In this document: one piece after another, positions 1-64,000 of the stretch | Numbering within the stretch: position 1 is the stretch's first letter | How the letters are laid out: each line of letters starts with the position of its first letter | Origin: Mucilaginibacter sp. SMC90 | GTDB taxonomy: Bacteria; Bacteroidota; Bacteroidia; Sphingobacteriales; Sphingobacteriaceae | Direction: 5' to 3' | Length of the DNA stretch: 64,000 nt | Assembly: GCF_022811725.1 (NCBI RefSeq) | Contig: NZ_CP094527.1 | Coordinates: 1,860,001-1,924,000 of the forward strand | The notes under the pieces: model-generated | The model's input: only the letters and a program-made list of their open reading frames with translations | Databases searched by the model: none | What the model was told of the DNA's origin: nothing | Made by a program: the position numbers and the translations under genes

Positions 1-1179
1 CAGTTTATCATTTCGTAACTGTACAGTACGGTTTAGTTCTTCAAGTGTAAGACCATGCTTTTTCTTGAGATTATAAAGCCGGTAAGTAAATATTACGGTT
101 ATGGCTGTTATGATAAATAAAATACCCAGTACAATGGCCAGTATCTGCCTGTTTTGGCTTCGGATGGTGATGGCCTCAAGTTGTTGATCTTTCAGGGCAT
201 AGTCTATGTAGTCAAAGCCCGATGTATTGGTGTATTTTTCTTCGTCGTCATACAGTTTCAGCAGCTTTTCGCTGTAACGCTGCACCTCACTAAGATTGTT
301 CTGAGCGATGTAGATATCATACAATTTTTTTCCAAAGATCTTTTGATAATAATGGTAACCGCTTTTTTCGGCAATGGAAAGGCCTTGTTTATAATAAGCA
401 GTGGATTTTGCCGTATCGTTACCCATATACAGATCGCCAAGGTTCATAACAATGTCGAGGCTCAAATAATAAAGCTCCATGGCTAAGCCGTTGCTGGCAG
501 CCTGTTGTAATAACGCAGCGCCTTTTTCGCGTTCGTTATTTTGAAGGTACAATAATCCCTGAACCTGATCAGCTTCAATCAGCGTGCGCTTATCTTTAAA
601 TCGGGTACCTATTTCGCGGGCTTTATTTAGATAAATTTCAACGGAGTCTTTTGGCACCTGATCGGGGTACAGGAGGAGGTAATTACATAATGCCAGCGAC
701 ATGATGGAGTCGCGATGCAAGGTTTTACCAATGTTTATAGCACGTTTAAAAAAATCTATCGCTTTTTTATCCTCATTGTTTTCATTAAACACCAGGCCTA
801 TGTTCATTAGTCCCTGCACAACATTTGAGGTGTCTTTCAATTCCTGGTACAGGTTATAAGCCTCGTTGTAATAACGTAATGAAAGCTGCAAATTACCTTT
901 CAGATCGTAAACAATTCCTATTGCGTTAAGTGCATCAGCTTTACCTGCCTTGTAGTTAAGCCGCTCGGCTATAGTTCTGGCTTTTTTTGCATAGTAAAAA
1001 GCACTGTCGATGTTTTGCTCATACATGAGCATGCCCAGCCGGTTTAGTGTATTTACATATTGTATACTATCGCGAAGGGATGGCAGAACTTTTTTTAAGT
1101 TACTAAGCTCTTTTGACTGACCGAAACATACGGATACAGCAAGCAAAAGCAGTATTAAGAAGCTTACGGTTTTTTTCAT
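1..1179 (-). CDS. TPR-type sensor histidine kinase, N-terminal part (cut by window edge)
   Basis: The frame starts with ATG at 1179 and stays open to base 1, so 393 residues are visible and the C-terminus lies outside. It has a cleavable signal peptide (ends near VCFGQ), then about 300 residues of helical TPR-like repeats with the usual small/aromatic pattern (YYNEAYNLYQEL, AIDFFKRAINIG), one membrane segment near residues 346-364, and the start of a coiled linker. The last residues (LRNDKL) are what normally precedes the dimerisation/phosphoacceptor helix (FSIISHDLR-type) in Bacteroidetes TPR kinases. That the missing part is a kinase is therefore inferred from architecture. It could instead be a TPR protein with a LuxR-type C-terminus. 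The likely place is the inner membrane with the TPR part in the periplasm. Confidence 0.7.
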   Translation of the reverse strand, partial: MKKTVSFLILLLLAVSVCFGQSKELSNLKKVLPSLRDSIQYVNTLNRLGMLMYEQNIDSAFYYAKKARTIAERLNYKAGKADALNAIGIVYDLKGNLQLSLRYYNEAYNLYQELKDTSNVVQGLMNIGLVFNENNEDKKAIDFFKRAINIGKTLHRDSIMSLALCNYLLLYPDQVPKDSVEIYLNKAREIGTRFKDKRTLIEADQVQGLLYLQNNEREKGAALLQQAASNGLAMELYYLSLDIVMNLGDLYMGNDTAKSTAYYKQGLSIAEKSGYHYYQKIFGKKLYDIYIAQNNLSEVQRYSEKLLKLYDDEEKYTNTSGFDYIDYALKDQQLEAITIRSQNRQILAIVLGILFIITAITVIFTYRLYNLKKKHGLTLEELNRTVQLRNDKL

Positions 1180-1394
1180 TAACTGATGTCAGCAAACAGG
1201 TTTTGTAGTTGAAAATTTAGCCTAAAGCCGTTATACGTATGAAAAAACAGTATTGTTGGAAAATATTAAATAAAAATATGCCGGCTACCGATGGCTCACA
1301 CTGTGTTTAGTACGATATTAAGCTTATTTATAATAATACCTGTTATTTGATAAAGGTTTGGTTATTTTCAGTTGAACGTTTTACCTCGTATTCA

Positions 1395-2096
1395 TTATAA
1401 TGAATCGGGGTTGGGTATAAAATTCATAAACGCCTGGAACTTGGCATAATAGTTTTGCATGTTTAGCTGATAATAATAGGCACCACGTTTTGAACCTGCT
1501 TTATCTTTATCGGCCAGTTTAATAAGCAAACCGGTTGCCAGTACCCTTTTACTGAAATTACGCTTATCAATAGTAGTATTAAATACAGATTCGTAAAGCG
1601 TTTGCAATTGTGGTATGGTAAACTTGGTAGGCAAAAGCTCAAATAAAATAGGGTGCATGGCCGCTTTGTAGCGGATGCGCTTGCGGGCCTGTTCAACCAT
1701 TTCCTGCTGATCAAATATCAATTTAGGTGCGCGCTTAAGCTGAAACCACTCGGCCTGGTAATCATCACTGATCTGGGCTTCATACTTATGGATGTCAACC
1801 AGTGCAAAGTATGCCACGGATACGGTACGCTCAATAGGGTCGCGCTGGGGTTGCCCAAAAGTATATAACTGTTCAAGGTACACGCCCTCCAGTCCGGTTA
1901 GTTGCTTCAGGATACGGTTGGCGCTCTGGTCAAGGCTTTCATCGGGCTGAACAAATCCACCCATCAAACTCCAGTTTCCCTTTTCGGGCTGGAAACCTCT
2001 TTTTATAAGTAAAATTTTTAAAACCTCGCCATCAAAGCCAAAAATGATACAATCAACAGCTAATAATAACCTTGTTTGCTTAGAGTACTTGAGCAT
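1395..2096 (-). CDS. Nudix-fold transcriptional regulator (NrtR/AraR type) with degenerate Nudix box
   Basis: This 233-residue protein has an N-terminal Nudix fold (about 8-150) and a C-terminal winged-helix part (about 150-225: IPQLQTLYESVF, NFSKRVLATGLL). This is the architecture of the Nudix-related regulators NrtR and Bacteroides AraR. The Nudix box starts at G47 and keeps E53 and R61, but the glutamates of the REUxEE core are replaced (I62, Q65, L66). Pyrophosphohydrolase activity is therefore unlikely and a ligand-sensing repressor role is likely. The ligand is unknown: no NAD, arabinose or xylose gene is next to it. It stands alone on the minus strand, with 215 bases to the kinase gene downstream and 168 bases to the next gene upstream. 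Confidence 0.82.
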   Translation of the reverse strand: MLKYSKQTRLLLAVDCIIFGFDGEVLKILLIKRGFQPEKGNWSLMGGFVQPDESLDQSANRILKQLTGLEGVYLEQLYTFGQPQRDPIERTVSVAYFALVDIHKYEAQISDDYQAEWFQLKRAPKLIFDQQEMVEQARKRIRYKAAMHPILFELLPTKFTIPQLQTLYESVFNTTIDKRNFSKRVLATGLLIKLADKDKAGSKRGAYYYQLNMQNYYAKFQAFMNFIPNPDSL

Positions 2097-2264
2097 TTAT
2101 AAACAGTAATAATTTTATGGTAGAAACAAATATAGAATAACAATTGATATAAGCAGACAAATTTGCTATGTTATCCCGGTTAAAAAAGTATTAATTTACA
2201 ATAGTTAGTCAAATGTGTAAATTAATTGTGCTTTTTACAATAATAGTTGCCGATTATTCATTAT

Positions 2265-2687
2265 TTATTCTCCCCAGGCTGATATTACAAGCATACGGTT
2301 TCCACCATAGTTGCGGTGCTCGCACAAATAAATTCCCTGCCACATGCCTAAAGCCAGTCGCCCGTTGCGGATTGGGATGGTTACCGAACTGCCAAGCATT
2401 GCAGCTTTTAAATGGGCCGGCATATCATCAGAGCCCTCGTCATCATGTAAATAATCAGGATCATTTTCGGGCACAGCTTTGTTGAAATACATCTCAAAAT
2501 CCAGCCTTACGGTTGGGTCGGCATTTTCATTGATAGTTAACGATGCCGATGTATGCTGGATAAATACCTGGCAAATACCTGCTTTTAACTCCTGTATTTG
2601 AGGCAGTGCGTTAGTTACTTCGGCTGTGATAAGGTGAAACCCTCTTTTTCGTTCCCTGAGCTGAAGCGTTTGCTGAAATATTTTCAT
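2265..2687 (-). CDS. YjbQ/UPF0047 family protein
   Basis: This 140-residue protein covers the whole family length. It carries the two hallmark stretches of the YjbQ (UPF0047) family: HTSASLTINENADP near 45-58 and GMWQGIYLCEHRN near 113-125. Family members are small trimeric proteins. Some show weak thiamine-phosphate synthase activity, so databases call them secondary thiamine-phosphate synthase, but the true role is unsettled. No thiamine gene lies nearby. A TAnnTTTG-type promoter element (TATGTTTG on the minus strand, 2714-2721) lies 27 bases upstream of the start, without a clear TTG element at the proper distance. Confidence 0.9.
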   Translation of the reverse strand: MKIFQQTLQLRERKRGFHLITAEVTNALPQIQELKAGICQVFIQHTSASLTINENADPTVRLDFEMYFNKAVPENDPDYLHDDEGSDDMPAHLKAAMLGSSVTIPIRNGRLALGMWQGIYLCEHRNYGGNRMLVISAWGE

Positions 2688-2795
2688 AAATAGTTTGCGT
2701 TATAGCATTACTGCAAACATATCTATAAAGATTGTTTGGTTTTTGTTTTTGCAGGGCTTACAATATTTAAAGTTGTTTAACGCTTTTGTAAAGTT

Positions 2796-3113
2796 TTATC
2801 CAATAATAGCGGGGTTTAGTTGTGTGCCGGGAGTAGTGAACAACCTGTTGATGAATGCTTTTATTTTTTCGATAAAGCTCTTTCTGGTTGATTTTTGAAT
2901 AGCTTGAATTTGATCATCATCCGGAGGCTTTGGGTTATCTGCATCCTGCATTTCTTCCAAAACAATCTCACGAATGTCGGGGTCACGGTTCACGATCTCA
3001 TCCAGTTCGCTAAGCTCGTTGAAGGTAGCAGTGCCATTTTTTTGCCGCTTTATAAGTATTTCAAAACGGTCCTGATTGAAAGTACGCCTTTCCAGTTGCT
3101 TGCCGTGTTTCAT
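2796..3113 (-). CDS. Hypothetical protein, charged, 105 residues
   Basis: No family is recognised. The protein is strongly charged and probably helical, with an acidic middle (VLEEMQDADNPKPPDDDQ) followed by a basic patch (KSTRKSFIEKIKAFINRLF). The first 50 residues (RFEILIKRQKNGTATFNELSELDEI) resemble the short helical N-terminal part seen in FecR-type anti-sigma factors and in related small regulators, but there is no membrane segment or FecR domain. It is preceded and followed by short intergenic gaps on the minus strand and seems to be a single-gene unit. The coding call rests on codon usage and on the absence of a better frame. Confidence 0.65.
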   Translation of the reverse strand: MKHGKQLERRTFNQDRFEILIKRQKNGTATFNELSELDEIVNRDPDIREIVLEEMQDADNPKPPDDDQIQAIQKSTRKSFIEKIKAFINRLFTTPGTQLNPAIIG

Positions 3114-3289
3114 AACATTTATAGTATCTTTTTTATAAACTCAAATTAAGTGCCATGTATTTATTGTGTTGATTTACAGTATTTTGATTTTGTTTTTGAT
3201 TTTTGAATTTGCATCATTTTGACACACGGATCGTTCGTTTTCGTGCAGTGGGAATGTGTAACTTTATAATAAATCAGGCTGATAAATGA

Positions 3290-3700
3290 ATGGATAATCT
3301 CACAAAACAGATCCAGGGCTTAGCTCCCTTACTCCAAGTTTTTGATATGCCTGTCGCTATAGGCTTTTACCGCGACGTGCTGGGCTTTGAAGTAGTACAA
3401 GCATCGGGTAAAGGGGATGATGTTGACTGGGTTTTAATCAAACTCAACAATATAGAACTGATGCTCAACACGGCCTATGAAAAGCCGGACCGACCTCCCG
3501 AACCTGATGAGCAACGCACAGCAGCCCATACTGATACTTCTCTATATTTTGGCCATCCGGATATTGATCAATTATATAGCTATTTATTGGGTAAGGGAAT
3601 GCACCTTAAAGAGCCCCAAATTACAGGCTACGGCTGGAAGGCTATTTATTTGCTTGATCCTGACGGTTACCTGTTATGTTTTCACTGGCCCATGAAATAG
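3290..3700 (+). CDS. VOC family (glyoxalase/bleomycin resistance-like) protein
   Basis: This 136-residue single-domain protein has the vicinal oxygen chelate fold pattern. An N-terminal half runs from about 10 to 65 (FDMPVAIGFYRDVLGFEVV, WVLIKLNNIELML), and a C-terminal half from about 80 to 132 ends in IYLLDPDGYLLCF, the typical closing strand. Family members include glyoxalase I, dioxygenases and antibiotic-binding proteins, so the substrate cannot be told. It is likely cytoplasmic and monocistronic. Its stop codon is two bases from the stop of the convergent lipoprotein gene. Confidence 0.88.
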   Translation: MDNLTKQIQGLAPLLQVFDMPVAIGFYRDVLGFEVVQASGKGDDVDWVLIKLNNIELMLNTAYEKPDRPPEPDEQRTAAHTDTSLYFGHPDIDQLYSYLLGKGMHLKEPQITGYGWKAIYLLDPDGYLLCFHWPMK

Positions 3701-3702
3701 TG

Positions 3703-4095
3703 TTATAACTTTTCGTAATGGTCTTCAGGCCCGTCGGCCGCCACGGGTACCGTGCCATAAAATGTAAGTATTTGGCCTTCTATCCTAAAAAATGTGGTAT
3801 TACCGGTTGAAGTATCATTATCAAACATGATCTGTTCATGTGTATTATCGAACCTGCGGGTGCGATAAGTGCCGCTTTTTATCAGGGTATCCTTATGCGT
3901 CCGTTTGTAGGTATTGGTAGTGAAGGTTATAATATTGCCATTGCCAGGTTTTACCAGATTGGGATTAGGAGGTGTGCAGTAGCAGCTGGTGCCACGGTAT
4001 TCCCATTTGCCAATCAATTGGTCATTATTAGGGGTTTTATCCTTTTTACAGCTTAATAAAACGGCGAGTACGCCGAATAAAAATAGCTTTTTCAT
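3703..4095 (-). CDS. Small lipoprotein, lipocalin-like
   Basis: The 130-residue protein has a lipoprotein signal peptide (MKKLFLFGVLAVLLSC, lipidated Cys16) followed by the KKDK stretch common in surface lipoproteins of Bacteroidetes. The body is beta-rich, with LIGKWEYRG near the N-terminus and a final FFRIEGQILTFYG, like the small lipocalin-like lipoproteins of this phylum. Its function is unknown. It is a single-gene unit convergent with the VOC gene. Confidence 0.8.
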   Translation of the reverse strand: MKKLFLFGVLAVLLSCKKDKTPNNDQLIGKWEYRGTSCYCTPPNPNLVKPGNGNIITFTTNTYKRTHKDTLIKSGTYRTRRFDNTHEQIMFDNDTSTGNTTFFRIEGQILTFYGTVPVAADGPEDHYEKL

Positions 4096-4234
4096 ACCTT
4101 AAGGTTTATTATACTTTACGGTGCTGCAAGGCTAAACGCTACAAGTAAACCGTTATTGGTAACAGTTTCAATACACAATTTGCGGGCATCAATTAATTGA
4201 CTACTTTGGTGTAAACCAATCTATTCTCCTATAA

Positions 4235-5176
4235 ATCACGAAACAGCATAACTTATCAAGGCGCAGGTTTATCAGCAGCGCAGCACTCGCCTCGGCCGGA
4301 TTTTTGGCATTTTCAAAATCATCATTTGCAGGCGCAATTTTAACCAAGGCTAATAAACCTAATTCGCTTATTAACGGTGTACAAATAGGGGTTATTACTT
4401 ATTCGTTCAGAAGCATGCCCGATACTATTGATGACTTGCTGAAGTATTGTATCGACTGTAACATCAATGCAATTGAACTCATGGGCGATGCTGCCGAAAT
4501 TTATGCGGGCGCTCCTAAACGTGAAGCCGGCGAAGACTGGGCAGTATTTGGTAAAAAAATAGCCGAATGGCGTGCCACTGCCCCGATAGATAAGTTTAAG
4601 GAGATCCGCAAAAAATATAATGATGCGGGAGTAAGTATTTATGCCTGGAAACCTAATGCACTCGGCTCTAAAAACAGTGATGCCGAAATTGATTATGCCT
4701 TTAACGCAGGTAAGGCCCTTGGTGTAAACCACGTAACGGTTGAGCTACCCGACGAGGCACAAACAAAACGCCTGGGTGATATTGCTGCCAGGCATAAAAT
4801 GATGGTTGGTTATCATGCCCATACCCAGGCCACACCAACCCTTTGGGATACAGCCTTAAGTCAGTCAAAATATAATGGTATTAACCTTGATGTTGGTCAT
4901 TATGTGGCAGGTACCAGCAGCAGTCCGATACCGTTTATTGAAAAATATCATGATCGCATAACAAGCATGCATATCAAGGACCGTAAGTTTCATGACGGGC
5001 CTAACCAGCCCTGGGGGCAGGGCGATACCCCAATAAAAGAAGTGCTGCAGCTTTTAAAAAACAATCACTATAAATTCCCGGCTACTATAGAGTTGGAGTA
5101 CAAAATTCCGGATGGATCAGACGCGGTGAAAGAAGTAAAAGTTTGCCGCCAGTTTGCTGCGGATGCGCTGGCGTAG
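4235..5176 (+). CDS. Tat-exported sugar phosphate isomerase/epimerase-like TIM-barrel protein
   Basis: The body (from about 4373) is an AP-endonuclease-2/xylose-isomerase-like TIM barrel with likely metal ligands in VELPDE, GYHAH, NLDVGHY and IELEY. Family members act on sugars, inositols or keto-sugars; the substrate is unknown. Upstream of the TTG at 4304 the same frame continues without a stop to 4235 and encodes a twin-arginine signal, SRRRFIS followed by a hydrophobic stretch and SFAG. The in-frame TAA at 4232-4234 bounds it. Between that stop and the arginines there is no ATG, GTG or TTG. The best start is ATC at 4235, giving 313 residues beginning (I/M)TKQHNLSRRR. Either a rare ATC start is used or the start codon is mutated. 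The protein would fold in the cytoplasm and be exported to the periplasm. Confidence 0.8.
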   Translation: MTKQHNLSRRRFISSAALASAGFLAFSKSSFAGAILTKANKPNSLINGVQIGVITYSFRSMPDTIDDLLKYCIDCNINAIELMGDAAEIYAGAPKREAGEDWAVFGKKIAEWRATAPIDKFKEIRKKYNDAGVSIYAWKPNALGSKNSDAEIDYAFNAGKALGVNHVTVELPDEAQTKRLGDIAARHKMMVGYHAHTQATPTLWDTALSQSKYNGINLDVGHYVAGTSSSPIPFIEKYHDRITSMHIKDRKFHDGPNQPWGQGDTPIKEVLQLLKNNHYKFPATIELEYKIPDGSDAVKEVKVCRQFAADALA

Positions 5177-5417
5177 ATTAGGGCAATAATCCGGAGGAAT
5201 GGTGTTTAAATAATTCGATCTGTTTTATTAAATCACATACTGAAAAATTTCTACACTGATGCTTTGCGAACTCTCGATACGTAAAAATTAGTGTGGGGAT
5301 TTTTCAATTACCGTTTTCTATTTGCATTTGGTTGAAAACGATTTCCCCGGGCAGTAATTCAGTATGCTGTTATTTGCGGGTTGTGTTTTGTAAATTTATA
5401 TTTATTAAAAAACAGAT

Positions 5418-5591
5418 ATGGATAACTCATGCAAACTGAAGCTGGAATGGATTCCTGCTGCTTATAGTGCAATAGGCAAAGATGGTAGTGATACACCAGT
5501 TGGCAAACCGAAACAGGTGCAGCCTGTAAACGGGATTTATCAGGGCGGCAGTGGTTTTGCAAAACATAGGGCTTATAAAAAGAAACATTAA
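5418..5591 (+). CDS. Possible small basic protein, 57 residues
   Basis: ATG at 5418 opens a 57-residue frame ending with TAA at 5589-5591. The product is basic and glycine-rich at its end (GGSGFAKHRAYKKKH) and has no membrane segment. Codons look like those of neighbouring genes and the next gene starts 45 bases later on the same strand, so the two could form a unit. No family is recognised. The opposite strand also has an open frame here (5359-5646), so the call is tentative. Confidence 0.4.
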   Translation: MDNSCKLKLEWIPAAYSAIGKDGSDTPVGKPKQVQPVNGIYQGGSGFAKHRAYKKKH

Positions 5592-5636
5592 AATGGTATT
5601 TTGCCCTGGGTTGGTATAATGGCCTATCTTTATAAA

Positions 5637-5888
5637 ATGGAATCAAAAATATTTTCGTACAAGGTAGACGGCATCGCGCTTAAACCTGTTAGCGACCAGC
5701 TAAATATTAGCCCGGTGTTTGATCGTAAAGAGCTGCTGAGTAAATTGAAAGATCTTTTTAAAGACGAAGAGTACAAAGTAGACGAGCGTACCCTCGACTA
5801 TAAAATTAAAGACGGACAACTTTATATTGAAGGAGTGGTTACTAAACAGGAAGCTGCCAAATCGATAGGGTTTATGAGCGGGAAATAG
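5637..5888 (+). CDS. Hypothetical protein, 83 residues
   Basis: A charged soluble protein with no recognised family. The frame is open from TTG at 5601, but ATG at 5637 (MESKIFSYKVDG) is the more natural start and removes an unlikely leader. The C-terminal half (YKIKDGQLYIEGVVTKQEAA) alternates like a small beta-rich or BON-like domain, which is only a visual impression. It lies between the small gene at 5418 and a convergent receiver-domain gene. Confidence 0.6.
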   Translation: MESKIFSYKVDGIALKPVSDQLNISPVFDRKELLSKLKDLFKDEEYKVDERTLDYKIKDGQLYIEGVVTKQEAAKSIGFMSGK

Positions 5889-5917
5889 GCCGCAAACTTT
5901 ATAAATTATGCTGCCTG

Positions 5918-6307
5918 TTAATTAATCTTAAAACTCGTAAACGTTTCCCTGGTAACAGGTTTTGTATAGTATGATTTTACCTGCTGATACTGCTTTGAAC
6001 GTATCAGATCTTTTGGAAGTATCGAAAAGCTAACAATATAGATCTCAATGGTTTTCCCAATCAGGTGTTGTATTTTCATAAACTCATCCAGGAATTCCCA
6101 TCCGCTAAAAGGGTTCATATAAATATCAAGAAAAATGACATCAGGAAGTTCATCCTCATTTTGCAGATGTTCCCTAATATAGCGGATAGAATACTCGGCA
6201 TCGGTACTGTAAGTAACAGCATCAAAAGCCAGGTATTTGTCCTGCATCCCTTTCATAATGGCAATATCTATTTGATTGTCATCAATGTATAAAAGCGTTT
6301 TGGCCAT
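5918..6307 (-). CDS. Single-domain response regulator (CheY-like receiver)
   Basis: The 129 residues form one receiver domain and nothing else. The acidic pair is D9-D10, the phosphoacceptor is D61 in VIFLDIYMNPFSGWEF, the switch serine is in IVSFS (93-95) and the conserved lysine is K116 in YYTKP. It has no output domain, so it should act by protein contact or as a phosphate relay. No kinase is adjacent; the kinases of this window lie at the left edge and at 50-53 kb. It appears monocistronic. Confidence 0.9.
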   Translation of the reverse strand: MAKTLLYIDDNQIDIAIMKGMQDKYLAFDAVTYSTDAEYSIRYIREHLQNEDELPDVIFLDIYMNPFSGWEFLDEFMKIQHLIGKTIEIYIVSFSILPKDLIRSKQYQQVKSYYTKPVTRETFTSFKIN

Positions 6308-6673
6308 TTAGGTTAGATTTAGATTATACTAATATATAGCTAAAAGCTATATTGATAGCTTGGGAGCGGGCATACATCAACGTATTTGTGTAGAGTTGAG
6401 AAAGGTGTGGTATTCTTAATTATCTGATTTTTAATTTTTTATATTCCTGTTTTGGGGGGATTTCTCATTTTTGTACAATTTTATATTTGAATAAAGCAAG
6501 GTGCCGTCGGTTATTTGCAAAATCTATCGGCCAGGTCTTTAAGCTCTCGCCGAAAGAACGCTGTTTTTATCGTAATAGCCGTAAATCGTATCATTTTTTC
6601 TTCAATTCATCTCAAAGTGGTAGCCGGGTAAAATGCTGCATAAAAATTTTATGATGTTTGCCATTGCACCAAC
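6308..6673. other. Intergenic stretch without a recognised gene
   Basis: Between the divergent receiver gene and the acyltransferase gene. It is AT-rich in its first half, and no frame of credible codon use or RNA gene is visible. It ends at the hairpin at 6674-6696. Confidence 0.6.
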
Positions 6674-6696
6674 CCGCAGCTTCTGTCAAGCTGCGG
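6674..6696 (+). promoter_or_regulatory. Leader hairpin upstream of the acyltransferase gene
   Basis: CCGCAGCTT (6674-6682) pairs perfectly with AAGCTGCGG (6688-6696) around a 5-base loop. It ends 18 bases before the ATG at 6715 and has no T-run, so it is more likely a leader structure that affects translation or RNA stability than a terminator. The function is inferred from position only. Confidence 0.4.
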
Positions 6697-6714
6697 AGTT
6701 TGAATAAATAACCA

Positions 6715-7835
6715 ATGGAATTAGCAGAACCTGTAGTATCAACACCAATATTAAAAACTAAACAACATTTCGAAATTTTAGATGGCCTTCGTGGTATTGC
6801 AGCCATTGCCGTTGTAATATTTCATTTTATGGAGTTTGTTGTGCCTGATTACAGCAAAAGTTTTATTGCTCATGCGTATCTCGCCGTCGACTTCTTTTTC
6901 TGTTTGTCGGGGTTTGTAATAGCTTATGCTTATGATAACAAACTGAAGGGCTTGGGTAATAAATCGTTTTTTAAATTGCGGCTCATTCGCCTGCATCCGT
7001 TGGTCGTTATCGGTTCGGTTATCGGCTTGCTTGCGTTTGTATTTGATCCGTTCAGTAACCTTTACGCTACCTATGGCGCAGGGCAAACTTTGCTTATGTT
7101 TTTGAGCTCATGCCTGCTTATCCCGTATCCTATCGTACATGAGCGCTATTTTAACCTGTTCCATCTCAATCCGCCAACATGGTCGTTGTTTTGGGAATAC
7201 GTTGCCAATATTGTTTATGCGCTGGTGCTGGTTAAACTTCGTAATAAAATGTTGTGGCTGCTAACCGCAATTGCTGCCGGGTTACTTGGTTACGAAGCTT
7301 TAAAGGCGGGTTACCTTGGGGTGGGCTGGGGAGGAGACAGTTTTGGCGGCGGTGCAATCCGTGTTTCCTTTTCGTTTTTAGCCGGAATCTTAGTGTTCCG
7401 TTCAAATTGGATAATTAAGTCGCGCCTGGGTTTTTTAGTTATTGGTCTGTTACTGTTAATTGCGTTTCTTGTACCTTTCTCTGATAAGGCAAATCATATA
7501 ACCGACCCGCTTATAGTGATCTTTTATTTCCCGTTTTTGGTAGCGTTAGGGGCGGGGGCGGGGTTGCATACCCGGTTTGCTAAACTTTGTAAGTTTTTGG
7601 GCGATATTTCATATCCGCTTTACGTTATTCATTATCCGTTTTTTTGTGGCTGTTTTTGAGCTACCTTGAAGCTAAAAAGCCTTCGATGGCTGAAATGATA
7701 ATCATGATCCCTGTTGGCGTGTTGTTACTAACCGCTTTAGCTTATGTAATTATGATTTATCTCGATCTTCCAATCCGTAACTATCTGAAAAATAAAATGC
7801 GGAAAGGGCGGGGGATTAGTAAAGTTAAAGCTTAG
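6715..7835 (+). pseudogene. Acyltransferase 3 family membrane protein, frameshifted
   Basis: The first frame (6715-7659) starts with a typical acyltransferase-3 beginning (ILDGLRGIAAIAVVIFHF, with the family histidine) and continues through about eight membrane segments to YPLYVIHYPF. It then runs out in CGCF and stops. The second frame (from 7644) continues exactly where the family does, WLFLSYLE to a last membrane segment and YLDLPIRNYL. The switch lies at a run of seven T (7639-7645); five or eight T would restore one frame of about 373 residues. Intact relatives transfer acyl groups to sugars or other cell-surface molecules. This may be a real pseudogene, slippage-based phase variation or a read error. 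Confidence 0.8.
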
Positions 7836-8171
7836 GCTGCTACGCCACTCTGGGCTGCCGGATGTTTATGTAAAATTACTGTTGCATGTTGATTTTTGGA
7901 TAAATTATGATGGTTTTTTTACTGATTGGGCAATAAAAACTAATTGGTTACGTTAATAGTTTTCCACAAAGCGCAGTATCATGCACCAAGATGTGCCGTT
8001 TTTCGATACGCTAAATTAATGTCTTTTGCGTTGATAATCAGTTGTTAAAGTATAATGTGTTGTTAAGAAAGTACCACTACAACAACACTACTTCAATTTA
8101 TTGTCGTGTTTTAGCTGTGTTAAATTAGAATTTACTTTTTACTTTTATCTCACCAATTATATTAAACTACA
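7836..8171. other. Intergenic stretch upstream of the sigma factor gene
   Basis: No credible gene or RNA. It is AT-rich and must hold the promoter of the sigma factor gene, but no clear TTTG/TAnnTTTG pair is visible. Confidence 0.5.
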
Positions 8172-8753
8172 GTGGGTAAGAGTATTAACAGCAGTCATAT
8201 CCAACAATTGATAGCGGGCGATGAAGCCGCTTTCGATTTGATTTATGAAGTGTACAGCAGCAAAGTTTACCGGCTGGCATTCCGGTTTCTGAAGGATGCA
8301 CAGCAGAGCGAGGAGATTGTGCAGGAGTGTTTTATAAACCTTTGGACAAGCCGCGAAAAATTGAATGCCTCAGGCGATATCTGGCTGTACCTTTACGTTA
8401 TCGCAAAACGCTTATCGTTGAATTCATTAAGGCAGGTGTTCCAATCGCGGGAGCTTTCAGATAAACTGGCTAACCACATCGCCACCGCTCATAATGATAC
8501 CGAAGAGGATTTGCTGGTTAGCGACCTGGAACAATTTACAGAACGGATAATTAATAAGCTTCCACGCCAGCAGCAGCTTATTTTTAGGTTGAGCAGGGTT
8601 GAACACCTTACTCACAAAGAAATTGCTGATCAGTTGCAGATTTCGCCCAATACGGTAAAAAATCATATGGTTGAGGCGCTGAAAACCCTCAAATCGCAAC
8701 TGCAGTATTCCGACCTTATTTTTATGCTTGCCTTATTCTTCTGGATCAATTAA
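8172..8753 (+). CDS. ECF RNA polymerase sigma factor (FecI-like)
   Basis: The 193-residue protein has sigma region 2 (about 22-90: YEVYSSKVYRLAFRFLK, EEIVQECFINLW) and region 4 (about 130-180: LPRQQQLIFRLSR, HKEIADQLQISPNTVKNHM). It ends in a short hydrophobic tail (LIFMLALFFWIN) common in this Bacteroidetes group. The start is GTG at 8172, forced by an in-frame TAA nine bases before it. Such factors are normally held by a FecR anti-sigma factor encoded directly downstream and drive transcription of a SusC/SusD operon. Here the next plus-strand gene is that FecR, but 4.8 kb away at 13521, with two minus-strand genes between. Confidence 0.92.
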   Translation: MGKSINSSHIQQLIAGDEAAFDLIYEVYSSKVYRLAFRFLKDAQQSEEIVQECFINLWTSREKLNASGDIWLYLYVIAKRLSLNSLRQVFQSRELSDKLANHIATAHNDTEEDLLVSDLEQFTERIINKLPRQQQLIFRLSRVEHLTHKEIADQLQISPNTVKNHMVEALKTLKSQLQYSDLIFMLALFFWIN

Positions 8754-8778
8754 AGGCGATCCTCTTTCCTAAACCTTT

Positions 8779-9579
8779 TCAATCAAGTCTGCTTACCCTG
8801 TAATTTAATGCCGCCGTTGTGCCGCCGGTTACATCGATGGTTACGCCTGTTATTTGACCTGCAAGGTCTGATGCCAGGAAAACCGCTGTGTTAGCGATAT
8901 CGGCCATTAGTGGAAGCTTTTTAAGCATAGTATCAGCTTCCATTTTTTTTAAGATGGGATCCATAATATCAGGCATGGTATCAATGGCATTTTTAAATAT
9001 CCGTGAATCGGGCGAGCCTCCCGAACGGATATTTACAACACGGATGCCGTAAGCGCCCAATTCAGACGCAAGTGTACGTGAAAAACTTTCAACCGCACTG
9101 CATGCTGGGCCAAAGCCGCCTGTATGCGGGTAACCGATACCGCCTGGCGTAGCAGTGAGTGACAAAATTACACCCGATTTTTGTTTCATCATTACCCTTG
9201 CGGCAGCAATAGCCGTCATGAAGCGGGTTTGCATGGTTAGGGTAATGGGTTTTACAAAATCTTCGGCTGATATTTCGGCAAGGGGAATGTTTTGCACTAC
9301 ATCAACACCAACGGCATTAAAGGAAATATCAACGGTTCCTGCATGATCTGTAATTTGCTGCAAATGCCCGTCGATTGCTGTTTCGTTAAATGCATCCACA
9401 ATAGCTATTTCGGCCCGGCCGCCTGCAACAATAATTTCATCAGCTACTTTTTTTATTGTTTCCTGATTAGGGCCGGTTAAAAATACCGTTGCACCGGCAG
9501 CAGACATTGCCTTTGCTACCGCGCCGCCCAATGAGCCTCCTGCTCCGTATATTACCGCATTTTTGTTTTGCAAAATCAT
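8779..9579 (-). CDS. SDR-fold oxidoreductase with non-canonical active site
   Basis: This 266-residue Rossmann protein of the short-chain dehydrogenase family has a cofactor loop YGAGGSLGGA at 11-20, NAVGV at 88-92 in place of the usual NNAG, and the C-terminal ITGVTIDVTGG. The catalytic YxxxK motif is missing: the aligned residues are F156-x3-C160 in GGFGPACSAVESF, although a serine (S140) stands at the expected place. A set of SDRs annotated as oxidoreductases has a similar GGF-type active-site segment, so this is probably a divergent subfamily rather than a dead copy. The gene is convergent with the sigma factor gene, 25 bases apart. The reaction is unknown. Confidence 0.85.
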   Translation of the reverse strand: MILQNKNAVIYGAGGSLGGAVAKAMSAAGATVFLTGPNQETIKKVADEIIVAGGRAEIAIVDAFNETAIDGHLQQITDHAGTVDISFNAVGVDVVQNIPLAEISAEDFVKPITLTMQTRFMTAIAAARVMMKQKSGVILSLTATPGGIGYPHTGGFGPACSAVESFSRTLASELGAYGIRVVNIRSGGSPDSRIFKNAIDTMPDIMDPILKKMEADTMLKKLPLMADIANTAVFLASDLAGQITGVTIDVTGGTTAALNYRVSRLD

Positions 9580-9750
9580 ATGCTTTTTTGACTAAAGATA
9601 ATATCTCAAATGCCAGATTACATAGCAAACATACTGGTAAATATTACTTTAGTTCACAGCTTAAAGGTGACAAGCAGAGAAGGAATGATCTGGAGGGTAT
9701 GGAACCAACCGGCTAAAACCAGTATATGCCGCGCAACCCGGAGATCATGA

Positions 9751-12700
9751 CTACTCGCTTCGTAAGCTTTTTACCGGATTGGCCAGAGCAACTTTAATGA
9801 TCTGAAAGCTGATGGTGATCAGCGCGATAAAAATGATCACACCAGCCGAAAGTGCAAACAGCCACCATTGCAGCGGTACACGGTAAGCAAAACTTTGCAG
9901 AAAGCCGTTAGTGGCATACCAGGCCAGCGGCATGGCAATGGCGATGGCTATAACGATCAGCACAATAAACTCGCGTGATAAAAGGATAAATAAGGTGTTT
10001 ACACCTGCGCCAAGCACCTTGCGGATACCGATCTCCTTAAACCTTTGTTCGGCGGAGAACATAACGAGGCCGAGTAGCCCGAGGCAGGAAATGAAGATGG
10101 CAAGTATCGCGAAGGTATCAGCCAGCCGGTTAATGATCTGGTCATTTTGGTATAAATGTGCATATAGCTGGTCTGTAAAGTAAATGACCGGCGGGAAAGC
10201 CGGGTTCAGCCGTTTGCTCAACTGCTGAATTTCTGCCAGCACGATTGGTGTTTTACCGGGTTGTATCCTGATCAATATTACACCACCCTTTTGGTTTTCG
10301 CCAGAGGCCAGCACCATTGGGCTTACGGTTTCATGGAGGGAGTGAAAATGAAAATCCTTGACAACGCCCACAATCATGCGCTTTTTGCCCAGCCAGGTAA
10401 ATGGCTGACCTACCGGATGCTTATATCCTGTAAGCTTAACAGCCGTTTCGTTCAGGATATAGCCCGAGGTATCTGCCGGATCATCAGCAGCAAACTCATG
10501 GCCGGACAGCAGCGTCAATTTCATCGTTTTGAAGTAATCATAACCGATAGCCGCATGGGTAAACAGCGTGTTCATCGTTTGATCATGACCGATCCAGTCT
10601 ACCGCCGCACTGCTGCCATAAATATCGACCGGTGCCATGTTGATGCGGCTGACTGCCTGTATGCCGGGCTGGTTTAACAGTTCATTTTTAAAGACCGCGT
10701 ATTTGGCGTCAAGTTCACCCTCGACTGGCAGATAGACCACGTTCTCGCGGCTATAGCCCAGGTCTTTCGACTCCATATAGCGCATTTGACGGGAAACGAT
10801 GACCGTGCTGGTAATCAGGAGGACAGCAAGTATAAACTGGAATACGACCAGTCCTTTACGCAGCAGTAAGGTGCCGGTATCCAGTTTGATGGTACTTTTT
10901 AATACCTTGACCGGTTTAAAAGCGGACAGGAACAAAGCAGGGTATAAGCCTGATAGCAGGCCGGTGACCACCGTGATACCCAATAGCTGCAACCAAAAGA
11001 GGGGCTGGCCGAAAGGTAGCCCGATCTGTTTCTGTACCAATCCATTAAACCAGGGCCGCGCCAGCATTAACAAGGGCAAAGCCAAGGCCACCGCCAACGC
11101 GGTCACGATCAGGGCTTCCCAAATAAACTGGCTGACAAGTGCAGGTCGCAAGGCACCTATCGCCTTGCGTACGCCGACTTCCTTCGCTCTTTTTATCGAC
11201 CTTGCCGTCATCAGGTTCATGAAATTGATACAGGCGATCAGCAGAATAAAAACGGCGATGAGGCTGAAAAGGCGCACATATCGGATACGACCACCATCGG
11301 GCTTGCCGTTTTGAATGTTGTTGTTTAAATAGGCATCGGCATAGGGTTGCAGCGCCAGGTCGGTGTAAGCGATAGCCGTTTTCCGGTTGATATGCCAGTA
11401 CAGGTCAAAGAAGCGGGCGATCTTGGCGTTTACGGCTTCTGCATTCGCCTGCTGTCGCAACATCACATAAGCGTTAGGCCCGTTATTGCCCATTTCTTTG
11501 GCCCAGGGATTATTCTCCAGGAAGGTGTCCCAGTTGAGCAAAAAATCAAAGCTTTGCGATACGTTCGGTGGCAGGTCGTCGAACACAGCGCTGACTTTGA
11601 AATTCTTCCGGTTCTGGTAGCGAATCATTTGGCCTATGGCCTGTTCAGGGCTACCGTAAAATATCCCGGCCATTTTTCTGGATATCGCAATAGATGATGG
11701 TGAATTCAGAGCGGTTTGTGCGGTACCGGCCAGCAAGCGGTAACTGAACATGTTAAAGAAATCTGCACCTGCTGAATTGCCGATCATTTTAACGACTTTA
11801 TCACCGGTCTGGAAAGTGCTCGTTTCAACAAAACCCATATTGGTGGCATATTGGATGTCCGGATAACTCCTTTTTAATTCATCGGCCAGGATGCCTGGCA
11901 TTTCATAACTGCCGGTTTCCGCCTTGTTATAAAAATCACTTTTGTACACTTTAAACAAACGTTCGCTACCTGCAAAGAAAGCATCCGTGCTGTACTCGTT
12001 CTGTACCCATAACAGGATCAAAAGGCTACAGGCCAGCCCGACAGCGAGCCCTGAAATATTAATGACACTTTGCGATTTATTCCTTAGTAAACCGCGCCAG
12101 GCGGTTTTGATATAATTCCTGATCATAAAATAGCGTTTGATTTCTGAACGCAATGATACCTGCTTAAGCCGCTGCGGAAGGCCCGGATTATAACCTGGGC
12201 GCTGTTTTTCCAACTCATTTTTGTATTCGGCGGCGCTTTTCCTGGTCACAGCTCTAAAAACCCGGTTAAAAGTTGTCTTAGAATTGAACCCCGATTCGTA
12301 GGCTATCCCCAGCAGGGTGAGCTGGTCATAAGCGGGCTGACGCATTTTCCGGGATACTTCCTGTACCCTCAATTCATTGATAAAATCGTTGAAGTTCTTT
12401 TTGAGTCCCAGATTGATGATGCGTGATAACTCATGTACCGGAACGGTCAGTTCGGCGGCCAGCGCTGGCAGGTTCAGTTCGGGGTCTTCATAAAGTCGTC
12501 GTTCCTTTACGGTTTGCTTCAGCCATCGGCCTTTTTCACGCAGGTCGTCCCGATTCCGATTTGGCTGCGGTGTAGCAATAACAGCGCCCGGCTTTACAAT
12601 CACCTGCGCTGCCATAACAACAAGTACAGCGGCGGAAGTTACCACGAAAGCCTCGCTAAACAACCATAACAAAACGCTAAAAGCAAACAAATACAAAAAC

Positions 12701-13131
12701 GTTTCCAGCCGCCGGAACGCAAAACGTGGCCTGTCCATTAATATGGGCTGCATGCGATTGTAAAATTGCTGTACTGCCCGGTGAGAAAGATATAGGTAAA
12801 CGAGGATAGAAACGGATACCAACCAGGCGGGCACCAGCGGGCTGATGAACACGACACCGAAATGAGCCCAGTCTTTGCTGCGGAAAAGCTGCTCGGGCCG
12901 CACTGTTTTGCGTGTAAAAAAATAGAGCAAGGGACCCAATGTCAGTGAAAGGTTTACTGATAACTGCGCCAAATGCAGGGCAACGACCACAAGGGCGGCG
13001 CTTAACCACAGGCCGGCAGCCGGCACTTGCTTTCTGGCAAATACTAACAATAAGGCCAGCGTAAGTGCGCTGACTATAGCCGCCAGGCCAAGCAGGTCAT
13101 AAACGCCGATATGAAATATGAAGGAATGCAA
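9751..13131 (-). CDS. Fusion of membrane AraC-type regulator and FtsX/MacB-like ABC permease
   Basis: One uninterrupted 1126-residue frame. Residues 1-180 hold several membrane helices of the kind that precede AraC domains in Bacteroidetes membrane regulators (LTLGPLLYFFTRK, HFGVVFISPLV). Residues 200-305 are an AraC helix-turn-helix (AELTVPVHELSRIIN; LLGIAYESGFNSKTTFNRVF). From M336 (codon 12126-12124) a complete permease follows: MIRNYIKTAWRGLLRNKS, a periplasmic MacB-type domain, an FtsX core (KEVGVRKAIGA), a second periplasmic domain and a second FtsX core (KEIGIRKVLGAG), ending in NPVKSLRSE. The permease part alone is 791 residues, the usual length of such stand-alone proteins, so M336 may also serve as an internal start. 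No ABC ATPase is encoded nearby. The gene looks richer in G+C than its surroundings and sits between a sigma factor and its FecR. Confidence 0.9.
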   Translation of the reverse strand: MHSFIFHIGVYDLLGLAAIVSALTLALLLVFARKQVPAAGLWLSAALVVVALHLAQLSVNLSLTLGPLLYFFTRKTVRPEQLFRSKDWAHFGVVFISPLVPAWLVSVSILVYLYLSHRAVQQFYNRMQPILMDRPRFAFRRLETFLYLFAFSVLLWLFSEAFVVTSAAVLVVMAAQVIVKPGAVIATPQPNRNRDDLREKGRWLKQTVKERRLYEDPELNLPALAAELTVPVHELSRIINLGLKKNFNDFINELRVQEVSRKMRQPAYDQLTLLGIAYESGFNSKTTFNRVFRAVTRKSAAEYKNELEKQRPGYNPGLPQRLKQVSLRSEIKRYFMIRNYIKTAWRGLLRNKSQSVINISGLAVGLACSLLILLWVQNEYSTDAFFAGSERLFKVYKSDFYNKAETGSYEMPGILADELKRSYPDIQYATNMGFVETSTFQTGDKVVKMIGNSAGADFFNMFSYRLLAGTAQTALNSPSSIAISRKMAGIFYGSPEQAIGQMIRYQNRKNFKVSAVFDDLPPNVSQSFDFLLNWDTFLENNPWAKEMGNNGPNAYVMLRQQANAEAVNAKIARFFDLYWHINRKTAIAYTDLALQPYADAYLNNNIQNGKPDGGRIRYVRLFSLIAVFILLIACINFMNLMTARSIKRAKEVGVRKAIGALRPALVSQFIWEALIVTALAVALALPLLMLARPWFNGLVQKQIGLPFGQPLFWLQLLGITVVTGLLSGLYPALFLSAFKPVKVLKSTIKLDTGTLLLRKGLVVFQFILAVLLITSTVIVSRQMRYMESKDLGYSRENVVYLPVEGELDAKYAVFKNELLNQPGIQAVSRINMAPVDIYGSSAAVDWIGHDQTMNTLFTHAAIGYDYFKTMKLTLLSGHEFAADDPADTSGYILNETAVKLTGYKHPVGQPFTWLGKKRMIVGVVKDFHFHSLHETVSPMVLASGENQKGGVILIRIQPGKTPIVLAEIQQLSKRLNPAFPPVIYFTDQLYAHLYQNDQIINRLADTFAILAIFISCLGLLGLVMFSAEQRFKEIGIRKVLGAGVNTLFILLSREFIVLIVIAIAIAMPLAWYATNGFLQSFAYRVPLQWWLFALSAGVIIFIALITISFQIIKVALANPVKSLRSE

Positions 13132-13520
13132 GTGCGTTTATAAGTCAATTTTTATTCCAAACCTATAAATAATTGACCGATAGTGAATTACTTTAATAAG
13201 AATTACAAACTGTAACAGAAGCGAACGCCTGTATGTACGGTTTTAGTCATTCCCGTCATTCGCCAAAACACTATTGAAAGGTGCAACACTATTTGGTTTC
13301 GATATAGCCTGCCGGGTTTGAGTTGCATTAACGAGCGTTGAATGACCAACGACGATCATCCAACCGCTGATTACACCATTATGATAGAAATAGTGCGCCA
13401 CCAGAAGAAGAAAAATACATTTTTTTTAAAATATTTCACATTCGGGTAGTCCTATGCTTTGAGTTGTGTGTTCTATACACAAATGCCCCTATCTGGGAGA
13501 TTTGTATATAAACCAAAAAC
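13132..13520. other. Divergent intergenic region between the fusion gene and fecR-like gene
   Basis: No gene or RNA is seen. It must carry both divergent promoters; TATGCTTTG near 13454 resembles a -7 element but has one extra base, so I do not call it. A run of A/T lies around 13410-13440. Confidence 0.5.
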
Positions 13521-14732
13521 ATGAATAACAAAAGGCTCAGGAGTTTACTTGAACAGTATTTTAACGATGCTATAAGCGATACAGATCGTACGGAGCTGCT
13601 CAGTTATCTGAACGACAATCCCGGCGAAGTATTTAGCAGTGTTGATGAAGAAATGCTGAACCTTGAAGGCGCTCCTGAGTTTGATAATGTCCGTGCACAA
13701 AAGGTACTTGCCGATATCAAGGCTGATTCACGATTTAAAGATGAGGCTATTGTTCCGCTGCCTGTTATCCGCAAAAGCAATATTATAAAATTATATGCCG
13801 GTTGGGTAAAGGTTGCAGCTGCTGTTTTAATTTTCGCGTCGGTAGGGTTTTACTTTGTGCACCGCCAAAAAATGGGGACAGCTAAAAACCAGGTTGCTGC
13901 CAATGTCTCTGCCAAAATTGTTCCGGGGAGTAATAAAGCTATACTTACGCTGGCTACCGGTAAAAGTATAGTATTAGATAGTGCTGCTAACGGCGCACTT
14001 GCCAATTCGGGAAAAAGCCAGGTAAATAAAGTGGGGGATGGCAAACTGGTTTACGATGTATTGCCAAATGCCACTCATGCAGGTGTTAATGCTGTTTTAT
14101 ACAATACACTCACTATCCCGCCGGGTGGCCAGTACCAGGTGGTGCTGCCTGATGGTACACAGGTATGGTTAAACTCATCATCGTCATTAAGCTATCCAAC
14201 CGAATTTGCCGGTAACAGCCGTACAGTAAAACTTACGGGTGAGGCTTACTTTGAAGTAGCAAAAAATAAAGACAAGCCTTTTTATGTAGAGATGAACAAC
14301 GTGCAGGTAAAAGTACTGGGTACGCATTTCAATATTTCGGCTTATGCCGATGATAATGATTTGACCACCACACTGCTTGAAGGCTCGGTGCAAATCAGCA
14401 AAAATGGTAGCCTGGCTTTATTGAAACCGGGCCAGCAGGCTGTGATTGGTAATAGCGCTAATGCCATTACGGTTTCAAAAGCACACATCAATGAGGCTAT
14501 GGCCTGGAAAAACGGTTACTTCATGTTTAATGATGATAACATCGTTGACATCATGAAAAAGGTATCGCGCTGGTATGATGCCGATGTTGAATACAAGGGC
14601 AATTTTGCTGATCAGCGTTTCGGCGGCATGTTTACCCGCTCAAAAAGTATAAATGACCTGCTGAAAAATCTTGAACAAATAGGTAATGTGCATTTTAAAA
14701 TTACAGGAAGGAGGATCACCGTTATGCAATAG
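13521..14732 (+). CDS. FecR family anti-sigma factor
   Basis: The 403-residue protein has a cytoplasmic N-terminal sigma-binding part (1-90), one membrane segment (about 95-113, VKVAAAVLIFASVGFYFV) and a periplasmic FecR domain (about 195-290: IPPGGQYQVVLPDGTQVWLN, LTGEAYFEVAKN, VLGTHFNISAY). A C-terminal DUF4974 domain follows (about 330-402: FMFNDDNIVDIMKKVSRWY), which contacts the STN domain of the SusC partner. It should hold the sigma factor of 8172 inactive until the SusC at 14892 signals substrate. The gene is 159 bases upstream of that SusC gene, on the same strand. Confidence 0.93.
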   Translation: MNNKRLRSLLEQYFNDAISDTDRTELLSYLNDNPGEVFSSVDEEMLNLEGAPEFDNVRAQKVLADIKADSRFKDEAIVPLPVIRKSNIIKLYAGWVKVAAAVLIFASVGFYFVHRQKMGTAKNQVAANVSAKIVPGSNKAILTLATGKSIVLDSAANGALANSGKSQVNKVGDGKLVYDVLPNATHAGVNAVLYNTLTIPPGGQYQVVLPDGTQVWLNSSSSLSYPTEFAGNSRTVKLTGEAYFEVAKNKDKPFYVEMNNVQVKVLGTHFNISAYADDNDLTTTLLEGSVQISKNGSLALLKPGQQAVIGNSANAITVSKAHINEAMAWKNGYFMFNDDNIVDIMKKVSRWYDADVEYKGNFADQRFGGMFTRSKSINDLLKNLEQIGNVHFKITGRRITVMQ

Positions 14733-14891
14733 ATCTACATTCCTCATTATCCCAACCAATTATCTATCAGCATAAAAAATAAAAGCCAGGAGCGTTTCGG
14801 ACCGCCCCTGACCTAAGCCATGTTATGGCAATGCCAGATAGTAAAACTAATTGCAGCGATTACAACCACTTATTAATAAACTGACATTCAA

Positions 14892-17800
14892 ATGTATAAA
14901 AATTTTACTGCATTTACTTGCGGCAAACATCGTGGGCGCCTATATAAACCTGTGCTTATTATGAAACTGACACTTATCTTGCTAACAGTTACCTTTTTAC
15001 AGGTGTCTGCCGCAACTTATGCACAGAAAGTTACTTTAAAGGTTAAACAAACAACTTTAAAAGAAGTTTTTGAACAGATCAGAAATCAAACAAATTATGA
15101 TTTCCTGTACAATTCTGACGATATTAAGTTAGCTAAACCTGTAACTGTTGATCTTACCAATGCATCCATAACCCAGGTTATGGATCAGTGTTTAAGCAAC
15201 CAGTCGTTGACTTACACTATTGATAACAAAACCATCCTCATCCGTAAAAAAACAGCGGCCGAGAGCAATGCTCCTAAAAAGATCGGCGGTAAAGTTATTG
15301 ATAGTAAAGGTTTGCCTTTACCTGGTGTAACTGTTAAACAGAAGGGCGCTGCTGCTGCCGCTATAACCGATTTAAATGGTAATTATACCATTAATGTAAC
15401 GGAGGCAAATGCTACCCTGGTTTTCACCTTTGTTGGCTTCAGATCAAAAGAAGTTGCTGTTAACGGCCGCTCGGAGGTGAATGTTACGCTTGAAGATGCG
15501 CCGCAAGATCTTAACGAGGTTGTTGTTGTGGCCTATGGCGTGCAAAAGAAAGAAACGGTAACCGGTTCTATATCTTCTATCGGCACTAAAGACCTGGTAC
15601 AGTCGCCGGTTGCTAACCTGAGCAATGCACTTGCCGGTCGTTTATCTGGCTTAACCGTAACACAAACCAGCGGTAAACCGGGGTCGGACGGGGCAACACT
15701 GTACGTACGCGGTGTTGGTACTTATACCGGCCAAACAGCCCCGTTGATCATGGTTGATGGTATTGCCCGCGATAGCTATAATGATATTGACCCTAACGAG
15801 GTTGAATCTATCAGTATCCTTAAGGATGCTTCGGCTACAGCCGTGTATGGTGTGCGTGGTGCAAACGGTGTAATCCTGATCACCACCAAGCGTGGTAAAG
15901 AGGGAGCGCCAAAAGTCAGTGCCACGTTCCAAACGGCTATTTCGCAGTTTTCGAGCATGCCTAACTTTGTTAACTCTTATCAATATGCTACGTTGCTCAA
16001 TGAGCAGAGCTACGAAACCTACTGGATCCAGCATTCAAGAGATGCCGACGTGCATACCTGGAGCGACTTTGTGACCAAACGTGATGCCAACTGGGTCAAG
16101 GATGCTACTATATATTATTCGCCCGAGGATCTGAAATATTATCAAAACGCACATACACCAACTATTAACGGGCAAAAAAATCCTTATTATGACCCTTACG
16201 GCCACCCCGATCAGGACTGGAAAAAACAGATCTTCAATAAGTTTGCCCCTCAAACACAGGTAAATGCCAACATTACCGGCGGTACTAAGGCTACCAAATA
16301 CTTTGTTTCGTTAGGTTACCTGGCACAGGGAGGCTTGTTCAATACAGATTACATGCCTTTTTCAGATGAGATGCAGTTTAAAAAGAAGCGTTATAACCTG
16401 CGCTCGAATCTGGATTTTGACGTAAACAGCGATTTCAGGGTATCGGTAGATGTATCTACCCAATATGTAACCATTACCGGTATGGATAATGACGGTTATA
16501 CCTGGGAAAAACGTATTTTATGGTCATCTCCGCTTGGTTCGCCGGGTTTGATAAATGGCAAGTTCGTAGTGCCTTTCAGCAACCAGAACGATCAGCTTAA
16601 CCCGTTATACGCAATTGCAAACAGCAATAACTATAATATTACCACTAACAGTACTTTAAACTCGGCCATCAAGTTAACCTATAAACTTGATGATATTACG
16701 CCCGGTTTATCGATAAATGCACGTGGCGCGTATGACAGCTATTTCCAAAGCCGTACAGGTGGTAAATATACCCCCTTGCTTTATGGTTTAAGGCCAAACC
16801 CCAATGGTGATAAACTTGATCCCATCCTGGTTCAGCTAACCAATGATGTGGCCCCTGCCCGCTGGACAGACTTTTACACCGAAAAATGGCGTAAAGTATA
16901 TGGTGAGTTCTCACTCAACTATAACCGCGTTTTCGGGAAAAAGCATACTGTTACCGGTTTGATCCTGGCCAATGCCGAGAAAAAATATGATCCCAAATTG
17001 TTGTATGATCTTCCGCACGCCTATGAAGGTGTATCCGGCAGGGTAACTTATAACTACGGGGACCGTTACCTGGCCGAGTATGATATGGGTTATAACGGTT
17101 CAGAAAACTTTCCGGAAGGTAAAAGGTTTGGTTTCCTGCCGGCTTATTCATTAGGATGGATTGCCAGCAATGAATCCTTTTTTCCTAAACAGGATTATAT
17201 CACTTATTTAAAAGTGCGTGGTTCGTTAGGTAAAGTTGGTAACGATGGTATCAATATTCCTAATTCAGATGTAGCTGCCCGTTACCTTTACCTGCCCGAT
17301 ACCTGGCAATACGTACAAGGTTATAATGCCGGTGGTGGTTATACATTTGGTACCCTGAATGATCGTAATACCATACAGGGAGCCCGCGAAAATGTTTTGG
17401 GTAACCCTAATGTAACCTGGGAAACAGCCACCAAATCAAACATTGGTTTGGAAACACACCTGCTTAACGACCGTCTTTCGCTTACTTATGACCACTACAA
17501 TGAGCATCGCAGAAACATCCTTTCATACAAGGGCAGTGTTCCCGGTATAGTGCAGGCAACCTTGCCGCCTTATAACCTGGGCGAGGTTAAAAACTGGGGA
17601 GATGAAATTGAGTTGAGCTATAATAGTGTTCCGGGTAAGTTTACCTGGTGGATTAAAGGCAATGCTTCAACAAACCACAATAAAATCATTTTCCAGGACG
17701 AGGCAATTGCTCCGGGCTTAGAGTACCAGGCATCAACCGGTCGGCCTATTAGCCAGGGTTCATACCTGCAGGCCGACGGGCTTTACACATCATGGTCGCA

Positions 17801-18491
17801 GCTTTATAAAATTGATGGAAGCGGTAACCCGATATTATCACAGCCCGTGTTGGCCGTTGGTAAGGATGGAAAACCATATACCAATGCTGCGGGCAACCCG
17901 GTATACCAAAAAGACCTGGGTTTTGCGGGCGCTCCCGTACAGCCCGGCGAGGTTAGGTTAAAAGACATTAATGGCGATGGTGTAGTAAACGAAAAAGATT
18001 ACATGCGTTCGGGCAAAACCAGCCTGCCAACCTTAAGCTACGGCTTTTCTTTCGGCTTCAATACCCATGGTTTTGATTTCTCGGCTTTATTACAAGGGCA
18101 ATCAGGTGTGGCTAAATATGCCATGCAGGAGCTTCACTTCAACAAACAACAATCATTGTTTGATGTGGATTTGAACAGGTTTACCCAAGAGCGGTATGAC
18201 AACGGCGAACGCATTGATTTCCCTATTGCTGCTTACAACCAGGATGCTGCTTACAATACCTTCTTTTTAAAGAGTACAGCTTTTGTAAGGTTAAAAAACA
18301 TGGAAATAGGCTATACGCTGAAACCAGAATTTCTGAAAAAGATAGGCGTTCGCACGGCCCGCTTTTATATCAACGGATATAACCTGTATACATGGTCGCC
18401 AAATAAGATCTGGGGCGATCCTGAAAACCTGGGTTATATCGGTTATCCGCTTACCCGCACCTATAACGTAGGCGTTAATGTTAATTTTTAA
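14892..18491 (+). CDS. SusC/RagA TonB-linked outer membrane receptor with STN signalling domain
   Basis: The 1199-residue protein has a long Bacteroidetes-type leader (signal core MKLTLILLTVTFLQVSAATYAQ). It is followed by an STN domain (about 50-118: TLKEVFEQIRNQTNYDFLYN ends in NKTILIRKK), a carboxypeptidase-D-like beta-sandwich (about 132-200), the SusC box LNEVVVVAYG, a TonB plug (about 225-335) and a 22-strand-type barrel closing in YNVGVNVNF. It should import a ligand captured with the SusD lipoprotein encoded 15 bases downstream. The STN domain makes it a transducer that signals to FecR. The substrate is unknown, as no glycosidase, peptidase or sulfatase is encoded in the locus. Confidence 0.95.
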   Translation: MYKNFTAFTCGKHRGRLYKPVLIMKLTLILLTVTFLQVSAATYAQKVTLKVKQTTLKEVFEQIRNQTNYDFLYNSDDIKLAKPVTVDLTNASITQVMDQCLSNQSLTYTIDNKTILIRKKTAAESNAPKKIGGKVIDSKGLPLPGVTVKQKGAAAAAITDLNGNYTINVTEANATLVFTFVGFRSKEVAVNGRSEVNVTLEDAPQDLNEVVVVAYGVQKKETVTGSISSIGTKDLVQSPVANLSNALAGRLSGLTVTQTSGKPGSDGATLYVRGVGTYTGQTAPLIMVDGIARDSYNDIDPNEVESISILKDASATAVYGVRGANGVILITTKRGKEGAPKVSATFQTAISQFSSMPNFVNSYQYATLLNEQSYETYWIQHSRDADVHTWSDFVTKRDANWVKDATIYYSPEDLKYYQNAHTPTINGQKNPYYDPYGHPDQDWKKQIFNKFAPQTQVNANITGGTKATKYFVSLGYLAQGGLFNTDYMPFSDEMQFKKKRYNLRSNLDFDVNSDFRVSVDVSTQYVTITGMDNDGYTWEKRILWSSPLGSPGLINGKFVVPFSNQNDQLNPLYAIANSNNYNITTNSTLNSAIKLTYKLDDITPGLSINARGAYDSYFQSRTGGKYTPLLYGLRPNPNGDKLDPILVQLTNDVAPARWTDFYTEKWRKVYGEFSLNYNRVFGKKHTVTGLILANAEKKYDPKLLYDLPHAYEGVSGRVTYNYGDRYLAEYDMGYNGSENFPEGKRFGFLPAYSLGWIASNESFFPKQDYITYLKVRGSLGKVGNDGINIPNSDVAARYLYLPDTWQYVQGYNAGGGYTFGTLNDRNTIQGARENVLGNPNVTWETATKSNIGLETHLLNDRLSLTYDHYNEHRRNILSYKGSVPGIVQATLPPYNLGEVKNWGDEIELSYNSVPGKFTWWIKGNASTNHNKIIFQDEAIAPGLEYQASTGRPISQGSYLQADGLYTSWSQLYKIDGSGNPILSQPVLAVGKDGKPYTNAAGNPVYQKDLGFAGAPVQPGEVRLKDINGDGVVNEKDYMRSGKTSLPTLSYGFSFGFNTHGFDFSALLQGQSGVAKYAMQELHFNKQQSLFDVDLNRFTQERYDNGERIDFPIAAYNQDAAYNTFFLKSTAFVRLKNMEIGYTLKPEFLKKIGVRTARFYINGYNLYTWSPNKIWGDPENLGYIGYPLTRTYNVGVNVNF

Positions 18492-18506
18492 TCATAAAAT
18501 ATAGCA

Positions 18507-20366
18507 ATGATGAAAAGAACGAATATTATTTTACTGCTTGTGGCTTGTTTCATAGGTGGTATGCTTTCAACAAGCTGTAAAAAAACTTTTCTTGAAAAGC
18601 CTAAAGGCGGTGCGGTAACGGTTGATACCATTTTTGATTCGCGCAACCAGGCTCAATATGCGGTGGCCCAAATGTATATGTTATGTATCAGGGGATATTT
18701 TCCTCAAACATATGATGGCTGCCGCCCCGAAGCATTGACCGATCAGCTTTATATCATCCATCCGGCTTATGACTGGGCATCAAATACAGTTAACACTGGC
18801 TCATACATAACCGGCAACATGAGCGCCGATAATAACTGCGATTATGGTTTTGGCCAGGATAATGGTGCTGGTTTTTACTGGCACTACAAAGGCATAAGAC
18901 AAGCCAACCTGGTGTTGAAAAACATTGATAAAGTGCTTGATGCCGATAATGCTTGGAAAACCGATGTTAAAGGCCAGGCTTTATTTTGTCGCGCTATGCA
19001 GCATTATGAATTATTCAGGTATTATGGTGGTGTGCCTATTGTAACCAAGCCGCTTGATGGTACTGTGAAAATTGCAATCCCGCGCAGCTCGGTACAATCA
19101 GTAGTTGATAGCGTGGTTAAATGGTGCGATCAGGCTGCATCAATGTTGCCGGCTACGCGTCCAAGTGCAGATTTTGGCCGCATTACCAAATTAGCAGCAA
19201 TGGCTTTAAAGGCAAGGATCTTATTATATGCTGCAAGCCCGCTTTACAATACTCCCGCAGGAATGAAAGGCGAAGTATCCGGAGCAAGGTTTAATGACAC
19301 CCGTGATACCGTATTGGCTTATGCCAGTTACGACAAGGAGCGCTGGAACAAGGCGGCCAAGGCAGCTAAAGATGTAATTGATAACGCTGCTGCAGGCGGT
19401 GTTTCCTTATTAAATACCGGTAAACCCGAAACAACCGGCGAAACTTATGCAACCTTAGGCGATTATGAATCGGTATGGAACGTGTTTGCCAACCAGGAGC
19501 TGATATTGGTGAATACCTCAAACCAGGTTCCGGGAGCTGGCGGCGGCTGGGGCGATGGATCGGCATGGGGCCAGTACCTGTCGTCAAAATTGCGTTTGGC
19601 ACAGTGGGGTGTTAAAAACAATGTACCTGTTGAGTTTATACAGCAATATGAAAAACGCGACGGTACTAAATGGACCATACCCGCAAACGGTGCCGATTTA
19701 CCTGCTGATGTTGAAGGGTGGAAGCTTGACCCCCGCTTTTACCAAACCATTGCTTATGATGGTAAATACTACAGCAGCCAGCGTGGTATCCTCGCTTACT
19801 ACAAAAAAGGTGATTACAGTACAGATGGCAACCTGGCCAGCAGTGATGCCGGCGTGGATGGTTACGCTACCGAAACCTACAAATTTGTTGCAAGGGTTGA
19901 TAACATGACAGATAACCACTTTGCATGGCCTGTGTTTCGCCTTGCTGAGTTTTATCTGGGTTATGCCGAAGCACTTAATGAGTACCAGGGCCCAAGTGCC
20001 GAAGCCTCAAATTATCTGAACAAGATAAGGCAGCGTGCCGGGATGCCTGATAAAAATCCGGCCACTATTGATGCGTTCAGAGATGCGGTTCAAAATGAGG
20101 AAACTATTGAGTTTGCTTATGAGGGACACCGCTATAACGATCTGAACCGATGGTTAAAAGCCAAAACTGTATTGAATACGGTGCTGCACGGTATTCAAAC
20201 CACCGCCAGGAATGTTGGCGGAGTGCTAAAACGCACATGGACAACTGTCCCATTTGTTACAAGGGTATTCCCTGCCAAATATTACTATGTGCCATTTCCA
20301 AGTACCGAGATCAGTTTAAGGTATTTAGGCAACAGTAGCTGGGACGGACAAAATCCAGGTTGGTAA
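18507..20366 (+). CDS. RagB/SusD family surface lipoprotein
   Basis: The 619-residue protein has a lipoprotein signal (GGMLSTSC, Cys24) and the SusD fold: N-terminal TPR-like helices (FCRAMQHYELFRYYGGVPIV), AMALKARILLYAASPLYN, and the C-terminal signature (EFYLGYAEALNEYQGPSAEA, NKIRQRAGMP, EETIEFAYEGHRYNDLNRW). It ends in the typical W-x-G-Q-N-P-G-W. It forms the lid of the SusC barrel encoded 15 bases upstream. The protein is longer than most SusD proteins, with inserts around 380-460. Confidence 0.95.
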   Translation: MMKRTNIILLLVACFIGGMLSTSCKKTFLEKPKGGAVTVDTIFDSRNQAQYAVAQMYMLCIRGYFPQTYDGCRPEALTDQLYIIHPAYDWASNTVNTGSYITGNMSADNNCDYGFGQDNGAGFYWHYKGIRQANLVLKNIDKVLDADNAWKTDVKGQALFCRAMQHYELFRYYGGVPIVTKPLDGTVKIAIPRSSVQSVVDSVVKWCDQAASMLPATRPSADFGRITKLAAMALKARILLYAASPLYNTPAGMKGEVSGARFNDTRDTVLAYASYDKERWNKAAKAAKDVIDNAAAGGVSLLNTGKPETTGETYATLGDYESVWNVFANQELILVNTSNQVPGAGGGWGDGSAWGQYLSSKLRLAQWGVKNNVPVEFIQQYEKRDGTKWTIPANGADLPADVEGWKLDPRFYQTIAYDGKYYSSQRGILAYYKKGDYSTDGNLASSDAGVDGYATETYKFVARVDNMTDNHFAWPVFRLAEFYLGYAEALNEYQGPSAEASNYLNKIRQRAGMPDKNPATIDAFRDAVQNEETIEFAYEGHRYNDLNRWLKAKTVLNTVLHGIQTTARNVGGVLKRTWTTVPFVTRVFPAKYYYVPFPSTEISLRYLGNSSWDGQNPGW

Positions 20367-20400
20367 CAGGCTTTTAAACATTAACAATTAGTGAAAAACA

Positions 20401-23241
20401 ATGAAAAAAGATTATAAAAACTTTTTGGCCTGGATGCTTGCGTTCTGCAGTTTTTCGGCGGCTAACGCCCAAACCGCAGGTACGGCACCGGCCGATACTA
20501 TAAAAAAGGCAAGCTCATATAAAGACTTTGCCGACGGCGGTTTAAGAATAGATAAATCATGGCGCAACACCGGCGCGGTTTTTACGCTTTCGGGCGAAGA
20601 CCTGACCCGCATGACTTCGGGTAACCTGCTTAATACGCTGCAAGGCCGGATCCCTGGCTTAACGGTAATTACCGGATCGGGCGAACCCGGCTATGATAAC
20701 CCAACCTTTTATATGAGGGGGGTGAGCAGCTGGAACCTTCAGGGTAACCAGGTGTTGATATACCTTGATGGTTTTCAGGTTGATATGGGTGCAATCAGCG
20801 GCCTTTCGGCCTATGAAATTGAATCGGTTACCTTACTAAAGGACGCCGCTGCACTGGCAGTTTACGGCCTTGAAGGTGGCTCGGGTGTATTGAGTATCCG
20901 CACTAAAAAAGGCGCGGTGTTAAATAAAACTCAGGTATTTGTAAATGGTAAATATGGTATACTAAGCCCTATCGACCTGCCGAAGGTAATGGACGCTTAT
21001 GGTTATACCACAAACTATAACAACGCACTTACTAACGACGGTTTGCCCATCAAATACGCAAATCCCGAATTGTATAAAGCGGCCAATGATCCTTTTCATC
21101 CTAATGTGAACTGGTATGATGAGCTGCTTAAGAAAACCTCGGCTATTCAGGATTATAATTTCGGTTTCCGCGGCGGTAACAACACCGCTAAGTTTTTTGT
21201 GCTGATGAACTATACCAACTTTGAAGGTTTGTATAAAAATGCCGATATCATTGATAAGGATTTTGGTACTAACGCTAAATACACCAAGTTGAATTTAAGG
21301 GCAAACATTGAGTTGCAGCTTAACAAAAACCTGGTGGTAACGGCTAACATAAGCGGCATTACTGAGGATAGGAATACACCATCCGGCTTCACCGCAGACC
21401 AGGTGTTTAACAATATTATGGCTATTCCGGCTGCTGCTTTCCCGGTTAAAAATCCTAATGGCACATGGGGTAACAGTTCGGTGTATAAATTTAATCCTGT
21501 TCAGCTTTTACAGCAAAATGGTGTTTACCAATCGCATACCCGTAACCTGCAAACCAACTTTAGCTTTGTGCAAAAGTTAGATATGATAACCAAAGGTCTC
21601 GACCTTAAAGGCGAAGTATCATTTGCCAACCAGTATGTAGGTATTTATCAGAAACAATTTTCGGTAAACTCATACGAAATTACTGGTCAGGATGCCCAGG
21701 GCAATGCCATTTATGGAACAACACCGGTAACGCCAATCAGCCAATCGAGCAGCGACGGTGGTGGTGCACACTGGAACCGTACAACCGTAAGGGCAGGTTT
21801 TGATTATGACCGTACTTTTGGCAAATCAACTTTTACCGGCATGATCCAGGCCCGCAGGCAGGGATACACGCATGACGGTATTGTTTACCAGGTACGCACA
21901 CAAGGCGTTGCCGGCAACGTAACTTATGATTACGATAAAAAATATATTGTTGATCTGTCCGGTTCATACAGCGGCTCTGCTGATTTTGCCCCCGGTCACC
22001 GTTACGGCTGGTTCCCTGCTTTGGGTTTAGGCTGGATAGCTTCGAAAGAGGATTTCCTGAAGGATAATTCCACTATTAATTTCCTTAAAGTTCGTGCATC
22101 ATACGGTACTGTTGGTAATATCAATGAGGCTTATCGTTTCCTTTATCAACAGTTTGCTTTGCAAACGTTACCTGGTTGGATCACCGGCACCGGTAATACG
22201 CTTCACACCGGTTTGGTTGAAGGGCCGTTTGCTAATCTTGATTTTTCATGGGAGAAAAAGACAACCCTTAACATTGGTTTAGATTTCACCTTATGGAAAA
22301 ATCTTTCCGGTACTTTAGATGTGTTTACCGAAAAACGCACAGGTATTCTTGAGGTGCCAACAGCAAGTGTACCCGATTATACGGGCTTCCTCCTGCAATA
22401 TGCCAACACCGGCGAAGTACATAACAAAGGCTTGGAAGCATCATTGAAGTATGAGCAAAATGATAATAAATTCAAATATTACGTAGGTGGCTCAATTGCA
22501 TATGCCCGTAACAAAATAGTTAAGCGCTCAGAAGATCCGCAGCCATATAACTATTTATATACCCAGGGATATCCTATTGGCCAGATGAAGGGCCTCGTGT
22601 ACACGGGTTTTTACCAACAGTCGGATTTTGATGCCAATGGAAATTTAAAATCGGGTATTGTTGCCTCATCATACACCAACGTAAAACCCGGCGACCTGAA
22701 ATTTAAAGATCAGGACGGCAACGGGATCATCAATGATTATGATAAGGTGCCGATGAAATATTCAATACTACCCGAAATTACCTTAGGTTTTAACCTTGGT
22801 TTTAAATATGCCGGTTTTGATTTTGATGCTTACCTGCAGGGCGTATTGCACCGTACCGTAAGCTTGCTTAATTCTGCCTATACTTATACTCACCCGTTTG
22901 TATTCAATAATAATATCTCTGAGTTTTCGGCAAATAGCTGGACACCTCAAAACGCTGCAACAGCTACCTCGCCGCGGCTATCAACCCTGGCAAATCCAAA
23001 TAACGATCAGCAATCTGATTTTTGGATGCGCAATGGCAACTTCCTGAAATTACGCAGTGTTGAGTTAGGTTATACTTTACCACAGCGTGGTTTTTTGAAA
23101 AAGCTTGACGCCATAAGGGTTTTTGTGAATGGCACCAACTTGTTTACCTGGGATAAAATAGAAGGGCTTGAGGCCGAGCGCCTTTCAATGGGCTATCCTT
23201 TAGTAAAAGCAGTAACATTTGGGATGAAAGTGAAATTGTAG
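20401..23241 (+). CDS. Short SusC/RagA-type TonB-linked receptor without N-terminal sandwich domain
   Basis: The 946-residue protein has a signal peptide (ends SAANAQ) and then enters the plug domain almost directly (FTLSGEDLTRMTSGNLLNTL, LQGRIPGLTVI, FYMRGVSSW, AVYGLEGGSGVLSI). It lacks both the STN domain and the carboxypeptidase-D-like domain of the first SusC. The barrel is complete and ends in AVTFGMKVKL. It is the second SusC of a tandem array, 34 bases after the first SusD gene, so it is probably co-transcribed and under the same sigma control while unable to signal itself. Confidence 0.93.
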   Translation: MKKDYKNFLAWMLAFCSFSAANAQTAGTAPADTIKKASSYKDFADGGLRIDKSWRNTGAVFTLSGEDLTRMTSGNLLNTLQGRIPGLTVITGSGEPGYDNPTFYMRGVSSWNLQGNQVLIYLDGFQVDMGAISGLSAYEIESVTLLKDAAALAVYGLEGGSGVLSIRTKKGAVLNKTQVFVNGKYGILSPIDLPKVMDAYGYTTNYNNALTNDGLPIKYANPELYKAANDPFHPNVNWYDELLKKTSAIQDYNFGFRGGNNTAKFFVLMNYTNFEGLYKNADIIDKDFGTNAKYTKLNLRANIELQLNKNLVVTANISGITEDRNTPSGFTADQVFNNIMAIPAAAFPVKNPNGTWGNSSVYKFNPVQLLQQNGVYQSHTRNLQTNFSFVQKLDMITKGLDLKGEVSFANQYVGIYQKQFSVNSYEITGQDAQGNAIYGTTPVTPISQSSSDGGGAHWNRTTVRAGFDYDRTFGKSTFTGMIQARRQGYTHDGIVYQVRTQGVAGNVTYDYDKKYIVDLSGSYSGSADFAPGHRYGWFPALGLGWIASKEDFLKDNSTINFLKVRASYGTVGNINEAYRFLYQQFALQTLPGWITGTGNTLHTGLVEGPFANLDFSWEKKTTLNIGLDFTLWKNLSGTLDVFTEKRTGILEVPTASVPDYTGFLLQYANTGEVHNKGLEASLKYEQNDNKFKYYVGGSIAYARNKIVKRSEDPQPYNYLYTQGYPIGQMKGLVYTGFYQQSDFDANGNLKSGIVASSYTNVKPGDLKFKDQDGNGIINDYDKVPMKYSILPEITLGFNLGFKYAGFDFDAYLQGVLHRTVSLLNSAYTYTHPFVFNNNISEFSANSWTPQNAATATSPRLSTLANPNNDQQSDFWMRNGNFLKLRSVELGYTLPQRGFLKKLDAIRVFVNGTNLFTWDKIEGLEAERLSMGYPLVKAVTFGMKVKL

Positions 23242-23265
23242 TATTAAAATTTGATTTACAAGGAA

Positions 23266-24951
23266 ATGAAAAGAAATCGATATATCATAACAATGCTGGC
23301 CCTGGGTACGCTGCTTTACTCATCATGTAAACATGATTACCTTGAGGTGCAAACCATTAAGGCCGACATTACCACCGATAAGCTGTACTCAAACTATACC
23401 TATGTACAGCAACAGATGTGGACAACATACAGCATCCTGCCTGATGGTTTCGGAGATCTCGACCTTGATGCTGCTACCGACGAAGCGGAAGCTACAAACT
23501 CGGTTGAGCGTGTGCAAGCTTTCAACTATGGTACCTGGAACCAGTACAATAACCCGAATGATGTTTGGGCCCGTAACTTTGAAGGCATCCGGCAGGCAAA
23601 TCTTTATCTTAAAAACAAGAATAAGGTTGATATCAACTACATCAAGGATAAAATTACATCAACAGATTCAACAACTTATTACAACGCCCGCAACAACGTT
23701 AAGTTTATGGAAGGCGAAGCCCTGTTTTTAAAGGCTTACTTTTATTTTGAATTGGTGAAGCGTTATGGCGGCGTGCCTATTTTTGAACAGCCGCTTGATT
23801 ATAATGACCCCAATTCATGGAAAAATGTACAGCGTAACTCGGTTGATGAGTGCGTAAAGTATATTGCTTCGTTGTGTGATAAGGCAGCTGCTATTATCCC
23901 GGCCGATCTTTCGCCCTATTCGTGGTATGATGCTGGCCGCATTACCAACGGCGCTATTAAAACGTTAAAGGCAAAAGCATTACTTTATGGCGCAAGCCCA
24001 TTGTTTGTAGCTAATGGTTCAACAACTACCTGGGCACAGGCTGCGGCTGCGGCGCATGACGTTATTGCTTCTGGCAGCTATTCGCTTGATGCCAATTATT
24101 CTAACCTGTTCGGTGCCAATAATACTACCTCAGGCGAGGTGATCTTTTATCGCCGTTACGCAGCTATAAACGCTCTTGAGTATAATGAGTTTCCTATTGT
24201 GTTTCAAAACAGCAATGGTAACAGCACTACTCCAACCGAAAACCTGGTTAGCGATTACGAGGTGCTTGTGAAATCAGGAAGCACCGTTACCGGTTCTGTT
24301 CCGTTTGATTGGAATAACCCGGCCCACGCCGCCACCCCTTACGCCAACCGCGATCCACGTTTTGCAGCAACAATAGTTTACAATGGCGCAAATTTTAAAG
24401 GTACTGCCATCCAAACTTATTTTGGTGGTAACAGCGGCTTGCCAAAGCAAAATGCCACAAAGACCGGCTATTACCTGTCAAAATGGATCAACCAGTCTGT
24501 CGATTTGATCAACAACACAACCACCAATCACGCTTGGGTATATTTCAGGTATGCCGATGTATTGCTGGGCTATGCCGAGGCCATGTTTAACGCTTACGGT
24601 GCAGATGCTGATCCGCAAGGGTACGGCATGACAGCCCTTCAGGCCATTAACAGGGTAAGGCAGCGTGTACAAATGCCTGTGCTTACAGGCGCGCAGTTAA
24701 ACCAGCAGGCTATTGAACATGAGCGTAATATTGAGCTCAGCTTTGAGAATAACCGCTTATGGGATGTGCGCAGGTGGAAAAAGGGTGTAAGTTATTTCAG
24801 CAAACCGGTTAACCGTATTGATATAACCAGTGCAGGTGTTTATACCGTGAAAAAATTGGAAGACAGGGTATTTACAGCCAAAATGGAATGGTACCCTATA
24901 CCACAGGCCGAAATTTCAAAAACAGGCTGGACACAAAATCCGGGCTGGTAA
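23266..24951 (+). CDS. RagB/SusD family surface lipoprotein (second pair)
   Basis: The frame is open from TTG at 23251, but ATG at 23266, preceded by AAGGA, gives a clean lipoprotein signal (ALGTLLYSSC, Cys21) and a 561-residue product. SusD hallmarks are present: FLKAYFYFELVKRYGGVPIF, TLKAKALLYGASPLF, YADVLLGYAEAMFNAYG, NRVRQRVQMP, ERNIELSFENNRLWDVRRW and the final TQNPGW. It is the partner of the short SusC encoded 24 bases upstream. A strong hairpin follows at 24959-24991. Confidence 0.94.
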   Translation: MKRNRYIITMLALGTLLYSSCKHDYLEVQTIKADITTDKLYSNYTYVQQQMWTTYSILPDGFGDLDLDAATDEAEATNSVERVQAFNYGTWNQYNNPNDVWARNFEGIRQANLYLKNKNKVDINYIKDKITSTDSTTYYNARNNVKFMEGEALFLKAYFYFELVKRYGGVPIFEQPLDYNDPNSWKNVQRNSVDECVKYIASLCDKAAAIIPADLSPYSWYDAGRITNGAIKTLKAKALLYGASPLFVANGSTTTWAQAAAAAHDVIASGSYSLDANYSNLFGANNTTSGEVIFYRRYAAINALEYNEFPIVFQNSNGNSTTPTENLVSDYEVLVKSGSTVTGSVPFDWNNPAHAATPYANRDPRFAATIVYNGANFKGTAIQTYFGGNSGLPKQNATKTGYYLSKWINQSVDLINNTTTNHAWVYFRYADVLLGYAEAMFNAYGADADPQGYGMTALQAINRVRQRVQMPVLTGAQLNQQAIEHERNIELSFENNRLWDVRRWKKGVSYFSKPVNRIDITSAGVYTVKKLEDRVFTAKMEWYPIPQAEISKTGWTQNPGW

Positions 24952-24958
24952 TACAAGC

Positions 24959-24991
24959 ACACCCATCGCTTTATTATAAGGCGATGGGTGT
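24959..24991 (+). terminator. Hairpin between second susD-like gene and lipoprotein gene
   Basis: ACACCCATCGC (24959-24969) pairs over 11 bases with GCGATGGGTGT (24981-24991) around an 11-base loop. There is no good T-run after it, so it may be a partial terminator or an RNA-stabilising end that lowers expression of the lipoprotein gene. Confidence 0.55.
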
Positions 24992-25027
24992 TGAATGATT
25001 TAAATTAATAATGTAAAAAATATTTTC

Positions 25028-26059
25028 ATGAAAATTAATGCATCATTAGTAAGGCTTTCGGCAGCATGCCTGTTGCTGGGGATAGCTGGTTGTAAACAGG
25101 AGCACCTTAACGGCGTTAAGTCAGATCCTGCCGTAAAAGTATATCTGCCCGATTCTGAAAAACCCAATGGGCTGGTTGATGTGATGGCCGGGAACTCGCT
25201 CAAAGTTGACAGCGCGGCAAGCACCGTAAACTTTTCAATACCGGTGTATCGTGGCGGCGAATCAAATTTTGAAACATTAACGGTTGATGTAAGTGCTGAT
25301 AACAGTGCAATTGCCGGTTTGATCACTGCCGGAACATTGCCGGCCAATACCGTAATTCTTGATCCGGCGGATTATACCCTGGACGCAAAAGATACCGTGG
25401 CTTTGAACAATAACATCATGAAAGGCAAGATAACGCCTAAGATAAAAATTGCAAGTCTGGATAAATATGCGGGTAAAGTAGCGGCGCTCGGCATTAAAAT
25501 ATCTAACGCTTCAAAGCGCGAGGTAAATGCGGATATGAGCAAAGCAATCATTTACTTTAGCGTAGAAGACCTGATTGATGCCATTACACCCAAAACCAAT
25601 ATGATTGACAATACCAAGTGGCAAATTTATCACCGTGGCGACGGGGTAACTTTCACTGTAAATGCCGATGGCAGCGTATTGGCAACCGGCGGCAACTGGG
25701 GGCAGCAAGGTATTGTACAGGCTGTTGAGGTTAGGGCCAACAAAAGCTACAAAATTGACATGAACGTAGCCGGATCCGGAGCTTCCGATTGTTGGTTTGA
25801 GGTTTATGTAGGGCAGGCTGTTCCATCTGAGGCTGATGACTATAAGGACGGTGATACACGTATAGCCTTGAACACATGGAATGGTTGCGGCAAATCACCG
25901 TTTAACGGCCTGCTTTCGTCATTATCGTGCGCAGGCAAAGGAAATGTAGTATCATTTCCAACAGCAGGTAAAGCTTATGTGCTTATCCGCTCCGGCGGTT
26001 CCTCTTTGGGTACAAAGGGAATCAAAATCACTAATATTGATTTCAGAAGAGTAGACTAA
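25028..26059 (+). CDS. Surface lipoprotein with DUF1735-like domain and C-terminal jelly-roll
   Basis: The 343-residue protein has a lipoprotein signal (LLLGIAGC, Cys22). Residues about 35-180 match the DUF1735-type (BT_3987-like N-terminal) beta-sandwich of SusE-position lipoproteins (VKVYLPDSEKPNG, NFSIPVYRGG, ILDPADYTLD, GIKISNASKREVN). Residues about 190-343 look like a carbohydrate-binding jelly roll (WQIYHRGDGVTF, GIVQAVEVRANKSYKIDMNVAG, FEVYVGQAVP). It probably binds the substrate of the tandem SusCD systems at the cell surface. It is the last gene of the array, closed by the terminator at 26136. Confidence 0.85.
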   Translation: MKINASLVRLSAACLLLGIAGCKQEHLNGVKSDPAVKVYLPDSEKPNGLVDVMAGNSLKVDSAASTVNFSIPVYRGGESNFETLTVDVSADNSAIAGLITAGTLPANTVILDPADYTLDAKDTVALNNNIMKGKITPKIKIASLDKYAGKVAALGIKISNASKREVNADMSKAIIYFSVEDLIDAITPKTNMIDNTKWQIYHRGDGVTFTVNADGSVLATGGNWGQQGIVQAVEVRANKSYKIDMNVAGSGASDCWFEVYVGQAVPSEADDYKDGDTRIALNTWNGCGKSPFNGLLSSLSCAGKGNVVSFPTAGKAYVLIRSGGSSLGTKGIKITNIDFRRVD

Positions 26060-26135
26060 AACCGCCGTAAGAAACAACAACCGATTCTCAATCATAAATT
26101 GAGATTTAGTTGATTAGTATATTTCTATACTATTA

Positions 26136-26170
26136 AACGCCCCGGGATGAGATCCGGGGCGTTGTTTTTT
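26136..26170 (+). terminator. Rho-independent terminator of the SusCD array
   Basis: A GC-rich stem, AACGCCCCGG with CCGGGGCGTT (26136-26145 and 26154-26163), is followed by G and six T (26165-26170). It lies 77 bases after the lipoprotein stop codon. Confidence 0.85.
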
Positions 26171-26651
26171 GGAAAAGGCACAAAAAAAGGGTCTTCGCTC
26201 ATTGGGAAATTGGATAAACATGGCGAATTATAAAAGTTGAATTTTGATACGGATGCCGAAAATTAACTTTCACCATATCGAAATAATGTATTGGTAAGCA
26301 AAGAATTCGTCACTATCAATATACTCAGCTACTGTTTCAAATCTTAGCTAAATAATTGTATTTTAAAGGTGCCACGAGCATTGTTCTATTTTTTAATAAT
26401 TATCGTATAATAAAGTATGAAAAATTCGATAGGTTATATAGTGCTGGCGACTTTACTGATGATAAAATACGCAGCGTTTTGATGGGCAAATCGATAGTTA
26501 CAACCATACTGAACCAAACTTGATAGTTTTTATCAGATAATTTCAATAGACACGTCAAAATTAATTCCTCGTCATCATATCAAGGAGTAAAAAATCCAAT
26601 GTTAATCGAGGATAAATTAGATGTGTTACTACATCGATCAAAAATTGGTAA
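26171..26651. other. AT-rich intergenic stretch
   Basis: No credible gene. One tiny frame (ATG at 26417, 21 codons) is probably chance. Base composition changes sharply to AT-rich after the terminator, which marks the edge of the island. Confidence 0.5.
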
Positions 26652-26774
26652 TTACTTATCTCTTCTGAGCAGAGCAAGACCGCCAGAGAGGATCACCAAC
26701 AATATTACGAGCCATAATGGGCCTTCGATTCTCATTAGATAAATACCGATGAGGCTTAAATTTAGTAAAATCAT
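26652..26774 (-). CDS. Small single-pass membrane protein, 40 residues
   Basis: ATG at 26774-26772 opens a 40-residue frame ending with TAA at 26654-26652. The product is almost entirely hydrophobic, with a likely helix at about 19-36 (PLWLVILLVILSGGLALL) and a positively charged end (RRDK) that would stay in the cytoplasm. It starts four bases after the stop of the preceding minus-strand membrane gene (26779), so the two are very likely co-expressed. No family is recognised. It could be a small partner or toxin-like peptide of that membrane protein. Confidence 0.55.
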   Translation of the reverse strand: MILLNLSLIGIYLMRIEGPLWLVILLVILSGGLALLRRDK

Positions 26775-26778
26775 ATTG

Positions 26779-27156
26779 TTAAATCTTATTAGTTATTTTA
26801 TCAGAAATTTCTTTTATCGCTTTGTTTAGTACGTCCTTATTATCAATTTTTGAAAGTAAAAAATTTACAAAGTGTAAATGATTAGTAGAGACCAGTTTGT
26901 AATGAAAACTTGTGAAAGACTTCGTGGTTTCAGAATACATTTTGAGGTAAATTACCGCGACAAAATTTGTTAATATTCCCGAAGATGTTCCTAATATTCC
27001 AATTAAGATTTTTTCACGGAATAGGCTATTATCTTTTTCATTAAAAATAAAGTAGAAGCTTAATCCAATAAAAATGAAACCAACTACCATACAAAAAATC
27101 CCAATTATAAATATTATTTTAGTTTGACTTAAGGCTTGGTCATAATACCTTCTCAA
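26779..27156 (-). pseudogene. C-terminal part of a TRADD-N-associated-type membrane protein (frameshifted)
   Basis: The 125-residue frame opens at TTG 27156, inside the stop codon region of the upstream frame, and has no ATG near its start. It begins with YYDQALSQTKIIFIIGIFCMV and has two membrane segments (about 14-38 and 48-69), then a soluble helical tail (KAIKEISDKITNKI). The first part matches my memory of the two-transmembrane domain that accompanies TRADD-N domains in bacterial conflict proteins. Read one base back from the upstream frame it continues that protein with the spacing expected for the family, so I treat both as halves of one gene. A coupled two-gene arrangement (TTG start) is the alternative. 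Confidence 0.6.
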
Positions 27157-27521
27157 CCCAACATCGTGTGATTAAATAGTCTTTCTGCTCTTTCTTCTTT
27201 TGCCTCAACTCCTGTTAGACTTAAAGATAATTCACTTTCCAGAGAATCGATTTCATTAGTTATGGGATCACTTAATCTAAAGAGAGGATATATAAGTGCA
27301 ACGCCAAAATAAAATATGCCAATTACTAATGCGATTATACTTTTGAAAAAAAAATAAACAATCAACATTATAACGAATATTAGGATCCCCGTTATTGGTA
27401 CAAATTTTCTGGTATCATCAATTTTTCTTTTTTGCTGTTTTAGTATATTGATATCCTTTCTTAATTGATCAATATTGATGTCAATTCCGATTGAGTTTAC
27501 AGGATTTTCTGTATTTTTCAT
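27153..27521 (-). pseudogene. N-terminal part of the same TRADD-N-associated-type membrane protein
   Basis: The 122-residue frame starts with ATG at 27521. It has an N-terminal coiled helix (about 15-38), a pair of membrane segments (about 40-78: VPITGILIFVIMLIVYFFF, IALVIGIFYFGVALIYPLF), and a charged helix ending in KEERAERLFNHTMLG before TGA. In the relatives I remember, the segment KEERAE-x-LF runs straight on into L(R/K)RYYDQ, which is what the overlapping frame encodes. Intact, the product would have about 247 residues and four membrane segments. AT-rich codon use differs from the flanking genes, consistent with an acquired island. Confidence 0.6.
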
Positions 27522-27755
27522 AAAAAGTGACGGTTAAAACTAATATGAGATAATCAATTTAATATAGTATTCCTTTGTTAAGGTTCTGATGATCAAATGT
27601 ATATAAGTAGTTGATTACGTGAATGGATTATTCTTTATTTTGATATTAATATGTTAAATAATAACAATTTTGTGCATTTTATCTAAATGCATATTGCCAT
27701 ATTGCATAATAAGTTTAATTATTTTATTTAGTTGTGTAGACCAAGCGGTGAATAC
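27522..27755. other. AT-rich intergenic stretch
   Basis: Strongly AT-rich; no gene or RNA is recognised. It precedes the hairpin-rich stretch at 27756. Confidence 0.5.
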
Positions 27756-27910
27756 CTATGTATCATAGCTTAGCCTTAACCAAAAGGCTCTGACCACACC
27801 CAAGTAGAATACGTAAACCATCGGACGTATGAAGTATGTTACTATTGTCGGGAGGTCTTGCTGTAGGTGAGAGGTATATGATATTCTTTATTGCCGATTG
27901 TCTGGTCGGC
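27756..27910 (+). ncRNA. Hairpin-rich stretch, possible structured RNA or intron remnant
   Basis: Four perfect short stems follow one another: CTATG/CATAG (27756-27768), AGCCTT/AAGGCT (27772-27789), ATACGT/ACGTAT (27809-27830) and GCCGA/TCGGC (27893-27910). No convincing protein frame covers them; a 76-codon frame at 27836-28066 has no recognisable features. The pattern is compatible with part of a structured RNA such as a group II intron domain, but no diagnostic domain V was found and no reverse transcriptase is encoded. Strand is guessed from the GT-rich left edge (27731-27737). Confidence 0.25.
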
Positions 27911-28156
27911 ATGCATTTGGGTTCTCGAAATTTTTATTCATTGCCTTGCAGTCATCGTCAATTTATCTGTTTTTATACTCTGGGCCAGGGTAAATTTTAT
28001 ATGGCTAAGAACCTACTGAATAAAACTTTGCACGAGATATTAAAGATATGGAGAGAGTGCGCGTGACTTTAGACTGGATAAATCAAGATTTGAGAGTTTC
28101 ATATGGCGAGCAAAAGAGCGGTGTTAATGAGCCGCCGCCTTTAAAGCGTTATTCAC
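27911..28156. other. Intergenic stretch, no supported gene
   Basis: Continues the open frame of 27836-28066, which I do not accept as a gene. A GC-rich patch (28122-28141) lies just before the end of the convergent propeller gene and may act in termination. Confidence 0.4.
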
Positions 28157-29641
28157 TTAAGCTCCCGATTTTTTCCTGATCCTTAACAAACCGTTGGCTG
28201 TAGTGGCATAAATAATACCTTTTGAATCCTGCACCATCTGGTAAATGGTAAAACCAGGCAGCGGCGAATTGGTATTGTGGTAATTTTCCCAGCCATTGTT
28301 CATGTCAAACCTAACTATGCCCGATTCATCTGTGCCCAGCCATAAAACATGCTCAAACTTGTCGTACAACATGGTATTAACATGATTAGCAGGCATACCC
28401 GAGTTTTGATCATTATAATGCAGCCAGGTGCCGTTGAACTTTAATACAGCTACACCTTCTTTATCGCTGTTAACTTCGCCTGGCTGCTTATTGCAATCAA
28501 CCAGTGAGAAGTAAACATTTCCTTTCTCATCCTCAACAGCGCCTGAAATAGTGGCGTTCTTTAACGGTGTATTATTAAGGCTGTTAAACGAAGTTATAAC
28601 ACTTTTATCAATCATGATTGTACCTTTCGAGGTACCGATCCAAAGCCGTTTCTGACCATCTACGTAGGCAAAAAGCACATTGCTTGAAGGCATTTCAGGC
28701 ATTGATTTTTTGTTTATCACTACAACCTTATCTTTCCTTTTTACAACAAGGCCATTTTGGGTAGTGAAAAGCAATTCGCCGTTGCGGCTGTTCAGTACCT
28801 GGTTAACACCGCCTGCCAAAAACTGTTTAAAATCAAATAATTGCCAGCCGCCGCTGCCGTACATAAATATTTTGTTATCGTAATAAACCCATTTGTTGTT
28901 GTCCCTGTCAATGGTAACTTCCTTTATATTGGCATCTGACGGGAATGGTGAATTATATTCATTAACCGGTATAAATGTGGTTCCTTCAAAGCGGGTCATG
29001 CCTTTTTCAGTAGCATACCACAACAGGTCTGATTGATCCATAGCTGCCGATTTGCTGATGTTATCAATGAGCGGCGAGTTGTATTTTGTCCAAACTGTAA
29101 AGTCGTAGTTTTTCAGCGATGGGTTAACGTAGGTATAAGTTTTATTGTAAATGATGGGGTCGCCGGGAGGTTTCATCTCGCTAAGGTCAAGCCTTTGTAC
29201 CTGCCCGTAAACACCGCCGCTTATAAAACGAAAGATCACGTTTACAGATGAGGCCACTGGTTTGCCGTCCACTTTGGCCGGTTTCCAGATACAACCGTTC
29301 AAATAGGTTATCAACTCGTTGGTGAGGGCACTTTTGGTGGCATCATTGTGGCTGAGCACACAGCTAAAACCCCGCTCATCAACCAAAACCTGAAACGTTA
29401 TAGAGCCCGTTGCATCTTTAAGCAGGTAGCGGTTATTGATCCTTGCAGACACAAAGTCAATGGAAAGTTGATCACAGCTGGCCTTGGGGTCGCCGCAGTC
29501 CATGCAATAATTAGTGATATTGCACATCTCTACCTTTTGCAAAAAAAGATTCTGAGCCGATAGGGCTGAAGGTAAAATAAAGATAAACAGGCAGATAAAT
29601 AAAACTCTGCGGATTTTAGTTGGGAATAACAATGCCAGCAT
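28157..29641 (-). CDS. TonB C-terminal-like domain plus beta-propeller sensor protein
   Basis: The first ATG is at 29641 (TTG at 29680 would add 13 residues); it gives a signal peptide ending LPSALSAQ and about 494 residues. Residues about 70-145 resemble the TonB C-terminal/energy transducer fold (GSITFQVLVDERGFSC, LNGCIWKPAKVDGKPV). The rest is a propeller of two-component-regulator type, with repeats such as LWYATEKGMTRFEG, LWIGTSKGTIMI, LWLGTDESGIVRFD and IYATTANGLLRI. No membrane helix, kinase or DNA-binding domain follows, so it is a periplasmic or surface protein that may sense or scaffold. The combination is unusual; its partner is not evident. Confidence 0.75.
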   Translation of the reverse strand: MLALLFPTKIRRVLFICLFIFILPSALSAQNLFLQKVEMCNITNYCMDCGDPKASCDQLSIDFVSARINNRYLLKDATGSITFQVLVDERGFSCVLSHNDATKSALTNELITYLNGCIWKPAKVDGKPVASSVNVIFRFISGGVYGQVQRLDLSEMKPPGDPIIYNKTYTYVNPSLKNYDFTVWTKYNSPLIDNISKSAAMDQSDLLWYATEKGMTRFEGTTFIPVNEYNSPFPSDANIKEVTIDRDNNKWVYYDNKIFMYGSGGWQLFDFKQFLAGGVNQVLNSRNGELLFTTQNGLVVKRKDKVVVINKKSMPEMPSSNVLFAYVDGQKRLWIGTSKGTIMIDKSVITSFNSLNNTPLKNATISGAVEDEKGNVYFSLVDCNKQPGEVNSDKEGVAVLKFNGTWLHYNDQNSGMPANHVNTMLYDKFEHVLWLGTDESGIVRFDMNNGWENYHNTNSPLPGFTIYQMVQDSKGIIYATTANGLLRIRKKSGA

Positions 29642-29841
29642 TACGCTTATAAATAAAAGAAAGCAAACCCGAAACTCCAAGCGAATGATAGTTAAATAAT
29701 GTTAAACAAAGATACACATCCTAAATGAGGATAATATGAAGCCAATTGCATTTGATCTATTTTCCTTTTGATGCTTTGATCATGGCTGCTGGCAACGAGC
29801 TTTTTCAATGAAATATACAAAGTTTGTTTTTTAAAATCTTT

Positions 29842-29849
29842 TACTTTTG
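29842..29849 (+). promoter_or_regulatory. Putative -7 element TACTTTTG
   Basis: Exact match to the Bacteroidetes -7 consensus TAnnTTTG, ending four bases before the ATG at 29854. If used, the transcript would start at or next to the start codon and be leaderless or nearly so. A TTTG at 29823 is closer than usual (15 bases). Confidence 0.35.
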
Positions 29850-29853
29850 CATC

Positions 29854-30075
29854 ATGAGCTACGAAGAATTGAGTGAATACTTTAATAATGTTACTTTACC
29901 CCAGGAATTAAGGTTGGACCGCGCTTCAACTCAGCTCCATGTTGCCGATTTTGTTAAGCAACTATTGAAGAACATGAAAAATTATCCTGATAACTGGCGT
30001 CACCAATACCAGTTAATGAGGATTAAGAATGCGCTTGAAAATCCCTACAATGGCCCCGAAATCCCAAGGTTTTGA
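29854..30075 (+). CDS. DUF6965-like small protein, 73 residues
   Basis: The frame is open from 29824, but ATG at 29854 (MSYEELSEYF) is the natural start. The pattern, an EELxEYF start, LPxELRLDRAS, a central helix and LMRIKNALENPY, matches what I remember of the small DUF6965 family of Bacteroidetes, whose function is unknown. It is cytoplasmic and monocistronic. Its stop lies ten bases from the end of the convergent helicase gene. Confidence 0.7.
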   Translation: MSYEELSEYFNNVTLPQELRLDRASTQLHVADFVKQLLKNMKNYPDNWRHQYQLMRIKNALENPYNGPEIPRF

Positions 30076-30084
30076 GTTAACAGT

Positions 30085-32190
30085 TTAGGAAAACAGGTCG
30101 TTTTCGCCCAAATAGCTTCTGATCATTTTCAGGATAGGTTCGCCCAGATCTGTTGCTTTTGCATCACCAAAACTTTTTAACTGCGATAGTTGGTTTAGTG
30201 AACGCGGCAGCTTTGCGGTGATATCGCGCAGCATGTTTTCTGATACTAATGTATGTTCAGGTATTTTACGTTCAAGGCTGGTGGCCTTACGCCAGTTTAA
30301 CAACTGCTTGTAAAGTTCAGGATTAACAATTTCTTTTTCTTTCGGCAGCGATTTAGGGTTCCAGTTTTTATAAACAGGCTTATAACTAATTCCTGCTTCC
30401 TGCACCGATGATAAAATATCCCGGCCCGATGTAGCAATAGGCAAGCGTATAAATGCCGCTGTTTTCGCTTTCAGGTTAACCAGTAAATGATTTAAGCTAT
30501 CGTAAAACTCGGCAGGAGGGTTGGTGCTATTTATAGCAGTATAAAAACTATTAACAGCCTCAATAAAAGCGTTTAGTTTGGGCAGGAAATAGTTGGCTGC
30601 GTTTTTTAACCTGGTGATAAAAGGTGCGTTATCCCAGATAAGCTGATCATCAGGTAAAGCTGCAAGTTCCTTGCGGATGAAGCGGTCGCCAATACTTTTG
30701 ATCTCTGTATCCCAGCTTTGATCTGTTTTGTTAATGTTATCAGATAAGAGGCTGTTTCTGATTTCAGCAGCCAGCATGATGGTTTTTAGCTGTTTCCATG
30801 CGCCGGTAAGCACAGAAAAATCAAAGAGATCCTTCATTTCTTCGAGCGCTATTTGCCGGACAGTGCTTTCCAGCAGGCTTATATCGGGTATGGAGATGGC
30901 AGCATTTTGCATAAAACCGATAATTTCCGGATCGGTGCGGATATTTTCGGGGCGTACAGGTGATTTCAGGATCATGCCCTCGAGCGACCGGCAACGGCTT
31001 AGCGCCACATAGGCCTGTCCAAACGCAAAGGCGGCGTCAACATCAATAACCGCCTTTTCAAATGTTAGCCCCTGGCTTTTGTGTATGGTGATAGCCCAGG
31101 CCAACCTCAAGGGATATTGGCTAAACGAGCCATTGTTTTGTTCATTTACCTTTTGCTCATCTTCGGCCAATGCATATTTAACGTTTTGCCAGCTTTCGGG
31201 GATCACCTCGAACTCTGTACCGTCATCCAGAAAACTTAAGCGGATATTACCCGGCCCCATAGCAACGATGCGCCCTGTGCGGCCGTTATAATACTGCTTT
31301 TTGCCCGAACTGTCATTTTTGATGAACATTACCTGTGCGCCTACCTTTAATACCAGCTCTTCTTCGGCAGGGTATGCATCTTTCGGGAAATCGCCGGTTA
31401 TTGTTGCTTTAAAAGTTTGCGCTTCGCCGTCAAGCTCTGTTAAGCGTTGCTGGTTAATTTCGTTAATCAGTTGGTTATGGGTTGATAGGGTTACATAATC
31501 CTTAAGCCAGTTGGCGTTTAGGTTAGGGTTGTAATGTGCATTTAGTTTGTCAAGCATTTCGCCGTTGGCATAACCGTTCCTGATACTGTTGAGTATCTCC
31601 ACAAATACCGGATCTTTTTGGCGGTAGACCTGCGTAAGCTCAAATGTTAAAACCGGAAATTTTTGAAATGCCAGACTATCAAAAAAATAAGGGCCCTTAT
31701 AAAAATTCCTGAGTACCGGCCAGTCCTTTTCGTACACTGGGGGTAACTGGAACAAATCACCTATCATCAGTAACTGAACACCGCCAAATGGCCTTGCCGA
31801 TCCTTTTACCTGACGCAGCACGGTATCTATATAGTCGAGTGTATCGGCCCGCACCATACTTATCTCGTCTATAATAAGCAGGTCGAGGCATTTTAATATG
31901 TTTGATTTTTCGAGGCTTACCTGTCTTAAAAGGGTGCTTTGATTATTATGATCAGTTACAGGTACCTGCGGGCCGAATGGTACCTGGAAAAATGAATGAA
32001 TGGTAACGCCACCAGCATTAATGGCGGCAACGGCGGTAGGGGCTACCACAGCCAGGTTCTTGTTGATGTTTGCCCTTATCCAGCGCAGGAAAGTGGTTTT
32101 ACCTGTACCTGCCTTACCTGTTAAAAATATTGGCCGGTTTGTATTTTCAATAAATTTAAGGACGAGTTCATGAAAAGGCTCCAACACCAT
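30085..32190 (-). CDS. PIF1-like ATP-dependent DNA helicase with C-terminal HRDC-like domain
   Basis: The 701-residue SF1B helicase has Walker A GKAGTGKT at 25-32, Walker B LLIIDEISM at about 108-116 and GDLFQLPPV. ELTQVYRQ is motif III/IV-like, and the late motifs are LAWAITIHKSQGLTF and AYVALSRCRS. The last 90 residues (NPELYKQLLNWRKATSLE, RDITAKLPRSLNQLSQL, FGDAKATDLG) form an HRDC-like domain that helps DNA binding. Such helicases unwind DNA 5' to 3' and act in replication and recombination repair. Bacteroidetes genomes usually carry one of these as a housekeeping gene. It is monocistronic. Confidence 0.93.
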   Translation of the reverse strand: MVLEPFHELVLKFIENTNRPIFLTGKAGTGKTTFLRWIRANINKNLAVVAPTAVAAINAGGVTIHSFFQVPFGPQVPVTDHNNQSTLLRQVSLEKSNILKCLDLLIIDEISMVRADTLDYIDTVLRQVKGSARPFGGVQLLMIGDLFQLPPVYEKDWPVLRNFYKGPYFFDSLAFQKFPVLTFELTQVYRQKDPVFVEILNSIRNGYANGEMLDKLNAHYNPNLNANWLKDYVTLSTHNQLINEINQQRLTELDGEAQTFKATITGDFPKDAYPAEEELVLKVGAQVMFIKNDSSGKKQYYNGRTGRIVAMGPGNIRLSFLDDGTEFEVIPESWQNVKYALAEDEQKVNEQNNGSFSQYPLRLAWAITIHKSQGLTFEKAVIDVDAAFAFGQAYVALSRCRSLEGMILKSPVRPENIRTDPEIIGFMQNAAISIPDISLLESTVRQIALEEMKDLFDFSVLTGAWKQLKTIMLAAEIRNSLLSDNINKTDQSWDTEIKSIGDRFIRKELAALPDDQLIWDNAPFITRLKNAANYFLPKLNAFIEAVNSFYTAINSTNPPAEFYDSLNHLLVNLKAKTAAFIRLPIATSGRDILSSVQEAGISYKPVYKNWNPKSLPKEKEIVNPELYKQLLNWRKATSLERKIPEHTLVSENMLRDITAKLPRSLNQLSQLKSFGDAKATDLGEPILKMIRSYLGENDLFS

Positions 32191-32348
32191 ACGCTTGTTA
32201 TTATATCTCCGCTTTCCAATTAAGAAAGCATTTTCAAATTTAATGATTCGGTATGAGAGTGGGGGATTCGGGTTATCAACAGTGTTGATTTATGCTTTTT
32301 GAAATGTAGATACAAAGGCCTTTCATTGCCGTGAAAATAAATAAACAA

Positions 32349-32399
32349 AGAAGGGCTTTAGCCAAAATCTTGAAGCAAAGTTTTGGCTAAAGCCCTTCT
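32349..32399 (-). terminator. 19-bp perfect inverted repeat, terminator of the GH3 gene
   Basis: AGAAGGGCTTTAGCCAAAA (32349-32367) is perfectly complementary to 32381-32399 around a 13-base loop. It lies 73 bases past the stop of the minus-strand GH3 gene. On that strand it is followed by a T-rich stretch (TTTGTTTATTTATTTT), so it should terminate GH3 transcription. Its stem is unusually long and symmetrical, so it may also be a dispersed palindromic repeat. Confidence 0.75.
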
Positions 32400-32471
32400 A
32401 TTTATCTGCATTATTTAGTTGGTTAAACCAATGGCAATGAATTAAAAAGTAGTTTTTCAATATAAAAACGC

Positions 32472-34754
32472 TTATTCCTTTACAGTAATCGTCTTAGTAA
32501 AACTAATATTATCCGATGCGCTTCCTACCAAAATTTCAAATTCGCCGGGTTCTACTACGTATTGCATCTTATCGTTATATAAGCCCAGTTCTGAAACTGG
32601 TACTTCAAGGGTTACTGTGGCACGCTTACCTGCTTTGATCAATACTTTACTGAAAGCTTTAAGCTGTTTTACAGGTGTGGCAACCGAGCTAAATTTATCG
32701 TGAATATAAAGCTGTACTACTTCCTTACCATCCCGTAGCCCGGTGTTTTCTACATCGACAGATACTTTGATAGTTCCGCCCGGGGCAGAAAAAACAGAAT
32801 CGGCCAAAGTACAATTGCTGTATTTAAAACTGGTATAGCTTAAGCCGTAGCCAAAATTCCAAACTGGCTCGGGCTTATCAAAAATATAGTGCATTTTGGG
32901 ATCTTCTGGTGTACCAGGCTGATCAAATGGTTCTTCGCGGTCGGTAACATAATGATTGTAAAAGCAAGGTGTGTTGCCGGTACTGCGCGGGAACGATACA
33001 TTTAACCTGCCCGATGGATTTACAGCTCCGGTAATAATATCGGCAAGTGTGCGGCCCTGTTTTTCACCACCGTACCATTGCACAAGCACAGCATCGGCAT
33101 TGTCTTTAACCCACGGCATAGCCAGCGGCTTACCTGCAATAAATACTACTATCATTGGTTTACCGGTTGCTTTTATGGCTTTCAGCAAATCCATTTGTAC
33201 GCCGGGCAGCTCCAGTGATGAAAGATCAAAGCCTTCGCCCGATGTTGAATATTTAGGGCTGCGGCCTAAAAATGTACTGCGTGTGCCTATAGCAACTATG
33301 GCGATGTCGCTTGCCTCAACTGCTTTAACAGCTTCCTGAATGTGAGTTTTATCCTGGCTCCACCAGTCGCAACCTTCGGCATTATTAATGATCGCCTTGT
33401 TGCCGATAACCTCTTTAAGACCCTGCAATAAGGTTGTCCCTTCTTTGGGGTTGCGCTGTGTCCAGGAATAATCGCCAAAAATGGTTTGGTTGCTGTTAGG
33501 TCCAACAACTGCTATTGATTTGTATTTGGATAAATTCAACGGCAAAATATTATTGCTGTTTTTCACAAGCACTGCGCTTTCGTCGGCCACTTCTTTGGAT
33601 ATGGCGATGTTTGCAGCACTGTGTACCACTTTATCCACCTTTGCAGGATTGCCAAAGGGGGCATCGAACAAGCCCAAAGCAAATTTAACAGTCAGCACCC
33701 GGCGCACTGCCAGGTCAATATATTTCAGATCAAGTTTGCCGCTTTCAACTAATTTGGGCAGGTGTTGATAGGCATCATCAATATCAAGGTCAATACCGGC
33801 AATGAGCGCCATTTTTGCTGCATCTTCCTGGGTAGCAACAGCATGGTGAAAAGTCAGCAGGCGATCAACAGATCCCCAGTCTGAATATACATAACCTTTA
33901 AAACCAAGCTCATTGCGCAGTATATCGGTCATATAATAATGTGAGCCACTAAGCGCTATCCCGTCATACGAGCTATAGCACGACATAACCGCCAGCGGAT
34001 TGGTTTCGGCAATAATCCTTTTAAACGGATACATATACAGGCTGCGCAGTTCGCGCTCGCCGCCGCTAACGTTGGCACAATTTAAACCTCCCGAAGGTGA
34101 GCCATGGGCCATAAAATGTTTTGGTGTGCAGGTAATATTATATTTTTGATAACCATTTATAAAGGCAATCCCCATTTGGGCTATCAGATAGGGGTCTTCG
34201 CCAAAAGTTTCTTCAACGCGGCCCCACCTTAGTTCGCGGGCAATATCCAATACCGGCGAGAGGATCTGGTGAATGCCGATCACATCAGCTTCGGCACCTG
34301 CCGCCTCAGTCATTTTACGAACCAATGCAGGATTAAAAGTGCTGCCCTGTGCAAGCTCCTGGGGAAATAAGGTACAACCATTTTGAAGTACACCTTCAAT
34401 GCCTTCGGCCGCGGTAAGTATGGGTATACCCAACCTTGTTTTTGTTAACATATAGGTTTGCAGCTTTTGGTACATTTCGGCACAATCAGCAGCTTTTGTG
34501 TTCATCTCGTGTGTACAACCATAGCTTTCGCCTTTAAAAATATTTTCAATTTCATCGGCCCGGCCCGAAGCCCTGTTTTGTAATTGCTCAACTTTTTCTT
34601 TTAAGGTCATCCGTGCCAGCAGGTCGTCAACCCGGGCATTCACCGGGGCTTTTTTATTTTTATATAGCGGTGTATCCACTGCTGTATGTAAAGCACCAAA
34701 GGTTTTTATGGTAATTAAAAGGAGTAAGGAGATTAAAACGGAGGCTTTTTTCAT
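32472..34754 (-). CDS. bglX: Glycoside hydrolase family 3 beta-glucosidase (BglX-like)
   Basis: The 760-residue secreted enzyme has a signal peptide (ends IKTFGA). Its GH3 N-terminal TIM-like domain (about 40-360) carries KHFMAHG and the nucleophile D292 in GYVYSDWGSV. The GH3 C-terminal sandwich (about 385-620) and a fibronectin-III-like end (about 665-750: VSVDVENTGLRDGKEVVQLYIHD) complete the BglX layout. It should split beta-linked glucose, or xylose in some relatives, from oligosaccharides in the periplasm. It stands alone, far from either SusCD locus. A 32-bp palindrome with a LacI-type core lies 52-83 bases upstream of the start. Confidence 0.92.
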   Translation of the reverse strand: MKKASVLISLLLLITIKTFGALHTAVDTPLYKNKKAPVNARVDDLLARMTLKEKVEQLQNRASGRADEIENIFKGESYGCTHEMNTKAADCAEMYQKLQTYMLTKTRLGIPILTAAEGIEGVLQNGCTLFPQELAQGSTFNPALVRKMTEAAGAEADVIGIHQILSPVLDIARELRWGRVEETFGEDPYLIAQMGIAFINGYQKYNITCTPKHFMAHGSPSGGLNCANVSGGERELRSLYMYPFKRIIAETNPLAVMSCYSSYDGIALSGSHYYMTDILRNELGFKGYVYSDWGSVDRLLTFHHAVATQEDAAKMALIAGIDLDIDDAYQHLPKLVESGKLDLKYIDLAVRRVLTVKFALGLFDAPFGNPAKVDKVVHSAANIAISKEVADESAVLVKNSNNILPLNLSKYKSIAVVGPNSNQTIFGDYSWTQRNPKEGTTLLQGLKEVIGNKAIINNAEGCDWWSQDKTHIQEAVKAVEASDIAIVAIGTRSTFLGRSPKYSTSGEGFDLSSLELPGVQMDLLKAIKATGKPMIVVFIAGKPLAMPWVKDNADAVLVQWYGGEKQGRTLADIITGAVNPSGRLNVSFPRSTGNTPCFYNHYVTDREEPFDQPGTPEDPKMHYIFDKPEPVWNFGYGLSYTSFKYSNCTLADSVFSAPGGTIKVSVDVENTGLRDGKEVVQLYIHDKFSSVATPVKQLKAFSKVLIKAGKRATVTLEVPVSELGLYNDKMQYVVEPGEFEILVGSASDNISFTKTITVKE

Positions 34755-34805
34755 TGAATGTTAATTATGTATTAGGCGTGTTTGATTTTTGATTAATGCT
34801 TATTG

Positions 34806-34837
34806 AATAATATTCGCAATCGATTGCGAATATTATT
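34806..34837. promoter_or_regulatory. 32-bp perfect palindrome, LacI-type operator upstream of GH3 gene
   Basis: The 32 bases centred on CG (34821/34822) are fully symmetrical, with core CGCAATCGATTGCG and AT-rich arms. The core fits the LacI/GalR operator pattern with a central CG, seen at Bacteroidetes sugar genes. It is 52 bases upstream of the GH3 start, a good place for repression. No LacI-family gene is in the window. Confidence 0.65.
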
Positions 34838-35245
34838 GCGAAGATAAAACGTTTTACTATTTGAACAAGTGACCTGATGTTTAATTTACGGCTATAGATT
34901 TGGGGGTTGGACTCACCATTATTTCACGGATATGAAAAGGCAAGGTAGTTTTTTATCATAGTTATAAAAATGGACAAACCTAAATTAAATGATGGAGTAA
35001 AATACCGGTGTTAACAGCTTAAAAAATGGCTGAATCAACAAATAAGGCGATGGTATTTTGTATGATGATTTTGTTAAAGCTTATAAAAGCGGACAAAAAT
35101 GGGAGGGTAAGTCTTTTTTTAGGCTCTTTTTAAATGCTTGTTTGCAGTTTAAATTGAAAAATGGCAGCAATGTTGCGGTATGTTGCTGATGTAAATATTT
35201 GATTAAAAGTGTGTTAATTTTAATGTATAAAATTTAAAAAAATAT
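34838..35245. other. Intergenic stretch between GH3 gene and tRNA-Gly
   Basis: AT-rich; no frame with credible codon use and no other RNA was recognised. Confidence 0.5.
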
Positions 35246-35277
35246 TTTGCCAGCATATGCCTGAAGTTATATATTTG
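35246..35277 (+). promoter_or_regulatory. Promoter of tRNA-Gly (TTTG-N20-TATATTTG)
   Basis: TTTG at 35246-35249 and TATATTTG at 35270-35277 are separated by 20 bases, an exact fit to the Bacteroidetes primary-sigma consensus. The tRNA starts 12 bases after the -7 element. Confidence 0.75.
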
Positions 35278-35288
35278 CGGCCACCAAC

Positions 35289-35361
<73 letters not shown>

Positions 35362-35362
35362 C

Positions 35363-35396
35363 AAAGCCTTTCTCTGAAAAGAGAAAGGCTTTTTTT
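35363..35396 (+). terminator. Terminator of tRNA-Gly
   Basis: AAAGCCTTTCTCT (35363-35375), loop GAAA, AGAGAAAGGCTTT (35380-35392), then further T to 35396. A 13-bp stem with a tetraloop and a T-run, immediately after the tRNA. It also abuts the end of the convergent AraC gene. Confidence 0.92.
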
Positions 35397-35397
35397 A

Positions 35398-36198
35398 TTA
35401 CATGCCGGTAGGCGAATAATTGAAATGTTTCTTAAACGCATAAGTAAAATGCGATAGGTTTTCAAATCCTACCTCTGCATAAACATCCGAAGGCTTTCTG
35501 TTTTGTTCCCTGATGCGGTAATGCGCCAGTTCCAGCCGTTTTTGGGTAAGCCATTTTTGAGGGGTAGTATCAAAACTTTTCTTAAAATCCCTCTTAAATG
35601 TAGTAAGGCTGCGCCCTGTTAAGTAGCCAAACTTTTCCATCGGCATATTGAACATGAAGTTTCGCTCCATAAAATTGGTCAGGTCAATTTTGCCCGGCTC
35701 CTGGAAATTGGCCAGTATGCCATCTATATTGCTATCAATTACCCTCAAAATGTTAATAGCTTCTTCAATTTTAAGTGAAGCCAGTTTTTCGGGTAATCCA
35801 TCTTTAAGATCAAAATACGGGATCAATGAAGCCAGGCAGCTTTCCAGTAGTGGATGCTTGCCGAAGTTCCGTATTCCGGGCAAATGCTGCTGGCGTACCT
35901 TAGGAGGGTTTTTGGCATAAAACTCCTTCAATACCGGCGTGGTGAGGTGCATGGCTACGGTTTTATGAGGCAAACCATCTTTAGGATAATTAATCACCGT
36001 GGTTAGCTGGTTCCTGGGGATCAGGAAAATATCACCTGCGCCAAAAATATGTATCGAATCGGCCTGCACTATTTTTGTTTCGCCAGAAATAAACCAGATG
36101 AGCATGTGGTGCTCAAACAACACTTCTGTTCTAAATGGCTTATCCTCAAACAGGGAAAGTTTAATATCAGGGCTTAAATAATGCGTTTTAAATTCCAT
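35398..36198 (-). CDS. AraC family transcriptional regulator
   Basis: The 266-residue protein has an N-terminal cupin-like sensing domain (about 10-110: HHMLIWFISGETKIVQ, IFGAGDIFLIPRNQ) and a C-terminal AraC double helix-turn-helix (about 165-266: MPMEKFGYLTGRSLTTFKRDFKKSF, DVYAEVGFENLSHFTYAFKKHF). It is soluble, with no membrane part. It lies 43 bases downstream of the SDR gene on the same strand and may be co-transcribed with it. Relatives of this kind often control a neighbouring oxidoreductase; that target is inferred. Confidence 0.9.
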   Translation of the reverse strand: MEFKTHYLSPDIKLSLFEDKPFRTEVLFEHHMLIWFISGETKIVQADSIHIFGAGDIFLIPRNQLTTVINYPKDGLPHKTVAMHLTTPVLKEFYAKNPPKVRQQHLPGIRNFGKHPLLESCLASLIPYFDLKDGLPEKLASLKIEEAINILRVIDSNIDGILANFQEPGKIDLTNFMERNFMFNMPMEKFGYLTGRSLTTFKRDFKKSFDTTPQKWLTQKRLELAHYRIREQNRKPSDVYAEVGFENLSHFTYAFKKHFNYSPTGM

Positions 36199-36241
36199 AA
36201 TTCATTAAAGCGGCCAATTAACGATAAAGCTACAATGCATA

Positions 36242-37267
36242 TTAGTTTGCCGCAAATTTTAAGCCCGTCATTTCTTCGCTTAAGGCCCATAGCTTTTGAG
36301 CATTTTCGGCATCAACCGAATAAGGCTTTACTCCGCGTAAGGTAAGTGGCTCATCATATTTATGTTCGATATCTCCCAGGTCCAGGCTTGCCACATCGGC
36401 ATTTTCACAGTAGATGCCACCAATGTTATTAAGCTGCGGACTGGTGGCGCACCACACGGAAGTTGCGGCACCCTGTTCTACAGTTTTAAGCCTGGCTGCC
36501 ACTTCCTGAAAAATATTGCCATCGGCATCAAACATGCCCATTTGCTGAAATAATTCTATTGGTGCAGCCCTGCCCAGATCGGTGCCATTTACAGATCCGG
36601 GATGCAATGAATAAGAACGTACATTGAAATCTTTACCGCGATGATCTAATTCAACAGTAAAAAGGTTGTTGGCTGTTTTTGATTGACCGTAAGCCGATAA
36701 AGTTTCGTAATTGCGGTGAAGAAAATTGGGATCGTCAAAGTTAAAAGGCGAGATCTGGTGACCGAATGAAGATACATTAACTACCCTTGCGCCCTGACCC
36801 TTTTTAAGGGCCGGCCAGAGGCGTGCCGTAAGCTGAAAATGCCCCAGGTGATTAGTAGCCAGTTGCGATTCATAACCGCGGGCGTCGCGCTGAAGGGGTA
36901 CCCACATAATGCCGGCATTATTGATCAAAAGATGCAGCGGTTTTGCTGTTTTAAGGTAATCAACCGCAAAGGCATCAATAGATGCCGGATCCATCAGGTC
37001 CATCACTTTGATATCGACGTTAGGTATCCCTTCCAGGTTGTTTGCCGCTTTGTTGTAGTCACGTGCGGGGACAATAACCTTTGCCCCGGCTGATACTAAT
37101 GCTTTTACGGTTTCTAAGCCAATACCGGCATAACCACCGGTTACTACTGCTGTTTTGCCGGAGAGGTCAATTCCATTAATAACATCAGCGGTGGTTGATT
37201 TGGAGTCAAATCCCGAATTCAGTGGTTTTTGTAATGCGCCATTATAATTATCTTTTATCTGTTCCAT
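36242..37267 (-). CDS. SDR NAD(P)-dependent oxidoreductase, retinol-dehydrogenase-like
   Basis: The 341-residue classical SDR has the cofactor motif TGGYAGIGLETV (about 43-54), NNAGIM (about 115-120), the catalytic serine in NVSSFGHQ and YGQSK (active-site Tyr and Lys), and a C-terminal extension of about 60 residues like the retinol dehydrogenase/WW-oxidoreductase-like group. The substrate is unknown. The minus-strand upstream region has TACTTTTG (37289-37296), a match to the -7 consensus. It is followed by an AraC regulator. Confidence 0.9.
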   Translation of the reverse strand: MEQIKDNYNGALQKPLNSGFDSKSTTADVINGIDLSGKTAVVTGGYAGIGLETVKALVSAGAKVIVPARDYNKAANNLEGIPNVDIKVMDLMDPASIDAFAVDYLKTAKPLHLLINNAGIMWVPLQRDARGYESQLATNHLGHFQLTARLWPALKKGQGARVVNVSSFGHQISPFNFDDPNFLHRNYETLSAYGQSKTANNLFTVELDHRGKDFNVRSYSLHPGSVNGTDLGRAAPIELFQQMGMFDADGNIFQEVAARLKTVEQGAATSVWCATSPQLNNIGGIYCENADVASLDLGDIEHKYDEPLTLRGVKPYSVDAENAQKLWALSEEMTGLKFAAN

Positions 37268-37532
37268 TTTTTTAATGTTTTAATGAAACAAAAGTATAGG
37301 AGGCTGGCTACATCGGTTTTGTTTTAAAGGCCGATGTTTTTTGTTTTAAAGACCATTTTTTAAATTGTATATATGTAACAAAGCAGATACAATTAAATGG
37401 GCTGAAAAGAATGTGCGAGGTAGCAATTGCGGACGGGTGAATTCTTCCCCGGTTCGGGAAAGTTTGTATACGCCTGTTTTACCTGTTTAATGGTAAAAAG
37501 GTTTGTTTGCTGGCGTAAATTGGCTGTAATAT

Positions 37533-37775
37533 TCAGGAGAACGTTTTTCGGTAGCTATACCAGCGAATAACTTTGAGCAATTCCTCTTCTGAAATTGTAC
37601 TGCCTCCCGTTGGCTGAAAAGCCAGTTCTTTATCCAGGATAGTGGCCCGTAGCGGTTGCGGCAAGCCCGGATTGGTTTGCACATCCGGTTCAAATACGCA
37701 TACGCTGCTGCCTGAACCCGGAATTAAAATAACGTCGACCCCATCTATGGAGTTCAGTAAATAATTTTGATCCAT
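37533..37775 (-). CDS. Hypothetical protein, 80 residues
   Basis: ATG at 37775 opens an 80-residue frame with codon use like the neighbouring genes. The product is soluble, with a glycine/serine-rich turn (LIPGSGSSVCVF) and an acidic helix near the end (TISEEELLKVIRWYSY). No family is recognised. A second minus-strand frame (37487-37693) overlaps and looks worse. It lies upstream of the divergent propeller gene. Confidence 0.5.
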   Translation of the reverse strand: MDQNYLLNSIDGVDVILIPGSGSSVCVFEPDVQTNPGLPQPLRATILDKELAFQPTGGSTISEEELLKVIRWYSYRKTFS

Positions 37776-37909
37776 GCTTTATCAGTTGCAAAAAGTGTTC
37801 CTGTTAGCAATTGGTTCAGTATATTTGTTTTAAGGAGAGGTCAATTCTTATGATCGGCTTCATGATGTCTTCAACCGAATTATAAACAGTTCTCCAATCT
37901 GTAAACTCC

Positions 37910-38980
37910 ATGAATAAAACTGCATGCATCAAAGTCTTTAAAGCCGCCATGCTCGGCCCGGGCAAATTGTTTACTTTAAGCATTTTGCTGATAGTTTTTA
38001 CTGCAGCCAGCTGTAAGGCGCAGTCAACGCCATTGCGTTCGCTGCTTGCGCTTTCCAAAAGCGATCACACCCTTTCAATTATTGACCCGGTTACACTAAA
38101 GGTTATAGCCAGTGTTCCTGTAGGTTCAGATCCGCATGAGGTTATTGCTTCGGCAGATGGAAAAACAGCATATGTTTCCATCTATGGGGGCGGGAGCCTG
38201 CACGAGCTTAGCGTGATTGATCTTGTTGCGCAAAAACCTTTACCTGCTCTTGATACCAGGCCGTTGATGGGGCCGCACGGCTTGACATTTGCAGTTGGCA
38301 AAGTGTGGTTTTCGGCCGAAGGGGCTAAAGCTGTAGGCCGCTATGACCCTGCTACAAATAAGTTTGATTGGGCGATGGGAACGGGTCAGGACAGAACGCA
38401 CATGATTTATGTAGCTGCAGATGGAAAAAAGGTGTACACCACAAATGTATCGTCGGCAACGGTGAGCATTTTGGTGGATAGCCCGGCTAAACCGACAGGC
38501 CCTCCCGGTGGTGCTGGGGCTCCGGCACATCATGAATGGGTACAAACCGTTATTCCGGTGGCTAAAAGTTCTGAAGGATTTGATGTATCACCCGATGGCC
38601 GCGAGTTGTGGACCGCCGGCGCTGATGACGGAACTATTTCCATCATCAATATCGCAGCCCAAAAAGTAAGCGATAAAATTGATGCGAAGGCAGTAGGCGC
38701 TAACAGGCTTCAATTTACTCCGGATGGCAAGCGCGTACTGGTTACAAGCCTGCGAACAGGCGACCTGTTTATTTACGATGCAGTATCGCACCAGGAAATA
38801 AAACGTTTGAATACCGGCCGTGGGGCAGCAGGCATCCTGATAGATGATGACGGGTCACGAGCATTTATCGGCTGCACTGCCGATAACTATGTGGCGGTAG
38901 TGGACCTCAAAAAATTAGAGGTGAGCGGACATATCGACATCCGGGGGGCTGATGGTTTGGCCTGGGCAATCAGGCGCTAA
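37910..38980 (+). CDS. YncE-like beta-propeller lipoprotein
   Basis: The 356-residue protein has an N-terminal lipoprotein-type signal (LIVFTAASC). Five or more propeller repeats of the YVTN/YncE/cytochrome-D1-like type follow (HTLSIIDPVTLKVIASVPVG, PHEVIASADGKTAYVSIYG, GRYDPATNKFDW, SEGFDVSPDGRELWTAG, NRLQFTPDGKRVLVTS, GDLFIYDAVSHQEI). It probably sits in the periplasm or outer membrane. Such proteins bind proteins, DNA or small ligands, and the role here is unknown. An internal ATG at 37949 is an alternative start that would still keep the signal. Confidence 0.87.
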   Translation: MNKTACIKVFKAAMLGPGKLFTLSILLIVFTAASCKAQSTPLRSLLALSKSDHTLSIIDPVTLKVIASVPVGSDPHEVIASADGKTAYVSIYGGGSLHELSVIDLVAQKPLPALDTRPLMGPHGLTFAVGKVWFSAEGAKAVGRYDPATNKFDWAMGTGQDRTHMIYVAADGKKVYTTNVSSATVSILVDSPAKPTGPPGGAGAPAHHEWVQTVIPVAKSSEGFDVSPDGRELWTAGADDGTISIINIAAQKVSDKIDAKAVGANRLQFTPDGKRVLVTSLRTGDLFIYDAVSHQEIKRLNTGRGAAGILIDDDGSRAFIGCTADNYVAVVDLKKLEVSGHIDIRGADGLAWAIRR

Positions 38981-39239
38981 TGTTGTAGATAGCTGCGCTG
39001 AAACTCTTGTTTGCAAACACAACCGGTTTAATAAAATATTGAGATCAATGCTGAATGTTTCCTGTTTTTATAAACATTCAAAACCGGTAACAAGGGAGAA
39101 ATTCCACCTTTTGCTGGGCGGAACGTGGTAATGTGTTCGGGTAAACGCAAGCATTCGGGTTGGTTATTGTATCAAGCCTGTTTATTGGTGTTTAAAATAT
39201 TTAGCGGCGGGGTAAGTAGGGGACAGTTAAGTGCTATTT
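38981..39239. other. Intergenic stretch upstream of GH78 gene
   Basis: No gene or RNA recognised. It ends at a short palindrome (39240-39251). Confidence 0.5.
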
Positions 39240-39251
39240 AATATGCATATT
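39240..39251. promoter_or_regulatory. 12-bp palindrome AATATGCATATT upstream of GH78 gene
   Basis: Perfect 12-bp symmetry 35 bases before the GH78 start. It could be an operator, but an AT-rich palindrome of this length also arises by chance. Confidence 0.25.
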
Positions 39252-39286
39252 GCTTTAACCAATTATTTTTTACTGTAAACCCAACT

Positions 39287-42200
39287 ATGATAAAAAATCG
39301 CCTTTTGATGGCCCCATCGGCTGCATTTATTTTATTGCTGTTTTTTTCGTTTACACAAACAAACCTGTATGCTGCTGCAAAAGAAACCAGGATTGTTAAC
39401 CTGCAGGTGGAGTATACAGAGCACCCTATTGGTATTGATGTTAAGCTTCCGAGGTTTAGTTGGCAAATGCTTGCCCCCGAAGGGCTGAGGGGATACACCC
39501 AGTCAGCCTACCAGATCACCGTAAAGGACCCGCAGGGAAAAGTAGTTTGGAATAGCGCCAAAATAAAAAGTGGGGCTGCCCTTGCCGTGGTTTACGCAGG
39601 GACAGCACTTAAAGCCACAACGCGCTATAATTGGACAGTGAATATATGGGATCAAACCGGCGGTGTTTCAACAGCAAGCTCCTGGTTTGAAACCGGGCTG
39701 ATGGACACCGGCATGTCTGCCTGGGATGGCGCGCAATGGATAGGTGGGAACGATAATGACCTGGTGCTTTATGCGCATTACCTGCCGCTGTATAATCTGA
39801 AGTATAAAGTTGCTATTGCTCAGGGCAGCTCAAAGGCAGGTATTGTTTTCGCTGCAAATGATCCGCGTTTAATGGATAGCAACAAAAATATTTTTCAGCT
39901 CGCTAATAAAAAGAACCAGTCATATTTTAAAGTGGAATTGGATATTTCAGGGCTTGAACAGGGAGGTAATGCACGGATCAATGTATATCGTGCCGGATAT
40001 TCGGATAAGGATACTTCAGGCAAGGTTTTCAAGAGCTTCCCGGTAAAAACCACCTTGATTGGCAGCGGCAATAAGAATAAGCCGCATGCTATTCTCATCC
40101 ATAACGAGTTTGGCACACTTACCTTTGCCGTTGATGATGATAATACATTTATAGCTGATGAAAAAAGCGGAACAGCTGTTGCCAAACCGGTGCCTGCAAA
40201 CCGCGGAGTAGTAATAACACTGAACCCGCTGGGGCCGGGGCATGATGTAATCTCTTATGGAATGTTGGGCGAAATAGGTTTCTCTGCAGATCAGGGTCAG
40301 AAAGCAGAATTTTCGGATCTTACCGTATCAAATGCCAGGTCGCCGCGAAATACTTTGTTCAGCGAAAATCTTGAAGGAAATAATTACGACGGGATCTTTA
40401 AAGAAGCTGCAGTTAATTCAGCATCGGGATTAGTGATAAAAAATGGCAAGTATGAAGTGAACGGCGGGAGCGCAGGAGCGTTTGTCCTTGCCGACCCAAG
40501 CCGTAACGCTATGCCTATGCTGCGGTCGGTATTTAATGCCGGTAAAGCAATCTCCAAAGCAAGGCTTTATGTAACTGCAAGGGGGATCTATGAAGTTTAT
40601 CTTAACGGTAAAAGGGTTGGGAATGATTATTATAATCCCGGCCTAACCCAATATAACAAAACACACCTTTACCAAACCTATGATGTAACCGCTATGATAG
40701 GCAAAGGGAAAAATGCTATTGGCGCTATGCTTGGCGAAGGCTGGTGGAGCGGTTTGCTAAGTTATGGCTCCGTTTGGAACCACTTTGGCGACAGGCAATC
40801 ATTGCTGGCCAAACTGGTAATTACTTATGCCGATGGATCAGAGGAAGTGATCAGGACAAACGAAAAAAACTGGAAGTACTTTAACCATGGCGCTGTGGTT
40901 TATAGCAGCCTGGATATGGGCGAGGTTGATGATGCTACACGCGATGCCGCTGTTAAAAACTGGAACACCGTAACTTACAATGATCATGACTGGCAACAGG
41001 CGCGGGAAATCTCTTTAAAAGGAACAACTTATACCGGGGACGAGCGTGATTACGGCGGAAAGAATATTACCCTTGATTTTGACCATATTTTGATGACAGG
41101 GCAGATCGGGACATCTGCCGGGATCTATAAAACGCTTACTGCAAAAGCGATAAAAGAAGTAAGGAAAGGTGTATATGTTTATGATATGGGGCAAAACTTT
41201 GTGGGTGTGCCCAGGATCAGCATTAAAAACGGTGTAGCCGGTAAAAAGCTGACTTTCCGCTATGCCGAGATCCTGTACCCTGATCTCAAAGAATCCGGTA
41301 AAAATGTAGGTATGATCATGACCGAAAATTATCGCGCAGCCTTAAGCCAGGATATTTTTATCATGAAGGATGGAGAGCAGGTATTTCAGCCGCATTTTAC
41401 TTCGCATGGATATCAATATATTGAAATTACCGGTATTGATAGCCCGTTGCCTCTTGATGATGTGCAGGGGCTGGCAATTAGTTCGGTTAAAAAGCTTACA
41501 GCCGATTATGCTACTTCTAATCTCAAGGTTAACAAACTTTGGTCAAACCTGACCTGGTCAAACATTGATAACTTTTTGACCATTCCAACCGATTGCCCGC
41601 AGAGGAATGAGCGGATGGGCTGGTCGGGCGATATCAGTATATTTTCACATACCGCCACTTATGTGTCCAATGCTGATCAGTTTTTGCGCAGGCATATGCT
41701 GGCTATGCGTGATTTACAGACAGAACAGGGCCGGTTTACCGACATTGCCCCTGTTGGCGGCGGCTTTGGCGGTATAATATGGGGAAGCGCAGGCATCACT
41801 GTGGCCTGGGAAACCTATCAGCAATATAATGATGCAGCCCTGCTTGCCGAACATTATGAGGCTATGTGCAGGTACATGGATTATATCGACACAACTATCG
41901 ATCCTAAAACCGGCTTTAGTACCGACGGCGTACTTGGCGATTGGCTTGGCCCGCAATACATGCAGTTGGGCACTGTATTCCCGGTTACGGCTTATCATGT
42001 TTATGATTTGGGCATTATGGCTAAGGTTGCAGCTATCTTAGGCAAAAAAGCTGATGCTGAAAAGTTTAGCAAAAAATATAATGAGCGAAAAGCTTTCTTT
42101 AACAAAACCTTTGTAAATGCCGATAAAAAGGCATTGGGCCTCATTGGCGGCGGCATGTTTGGTGAGCCGGGCAATAAAGAGTTTAAAGTTTCGGATACGC

Positions 42201-42928
42201 AAACTGCCTATGCCACAGGTTTGGCGCTTGGTGTATTCAGTGATGAAAATATCGGCTCTATGGCGAAAAACCTGCAGGCTGCCGTTGAACGGGAAAGTAA
42301 AGACGACCAGGGAATCGTTCGTCCGGCGTATTCGCTTATGACGGGATTTGTAGGGACGGCAGGGATCAGCAAAGCACTCTCTGACCACGGCCATTCAGAC
42401 CTGGCTTATAAACTATTGCAAAATGAGCATTATCCATCCTGGTTATATGCTATTGACCAGGGGGCAACAACAATTTGGGAAAGGCTGAATGGTTATACTG
42501 TAGAAAATGGTTTTGGCGGGAATAACAGTATGAATTCATTTAACCATTACTCGTTTGGCGCTATCGGGCAATGGATGCTGGCTTATTCTCTCGGTATCCA
42601 GCGCGATGAACCTGGTTTTAAGAAATTTATTCTGCAGCCCGAACCTGATCCAACCGGAAAAATGACCTGGGCTAAAGGATCTTATGATTCGCCATATGGA
42701 AAAATAAGCAGCAGCTGGTCGGTAAGTGGAAAAACATTGACTTATAATGCTACAGTTCCGGCAAATACTACGGCTACCCTGTTTTTGCCGGCAACTGCTG
42801 TTAAGCAGGTAACCGAAGGCGGTAAACCTGTTGCCGGAGTAAGAGGCATCAGTTTTATAAGGTTTGAGGGAAATAAAGCAGTTTACCGTTTGGCAGCAGG
42901 TGCTTACCAGTTTAAATCAAAACTGTAA
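39287..42928 (+). CDS. Glycoside hydrolase family 78 alpha-L-rhamnosidase, secreted
   Basis: The 1213-residue protein has a signal peptide (ends NLYAAA). An N-terminal Fn3-like domain (about 35-140: VNLQVEYTEHPIGIDVKLPRFSW) follows, then an inserted beta-rich region (about 150-355) that looks like a LamG/concanavalin-type sandwich, the bacterial rhamnosidase N domain (about 430-570: ARLYVTARGIYEVYLNGKRVG), the (alpha/alpha)6 catalytic domain and a C-terminal sandwich. The family's conserved acids are present: E775 in DCPQRNERMGW and E1065 in GATTIWERLNGY. It should release L-rhamnose from plant glycans or glycosides. It stands alone, without a SusCD pair next to it. Confidence 0.93.
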   Translation: MIKNRLLMAPSAAFILLLFFSFTQTNLYAAAKETRIVNLQVEYTEHPIGIDVKLPRFSWQMLAPEGLRGYTQSAYQITVKDPQGKVVWNSAKIKSGAALAVVYAGTALKATTRYNWTVNIWDQTGGVSTASSWFETGLMDTGMSAWDGAQWIGGNDNDLVLYAHYLPLYNLKYKVAIAQGSSKAGIVFAANDPRLMDSNKNIFQLANKKNQSYFKVELDISGLEQGGNARINVYRAGYSDKDTSGKVFKSFPVKTTLIGSGNKNKPHAILIHNEFGTLTFAVDDDNTFIADEKSGTAVAKPVPANRGVVITLNPLGPGHDVISYGMLGEIGFSADQGQKAEFSDLTVSNARSPRNTLFSENLEGNNYDGIFKEAAVNSASGLVIKNGKYEVNGGSAGAFVLADPSRNAMPMLRSVFNAGKAISKARLYVTARGIYEVYLNGKRVGNDYYNPGLTQYNKTHLYQTYDVTAMIGKGKNAIGAMLGEGWWSGLLSYGSVWNHFGDRQSLLAKLVITYADGSEEVIRTNEKNWKYFNHGAVVYSSLDMGEVDDATRDAAVKNWNTVTYNDHDWQQAREISLKGTTYTGDERDYGGKNITLDFDHILMTGQIGTSAGIYKTLTAKAIKEVRKGVYVYDMGQNFVGVPRISIKNGVAGKKLTFRYAEILYPDLKESGKNVGMIMTENYRAALSQDIFIMKDGEQVFQPHFTSHGYQYIEITGIDSPLPLDDVQGLAISSVKKLTADYATSNLKVNKLWSNLTWSNIDNFLTIPTDCPQRNERMGWSGDISIFSHTATYVSNADQFLRRHMLAMRDLQTEQGRFTDIAPVGGGFGGIIWGSAGITVAWETYQQYNDAALLAEHYEAMCRYMDYIDTTIDPKTGFSTDGVLGDWLGPQYMQLGTVFPVTAYHVYDLGIMAKVAAILGKKADAEKFSKKYNERKAFFNKTFVNADKKALGLIGGGMFGEPGNKEFKVSDTQTAYATGLALGVFSDENIGSMAKNLQAAVERESKDDQGIVRPAYSLMTGFVGTAGISKALSDHGHSDLAYKLLQNEHYPSWLYAIDQGATTIWERLNGYTVENGFGGNNSMNSFNHYSFGAIGQWMLAYSLGIQRDEPGFKKFILQPEPDPTGKMTWAKGSYDSPYGKISSSWSVSGKTLTYNATVPANTTATLFLPATAVKQVTEGGKPVAGVRGISFIRFEGNKAVYRLAAGAYQFKSKL

Positions 42929-42948
42929 CGCTGAGTTAAAGGGATTTC

Positions 42949-42985
42949 GGAAGTATTAATTACAATTATTGTAATCAATACTTCC
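42949..42985. terminator. Bidirectional terminator hairpin between convergent genes
   Basis: GGAAGTATT (42949-42957) pairs with AATACTTCC (42977-42985). An inner AT-rich stem extends it. It sits between the stops of the GH78 and cupin genes and can serve both strands. Confidence 0.65.
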
Positions 42986-43001
42986 AAAATTGCTGATTGA
43001 A

Positions 43002-43412
43002 TCACTTGATCAACGTAACAAGCGGCTTACCTTTTTCAACAATATAAGTAGCAAGCTCACTCGCTTTGGTTGTACCCACGTTTTTTACCGAATGCACGGT
43101 TCCGTAGGGGATAAATAAAACCCCGCCGGCTTTGAGTGTTACGGGTGCTTTACCCTCCACCTGGTATTCCAATATCCCTTCAAGTACATAAATAATTTCT
43201 TCGCCGGGGTGTTTATGCTGCGGATAGGCTTGTCCTTTTTCAACATCTACACGTACCTGTATCATTTCGCGGCCGGGGCTACTGAGGTCATGCCGCTGCA
43301 ACTCTGTACGGCCGCCTGGTTTTTGCTGGGCCACAACAGCACAAGGAAGAGTAAAAACTCCAAGGGCGGCAATAATGATGGCAGTAGCCAGTTTGTTTTT
43401 ATTAGTTTTCAT
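43002..43412 (-). CDS. Secreted cupin domain protein
   Basis: The 136-residue protein has a signal peptide (ends PCAVVAQQ) and one cupin-2 barrel. The metal-binding pattern is visible as HKHPGEEIIYVLEG (about 72-85: His, His, Glu) and the later His in PYGTVHSVKNVG. Such periplasmic single-domain cupins bind or isomerise small molecules; the ligand is unknown. It lies on the same strand as the TonB-type barrel gene, 153 bases apart. Confidence 0.88.
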   Translation of the reverse strand: MKTNKNKLATAIIIAALGVFTLPCAVVAQQKPGGRTELQRHDLSSPGREMIQVRVDVEKGQAYPQHKHPGEEIIYVLEGILEYQVEGKAPVTLKAGGVLFIPYGTVHSVKNVGTTKASELATYIVEKGKPLVTLIK

Positions 43413-43565
43413 AGCTTTTGGTTTTAATTTTTAGTAAAGCTACAGTTCAAAACAGCCCTCTCAATAACAGCAAATTAATGAAGTGGACTAAATCATCCTC
43501 CAAACAGACAATCACAATCCCGAAATAGTCGGGGTATTAAATGCGTACCTGATATCCTGAGTTTA

Positions 43566-46013
43566 TTAATGTGCCCTGCCTTGTTCGCTCTCGGCCCCGC
43601 CTGTATTGCGTTTGGCCGGTACATTGGTTAGTTTGCCAAAGCTGTATGTAAATGTGAGGGTTGCAACCTGCGTATCAACAAAGTTGTGGTAGGTTGCCGT
43701 TGCGCCTGCTATATTGGTAATGGTGCCGCTCGGGCTAAAGGATTTAAAGATATCCCGCATATTTAACTTGATTGAGCCCTTGTTGTTCAATACCTTTTTT
43801 TGAATAGCAGCATTTAACATGCCTGTGGGGATAGATACAAACTGTCCGTAAGCGCCGCTTGTATTATAAAAACCGCTTAGCTCGGCACTCCAGGTTTTTG
43901 ATAAGGTGAACTGGTTATTACCGTTGGCACTAAAAGTAGTTTTTGACTGGTTAAGGTAACCCGAGTAAAATGCCCCCTGGTAGGCGTTATTATAAACTTC
44001 GGCATAGAGGTTAACCGACCACCACTTGGCCGGCTGTAAGTTGCTGCTGACAGAAAAATCCAATGTTTTTTGCTGACCTATGTTACCAGTGGTACTGATA
44101 AATGTATTACCTACTTTTTGAATGGTTTCATTTTGAACATCGGTTGTACGGTTATAAGCAAGGGCTACGGTAAACAGGCTTTTGAAACTGTAAGCCAGTT
44201 TATAATCGTCGGTAAATTGCGGTTTCAGGAAAGGGTTGCCCGAAAAATAAGTAAACTTGTCTACAAAAAAAGTAAAAGGGTTTAAGCTGCCATAATTGGG
44301 CCTGCCAATCCTGCGTCCATAGGAAACAACCAATACATTATGGCCGGCAGTGTCAAGGTTGTAGGAAAAATAAGCAGTTGGGAAGAGATTTGTGTAATGT
44401 TTAAGAAATGACGAATCGGATTTGTGGGCATTGCCAAGCTGATGTCCGTTGCCATTGGTGTTTTCCAGGCGCAGCCCCGTTTGCAGGGAGAACCGGCCGA
44501 AGGTTTTATTGAAATTTACATAGCCGGCATTGATATTCTCTTTGTATAAAAAGCGGTTGGTATTATTGTAATCAATAGTGCTTACGTTATCAATCACATT
44601 AAAATAGTTGGCGGCGTTATCGGTATTCACATAACTGCTCTTAACGCCGGCTTCCAGCTTGGCTTTGCCTTTAAGCGGATGCGAATAATCAACCTTTGCA
44701 GAGTAGATATTGATGGTAGCGGGCAGGTTATTGCTGATTGTTTGTGAATTTGTTAAGGTGCCATCGGGCAAAAAAGTATTGTTAACAAAAAATTGATTAC
44801 TGCCCGATATATCGCTGATGTAATCCAAATCAAAAGTAAGCGCCCTGCCGGTACTGTCGAACTTATGGGTGTAGTTAACGTTAATGCCTTTGCTATCAAA
44901 CTTGTTTTTAGAGGTATTGAGGGTGTTAATGGTTGAATCCAGTCCGCCGGTTTTATCATACAATAAACTGTACACCGGGCTGCTGTCATGATCGCGGGAT
45001 AGGGTGCCGGTAAATACAATGCCCCAGGTTGTTTTAGGTGAGGTAAAGTAATCTAAGCCTGCCTTGATATTGGTATTGTTGCTTGAGGGCCTGAAATAGG
45101 AGATATCCTGCAGGGAGGAAGCCAGTTCACCATTTGCATCAAAATAATGCCTGTCAATTTCAAGCCTCCTGAAGGTTTTTTGTTTGTTGTAAGCCACGTT
45201 GGCAAAAAAGTTAACTTTATCTAACCGGTAATTGAAGTTGATGCTTTCATCTGTACGGCCATAAAAACCCTGGGCTAAATTCACCGATGCTACTGCATTA
45301 AATCCCCTGGCGGTGTTTTTTTTAGTTTTGATATTGATTACACCTGCATTTCCTGCTGCATCATATTTTGCCGGCGGGTTATCCATCAACTCTATTTGAT
45401 CTAAAGCCGAAGACGGTAATGAACGCAGATAAGTTGCCAGGTTTGCTGCCGAAAGGTAGGTAGGTTTATCATCAATCATCACCAAAACACCACTTTTCCC
45501 TTTAAAAGTAATATTGCCGTCGGCATCTATTTGTACGCCGGGCGTTTTTGACAGCACTTCAAGTGCGTTGGCTCCTGTATTTGATATAAGCGCCCCTACA
45601 TTAACAACTGTGCGATCGATCTTTTGCTGTACATAGGATTTTTTGGCAGTTATGGCTACTTCATTCAACGTTTTTCCGATGGGGAACAGGACAATAGCGG
45701 GTAAATTAACAGGCTTGTCCTGGCTTACTGTTACCGGCTGGCTTGAGTAGTTTTTGTAGCCAATATAAGTAGCCTTAATGATATAAGTATTGTTTTTTAA
45801 ATTTAGAAAGGCGAAACTGCCATCCGGTTTGGCCAGGCTGGTGCTAATCACTGCAGAATCTTTTGCAGCAAGTAAAACCAGGGTTGCGCCGTCAAGTGGT
45901 TTCTTTGTATCATCTGATATTGTACCCGAAATACTGCCGCGGGTGGTTTGTGCATGGGCAAAATTGAAAGTAATGAGTGTGAGTAAGGTCAGTAATGTTT
46001 GCAATTGTCTCAT
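43566..46013 (-). CDS. Outer membrane beta-barrel (TonB receptor-like) protein
   Basis: The 815-residue protein has a signal peptide (ends FNFAHAQ), a carboxypeptidase-D-like sandwich (about 25-105: GSISGTISDDTKKPLDGATLVL) and a plug (about 130-230: IDRTVVNVGALISNTGANAL, SALDQIELMDNPPAKYDAAG). A barrel of the outer-membrane-barrel-3 type follows (about 380-800), with INAGYVNFNKTFGRFSLQTGLRLENT. It has no SusD partner. These proteins are common in Bacteroidetes; substrates are mostly unknown (siderophores, peptides or structural roles). Confidence 0.9.
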   Translation of the reverse strand: MRQLQTLLTLLTLITFNFAHAQTTRGSISGTISDDTKKPLDGATLVLLAAKDSAVISTSLAKPDGSFAFLNLKNNTYIIKATYIGYKNYSSQPVTVSQDKPVNLPAIVLFPIGKTLNEVAITAKKSYVQQKIDRTVVNVGALISNTGANALEVLSKTPGVQIDADGNITFKGKSGVLVMIDDKPTYLSAANLATYLRSLPSSALDQIELMDNPPAKYDAAGNAGVINIKTKKNTARGFNAVASVNLAQGFYGRTDESINFNYRLDKVNFFANVAYNKQKTFRRLEIDRHYFDANGELASSLQDISYFRPSSNNTNIKAGLDYFTSPKTTWGIVFTGTLSRDHDSSPVYSLLYDKTGGLDSTINTLNTSKNKFDSKGINVNYTHKFDSTGRALTFDLDYISDISGSNQFFVNNTFLPDGTLTNSQTISNNLPATINIYSAKVDYSHPLKGKAKLEAGVKSSYVNTDNAANYFNVIDNVSTIDYNNTNRFLYKENINAGYVNFNKTFGRFSLQTGLRLENTNGNGHQLGNAHKSDSSFLKHYTNLFPTAYFSYNLDTAGHNVLVVSYGRRIGRPNYGSLNPFTFFVDKFTYFSGNPFLKPQFTDDYKLAYSFKSLFTVALAYNRTTDVQNETIQKVGNTFISTTGNIGQQKTLDFSVSSNLQPAKWWSVNLYAEVYNNAYQGAFYSGYLNQSKTTFSANGNNQFTLSKTWSAELSGFYNTSGAYGQFVSIPTGMLNAAIQKKVLNNKGSIKLNMRDIFKSFSPSGTITNIAGATATYHNFVDTQVATLTFTYSFGKLTNVPAKRNTGGAESEQGRAH

Positions 46014-46205
46014 AACTATGAGACCGCTTTTTGGTTAATATAGTTACATGAAATTTGATGATTTAACATTGTTAATTGCTTTTTGCAACTTAAACCAACA
46101 GATCAGACCCCATTGCATGTTACGTTTTCATCAGATAAGGTATTTGCCAATAACAGAATATAATTTAAGCAAGCTGATAAAATACTAAAAATGTTAGTAA
46201 ATTAT

Positions 46206-46213
46206 TATCTTTG
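46206..46213 (+). promoter_or_regulatory. Putative -7 element TATCTTTG
   Basis: Exact TAnnTTTG match, 23 bases before the ATG at 46237. A matching TTG element at the expected distance is not seen. Confidence 0.4.
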
Positions 46214-46236
46214 AGAAAGATTACAACGTTTAGGAT

Positions 46237-46509
46237 ATGAACATGCATAGCTATCTGACCAGGGAGGCTAAGGCCTTTGTAAAACGCAGGAATGGCCCGG
46301 ATGAGGTTATTAGAGTAGTGCCCGACCTTTTGTATAACAATACAGGCCAGTGTTACCAGCTATATACCGCTTTTGAAGAAGATCCGGATGATCTTGGCCG
46401 TATTTTATTTGATGAAAATGGTTTCTGGATTTATGATGGTAACCTGCTATCTGTAACTGAGCAGGAGCAGCTTGCAGATTTTATTATCAATTACATTGAA
46501 AGGTTGTGA
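46237..46509 (+). CDS. Hypothetical acidic protein upstream of alkB-like gene
   Basis: The 90-residue protein (a second in-frame ATG lies at 46243) is acidic and soluble (AFEEDPDDLGRILFDENGFWIYDGNLL), ending in a helix (EQEQLADFIINYIERL). No family is recognised. It is 15 bases upstream of the AlkB-like gene on the same strand, so the two are probably one transcript, which hints at a shared role. A -7-like element lies just upstream. Confidence 0.72.
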   Translation: MNMHSYLTREAKAFVKRRNGPDEVIRVVPDLLYNNTGQCYQLYTAFEEDPDDLGRILFDENGFWIYDGNLLSVTEQEQLADFIINYIERL

Positions 46510-46524
46510 AAAACCACGGAATCA

Positions 46525-47136
46525 ATGATGGAACAATTAAGTTTTTTTGCGGAAGCAGGACAGAGCAGGGGATTACCAAAAGAACTACTGGAATACCACG
46601 CAAATTTTATTGATCAGGAAACAGGCAATAAATTGCTTCAAAAATTCATAGCCGAATGCCCCTGGAAGCAAACAACTCAAAAAATGTGGGACAAAGAGTA
46701 CCTTACGCCCAGGCTCACTGCCTGGCATGGAGATGTTGGTACAGATTATTCCGTATCCGGTAGAATCTCCAATCCAAATCCCTGGACACCGGAATTACTG
46801 ATGCTGAAGGAAAAGGTGGAAGCCATGGCCGGGATCAGGTTCAATAGCGTGTTGCTGAATTATTACCGGGATGGCAATGACTCTGTGGCCTGGCATAGTG
46901 ACCGGGAAAGTGCATTGGGCAAAAACCCTGTTATAGCCTCAGTCAGTTTCGGACAGGTGCGCTGCTTTGATATCCGTAACAAGGTTAATCATCAGGAGCA
47001 TTATACCGTAAAACTGGAGCACGGTTCATTCCTGTTAATGAAAGCTGGTTTGCAGGAACATTGGGAGCATCGCATTGCCAAATCGCTCAGGCCAATGAAA
47101 GCCAGGGTTAACCTAACCTTTCGGGTAGTGATCTGA
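46525..47136 (+). CDS. AlkB-like 2-oxoglutarate/Fe(II)-dependent dioxygenase
   Basis: The 203-residue protein is a complete AlkB domain. Iron ligands are H124 and D126 (WHSD) and H182 (HWEHRIAK). The 2-oxoglutarate-binding arginines are R194 and R200 in ARVNLTFR. The substrate-side motif LLNYYRDGNDS matches the ALKBH2/3-like bacterial branch. It should reverse alkyl damage such as 1-methyladenine and 3-methylcytosine in DNA by oxidative demethylation. It is preceded by the 90-residue gene and followed, 62 bases later, by another small gene on the same strand. Confidence 0.92.
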   Translation: MMEQLSFFAEAGQSRGLPKELLEYHANFIDQETGNKLLQKFIAECPWKQTTQKMWDKEYLTPRLTAWHGDVGTDYSVSGRISNPNPWTPELLMLKEKVEAMAGIRFNSVLLNYYRDGNDSVAWHSDRESALGKNPVIASVSFGQVRCFDIRNKVNHQEHYTVKLEHGSFLLMKAGLQEHWEHRIAKSLRPMKARVNLTFRVVI

Positions 47137-47198
47137 TTAGCGACGTGGCCGCGTTAAAATCGCATCGGTTAAGTATATTGCATATTATTTGAGCAAAC

Positions 47199-47573
47199 AT
47201 GGATAAAACAATTCCTTTTGATTATCTGCTCGATTACCTGCCCGCCGGTATCGTTGTTAAGCCGGCTATAGGCATGTTTTATATTTATTTCGATCAAAAG
47301 ATCGTACTGATTTTCAGGAAAGTGAATAAAAACCCGCAGCATAATGGCATTTGGATTTCTACCAAACGGGAGGATCATGCCAGTTTGAAAACGGAGATTC
47401 CGGCCATTACTGATTTTGAGTTAGAAGAGGGGTTTGATACCACCTGGTTATTGCTTAGCGATAGCCATGATGATTTTGAAAACGCAGCAATACAACTCTG
47501 CGAACTTGTTTTGCGCAAGGATAAAAGGATTGGCAAAGTAACAGCTAAAAGCAAAGCCATATTTGGAAATTGA
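47199..47573 (+). CDS. Hypothetical protein, 124 residues
   Basis: ATG at 47199 opens a soluble protein with a beta-rich first half (GIVVKPAIGMFYIYFDQKI, IWISTKREDHASL) and a helical end (AAIQLCELVLRKDKRIGKV). I do not recognise a family. It follows the AlkB-like gene in the same direction and may belong to the same transcript. Confidence 0.72.
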   Translation: MDKTIPFDYLLDYLPAGIVVKPAIGMFYIYFDQKIVLIFRKVNKNPQHNGIWISTKREDHASLKTEIPAITDFELEEGFDTTWLLLSDSHDDFENAAIQLCELVLRKDKRIGKVTAKSKAIFGN

Positions 47574-47779
47574 GCCTGTTGACTGATGTTTTAAAGATAA
47601 CAGGGTTTTGCTTACCGCATTTCTATTCTGCTGTGGATGTTTGGGATAGAGGGCTGTTAGCAATTATTATTGCCTTATTAATGTTTAGTTATCATGCTTG
47701 AATGCTGCAATCACTAACCCGGTGCAAAATTTAGGAAGCGGATAGATGGTTTTCAGTAGTCGATAATTTACCTGTTATT

Positions 47780-48967
47780 TTATTTCCGGCTTTTTAGCGT
47801 GGTATTACCAAAGTATAAAATATTCGGAGCGTCTGAGCGTGCTGCAGCAATGTCAGGTGTTCCGTCTTCATTAAAGTCGCCAATTGCAAAGCCATACACA
47901 GTCCCTTTTGAATCGCCAAAAGTAACCGGTTTAAAGTGCCCCGTACCTTCGTTATAAAATATTGTCGACGGTGCTTCTATATGCCCTACTATGATATCAA
48001 TTTTTTTGTCATTATTCAGATCAGCAATCGTAAGTGCATAAGGAACTATTTTCCGGTCTGCCAATGAAATACCTTCCGAAAATGTTTGATCTTTTTGGCC
48101 TAAGTAAAGGTACACTCCTTTGTTTTCGTCTATGGTCACAATATCAAGCAATTTATCGCTATTGAAATCGGCTACCGCTGCCATTCGAATGGTAGCATCA
48201 GGCGGGCCGAAGGGTACGCGATGAGCATCGGAATAAGACATGTCCGAACTTCCGAAATATATGTAACTCTGACCGCCGTCACGATGTGGGGCAACCAGAT
48301 CAATAAAGCCATCATTGTTAAAGTCTGCAGGGGTAATTGTTGTGGTAGGGTAGGGTGCAAACGGGATACAATTACTGCCGAACTGTCCTTTTCCGGTATT
48401 TAAGCAGATATAGTTTGAAGTTTTCGATTCACCCCTGTTAGCCAAAATTATATCGGGCAACCCGTCGCGATTAATATCGGCTATAGAGATATTCCGGGTT
48501 GACCATTCCGGACGCCCAAATTCCGATGCTACTTTAAAATTGCCTTTCCCATCATTAAAATAAATTATTTTATGGTCGGGGTCATCATTACTTACAGCAA
48601 TATCAAGGGAGCCATCGCCATTAAAATCCGCCAAAGCGCCGGTGTATGAACGATCTGATATGTTCCCAAGGTTATACGCTTTTCGTATTTTGCCAGTGCC
48701 ATCACCAAGCAAAACCCGGTCATGAATAGGCCAATGTCTTCCCTTTACTAACAAGATATCAAGGTGTCCGTCTCCGTCCAGATCGCCTAAACTTACATTA
48801 GCGGTTGTATCGGCTTTTTCCTCTAATAGCATACTATGGTCAAAATGGAGAAAGCCATTAATATCGTTTCCACCTTTTTTGTGTTTTGGGGTACGCGCGT
48901 TTTGCTGGCTTAATCCACTTTGAGCAACAGCTATGAGGAGGCACACAGTTAAAAAGCAAATTTTCAT
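47780..48967 (-). CDS. Secreted FG-GAP/VCBS repeat protein (seven-blade propeller)
   Basis: The 395-residue protein has a signal peptide (ends SGLSQQ). Seven calcium-binding-type repeats follow, each with a D-x-(D/N)-x-D core: DLDGDGHLD, DFNGDGSLD, DINRDGLPD, DFNNDGFID, DFNSDKLLD, DLNNDKKID and DFNEDGTPD. That suits one closed seven-bladed propeller like an integrin-type fold. The ligand is unknown; many such proteins act at the cell surface. It is a single-gene unit. Confidence 0.9.
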   Translation of the reverse strand: MKICFLTVCLLIAVAQSGLSQQNARTPKHKKGGNDINGFLHFDHSMLLEEKADTTANVSLGDLDGDGHLDILLVKGRHWPIHDRVLLGDGTGKIRKAYNLGNISDRSYTGALADFNGDGSLDIAVSNDDPDHKIIYFNDGKGNFKVASEFGRPEWSTRNISIADINRDGLPDIILANRGESKTSNYICLNTGKGQFGSNCIPFAPYPTTTITPADFNNDGFIDLVAPHRDGGQSYIYFGSSDMSYSDAHRVPFGPPDATIRMAAVADFNSDKLLDIVTIDENKGVYLYLGQKDQTFSEGISLADRKIVPYALTIADLNNDKKIDIIVGHIEAPSTIFYNEGTGHFKPVTFGDSKGTVYGFAIGDFNEDGTPDIAAARSDAPNILYFGNTTLKSRK

Positions 48968-49259
48968 ATACTTTATTTAAAAGTTTTTGTAGAAGATTTG
49001 AATAACCTGAAATGGTTAGCTTGTGCTGAAATTGCATGAAATTTTCGCATAAGCTATCCTGTAAATTTAATTAATTATCAGTGTTTCATAGTGATTTAGT
49101 AATTATAACTAATGTTGATGGCTGCTCTTTTACTGCGAAGATACTTCGATAGATAAAATGTCCGGTTCGAAGGCTGCTTTGCCGGGTTGGCCGAATTTAG
49201 ATGCTCTTTGACTGTAACGGATCATAGTTTTGAGTATAAATCAAGAAAAACACAACGAA

Positions 49260-50048
49260 ATGAAAACTCAAATTAACTTTATCAAACCACTTTTAGCAGT
49301 TGCAGCAGCATATTTATTTGCTTTCAGTCCAATAAGCGGTATAGCACAAACTGCGCCTGTTGTAAAAAATATTGTTATCGTGCACGGCGCTTTTGCCGAT
49401 GCATCAGGCTGGGAGGGGGTATATAAAATTTTGAAAAAGGATGGTTATAATGTAACGCTTGTTCAAAATCCGCTAACTTCATTAAATGACGATGTTGCGG
49501 CTACCAACCGTGCTTTGGAGAAACAGGATGGCCCGGCTGTATTGGTAGGGCACTCATGGGGTGGTTCGGTAATTACCGAAGCAGGCGTATCATCAAAAGT
49601 AGCAAGCCTGGTATATGTGGCGGCATTTGCTCCTGAGGCAGGTCAATCAACGCTCGACGTTTATCAATCAGGCCCTCCACTTGCGAAAAACGGAATTTTG
49701 CCTGCTGATAAAAACGGGTTCGCGTATTTTGATAAAGCGCTTTTTCATGAATGTTTTGCTGCTGATCTGAGCGTAGAAAAAGCAGCTTTCATGTTCGACT
49801 CACAACAGCCCATTATCGGTTCAAGCTTTGTTGCCCGTTTAACACGGGCTGCATGGAAAAACAAACCAACTTATGCAGTTGTAGCTACCGAAGATAAAGC
49901 CATTAACCCCGAACTTGAACGTGCTATGTATAAACGCGCCGGTGCCATAGTAACGGAAGTGAAGGGGAGCCACGTTGTATTTATTTCAAAGCCCGAGGCC
50001 GTGGCGCGTGTAATTGAAACAGCGGCCAAAAACGCTGGTAAAAAATAA
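49260..50048 (+). CDS. Secreted alpha/beta hydrolase
   Basis: The frame is open from a TTG at 49230, but ATG at 49260 gives a clean signal peptide (ends ISGIAQ) and 262 residues. The nucleophile is S99 in VGHSWGG. The catalytic Asp is likely in TEDKAINPE and the His in GSHVVF, and the oxyanion loop is VHGAFADASGW. It matches a common group of esterase-like hydrolases of unknown natural substrate. A TAGTTTTG element lies at 49225-49232, and a hairpin terminator follows. Confidence 0.9.
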   Translation: MKTQINFIKPLLAVAAAYLFAFSPISGIAQTAPVVKNIVIVHGAFADASGWEGVYKILKKDGYNVTLVQNPLTSLNDDVAATNRALEKQDGPAVLVGHSWGGSVITEAGVSSKVASLVYVAAFAPEAGQSTLDVYQSGPPLAKNGILPADKNGFAYFDKALFHECFAADLSVEKAAFMFDSQQPIIGSSFVARLTRAAWKNKPTYAVVATEDKAINPELERAMYKRAGAIVTEVKGSHVVFISKPEAVARVIETAAKNAGKK

Positions 50049-50076
50049 TTCTTTCATCCACATCGGGTTAAGAAAA

Positions 50077-50117
50077 GTGTAAGGACGGTCCGTTTAAAAC
50101 TGTTCTTACGCTTTTTT
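50077..50117 (+). terminator. Terminator of the alpha/beta hydrolase gene
   Basis: GTGTAAGGACGG (50077-50088) pairs, with some G-T pairs, with CTGTTCTTACGC (50100-50111), followed by six T. Confidence 0.65.
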
Positions 50118-50293
50118 GGTTATTAGGTTTGTTAAAAAAAAACATATATAATCCTAATCACGATAAAGCTCTTTAATTACATAGCATTTCTTTTTACATT
50201 TATCAGGCGGTATAATTGTGCAAAACCGTACGCTTCCTATCATTGTTGTATATTGTTAAAAAGCAGCGATGTTAAATTGATACAAATTATAAA

Positions 50294-53155
50294 ATGCCGC
50301 TAAAAAGCTCTTTTTTAAAACTTTTAATATTAACACTGTTTTTATTCGCGGGCCGGCTATATGCAGGCACTCCCTATCAGGTAGTTTACTTAAAAAACTA
50401 CAGCGCAACTGATGGTCTGCTGAGTTCACGGGTTAATTATTTAATGCAGGATAGTAAGGGCTTTATCTGGATTGCTACGGATAAGGGGGTAAGCAGGTTT
50501 GATGGCCAGCGCTTTAAAAATTTCACATCGGCCGATGGTTTGGAAAGCAACGAGTGTTTTCGGATAGCAGAAGATAATTACCACCGGATTTTTTTTTACT
50601 GTAATAATTATCGGGTTTGCTATTATGAAAACGGGCTGATACATAAGCTTAGTTCGGCTCAAAAAGTAGTGGTATTACCTTTTGCCAATTTCTTTTTTAA
50701 CCGTTACAATGAACTTTGCGTAAATTACAGGCTAAGTACCAAAGTATATCATTTTGATGAATTGAATTCAAAGCGGCATCCCATCAAGCACTTAAGCGGA
50801 TATATTTATGGTGAAGCAGGGGAAGAGGTAGTTCTGTCCGGTAATGACCTTAATATCCTTGAAAATGAGTTATCAGAAGGGCAGTTAAATTATCAAACAG
50901 CTAACACCAATACCAAACCTTACCGGTTGGCTATACAGCAAAATAATTTGTTGTTGATAACCAAAGATTGGGTGCATGTTTATGAATATCAAAGAAGTGG
51001 AATTGTGCCGCTTAATAAAATCTATTTTACCGGTAATGTAACTTCAGTTTACCTAACCGGTAAAAATACTTTTGCCGTTACAACTGTAAAGCAAGGCACT
51101 TACATTATCAACTATATCAGTAATGAGCGGAGAAATTATCTTAATGATCACATCACCACTTCAACCCTTATAGACAGGGAAAATAATTTGTGGTTTGGCA
51201 GTTATGATAAAGGGTTTTTTCTAAGCACCAATCCCGAAGTGAGGGTTATTAACCAGGAAAGCGGCCTGGCAAATGAGGATGTTTTAAAACTAAGCATTGC
51301 AGGCGGCTACCTTTTTACGGGGCACGTTTTAAGCACACTGAATTATATAAAGCTTGGTACAAGTCAAGCGCCGCCTATAGGTACTATTACTTTAAATCAA
51401 AACCGGTCTGATTTTAATCGGATAACCAATCTGCTTACAATTCCGGGTAACAGGCTCATTATCGGTACTGATAACGGCATATTCGGATTGGATGTTTCCA
51501 ATACCAATCCGTCATCCTGGCGTTCCGAAAATTATTTTGACGGCCCTATAAAGGGCATTACTCAAACGGCCGATACAGTGTATTTTCTTTCGCAAAATGC
51601 AGTTATCGTAATGTCAAATCACCTTAAACATCTAAAAGGTTATAGGTTTAAGCCCATACGCATGACCTCTGTTGCCTGGTATAAAAACAAGTTGCTCATA
51701 GGTTCGCTTTATGGGTTATACCAGTTCAAGCCAACTGCTACAGATATTACCTACGTACGAACGTTAGCTAATAAAGGAATAAATGTTGTTAAATGCCTGG
51801 CAACAAATAACGACATATGCGCAATAGGTACAGAGGCACAGGGCGTATTTTTACTGGCCGGAAAAAAGATCCTTCAACTTAACTCGCCAGACATCTCTTC
51901 GGGCGATATTCGTAAACTGGTATGGACAGATGCTAATACACTATGGGCATGCACGGCAAATGGCGTAAGCGTTATCAGCTTCACTAATAATTATCAAAAT
52001 TACGAGGTGAGTTTGATAAATACCAGTAACGGACTTCCGTCAGATAACGTTGCAGATGTGGTACAATACGGCCGTAATTATTATATAGCCACAGATCAGG
52101 GCATAGCAGTTACCCAAAATTTGGGTAACAGGAACCTCCCCAGGCCAGTATTGATTAATGATGGTCCATCCGGAACTCAAAGCCGTTTCACTTACGGTCA
52201 GCCTGTGGTATTTGATTGCGTTGCGATATCCTACAAAAGCATGGGGAAAATACAGTACCGGTTCAGGCTTAAGGGTGTTGATAAAAACTGGAGCATTGCC
52301 CCCTCGGGCGAAAAGCGGTTTGACCTGTTGCCACCCGGAAACTATGAGTTAGAAGCAGTGGCTGCCGACCGCTTTAACCAATTGAGCCAAACACTTATTT
52401 TTCAATTTACCGTAATGCCTTTATGGTATCAGCGGCTTTGGCTGCAGGCAATGGCTGTAGTGGGTGCTTTAATTATAGTTTTCTTACTGGTACGGAAATA
52501 TTATCAGTCCATCATCGGTTTGCAAAAAAAGGACTACGAAAATGCGCTTGCCCTGCAACGCGAACGCCAGCGGATCAGCAGCGAGGTACATGACGATTTG
52601 GGTGCAAGTATATCTGGCATCAAGCTGCGAACCGAATTGTTAAGCCGGAAAGTTGCCGATCAGCCTGATTTTAAGGAAATAGATGCCATTCATGAAGGCA
52701 TTACGGATATATCTACCCAGATGAGATTAATTATCTGGAGCCTTGACGCCGAAAACGATGAAGTGAGCAACCTGGTCAATTTTATTCATAAACAGGCTGT
52801 CAAGATATTTGAATTCAGTAATGTTCGCTTGCATGAAAGTACCTCGGTTGGCGAAGCCATAATTCCGATCAATGGCGAAAGAAGACGGCAGGTATACCTG
52901 CTTGTGAGGGAAGTTTTAAACAATATCATTAAACATTCGGATGCGCAAAACGCTTATCTGGATATTAGCCTTTACAAAAACCGGTTGCTTATTAGTATCC
53001 GTGACGACGGCCGGGGCTTTGACCCGGATCTTCGCAAACATGAAACGATGGGTCTTCGTAATATTTACGCGCGTACAAAACGATTGAATGCTGAGCTAAA
53101 GATCAACACAGCTCCCGGCAAAGGTACATCCATAAGTCTTAAACTGCACCTTTAG
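50294..53155 (+). CDS. Two-component propeller sensor histidine kinase (HisKA_3 type)
   Basis: The 953-residue protein has a signal peptide, two seven-bladed-propeller-like repeat regions (about 30-630: LMQDSKGFIWIATDKGVSRFDG, NLWFGSYDKGFFLS, LWACTANGVSVI), a Y_Y_Y domain (about 640-710: IQYRFRLKGVDKNWS), and one membrane segment (about 715-737). The NarL-pair kinase core has phosphoacceptor H766 in RISSEVHDDLG and the ATPase boxes EVLNNIIKHSDAQNAYL and DDGRGFDPD. It senses a periplasmic ligand and phosphorylates the response regulator encoded 70 bases downstream. It has no fused receiver or AraC part, unlike hybrid glycan sensors. Confidence 0.93.
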   Translation: MPLKSSFLKLLILTLFLFAGRLYAGTPYQVVYLKNYSATDGLLSSRVNYLMQDSKGFIWIATDKGVSRFDGQRFKNFTSADGLESNECFRIAEDNYHRIFFYCNNYRVCYYENGLIHKLSSAQKVVVLPFANFFFNRYNELCVNYRLSTKVYHFDELNSKRHPIKHLSGYIYGEAGEEVVLSGNDLNILENELSEGQLNYQTANTNTKPYRLAIQQNNLLLITKDWVHVYEYQRSGIVPLNKIYFTGNVTSVYLTGKNTFAVTTVKQGTYIINYISNERRNYLNDHITTSTLIDRENNLWFGSYDKGFFLSTNPEVRVINQESGLANEDVLKLSIAGGYLFTGHVLSTLNYIKLGTSQAPPIGTITLNQNRSDFNRITNLLTIPGNRLIIGTDNGIFGLDVSNTNPSSWRSENYFDGPIKGITQTADTVYFLSQNAVIVMSNHLKHLKGYRFKPIRMTSVAWYKNKLLIGSLYGLYQFKPTATDITYVRTLANKGINVVKCLATNNDICAIGTEAQGVFLLAGKKILQLNSPDISSGDIRKLVWTDANTLWACTANGVSVISFTNNYQNYEVSLINTSNGLPSDNVADVVQYGRNYYIATDQGIAVTQNLGNRNLPRPVLINDGPSGTQSRFTYGQPVVFDCVAISYKSMGKIQYRFRLKGVDKNWSIAPSGEKRFDLLPPGNYELEAVAADRFNQLSQTLIFQFTVMPLWYQRLWLQAMAVVGALIIVFLLVRKYYQSIIGLQKKDYENALALQRERQRISSEVHDDLGASISGIKLRTELLSRKVADQPDFKEIDAIHEGITDISTQMRLIIWSLDAENDEVSNLVNFIHKQAVKIFEFSNVRLHESTSVGEAIIPINGERRRQVYLLVREVLNNIIKHSDAQNAYLDISLYKNRLLISIRDDGRGFDPDLRKHETMGLRNIYARTKRLNAELKINTAPGKGTSISLKLHL

Positions 53156-53225
53156 ACTACCCCATAATAGGTATAAACAAAATCGGAATAATTTAAGATA
53201 TTAGCATTTTACATTTACCGTAAGC

Positions 53226-53855
53226 ATGCTTCAGATAGTTTTATTAGAGGATAATTTACATTACCGGCGTGGGCTGGAACAGATTATTCATGATATGAGC
53301 GGCGTAAATTTGATGGGGTCATTTGCTAATGCCGAATCCGTATTAAAAAAGATAGACCAATTTAAGCCGGATGTTTTTATAGTTGACATAAACCTTGAAG
53401 GAATGTCGGGCATTGAATTTATACGACGGGCCAAACCCTTTTTACCCAATACCGAATTTTTGATGTGTACCATAAACGATGATAATACCAATATTTTTGA
53501 GTCGTTAAAGAGTGGTGCAACAGGCTATATGCTCAAAGAATCGTCGGCCGATGAGATCAGAAATGCAATCACAGAAATTGCGGCGGGCGGCTCGCCCATG
53601 AGCGCCTACATTTCGCGCAGGGTAATAGCATCGTTTAACACGGCTGCTGCCCAGCCCGCCAACCATGCCGCCGAAAACCTTACAGAGCGGGAAATTGAAG
53701 TACTTAATCATCTGGCGCGCGGCCTGCAATACAAAGAAATTGCAGATCGGCTTGAAATTACTACTGGTACCGTTAAAAAACACATTCGCAATACCTATGT
53801 TAAGCTGCAGGTACAGAACAAAGTAGAGGCTATTAATAAATTTCGCGCAATTTGA
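53226..53855 (+). CDS. NarL/LuxR family response regulator
   Basis: The 209-residue protein has a receiver domain (acidic pocket E8-D9, phosphoacceptor D54 in FIVDINLEGMSG, lysine in GYMLKESSADEI) and a LuxR-type helix-turn-helix (about 150-205: LTEREIEVLNHLARGLQYKEIADRLEI, TVKKHIRNTYVKLQ). It is the partner of the propeller kinase upstream. Targets cannot be read from the window. Confidence 0.94.
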   Translation: MLQIVLLEDNLHYRRGLEQIIHDMSGVNLMGSFANAESVLKKIDQFKPDVFIVDINLEGMSGIEFIRRAKPFLPNTEFLMCTINDDNTNIFESLKSGATGYMLKESSADEIRNAITEIAAGGSPMSAYISRRVIASFNTAAAQPANHAAENLTEREIEVLNHLARGLQYKEIADRLEITTGTVKKHIRNTYVKLQVQNKVEAINKFRAI

Positions 53856-54014
53856 TATACCACTTTTTCAGTATTGCAGAGGTTAAAGGTTAAAACTAAT
53901 TTAGCATCATTAAAGAAACTGAGGGGCGGTCTTAAAATTAGCTACCTATTAGTGATTTTAAAACCTAAACCTTATCATATTTTAAGTTTATTTATAATTT
54001 AGAATAACATTAAC

Positions 54015-54054
54015 AACAGCCAGATAACTTAAAAAAGTTTGGCTGTTTTTGTTT
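54015..54054 (+). terminator. Terminator after the two-component pair
   Basis: AACAGCCA (54015-54022) pairs with TGGCTGTT (54040-54047), with an inner AACTT/AAGTT stem, then a T-rich tail. It lies between the convergent response-regulator and GntR genes. Confidence 0.75.
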
Positions 54055-54127
54055 TAATGAATCAGTAAAGCTATCCTGACTTTAATATCAAGCTTATTTT
54101 TGAAAAACAGGTGTGAACTTTAGGTGG

Positions 54128-54856
54128 TTATCGCCTGCTTTCTACTGTGTAAACAAAGCTATCTGCTTTATAGTAACCAAGGTTGTATTCCATCGGCCGG
54201 TCTCCCTGGTCAAATACAAACCGTTTCCTGAACAACACAGGGTCTCCGGTTGCAATCTGTAGTTTATCTGCTATTAATGTATCTGCAGCGTGGGCGCTGA
54301 TCTCCTCTTTTGAAAGCGATGCGATTGTTGAATGCTCGTGTTCAAGCATTTCATATAATGGTTGTTTAAAATCTTCATCTCCGGTTAAACCTATCCGCGG
54401 ATGGAAATAGGACACGAAGTATACGAATGGGCCATCGGGCTTTCCGCGTACCCTTTCCATTTTCAATACCTTTTTATCGGCTTTGATCTCAAAAAAAATA
54501 GCAAGTTGTTCATCCGGCTCCACCCAGGTAACATGCAGTTCAAAGTTTTTGATAGTTATTCCCCGCAATTTCATTTCCTGCGAAAAACTTAGCCAATTAT
54601 TTGATTTTGAACTAACTGTAGACTGGTTGACCCTGGTGCCCATTCTCTTTTTACGAATAAGCAGACCTTCAAAAACAAGCTTGTTGATTGCCTGGCGAAG
54701 TGTGCTGCGGGATATAGCCAGCAACTTCGCAAGTTCCACCTCGTTGGGCAGCAGCTTGCCATTCTGATATGCTTCTTCAGCAATTAATTTTCTTAAAAGT
54801 TCTTCGGCCTGGGCGTGCAGCGGTACCGGGCTTCTGTGGTTGATTGAATACTTCAT
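54128..54856 (-). CDS. GntR family regulator with UTRA sensor domain
   Basis: ATG at 54856 gives 242 residues (a TTG-type start upstream at 54883 would add nine). The N-terminal winged helix is at about 5-70 (PLHAQAEELLRKLI, LLPNEVELAKLLAISRSTLRQAINKLVFEGLL). The UTRA effector domain (about 90-240: VLKMERVRGKPDGPFVYFVSYF, FRKRFVFDQGDRPMEYNLGYY) is a chorismate-lyase-like fold that usually binds a sugar phosphate. It diverges from the mannose-type operon. A repeated palindrome in the gap, one copy over the operon promoter, supports a repressor role. Confidence 0.92.
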   Translation of the reverse strand: MKYSINHRSPVPLHAQAEELLRKLIAEEAYQNGKLLPNEVELAKLLAISRSTLRQAINKLVFEGLLIRKKRMGTRVNQSTVSSKSNNWLSFSQEMKLRGITIKNFELHVTWVEPDEQLAIFFEIKADKKVLKMERVRGKPDGPFVYFVSYFHPRIGLTGDEDFKQPLYEMLEHEHSTIASLSKEEISAHAADTLIADKLQIATGDPVLFRKRFVFDQGDRPMEYNLGYYKADSFVYTVESRR

Positions 54857-54900
54857 TTCAGGAGGTTGCCACAATGATAGCAATTTTGGCCAATTGTGTC

Positions 54901-54917
54901 AAATGTTCATACATATT
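54901..54917. promoter_or_regulatory. Putative GntR operator, copy 1
   Basis: AAATGTTCATACATATT shares the ATGTxxATACAT pattern with copies 2 and 3 and lies 45 bases upstream of the gntR-like start, suggesting autoregulation. Confidence 0.45.
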
Positions 54918-54978
54918 AATTGGTTTAATTTGTTGATTTGTAACAGCAAACTTTTGTTATAGAAAAATTGAAAATCTA

Positions 54979-55009
54979 TTTGTAAAAATAATAATTGTTT
55001 ATATGTTTG
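54979..55009 (+). promoter_or_regulatory. Promoter of the mannose-type operon (TTTG-N19-TATGTTTG)
   Basis: TTTG at 54979-54982 and TATGTTTG at 55002-55009 are separated by 19 bases, an exact fit to the Bacteroidetes consensus. The transcript would carry a leader of about 95 bases before the ATG at 55113. Confidence 0.7.
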
Positions 55010-55016
55010 TACATAT
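55001..55016. promoter_or_regulatory. Putative GntR operator, copy 2, over the -7 element
   Basis: ATATGTTTGTACATAT has perfect 6-bp arms (ATATGT/ACATAT) around TTGT and covers the -7 element at 55002-55009. A bound regulator would block RNA polymerase. Confidence 0.6.
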
Positions 55017-55091
55017 CTTTTATAAATCATCGATACTTTTAAATTAAAGAATCGACTTTAATACCTAAATATCGATTTTCTTTGCGATTTA

Positions 55092-55108
55092 ATATGTACA
55101 TACATTAT
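55092..55108. promoter_or_regulatory. Putative GntR operator, copy 3
   Basis: ATATGTACATACATTAT contains the palindrome ATGTACAT and lies five bases before the ATG of the isomerase gene, within the leader. Confidence 0.5.
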
Positions 55109-55112
55109 TACA

Positions 55113-56924
55113 ATGATAGAAATTGACCAGACAAGTTTTAATTCTTACACAGGCCTGAGCTCCGAATTAAGGAAAACTCAGCAATTTTTGATGCCGGCGC
55201 AATTAACCGCACCATTCAGGCAGGCAGAAGGGTACAATATTTATCCCACCGCCGTGCTGGAAACCGGAAAGATTTTTAGCGGTTTTGACTCCCTTGTTGC
55301 TTTTATTGCCGGTCACAAAGCAATATTGATTGATGGCTATGTAGGCGTGTTTTGGGAACGTATTAAAGAAGGCTTGCAGCAATGCCTGGCAGATCGGGGC
55401 TTAAATGTTAACTGGATTTATACGGCCGATTACCTGAAAGATTCTGATGAAATTGATCGCCTTGTTGGGCCATTCCTGGGGGAGTATTCATCTGTTTGGG
55501 GTACAAGGACGACTTTGTCTTTAGCCGATTTGTTTACGGAGGGGCTTAACACGCAGAAACCGGATGCAAATAGCGATGTAAATATCATTATAGGTCCGGG
55601 TGCCGCACTGGCTGACTGGGAGGCTCCCGTGATCTATCTGGATATTCCTAAAAATGAGATACAGTTCAGAATGCGTGCAGGCAGCATCACAAACCTGGGC
55701 GCGAAAGCCCCTGATGAGCCCTTTCAAATGTACAAGCGCTTCTATTTTGTTGATTGGGTAATTCTGAACAATCACAAAAAGGCAATTCTTGACAGGCTTT
55801 CGATCATAGCCGATGCGCAATGGCCAGAAACCATCAATTGGATGCAGCAATCAGATCTTGTAGCAGGGCTCAGCAAATTGAGTGCCTCTGTATTTCGGGT
55901 AAGGCCGTGGTTTGAACCTGGTGCATGGGGCGGACAATGGATGAAGGAGCGCATCAGTAATTTGAATAACGATGTTGTTAATCTGGCCTGGTCATTTGAG
56001 TTGATCGTTCCGGAAAACGGGCTGGTATTTGAAAGCGACGGCAATCTTCTTGAAGTATCCTTCGATACCATTATGTTCGCCAATTGCCAAAACATTCTGG
56101 GTAAACATGCTGCACGTTTTGGCGACGAATTCCCGATCCGTTTCGATTTTCTTGATACTTACAAAGGTGGGAACCTATCTATACAATGTCATCCAAAATT
56201 AAAATACATCCAGGAGCAATTTGGCGAAACGATTACCCAGGATGAAACCTATTATATTTTGGATTGTGATGATAATGCTTCCGTTTATCTCGGTTTCCAG
56301 GAAGATATTGATCCGGTTGTATATAAAGAGGCCCTTGAAGGCAGCCAGGCAACCGGTAAACCTGTGGATATCGAACAATACGTGCAGGTACACTCGGCCA
56401 AAAAGCACGATCTGTTTCTTATACCTAACGGTACAGTTCACAGCGCAGGGGCTGGTAACCTGGTACTTGAAATAAGCGCCACACCTTACATTTTTACTTT
56501 TAAGATGTATGACTGGGTACGTTTGGACCTTGACGGCAAACCACGCCCTATTAATATTGACCATGCCTTTAACAACCTTGATTTTGAGCGCAAAGGTGAA
56601 CGTGTGCAACAGGAATTGATTTCGCACCCCCAGGTTATTGAAGAAACCCCGGGATATCGCCTGGTCCATTTGCCCACACACAAAGAACATTTTTATGATG
56701 TGCACAGGCTTGAGTTTGACAACTCAGTTGAAATTAATACTGATAACTGCTGCCATGTGCTGATGCTGGTAGAAGGTAACTCCCTCACGGTTGAAACAGC
56801 TGATGGTGTAAAAATGGATTTTGCCTATGCAGAAACATTTGTGATACCGGCTGCTGCGGGTACCTATCGACTTACCAATCAAGGTAAGCAACGTGCAAAA
56901 GTGATCAAAGCATTTTTAAAATAA
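55113..56924 (+). CDS. Class I mannose-6-phosphate isomerase with extra N-terminal kinase-like domain
   Basis: The 603-residue protein has two parts. Residues about 265-603 are a type I phosphomannose isomerase: WGGQWMKE, LSIQCHP, IPNGTVHSAG, with all four zinc ligands in place (Q358, H360, E378, H443). It should interconvert mannose-6-phosphate and fructose-6-phosphate. Residues about 1-250 are not part of normal ManA. They look like a nucleoside/uridine-kinase-type P-loop fold (KAILIDGYVGVFWERIKEGL, VIYLDIPKNEIQFRM, FYFVDWVILNNHKK) in which the GxxGxGK(S/T) loop is lost. The gene starts the operon and overlaps the MFS gene by one base. Confidence 0.85.
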   Translation: MIEIDQTSFNSYTGLSSELRKTQQFLMPAQLTAPFRQAEGYNIYPTAVLETGKIFSGFDSLVAFIAGHKAILIDGYVGVFWERIKEGLQQCLADRGLNVNWIYTADYLKDSDEIDRLVGPFLGEYSSVWGTRTTLSLADLFTEGLNTQKPDANSDVNIIIGPGAALADWEAPVIYLDIPKNEIQFRMRAGSITNLGAKAPDEPFQMYKRFYFVDWVILNNHKKAILDRLSIIADAQWPETINWMQQSDLVAGLSKLSASVFRVRPWFEPGAWGGQWMKERISNLNNDVVNLAWSFELIVPENGLVFESDGNLLEVSFDTIMFANCQNILGKHAARFGDEFPIRFDFLDTYKGGNLSIQCHPKLKYIQEQFGETITQDETYYILDCDDNASVYLGFQEDIDPVVYKEALEGSQATGKPVDIEQYVQVHSAKKHDLFLIPNGTVHSAGAGNLVLEISATPYIFTFKMYDWVRLDLDGKPRPINIDHAFNNLDFERKGERVQQELISHPQVIEETPGYRLVHLPTHKEHFYDVHRLEFDNSVEINTDNCCHVLMLVEGNSLTVETADGVKMDFAYAETFVIPAAAGTYRLTNQGKQRAKVIKAFLK

Positions 56925-58375
56925 TGGAAATGACATCTGAAATTCAACAAGCTGATACAAAGAAGAGCGGTGCTTTTCTGTACCTGGTATGCCTTGTGGC
57001 TGCCCTGGGAGGTTTTCTTTTTGGCTTTGACACTGCTGTGATTTCCGGTACGGTTAACCTGGTTCGGCATGATTTTAATTTAAACGCTGTAACTGAGGGA
57101 TGGTTTGTGAGCTGCGCTTTGCTGGGTTGTATAGTAGGCGTGGCGGCATCCGGGGCATTAAGTGATAAGTATGGGCGTAAAATAGTGCTCATCTTATCGG
57201 CTGTTCTTTTTCTTGCCTCTGCGCTTGGCTGCATGTGGTCCGGTTCGTTTACAGCGTTAATCGTGTTCCGGCTTATCGGCGGCCTGGGCATTGGTGTAGC
57301 CTCCATGGTTTCGCCGCTGTATATCTCCGAATTTGCGCCATCGCGTTACCGGGGTATGATGGTATCGCTGTATCAGTTAGCACTTACGGTGGGTATAGTT
57401 GTGGCCTACTTTGCTAATGCCTATCTTTTAAGTAATGCAGGAGGCAATTTTTCAGGAGCCGGTTTAAAACTAATCCTGTCAGATCAGGTATGGAGGGCCA
57501 TGCTTGGCTTAGGTGCTTTGCCCGCAGCAATTTTCCTGCTTTCGCTTTTGGCCGTGCCAGAATCACCAAGGTGGTTACTGTTAAAAAAACGGGTTTCGGA
57601 AGCCAAAGCGATATTGATCAGGATTGATGGCATAAAGGCAGCAGAAAACGAAATGGCTGCGTTTCAGGCAGGCCAGGACAGGCAGGATGAGCAAGGTTTT
57701 AAGGAACTTTTGCGGCCTGTATACCGGCGGCCGCTCCTGATCGGGTTGTTACTGCCTCTTTTTTCGCAATTGTGCGGTATCAACGCAGTTATCTACTACG
57801 GGCCTAAAATTTTAGAGCAGGCCGGCTTTGCGCTCAACAATGCGCTTGGCGGTCAGGTTACTATCGGGCTTGTAAATGTTGTGTTTACGTTTGTTGCCAT
57901 TTTTACCATTGATCGCTGGGGCCGTAAGCCGCTGCTGTTTGCAGGGGTAGGCGGTGCTGTTGCAGCATTGATCCTGATCGGTATCCTTTTCTTCGCCGGG
58001 GTCACATCAGGTCCCTGGATCTTGGCTGGTATCCTGATTTTTATAGCCTGTTTTGCTTTCTCCTTCGGCCCGGTATGCTGGGTTGTTGTAGGAGAGATAT
58101 TCCCGGGAGCCGTGCGCGGTAAAGCCATGTCATTAGCAACACTCTCTTTGTGGATCGGGAATTTTCTGGTCGGCCAGCTCACCCCCGCATTTCTTGAAGG
58201 TTTGGGCGCGGCGTGGACCTTTTGGATCTTCGCGGGCTGCTGTGCTCCGGCGCTGCTGCTCACACACAAACTAATTCCCGAAACCAAGGGGAAATCATTA
58301 GAAAGTATTGAAACCTATTGGGCCGAATCATTTGATCGTGCATCATCAAAAGCGCCCGTAAACCAGGAGCGTTGA
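56924..58375 (+). CDS. MFS sugar porter
   Basis: The 483-residue inner-membrane protein has twelve predicted helices and the sugar porter signatures: DTAVISGTVNLV in helix 1, DKYGRK after helix 2, PESPRWL before the central loop, GINAVIYYGP in helix 7, DRWGRKPLL, and PETKGKSLE at the end. It should move a monosaccharide with protons into the cytoplasm, as XylE/GlcP relatives do. The ATG overlaps the stop of the isomerase gene, so the two are translationally coupled. This suggests mannose, or a related sugar, as substrate. Confidence 0.93.
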   Translation: MEMTSEIQQADTKKSGAFLYLVCLVAALGGFLFGFDTAVISGTVNLVRHDFNLNAVTEGWFVSCALLGCIVGVAASGALSDKYGRKIVLILSAVLFLASALGCMWSGSFTALIVFRLIGGLGIGVASMVSPLYISEFAPSRYRGMMVSLYQLALTVGIVVAYFANAYLLSNAGGNFSGAGLKLILSDQVWRAMLGLGALPAAIFLLSLLAVPESPRWLLLKKRVSEAKAILIRIDGIKAAENEMAAFQAGQDRQDEQGFKELLRPVYRRPLLIGLLLPLFSQLCGINAVIYYGPKILEQAGFALNNALGGQVTIGLVNVVFTFVAIFTIDRWGRKPLLFAGVGGAVAALILIGILFFAGVTSGPWILAGILIFIACFAFSFGPVCWVVVGEIFPGAVRGKAMSLATLSLWIGNFLVGQLTPAFLEGLGAAWTFWIFAGCCAPALLLTHKLIPETKGKSLESIETYWAESFDRASSKAPVNQER

Positions 58376-58436
58376 TACAGCCCTTAATAAAAATGCCAAT
58401 TTATAGACAATGAATTAACCAATTAAAACCAAACAA

Positions 58437-61400
58437 ATGAGATTTAAACTTTTACCCAAAACAGGAAAAATGCAAAGGCATGCATACCGGGCAATTATCC
58501 CGGCGCTGTTGCCTGCTGTGTTTCTCTGCTGGAACGCGCCGGTTGCTGGTGCGGCTGTTCCGGTGATTACCCGTGCCGATTTGAGAAACGCCGCTAATAT
58601 CGTTATTACAGGGCAGGTAACTGATGAACAGGGCCGCCCACTGCCGGGAGTAAGCATCCGTTTGCTCAATTCAGGTTCGGGCACAGTTACCGATATCAAC
58701 GGGAACTACAAACTTTCTGTACCTGAGGCAAGTGCAAATGGCACGCTGACGTTTTCTTTTATCGGTTTCGTTACCCAAACGGTATCTATTAATAATAAAA
58801 CGCAGTTTAATATCAGCCTGAAACCGGATACAACCAAGGCACTGAATGAAGTAGTGGTAGTGGGTTATGGTACACAACGCAGGGCGACTATCAATAGCGC
58901 CATCGGTACAGTTGGTGCTAAGGATATCAATGACAAGCCTGTGCTGAACCCCGCTCAGGCGCTGCAGGGGCAATCTCCCAACCTTATTATCCAGCAAAGT
59001 ACGCTGGATCCCGGAGCCAGCCCCAGTATCAATATCCGTGGTGTGGCAACAACAGGTAATAATGACCCGCTTTTGGTTATCGACGGTATCGTTTCACAAT
59101 CTGTTGGTGATCTTAACCTGATCAATCCAAATGATATTGCAAGCGTTACTGTGCTTAAAGATGCGGGTTCTGCCGCTATATATGGTTCACGTGGTGCAAA
59201 TGGCGTTTTACTGGTAACTACTAAAAGCGGTAAACTGAACCAAAAGGCATCCGTTACCTACAATGGCAACTTTGGCTGGCAAAAACCGGATATCCTGGTA
59301 AAAAAGGTAAGCGGAGCCGATAATGCTTATTACAAAAATGAAGCACTGGCAAATTCAGGGCTTCCACCTGCATTCACGCCCGAACAAATCCAGCAGCTTG
59401 CTGCCCAGGGCGATGGAAACTGGGATATCAATCATGTGCTTTATAACGCGCCCCAAACCTCTCAGAACGTAAGTGTGAGCGGCGGTGCTGCAACTAATAC
59501 CTATTTTATTTCTGCCGGATACCTTAACCAGCTGAGTAATTTTATAGGTGACGGTGGCTCGGGCAGCAAATTCGGGTATCAAAAATATAACCTTCGCATG
59601 AATCAGTCTACGATCATCGGACGTTTCAAATTATCCGGAATACTTGAGTATACCAAATCCCGTAACAAAACCAACAGCGTTGGCGATAACAATATTTTTG
59701 CTGATGCCAACCGCGTACCGCATAACTATAGCTGGACAGATGCCAACGGCAACTACCTGACCAATCCCATAGCTTCTCAATACAACGAGTATGGGGTATT
59801 AGAAAAAGGCGGTTTTAACCAGGCAGACAATGACCGGATTTTTGGTAACCTGAATGGTACCCTGAGTATCACCAACGAATTGAGTTTAACCGGCGTATTT
59901 GGTGGTACCCTTCAAAACAACGGAAACTTTTTCAGGCGTGCGCAGGTAAATTATGTCCCTGCAGGCGTATACGGAAATGACCTGACCACTTTTGATAACA
60001 ATTCAAAGTCCAGTTCATTTAACACGCAGGTATACCTGGGTTATAACAAAGCCTTCGGCGCGCATAATATCAGTGCTACATTAGGTGTTTCGAGCGAATT
60101 GAACAGTCAGCGCGGCTTTCAGTTAATGAAAACATTAACCGATCCGGTATTTGGTAATGCCACCACCGGAACGCTGATAGATGCCACAAACTCTTATAAC
60201 AGTGTCACCATCCAGGCAAACAGCCTGCAATCGGCTTTTGGCAGGATCAGCTATGATTACAATAACCGTTATTTTCTTGATTTTGTATTCCGTGATGATG
60301 CCTCATCAAAATTTGCCAAAGGGCAGCGCAATGGCTTTTTCCCTTCAGTAAACGCCGGTTATGTAATTACCGAGGAGAGCTTTATGGAGCCGCTAAAAAA
60401 TACGCTGAACAATTTGAAGATAAGGGGCAGCTATGGTGTAGTCGGCAACAATCAATCGGCAGGTAACTATACTTATTTAACAACATACTTTAACTATCCC
60501 GGCGCTTATGGCTACAATGGTGTTATCCAGGGCGGTGCAGGTACTAACCTGTCAAACCCACTGCTTACCTGGGAGCGGGCACATACGTTAAACGTAGGTT
60601 TGGATTTTGGACTTTTCCATAACAAGCTAACCGGCTCTTTTGATTATTTTAATAAAGTAACCAGCAATATTCAGCAAACCCCGCTTGATGTTCCTACCAT
60701 CTTCGGTGCGGCGCCGCCTGTAGCCAACGTGGCAAAGGTTCGTGACATGGGCTGGGAACTTGAACTTACTTATACCTTGAAAACAGCTAAGGTTACACAA
60801 AGCTTTAGCGCCAACATAGGTAACACACAAAATAAGTTAATGCAGCTTACGGGCAATACCAAGCAAATAATCTATAATCAGGATGTTTATCAGCTAATCC
60901 GTCGCGTTGGCGAACCTATTACACAGTATTACGGCTATGTTACCAACGGATACTTCCAGAACGAAGCTGACGTAAACAACTATCCTAAGCCGGCAGGTGC
61001 AGTTGTTGGCCCCGGCGATGTGAAGTTCAAGGATTTAAATGGCGATGGCAAAATAGATGATAACGATAAGAAAGTTATCGGAAATCCTTTCCCTCATTAC
61101 ACTTTTGGCTTTAATTACCGGATTGCAGTTGCAGGTTTTGATGTATCGTTATTTGTTCAGGGGGTTGGCCAGCGCGACGAGTTTTTGCGCGGCGAACTGG
61201 TAGAGCCTTTCCATTATAATTATGGTGCTACCCTGTATGAACATATGACCGATTATTGGACCCCTAATAATCCCAACGCCCGTTATCCGAGGCTGGCAAC
61301 CATTGGCTCGCCATCCAATACTAACAACTGGCGCTCCGGCTCCGATCTGTACCGCTTTAATGCAGCTTATGCCCGCCTTAAAAACGTAAATATTGGCTAT

Positions 61401-61613
61401 ACCTTGCCTCAGGAGCTTACCCGCAGGGCAGGAATGGAGCGCGTAAGGATATCGCTCATCGGTCAAAACCTGATAACGCTTTCAAAACTCAAGTTCATCG
61501 ATCCTGAAACTACCGAATTTGGTAACAACGTAAGCCCTAATTCGGCTTCAAACAGTGCGAGAAATTACCTGCTTCCCATTTTTTACGGTGCAGGCCTGGA
61601 CATCACCTTTTAA
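58437..61613 (+). CDS. SusC/RagA TonB-linked outer membrane receptor
   Basis: The 1058-residue protein has a signal peptide, a carboxypeptidase-D-like sandwich (about 58-130: GQVTDEQGRPLPGVSIRLLN), the SusC box LNEVVVVGYGTQ, a plug (about 145-260: PALQAL-type segment AQALQGQSPNLII, INIRGVATTGNNDPLLVIDG) and a barrel ending in GAGLDITF. There is no STN domain, so it does not signal to a FecR, in line with control by the GntR protein. It starts 61 bases after the MFS gene on the same strand and is probably in the same operon. Confidence 0.95.
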   Translation: MRFKLLPKTGKMQRHAYRAIIPALLPAVFLCWNAPVAGAAVPVITRADLRNAANIVITGQVTDEQGRPLPGVSIRLLNSGSGTVTDINGNYKLSVPEASANGTLTFSFIGFVTQTVSINNKTQFNISLKPDTTKALNEVVVVGYGTQRRATINSAIGTVGAKDINDKPVLNPAQALQGQSPNLIIQQSTLDPGASPSINIRGVATTGNNDPLLVIDGIVSQSVGDLNLINPNDIASVTVLKDAGSAAIYGSRGANGVLLVTTKSGKLNQKASVTYNGNFGWQKPDILVKKVSGADNAYYKNEALANSGLPPAFTPEQIQQLAAQGDGNWDINHVLYNAPQTSQNVSVSGGAATNTYFISAGYLNQLSNFIGDGGSGSKFGYQKYNLRMNQSTIIGRFKLSGILEYTKSRNKTNSVGDNNIFADANRVPHNYSWTDANGNYLTNPIASQYNEYGVLEKGGFNQADNDRIFGNLNGTLSITNELSLTGVFGGTLQNNGNFFRRAQVNYVPAGVYGNDLTTFDNNSKSSSFNTQVYLGYNKAFGAHNISATLGVSSELNSQRGFQLMKTLTDPVFGNATTGTLIDATNSYNSVTIQANSLQSAFGRISYDYNNRYFLDFVFRDDASSKFAKGQRNGFFPSVNAGYVITEESFMEPLKNTLNNLKIRGSYGVVGNNQSAGNYTYLTTYFNYPGAYGYNGVIQGGAGTNLSNPLLTWERAHTLNVGLDFGLFHNKLTGSFDYFNKVTSNIQQTPLDVPTIFGAAPPVANVAKVRDMGWELELTYTLKTAKVTQSFSANIGNTQNKLMQLTGNTKQIIYNQDVYQLIRRVGEPITQYYGYVTNGYFQNEADVNNYPKPAGAVVGPGDVKFKDLNGDGKIDDNDKKVIGNPFPHYTFGFNYRIAVAGFDVSLFVQGVGQRDEFLRGELVEPFHYNYGATLYEHMTDYWTPNNPNARYPRLATIGSPSNTNNWRSGSDLYRFNAAYARLKNVNIGYTLPQELTRRAGMERVRISLIGQNLITLSKLKFIDPETTEFGNNVSPNSASNSARNYLLPIFYGAGLDITF

Positions 61614-61631
61614 CCCATTTACTGAAAGGAC

Positions 61632-63263
61632 ATGAAAATTTTAAATAAATATTTTGCCATTACCGCACTGGTGCTGGCGAGCGGGTGCCGTAAATTAGAT
61701 ATCGCACCAACGGATGCATACTCTGTTCTTAATTTTTGGACTGCAGATGCCAACGTATATAATGCACTGAATAATAACTACAGCCTGATGTATAACAGCG
61801 GTCTCTATTTTGCGGCCGAAGGATTATCAGATAACGCTTATTCGCAAACAAATACAGACCTTATTCAGATAGCAAGCGGCAACGCCAATGCACAAACCCC
61901 CAAATTTGCGGGCGATTGGGCATATTATTATTCTACCATCAAATCCTGTAACCAATTCCTGGCAAATATTGACAAAAATACCACGCTTGGTGCGGCTACG
62001 CTTGATCGCTTAAAGGCTGAGACCCGCTTTATCAGGGCTTTTGAAGATTTTAACCTCACCAAATGGTACGGCGATATCCCGCTGGTAAGCACAGATATCT
62101 CCCAGGACGATGCGAAAACCATTGCGCGTACCCCTAAAGCCGAAGTTATAAACTTCATATTGAGTGAATTAAATGCAATTGTACCGTTGCTGCCCTCAAA
62201 AGATCAATTACCGGCGGCAGAAAATGGCCGTATCACCAAAGGGGCGGCGCTTGCTTTACAGGCGCGCGTGCTCCTGTACCAGGGGAACCGTATGGCCGAT
62301 GTGGCTACAGTATGCGAAAGTTTGATGAATAGCACCACCAATGGCACCTATTCTCTTAATCCAAACTATAGCAATCTTTTTAGCGACCCATCAACCAACA
62401 GAAACAACCCTGAATCGATATTATCGCTGCAGTATGTTCCGGCAACCACCCGTACCTGGACAGACTTTTGGGATTTTGCGCCAAACAGCGTGGGCGGACG
62501 CGTGAATGCACTTGCTCCAAGCCAGGAGTTGGTTAATGACTATATCATGCTTAATGGCAAGGCTATCACCGATGCCGGATCGGGTTATGATGAAAACAAT
62601 CCATATACAAACCGCGACCCAAGACTTACCGCAACTGTAGTTTATGATCGTTACAACTGGAATAGCGGCGGTGGTGTAAATGGCACAACAAAGGTGATTT
62701 ATATCAAGCCTGGCAGTGATCCAACCCGGCCCGGTCCTGATGAATATTCTTCTGGCCGTCAAAGTTCATCGCCAACAGGTTATTACTGGCGAAAGTATTT
62801 TGATCCTTCGGCACTGGCCAATTTCACATCTGGTAACAATATCCACTTGTTTCGCTACGCCGAAATCCTGCTTGACTATGCAGAGGCTAAAAGCAGCCTT
62901 GGGCAGATGGATGCAACGGTGTGGAATAAAACCATTGGGGCGCTTCGTACAAGGGCTGGTTTTAGCGACCCTGCTGCATTAAACTATCCGGGCGGCGATG
63001 TTACCAACGCTATCCGTCGCGAACGCCGGGTGGAATTAGCTATGGAAGGCACCCGTATCGATGATATTCGCAGATGGAAGACAGCCGAAACTGTATTAAA
63101 CGGCTATGTTCACGGAGCAAAATTCTCGGGCGATCCGGCTACAGACAACGGCTATATCCGCGCGCAGCTGCGAAGGTTCAATACCAACCGTGATTACCTT
63201 TGGGCTATTCCAAGCGGTGACCTGAGTTTAGATTCAAAGCTGACACAAAATCCAGGTTATTAA
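61632..63263 (+). CDS. RagB/SusD family surface lipoprotein
   Basis: The 543-residue protein has a lipoprotein signal (ALVLASGC, Cys19) and SusD hallmarks: KAETRFIRAFEDFNLTKWYGDIPLV, GAALALQARVLLYQGN, FRYAEILLDYAEAKSSLGQ, GALRTRAGF, RRERRVELAMEGTRIDDIRRW and a final TQNPGY. It caps the SusC encoded 18 bases upstream and captures its glycan. Confidence 0.95.
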   Translation: MKILNKYFAITALVLASGCRKLDIAPTDAYSVLNFWTADANVYNALNNNYSLMYNSGLYFAAEGLSDNAYSQTNTDLIQIASGNANAQTPKFAGDWAYYYSTIKSCNQFLANIDKNTTLGAATLDRLKAETRFIRAFEDFNLTKWYGDIPLVSTDISQDDAKTIARTPKAEVINFILSELNAIVPLLPSKDQLPAAENGRITKGAALALQARVLLYQGNRMADVATVCESLMNSTTNGTYSLNPNYSNLFSDPSTNRNNPESILSLQYVPATTRTWTDFWDFAPNSVGGRVNALAPSQELVNDYIMLNGKAITDAGSGYDENNPYTNRDPRLTATVVYDRYNWNSGGGVNGTTKVIYIKPGSDPTRPGPDEYSSGRQSSSPTGYYWRKYFDPSALANFTSGNNIHLFRYAEILLDYAEAKSSLGQMDATVWNKTIGALRTRAGFSDPAALNYPGGDVTNAIRRERRVELAMEGTRIDDIRRWKTAETVLNGYVHGAKFSGDPATDNGYIRAQLRRFNTNRDYLWAIPSGDLSLDSKLTQNPGY

Positions 63264-63293
63264 CTATAAAATCACCAATTATTCCTGAATAAT

Positions 63294-64000
63294 ATGAAAA
63301 GATTATTTGTATTTGCAGCAATAGCTTTATCTGTAGCTTTTGTTGTAAGCTCCTGTAAAAAAGACAAGCGGGCGCTGGATACCAACGTTAGTGCAGTTGG
63401 TACACTCTCAGCACCTCTTAATGCCAGCAGCCTGAGCCTGCAGCCCGGCGGGCCTGGTGTAACATTTAAATGGAGCGCCGCTACAGCCAATGATGGCGGT
63501 TTAATTATGTACGAGGTTGCTTTTGATAAAGCAAACGGCGATTTTAATAAACCTGTTTACCGGGTTTTATCTGATGGTTCTGGCGTGCAAGCGCAGGCAA
63601 CCATCCCGCAGGATACGCTTAATAAGATCGCATCTTTGGCCGGCATAGCTTCATCAAGCGCCGGTACATTGAAATGGACAGTGATTGCTTCAAAAGCTAC
63701 AAACCTTCAAATAAGCAAGGTTTCTAATACATTGCAGGTAAGCAGGCCTGCAGGGTTTGCAGTGCCGCCAACCTCATTATATATAACCGGTACTGCTACA
63801 GAAGCCGGTGGGGGTGATATATCTAAAGCCATACCTTTTAAACAGATTTCGGCAGGTGTGTTTGAACTGTACACTTCGCTTGCTCCCGGTAGTTATGAGT
63901 TTACCGACAAAGCAAACAGTAGTGGAACCAAGTATTATATAGATGATAAAGGCATTGTTCAGCAAGGCAGTGGCTCAACTACAGTTAGCGGAGCAAAAGC
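63294..64000 (+). CDS. SusE/SusF-like surface lipoprotein, N-terminal part (cut by window edge)
   Basis: ATG at 63294 opens a frame that runs to the last base (235 full codons visible). It has a lipoprotein signal (FVVSSC, Cys21), an Ig-like SusE N-terminal domain (about 40-145: SAPLNASSLSL, VTFKWSAATANDGGLIMYEVAF, GTLKWTVIASKA) and the start of a SusF/SusE-type starch-binding-like module (PPTSLYITGTATEAGG, AGVFELYTSLAPGSYEF). It should hold glycans at the surface next to the SusCD pair, 30 bases upstream. Confidence 0.88.
   Translation, partial: MKRLFVFAAIALSVAFVVSSCKKDKRALDTNVSAVGTLSAPLNASSLSLQPGGPGVTFKWSAATANDGGLIMYEVAFDKANGDFNKPVYRVLSDGSGVQAQATIPQDTLNKIASLAGIASSSAGTLKWTVIASKATNLQISKVSNTLQVSRPAGFAVPPTSLYITGTATEAGGGDISKAIPFKQISAGVFELYTSLAPGSYEFTDKANSSGTKYYIDDKGIVQQGSGSTTVSGAK

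Follow-up and report, generated by a model that had tools for sequence, protein, structure and literature searches.

Junctions between ECF sigma factor and fecR genes as a probable attachment site for Tn7-like transposons and passenger-only cassettes in Mucilaginibacter

Described systems and the window locus

Tn7 inserts at glmS and Tn6022 at comM, by means of TnsABC together with TnsD/TniQ, and the known targets of Tn7-like elements are one conserved gene (glmS, comM), tRNAs, or sites chosen with a guide RNA. Insertion in one fixed orientation is a trait of Tn7 itself, and was not used here to define the wider Tn7-like family. Mobile insertion cassettes and passenger-carrying MITEs consist of passenger genes bracketed by inverted ends and lack a transposase, and integron gene cassettes are small cassettes that stack at one site. 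To our knowledge, no Tn7-like family with sigma/fecR junctions as its attachment site has been described, and we found no description of a Tn7-like element at such a junction in the open-access literature.

We propose with good confidence that a family of Tn7-like transposons and passenger-only cassettes in the genus Mucilaginibacter uses the junction between an ECF sigma factor gene and fecR as its attachment site, and that the AraC/permease fusion gene of the window (the whole 64-kb stretch of DNA analyzed) is the passenger of such a cassette. The family resembles Tn7 and Tn7-like elements in its TnsA, its DDE transposase TnsB, its AAA+ TnsC-type protein, and its TniQ, in its TGT/ACA ends, TnsB-type repeat arrays, and 5-bp duplication, and in its insertion beside a conserved gene without destroying it. 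It differs from them in its site, the ECF sigma/fecR junction, which exists in dozens of paralogous copies per genome, in its occurrence in both orientations, in its many passenger-only cassettes, and in that a single TniQ-type selector (414 aa) was seen. The cassettes are similar to mobile insertion cassettes and MITEs in having inverted ends, passengers, and no transposase, but their ends have internal repeats and belong to the Tn7 type, and the genus also has a related element that is complete. The two cassettes lying side by side in G157 C19 recall integron arrays, but an integrase and an attC site were not seen, and each cassette has two Tn7-type ends.

The window derives from a genome of 8.13 Mb in one contig (labeled G000). 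The initial annotation had described a sigma factor gene and a fecR split by two genes on the opposite strand, and this split is real, with all four genes present (Table 1) and a sigma-fecR gap of 4,767 bp. The pair is of the FecI/FecR type, consisting of an ECF sigma factor and a FecR with FecR and FecR_C domains, followed by a susC whose product carries an STN signaling domain. An Rfam scan of the window gave a single match, a tRNA.

Table 1. Features of the occupied sigma/fecR junction in the window
Feature	Coordinates	Strand	Basis or remark
ECF sigma factor gene (TonB-transducer type), left border of occupied junction	8172-8753	+	TIGR02985, E 3.6e-42
SDR passenger, convergent to sigma, putative older occupant	8779-9579	-	SDR domain; relatives in four sister species
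AraC-type HTH/ADOP permease fusion, putative passenger of Tn7-like cassette	9751-13131	-	HTH_18 + FtsX/MacB_PCD (ADOP-type)
Putative Tn7-like cassette end, TGT terminus and two TnsB-site-like repeats	13365-13419	-	outermost base 13419, core 13388-13410
Putative ancestral A/T tract between cassette end and fecR promoter-like element	13420-13446	+	retained host sequence
Conserved promoter-like element TAGTCCT-N14-GTGTTC ahead of fecR	13447-13473	+	
fecR leader, conserved TATAAACCA immediately 5' of start codon	13478-13520	+	
fecR, right border of occupied junction	13521-14732	+	FecR + FecR_C domains
susC/susD pair after fecR, flanking context	14892-20366	+	

The whole genome contains 41 FecR genes, 38 of which have a TIGR02985-type sigma gene within 6 kb; the pair counts leave out the other three, whose nearest sigma gene is >9 kb away, and make use of 65 of 70 sigma matches, five short or weak ones having been dropped. 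The sigma gene lies upstream on the same strand in 31 of the 38 pairs and is divergent in 7, so that the statement that the sigma gene is normally followed directly by fecR holds for most pairs but not for all. Only three same-strand pairs in the genome are at least about 1 kb apart, and the gap in the window is the widest.

Occupied and empty junctions in the genus

Homologue searches covered 60 relatives first and 149 genomes of the genus next, and 38 loci were kept in which sigma and FecR homologues lie side by side or nearly so. Sigma matches without an adjacent fecR match at the thresholds used (G088, G117 C3, and G031 C1:694329) and fecR matches without such a sigma gene (a G136 fragment, G151, G061, G017 C15, and G005) were left out. 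The 38 are homologous loci and not all strict orthologues, because paralogous subfamilies are included (SusC identity of about 80% or more, or of 29 to 44%), and the window sigma gene is 51 to 96% identical to its homologues in the other 37 loci. The window fecR is the fecR nearest to the window sigma gene, and the two remain one pair, side by side, in all 38 homologous loci, which were picked for containing both; this co-occurrence speaks only indirectly for binding of the sigma factor to the FecR N-terminus.

The arrangement of the window is not kept throughout the genus. Sigma and fecR are contiguous (gap of <300 bp) in 23 of the 38 loci, and the other 15 junctions are occupied by 1.0 to 8.3 kb of differing genes, which confirms the earlier claim of an insertion between former neighbors. 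The cargo consists of the SDR and the fusion in the window (G000); an SDR, AraC, an NAD-dependent epimerase, and one or two ADOP permeases in G013, G031, and G085; an SDR, AraC, an NAD-dependent epimerase, and one permease with a phosphotransferase and a MarR gene in G017; AraC, an epimerase, and a PIN-type pair in G067; the PIN pair only in G027; a chromate transporter group in G128; a permease in G155 and G087; an SDR and an AAA/DUF4143 gene in G074; AraC, another SDR, and the fusion, oriented oppositely to that of the window, in G157; an MFS transporter in G026a and G116a; and an esterase in G116b. In a tree built from concatenated sigma and FecR proteins, eight changes between the empty and the occupied state are required, and all eight are forced by well-supported branches. 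These need not equal eight gains, because the cargo of G155 and G087 is the same and the junctions of their sisters, G022 and G083, are empty.

Ends, machinery, and placement of the element family

Comparison of cassette borders revealed a recurrent end sequence consisting of TGT, six bases, TCTCTTTTRRTGGCNCACTWTTT, and a second similar repeat. The insert of G116b (G116 C2) has inverted ends and is flanked by two copies of TTATT, of which the homologous empty site in G026 has one. A pattern derived from three places (G093, G116 C2, and G157 C2) gave, with at most one mismatch in the 149 genomes of the genus, 17 matches at 12 places in 10 genomes, and the reversed pattern gave 0. Ten of the 12 places lie between an ECF sigma gene and fecR, with the target genes left intact (G072 C12, G081, G091, G094, G116 C2, G116 C5, G131, G157 C2, G157 C19, and G029), and 8 of the 9 places not used to derive the pattern are at sigma/fecR junctions. 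At G093 C25, the element begins just after a sigma gene on a contig without a fecR; the place in G033 is not at such a junction. An exact 5-bp target duplication was found in 7 of 13 end pairs, those of G081 and G094 among them, versus 3 of 156 mis-paired controls, and was absent from the remaining 6; the two cassettes adjoining in G157 C19 are 5 bp apart.

An end score matrix of 55 positions, trained on 16 ends from other loci, was also applied to the 38 homologous loci. It identified a fecR-side end in 6 of the 15 occupied and in none of the 23 empty junctions, always 98 to 105 bp before fecR, and a sigma-side end in G116b and, weakly, in G074. No recognizable end was found by the matrix at either border of eight occupied junctions (G085, G013, G031, G017, G067, G027, G155, and G087), which for this reason could have arisen otherwise. 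In the window, the pattern has one match within three mismatches (the core listed in Table 1; chance 0.00 in 100 shuffles), and this end, three mismatches from the pattern, has its terminus 101 bp before fecR. It scores 17.7 bits with the matrix, the next best in the 64 kb being -5.3, and when the ends of the G093 fusion cassette are removed from the training set it still scores 13.2 bits versus -5.8. Host sequence restarts at the next base, 27 bp before the promoter-like element. The pattern search found no end within one mismatch elsewhere in the genome of the window.

A complete element of 7.6 kb is present in G081, with genes for TniQ, TniB/TnsC, TnsB, TnsA, an aminotransferase, and a DDE-type transposase. 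Its TnsA (207 aa) matches PF08722 with an E value of 2.8e-15 and the NCBIfam TnsA-like subfamily model with an E value of 9.3e-23, at 80.8 bits and thus below the cutoff of 110. Its TnsB matches Mu-transpos_C (E value, 4.1e-08) and the TnsB of Tn6677 (E value, 1.8e-48), with which its acidic catalytic positions align by eye; its AAA+ regulator matches TniB PF05621 (E value, 5.2e-67), and its TniQ of 414 aa matches PF06527 (E value, 1.4e-15). The family to which it belongs has TGT/ACA ends, TnsB-type repeats, and a 5-bp target duplication. In the 9.9-kb element of G094, which has the same gene set, the TniB region contains a gene of the group II intron type and TnsA is split. One complete element (G081) and one damaged one (G094) were found in all; the transposase set was not seen at the other mapped places, which hold cassettes with passengers only. 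The search of genome contigs gave one relative of the G081 TnsB, in Mucilaginibacter pineti (47C3B). The one fixed orientation of Tn7 is not shared, as the TniQ end points toward sigma in G081 and toward fecR in G094.

The placement of the ends hints at how the site may be recognized. The fecR-side ends lie 77 to 105 bp before the fecR start (n = 13; mean, 94), with the distances for G094 and G157 C19 calculated by hand and G091 excluded, in which two ABC transporter genes lie between the element and fecR (3,417 bp). The spread is wider on the sigma side, where the element ends from -19 to +37 bp relative to the stop codon (six cases). Because the spacing to fecR is tighter than that to the sigma stop codon, the fecR side is hinted at as the feature read for targeting. 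Larger selectors, usually of >400 aa, are described as suggestive of direct target binding (PMC10293859), and Tn7-like elements are described as choosing safe sites (PMC8649781); the 414-aa TniQ and the siting at junctions are consistent with these descriptions.

A rival account has no dedicated transposon for the window insert; in it, the junction is a tolerant spot that gathers genes by homologous or illegitimate recombination, and the end-like sequence is due to chance. The eight occupied junctions without a recognizable end would suit this account, as would the common cargo of G155 and G087 next to empty sisters and flanking genes conserved enough for recombination between close species. 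It is nevertheless improbable: sites of this kind carry the ends, the tandem repeats, the 5-bp duplications, and a complete set of transposase genes, the window end scores far above the rest of the 64 kb, and the fusion has opposite orientations in G000 and G157. Homologous recombination as the main cause was dropped as the first choice given the ends, the duplications, and the transposase set.

Under the preferred explanation, targeted Tn7-like insertion, the window cassette would have been moved in trans by the machinery of the genus family, with TniQ guiding insertion through recognition of the sigma 3' end or of some feature at the fecR promoter. The junction would be a safe harbor that is reused repeatedly, at which sigma, fecR, and susCD stay functional, because insertion occurs downstream of the sigma stop codon and upstream of fecR's own promoter. 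We lean, less firmly, toward a broader proposal, namely, that this Tn7-like lineage of Mucilaginibacter uses the whole class of junctions as a distributed attachment site, recognizing a feature of either the sigma 3' end or, as the tighter spacing there would suggest, the A/T-rich tract that precedes the fecR promoter, and fills dozens of paralogous gaps per genome with small stacked cassettes that leave the signaling pairs unharmed. If true, this would represent a protein-guided safe site of a new type, homing to a multicopy class of regulatory junctions, and a small TniQ-type selector with compact cassettes would be useful for studies of target choice and for genome engineering in Bacteroidota. 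Insertion of the family would also account for separated sigma and fecR genes in some of these bacteria.

The window copy and the promoter-like element before fecR

Over about 3.7 kb, which comprise the fusion gene and about 280 bp upstream of it, the window DNA is 84% identical to that of the cassettes of G157 and G093, in which both ends are present. The G157 cassette has an exact duplication (CCTGT) and is inverted relative to the window copy, which makes the insertions in G000 and G157 separate events. The window cassette has only the fecR-side end, a second end having been found by neither pattern nor matrix, and no transposase genes are present between 8753 and 13521. Homology to G157 ends at the stop codon of the fusion gene (9749-9751), and homology to G093 extends to 9710. 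Because the G157 cassette runs some 180 bp further to its end and the shared sequence stops early by comparison, the window copy appears to have lost its other end, by a later deletion that probably also took the AraC, epimerase, and permease genes that the sisters retain. We have filed the window copy as a cassette remnant by way of its G157 homologue with both ends.

Identity at fourfold sites between G000 and G157 is 0.644 for the fusion, which exceeds the values of the SDR (0.548), fecR (0.556), and sigma (0.574) genes between the sisters G000 and G013, while rpoB ranks the two pairs in reverse (0.676 for G000/G157 and 0.864 for G000/G013). Acquisition of the fusion by horizontal transfer fits these values best, with the proviso that codon bias can raise them. 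The higher G+C content that had been claimed for the fusion relative to its surroundings was borne out (GC, 0.491; GC3, 0.571; window mean GC3, 0.441; standard deviation, 0.043; 26 open reading frames of at least 250 aa) and points to a foreign composition; six permease paralogues elsewhere in the genome have GC3 values of 0.40 to 0.55, so that the enrichment is partly usual for the permease family. The SDR gene is not enriched (GC, 0.461; GC3, 0.382). No recognizable transposon end was found at its borders, and in G074 and G025, too, relatives of the SDR gene occupy the space between a sigma gene and fecR. The SDR and the fusion are separate layers with different histories, and the SDR would be a leftover of an earlier occupation.

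About 75 bp ahead of fecR are kept in nearly all 38 loci, in the form of TAGTCCT, 14 bases, GTGTTC, and TATAAACCA before the start; rows G120, G087b, and G083b deviate from the two boxes, and some rows have one extra base between them. An exact search of the 149 genomes gave 33 matches (20 for the reversed pattern), 28 of which lie at most 150 bp upstream of one of 37 listed fecR genes, and the genome of the window has a single match, that in Table 1. TAGTCCT-N14-GTGTTC looks like an ECF-type promoter for fecR-susC-susD. Because the contiguous relatives carry the same promoter-like element before fecR and every insertion ends upstream of it, a separate fecR promoter very probably existed before any insertion took place, and a loss of fecR transcription through insertion is unlikely.

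This bears on the interpretation in the initial annotation, that one recent two-gene island split the pair and altered the ratio of sigma to anti-sigma factor, an idea that drew on the two adjoining minus-strand genes that occupy the gap and on the higher G+C content of the fusion. A single two-gene island was rejected on account of the four sister species that carry the SDR at the junction without the fusion, which at this locus is found only in the window; the predicted disruption of sigma/anti-sigma transcription is not supported, given the position of the insertion upstream of a promoter-like element that is older than it, and we regard this interpretation as very unlikely. Least credible of all is the idea that passengers are retained through regulation by the local ECF sigma factor, the hotspot reflecting selection for regulation more than targeted insertion, since cargo kinds do recur at different junctions (AraC with NAD-dependent epimerase, SDR, and permeases) but passengers bring their own upstream regions in either direction, and those of the window are not preceded by TAGTCCT-N14-GTGTTC.

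E. coli fecI and fecR are described as being on one transcript from a promoter before fecI (PMC9249621). The Mucilaginibacter locus resembles fecIR/fecA in that a FecI-type sigma gene and fecR adjoin a TonB-dependent receptor gene, and differs from it in the conserved promoter-like element between sigma and fecR. Targeted insertion upstream of this element predicts that fecR would be transcribed from its own promoter. RNAalifold found no consensus fold in the 38-row alignment of the fecR leader, and a small CCC/GGG inverted repeat was observed in this leader.

Placement of the element ends in other genomes

Two cassettes of G157, a Mucilaginibacter genome, are stacked, and the first of them is bordered by an exact duplication, GGAGG. 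The end-like pair in G131 has no matching 5-bp duplication, and the ends of the G033 element have no matching duplication either.

Element ends and intergenic features in the window and in DNA stretches (L numbers) of other Mucilaginibacter genomes
Feature	Location	Position or remark
Two stacked cassettes	L221 3592-7378 (G157)	Between fecR and sigma gene; 5 bp apart
Inward-facing pair of end-like sequences	L220 6883-7859 (G131)	Around the sigma gene itself
Element with ends present	L219 7056-10686 (G033)	Sole family member away from a sigma/fecR junction
Conserved inverted-repeat pair, ATTATCTG...CAGATAAT around CCAGGAGCG...CGCCCCTGG	Window 14733-14891	Between fecR and susC
CCACTACAACAACACTACTTC-like stretch	Window 7920-8171	Upstream of sigma gene; kept in close relatives

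Genes of the window

Classical SDRs carry the catalytic motif YxxxK. The SDR of the window (8779-9579) and its close homologues lack this motif and have GFGPACSAVE at that position, a departure that is conserved among them. AraC-permease fusions are a large family in the genus, as the protein encoded at 9751-13131 has matches in 58 of the 60 genomes searched, many of them full-length. The acyltransferase encoded at 6715-7659 comprises 314 amino acids, whereas its counterparts in four sister species comprise 364 to 365, and the similarity to these proteins ends at residue 309; the gene may therefore be truncated.

Noncoding regions around sigma, fecR, and susC

The inverted repeats are strongly conserved and occur in most of the loci displayed for comparison. 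They have no match in Rfam. They possibly constitute a leader or attenuator of susC. The CCACTACAACAACACTACTTC-like stretch, which appears in reverse in the Mucilaginibacter genome G022, is a possible operator. Many other fecR genes of the window genome (L135-L174) are preceded by an A/T tract followed by promoter-like boxes that differ, as if each sigma factor had its own promoter ahead of its fecR.

Follow-up and report, generated by a model that had tools for sequence, protein, structure and literature searches.

The gene under study lies on the reverse strand of a window of 64,000 nucleotides from Mucilaginibacter sp. SMC90, at 9751-13131, where it starts with TTG at 13131, ends with the stop codon at 9753-9751 and encodes 1126 amino acids in a frame free of internal stops. 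Its N-terminal membrane part (residues 1-182; 12586-13131, reverse strand) is shorter than that of most aligned relatives and, according to AlphaFold2 (AF2), comprises about six helices, modelled in the window protein at residues 10-31, 37-54, 59-77, 85-126, 140-156 and 161-179. An AraC/XylS-type DNA-binding domain follows at residues 224-305 (12217-12462, reverse strand), recognized by Pfam model HTH_18 (PF12833) with an E-value of 6e-11 and 42.8 bits against a cut-off of 33.6; in the AF2 model the HTH region extends over residues 194-309. A linker (residues 306-335; 12127-12216, reverse strand) is mostly disordered as protein, with a pLDDT of ~35 across residues 309-332. The remainder of the frame is a complete duplicated permease (residues 336-1126; 9754-12126, reverse strand), well folded in the model from about residue 329, in which MacB_PCD and FtsX each occur twice above the Pfam cut-offs (best stretches 355-573, E 9e-28, 98.4 bits, and 624-736, E 1e-21, 77.3 bits, respectively). 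Its first residue, Met336 (ATG at 12126-12124), aligns with the starts of stand-alone permeases. The initial annotation had read the frame as membrane helices, an AraC domain and a full two-unit permease, with Met336 at the position where free permeases begin; Pfam and AF2 confirm the former and the alignment the latter.

The AF2 model was built with 79 relatives and reached a mean pLDDT of 83.6 and a pTM of 0.66. Foldseek ranked YbbP of Escherichia coli YbbAP, a duplicated type VII permease in one chain, first among PDB chains for the permease fold (E 5.6e-18), with further matches to MacB, LolCDE, HrtBA and BceAB. Domains above cut-off and a matching fold place the permease among the type VII ABC permeases. 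The ADOP model TIGR03434 (NCBIfam) matches residues 341-1126 at 1e-85, but the score of 288.5 bits lies below the curated cut-off of 622.3 and the protein falls outside ADOP as defined by that model. As modelled, with a DNA-binding domain and membrane helices in one chain, the protein would qualify as a transmembrane transcription regulator (TTR).

Between 8172 and 14732 the forward strand carries genes for an ECF sigma factor and a FecR protein, separated by the fusion gene and an SDR gene, both on the reverse strand; a TonB-dependent receptor gene follows; the SDR and fusion genes may have been inserted inside a sigma/anti-sigma pair. No ABC ATPase was found in the fusion gene or among the six neighbouring genes scanned (sigma factor, SDR, FecR, TonB receptor, acyltransferase and response regulator), and a partner may be encoded elsewhere.

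The same genome (8.13 Mb) contains seven full-length genes with the order TM-AraC-permease, the paralogues sharing 34-39% identity with the window copy, as well as about 37 stand-alone permeases. Our collection of this gene family of soil Bacteroidota reached 136 distinct in-frame junctions, drawn from Mucilaginibacter, Parapedobacter, Olivibacter, Hufsiella and Puia; these are related sequences, for which family-wide counts are not independent. The initial annotation had called for a search for other proteins of this order and had named as refutation the case that all relatives are separate adjacent genes; the search succeeded, and the in-frame junctions contradict that case. Among congeneric species, 32 of 61 carry a junction match (E below 1e-80), and none of the genus matches listed has an internal stop; many junction-positive species hold several copies, which in some cases form head-to-tail arrays of four or five. 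With the limit set at E 1e-50, junction matches occur in 15 of 151 genomes of the family, 4 of 395 of the class and 3 of 247 of the phylum, and the fusion is therefore lineage-restricted at this threshold, which nevertheless misses some fusions, as indicated by a divergent, frameshifted homologue on a Spirosoma plasmid. In another Mucilaginibacter species the orthologue of the window gene (79.5% identity in the N-terminal half, 90% in the permease) keeps the fused frame at a dS of ~0.6, and its AraC domain differs by a dN of 0.041 and a dS of 0.55. Neither a sequencing error nor the result of a recent stop loss, the TM-AraC-permease order is an architecture that is real, recurs and has been selected.

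In support of a maintained fused frame, only one copy split by a frameshift and one pseudogene were seen. In the former (L131:9057-10624), a frameshift in the linker divides the copy into a separate regulator and permease. Copies beyond Sphingobacteriales and Chitinophagales, in a class member (L163) and on the Spirosoma plasmid (L201), are both frameshifted, which hints at decay after transfer. Elsewhere in the genome, outside the window, more than 20 stand-alone FtsX-type permease genes stand in tandem within 57 kb (G000:C1:4340594-4397535).

Two start codons can be recognized in the family. In the N-terminal start column, TTG occurs in 114, GTG in 8 and ATG in 5 of 131 sequences, giving NTG in 127, which makes the N-terminal start a conserved weak codon. 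The junction Met codon is ATG in 136 of 136, and the codons beside it vary (most frequent residues Tyr at -1, 43%; Phe at +1, 77%; Lys at +2, 50%). RNA folding delimits a putative internal translation initiation region at 12107-12146 (reverse strand) around this ATG: in the window copy, the 40 nt at the internal ATG fold at -0.6 kcal/mol and are the least structured within 120 nt on either side. Across the family, the 40 nt around the junction ATG are likewise the least structured of the region and fold at -0.88, compared with -2.48 for synonymous shuffles. A segment centred 36 nt upstream behaves in the opposite way and is much more strongly structured than its shuffles (-9.87 versus -6.88). 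Junction ATGs fold at -0.89 kcal/mol compared with -6.56 at 1500 other in-frame ATGs; N-terminal starts and stand-alone permease starts give -2.12 and -1.57 kcal/mol.

Base composition points in the same direction. Adenine is found at -6, -12 and -13 of junction ATGs at frequencies of 0.99, 0.99 and 0.91, against 0.29, 0.33 and 0.21 at other in-frame ATGs. In Flavobacterium johnsoniae, A at -3, -6, -12 and -13 together with low structure promotes initiation (PMC6847099). The junction ATGs look like real starts because they combine low structure with A at -6, -12 and -13, as in that species; the signature of an internal start is thus present at a conserved in-frame start codon except at the Kozak-like position -3, where A has a frequency of 0.15 and T predominates. 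We consider it fairly probable that one gene yields both a regulator-permease, in small amounts, and the permease in free form. The initial annotation had already suggested that one gene may give a fusion and a free permease, and comparative evidence now lends this strong support.

The linker, between the AraC domain and the internal start, is conserved as nucleic acid rather than as protein. Among ~480 codons, all 25 top 7-codon windows of synonymous conservation lie in the linker or at most two codons past the ATG. Across 19 non-overlapping pairs of near-orthologues, pS amounts to 0.32 in the linker and to 0.47 in either flank (Wilcoxon p 0.0003 and 0.00006 for the two flanks), whereas pN is higher in the linker than in both flanks. 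Between the window gene and its orthologue, pS is likewise lower in the linker (0.19) than in the AraC part or the permease (0.39-0.43).

The linker also contains predicted RNA structure. A canonical hairpin at -48 to -21, assessed by a count on one named 11-bp helix, has a covariation of 0.202 versus 0.144 in shuffled alignments, a value reached by 0 of 500 shuffles, and 66.5% of its cells are paired compared with 31-42% when it is slid. RNAalifold returned no consensus pairs for the full junction alignment, and no Rfam family was found in the window between 8000 and 18000. A first hairpin, around TTATAA, pairs above expectation at its two most variable pairs. In the window copy the linker is shortened and the second, canonical hairpin found in relatives is missing; the copy keeps only its own stems, of which RNAfold predicts two before the internal ATG (12149-12200, reverse strand), at 12200-12181, including TTATAA, and at 12176-12149. 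Programmed frameshifting, suggested by the conserved out-of-frame TAA in TTATAA after an A6 run, was dropped because the first hairpin accounts for the TTATAA constraint more simply.

Regulator and permease halves have distinct histories. Copies L082 and L076 share 91% identity in their N-terminal halves and 30% in their permeases, L126 and L070 display the reverse (50% and 91%), and in such pairs identity shifts abruptly at the junction ATG, which marks the breakpoint. Trees of the two halves conflict, 13 of 20 supported N-terminal splits being contradicted, and the correlation of identities is 0.24. In a tree of 111 permeases, whose stand-alone members came from the same genome and from locus flanks rather than from a random sample, fused and stand-alone forms are interspersed, with 16 parsimony changes. 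The window permease itself is 70% identical to a stand-alone permease of M. endophyticus and at most 54% identical to any fused permease except that of its orthologue. In L125:8168-10623 the regulator half is deleted from about codon 20 into the linker; the upstream remainder is out of frame, ends in a TAG that overlaps the permease ATG, and leaves the permease open from the junction ATG to the end of the sequence at the locus. On this comparative evidence, regulator modules have become attached to different permeases many times over, in every case at the start codon of the permease, where joining would leave both products intact. The initial annotation had offered a merger of two genes by stop loss as an alternative, which fails as a one-off event given that modules were joined to different permeases many times.

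The conflicting trees with their breakpoints at the junction, the interspersed permeases, the closeness of the window permease to a stand-alone one and the palindromic sequence inside the linker could all be explained differently, by a fusion that is the sole product, a linker whose conserved DNA acts as a recombination hot spot for the exchange of regulator and permease modules, and an ATG with an A-rich context left over from captured permeases; repeated capture of stand-alone permeases alone could keep the ATG fresh in some lineages. We regard this explanation as unlikely: synonymous divergence is low also between near-orthologues that keep both halves, Met is retained next to diverged codons at +1 and +2, the A-rich sequence before it is part of the regulator module and not of a captured permease, and neither spare linker copies nor silent cassettes were found in the own genome or the fetched loci. 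Matches to the linker model in the own genome are the seven fusions and weak ones, and in the fetched loci only 2 of 155 lie outside fused frames, both being fusion remnants. A shufflon with silent cassettes was rejected for the same lack of spare linker copies. The idea that linker model R1 describes an element found generally ahead of stand-alone permeases was also rejected, since it matched these only weakly, through shared start codons.

Further elements may bear on transcription. A 17-bp element, CGTTCGCTTCTGTTACA, lies at 13211-13227 (reverse strand) and is conserved upstream of the start codon across the fusion family; 89 of 126 genes carry its consensus TGTYCGSTTTYGTTACA with at most 4 mismatches, 88 of them at -100 to -96, and the element is also found upstream of a stand-alone permease (L017). 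From its conservation, we propose it as a candidate regulator binding site only. A regulon search with the element in the own genome gave 20 matches versus 34 for the reversed-pattern control, and for lack of an excess no regulon is claimed. Between the element and the start codon, TAGGTTTG (13158-13165, reverse strand) fits the Bacteroidota -7 promoter box, whose consensus is TAnnTTTG.

A similar box might serve the permease alone. The TAATTTCG/TAATATTG block in the linker, ~55 nt before the ATG, resembles TAnnTTTG, hardly varies and is under synonymous constraint (V-I-S/L codons GTA, TCG or TTG), so that the free permease could arise from its own mRNA through a linker promoter, using the same ATG, and the fusion itself perhaps binds the block. 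Most copies, however, match the box imperfectly, inspection revealed no conserved -33 element at the usual spacing, and we judge such a promoter improbable. That two adjacent genes were read through by accident or misassembled, as the separate existence of both parts elsewhere (stand-alone permeases from the homologous Met, and the split L131) might suggest, is extremely improbable, and is refuted for the architecture by the 136 distinct in-frame junctions and by the frame-keeping orthologue at a dS of ~0.6.

The preferred reading, one gene with two products, fits the frame, start, linker and exchange data together. Sequence comparison establishes the conserved fused frame, the pattern of start codons, the nucleotide constraint, the hairpin covariation and the module exchange, and on this basis the following sequence of events can be proposed. 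Weak initiation at TTG would give a scarce full-length membrane regulator-permease, in which a cytoplasmic AraC-type domain would be tied through the short disordered linker to the YbbP/MacB-type permease. The more abundant free permease would come from stronger initiation at the internal ATG, which lies in unstructured, A-rich sequence directly downstream of one or two linker RNA hairpins; we infer both the use of this ATG and the relative product amounts. The fusion would act as a reporter copy: its conformation, which the permease would share or drive, would determine whether it binds DNA, probably at the promoter of its own gene through the 17-bp element at ~-98, and it would thereby be autoregulatory. 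The initial annotation had proposed that transport or strain in the membrane could be tied to transcription; a coupling of transport state to DNA binding may exist, as the architecture and the analogous flux sensing of the BceAB type suggest. A broader possibility, which we put forward only tentatively, is that these are single-gene self-reporting transporters in which the fusion gauges the free permease through the permease architecture common to both and directly sets transcription, a structured RNA within the coding sequence sets or regulates the ratio of the two, and permease (substrate) cassettes are swapped at the start site encoded by this RNA.

The individual parts are of known kinds, namely membrane-bound regulators, YbbP/MacB-type permeases and internal starts. 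In the open-access literature we found no published description of the TM-AraC-permease order, searching for AraC-FtsX fusions and permease prefix domains, in agreement with the initial annotation, in which no described protein of this order was known. TTRs such as ToxR, CadC, TcpP and BcrR (PMC10269533) likewise carry a DNA-binding domain and membrane helices in one polypeptide, but the DNA-binding part of the fusion is flanked by a multi-helix membrane domain on one side and a complete transporter on the other; AraC, FtsX and permease are absent from the text of that survey. The duplicated permease half is shared with the YbbP/MacB/LolCE/BceB type VII ABC permeases and with ADOP, from which the fusion differs by its additional N-terminal regulator. 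With BceAB-BceRS, whose BceB structures match the model, it shares the idea of an FtsX-type permease that reports its activity to a transcription factor; however, that system signals through a separate histidine kinase and response regulator, whereas here the DNA-binding domain would be covalently attached. Internal starts that give a second product are known from infB, from clpB and from cas8 and cas10 genes, which yield Cas11. The C-terminal product proposed here would similarly derive from an in-frame internal start but, unlike in those cases, would amount to an entire transporter, encoded behind an N-terminal start that is conserved as TTG.

If the reading with two products is true, the transporter chain would bear its own transcription factor, and a single molecule would suffice for studying how transport is sensed, without a kinase cascade. 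The combination of weak start, strong internal start and hairpin would constitute a testable, doubly selected coding region in a phylum without Shine-Dalgarno initiation, and permeases swapped onto one regulator module would provide a natural domain-swap series for what the regulator reads. A further permease of the genome (L030, G000:C1:1174935-1177436) carries an in-frame N-terminal prefix of ~120 residues that resembles the start of a FecR/anti-sigma protein, and is possibly a second kind of regulator-permease fusion.
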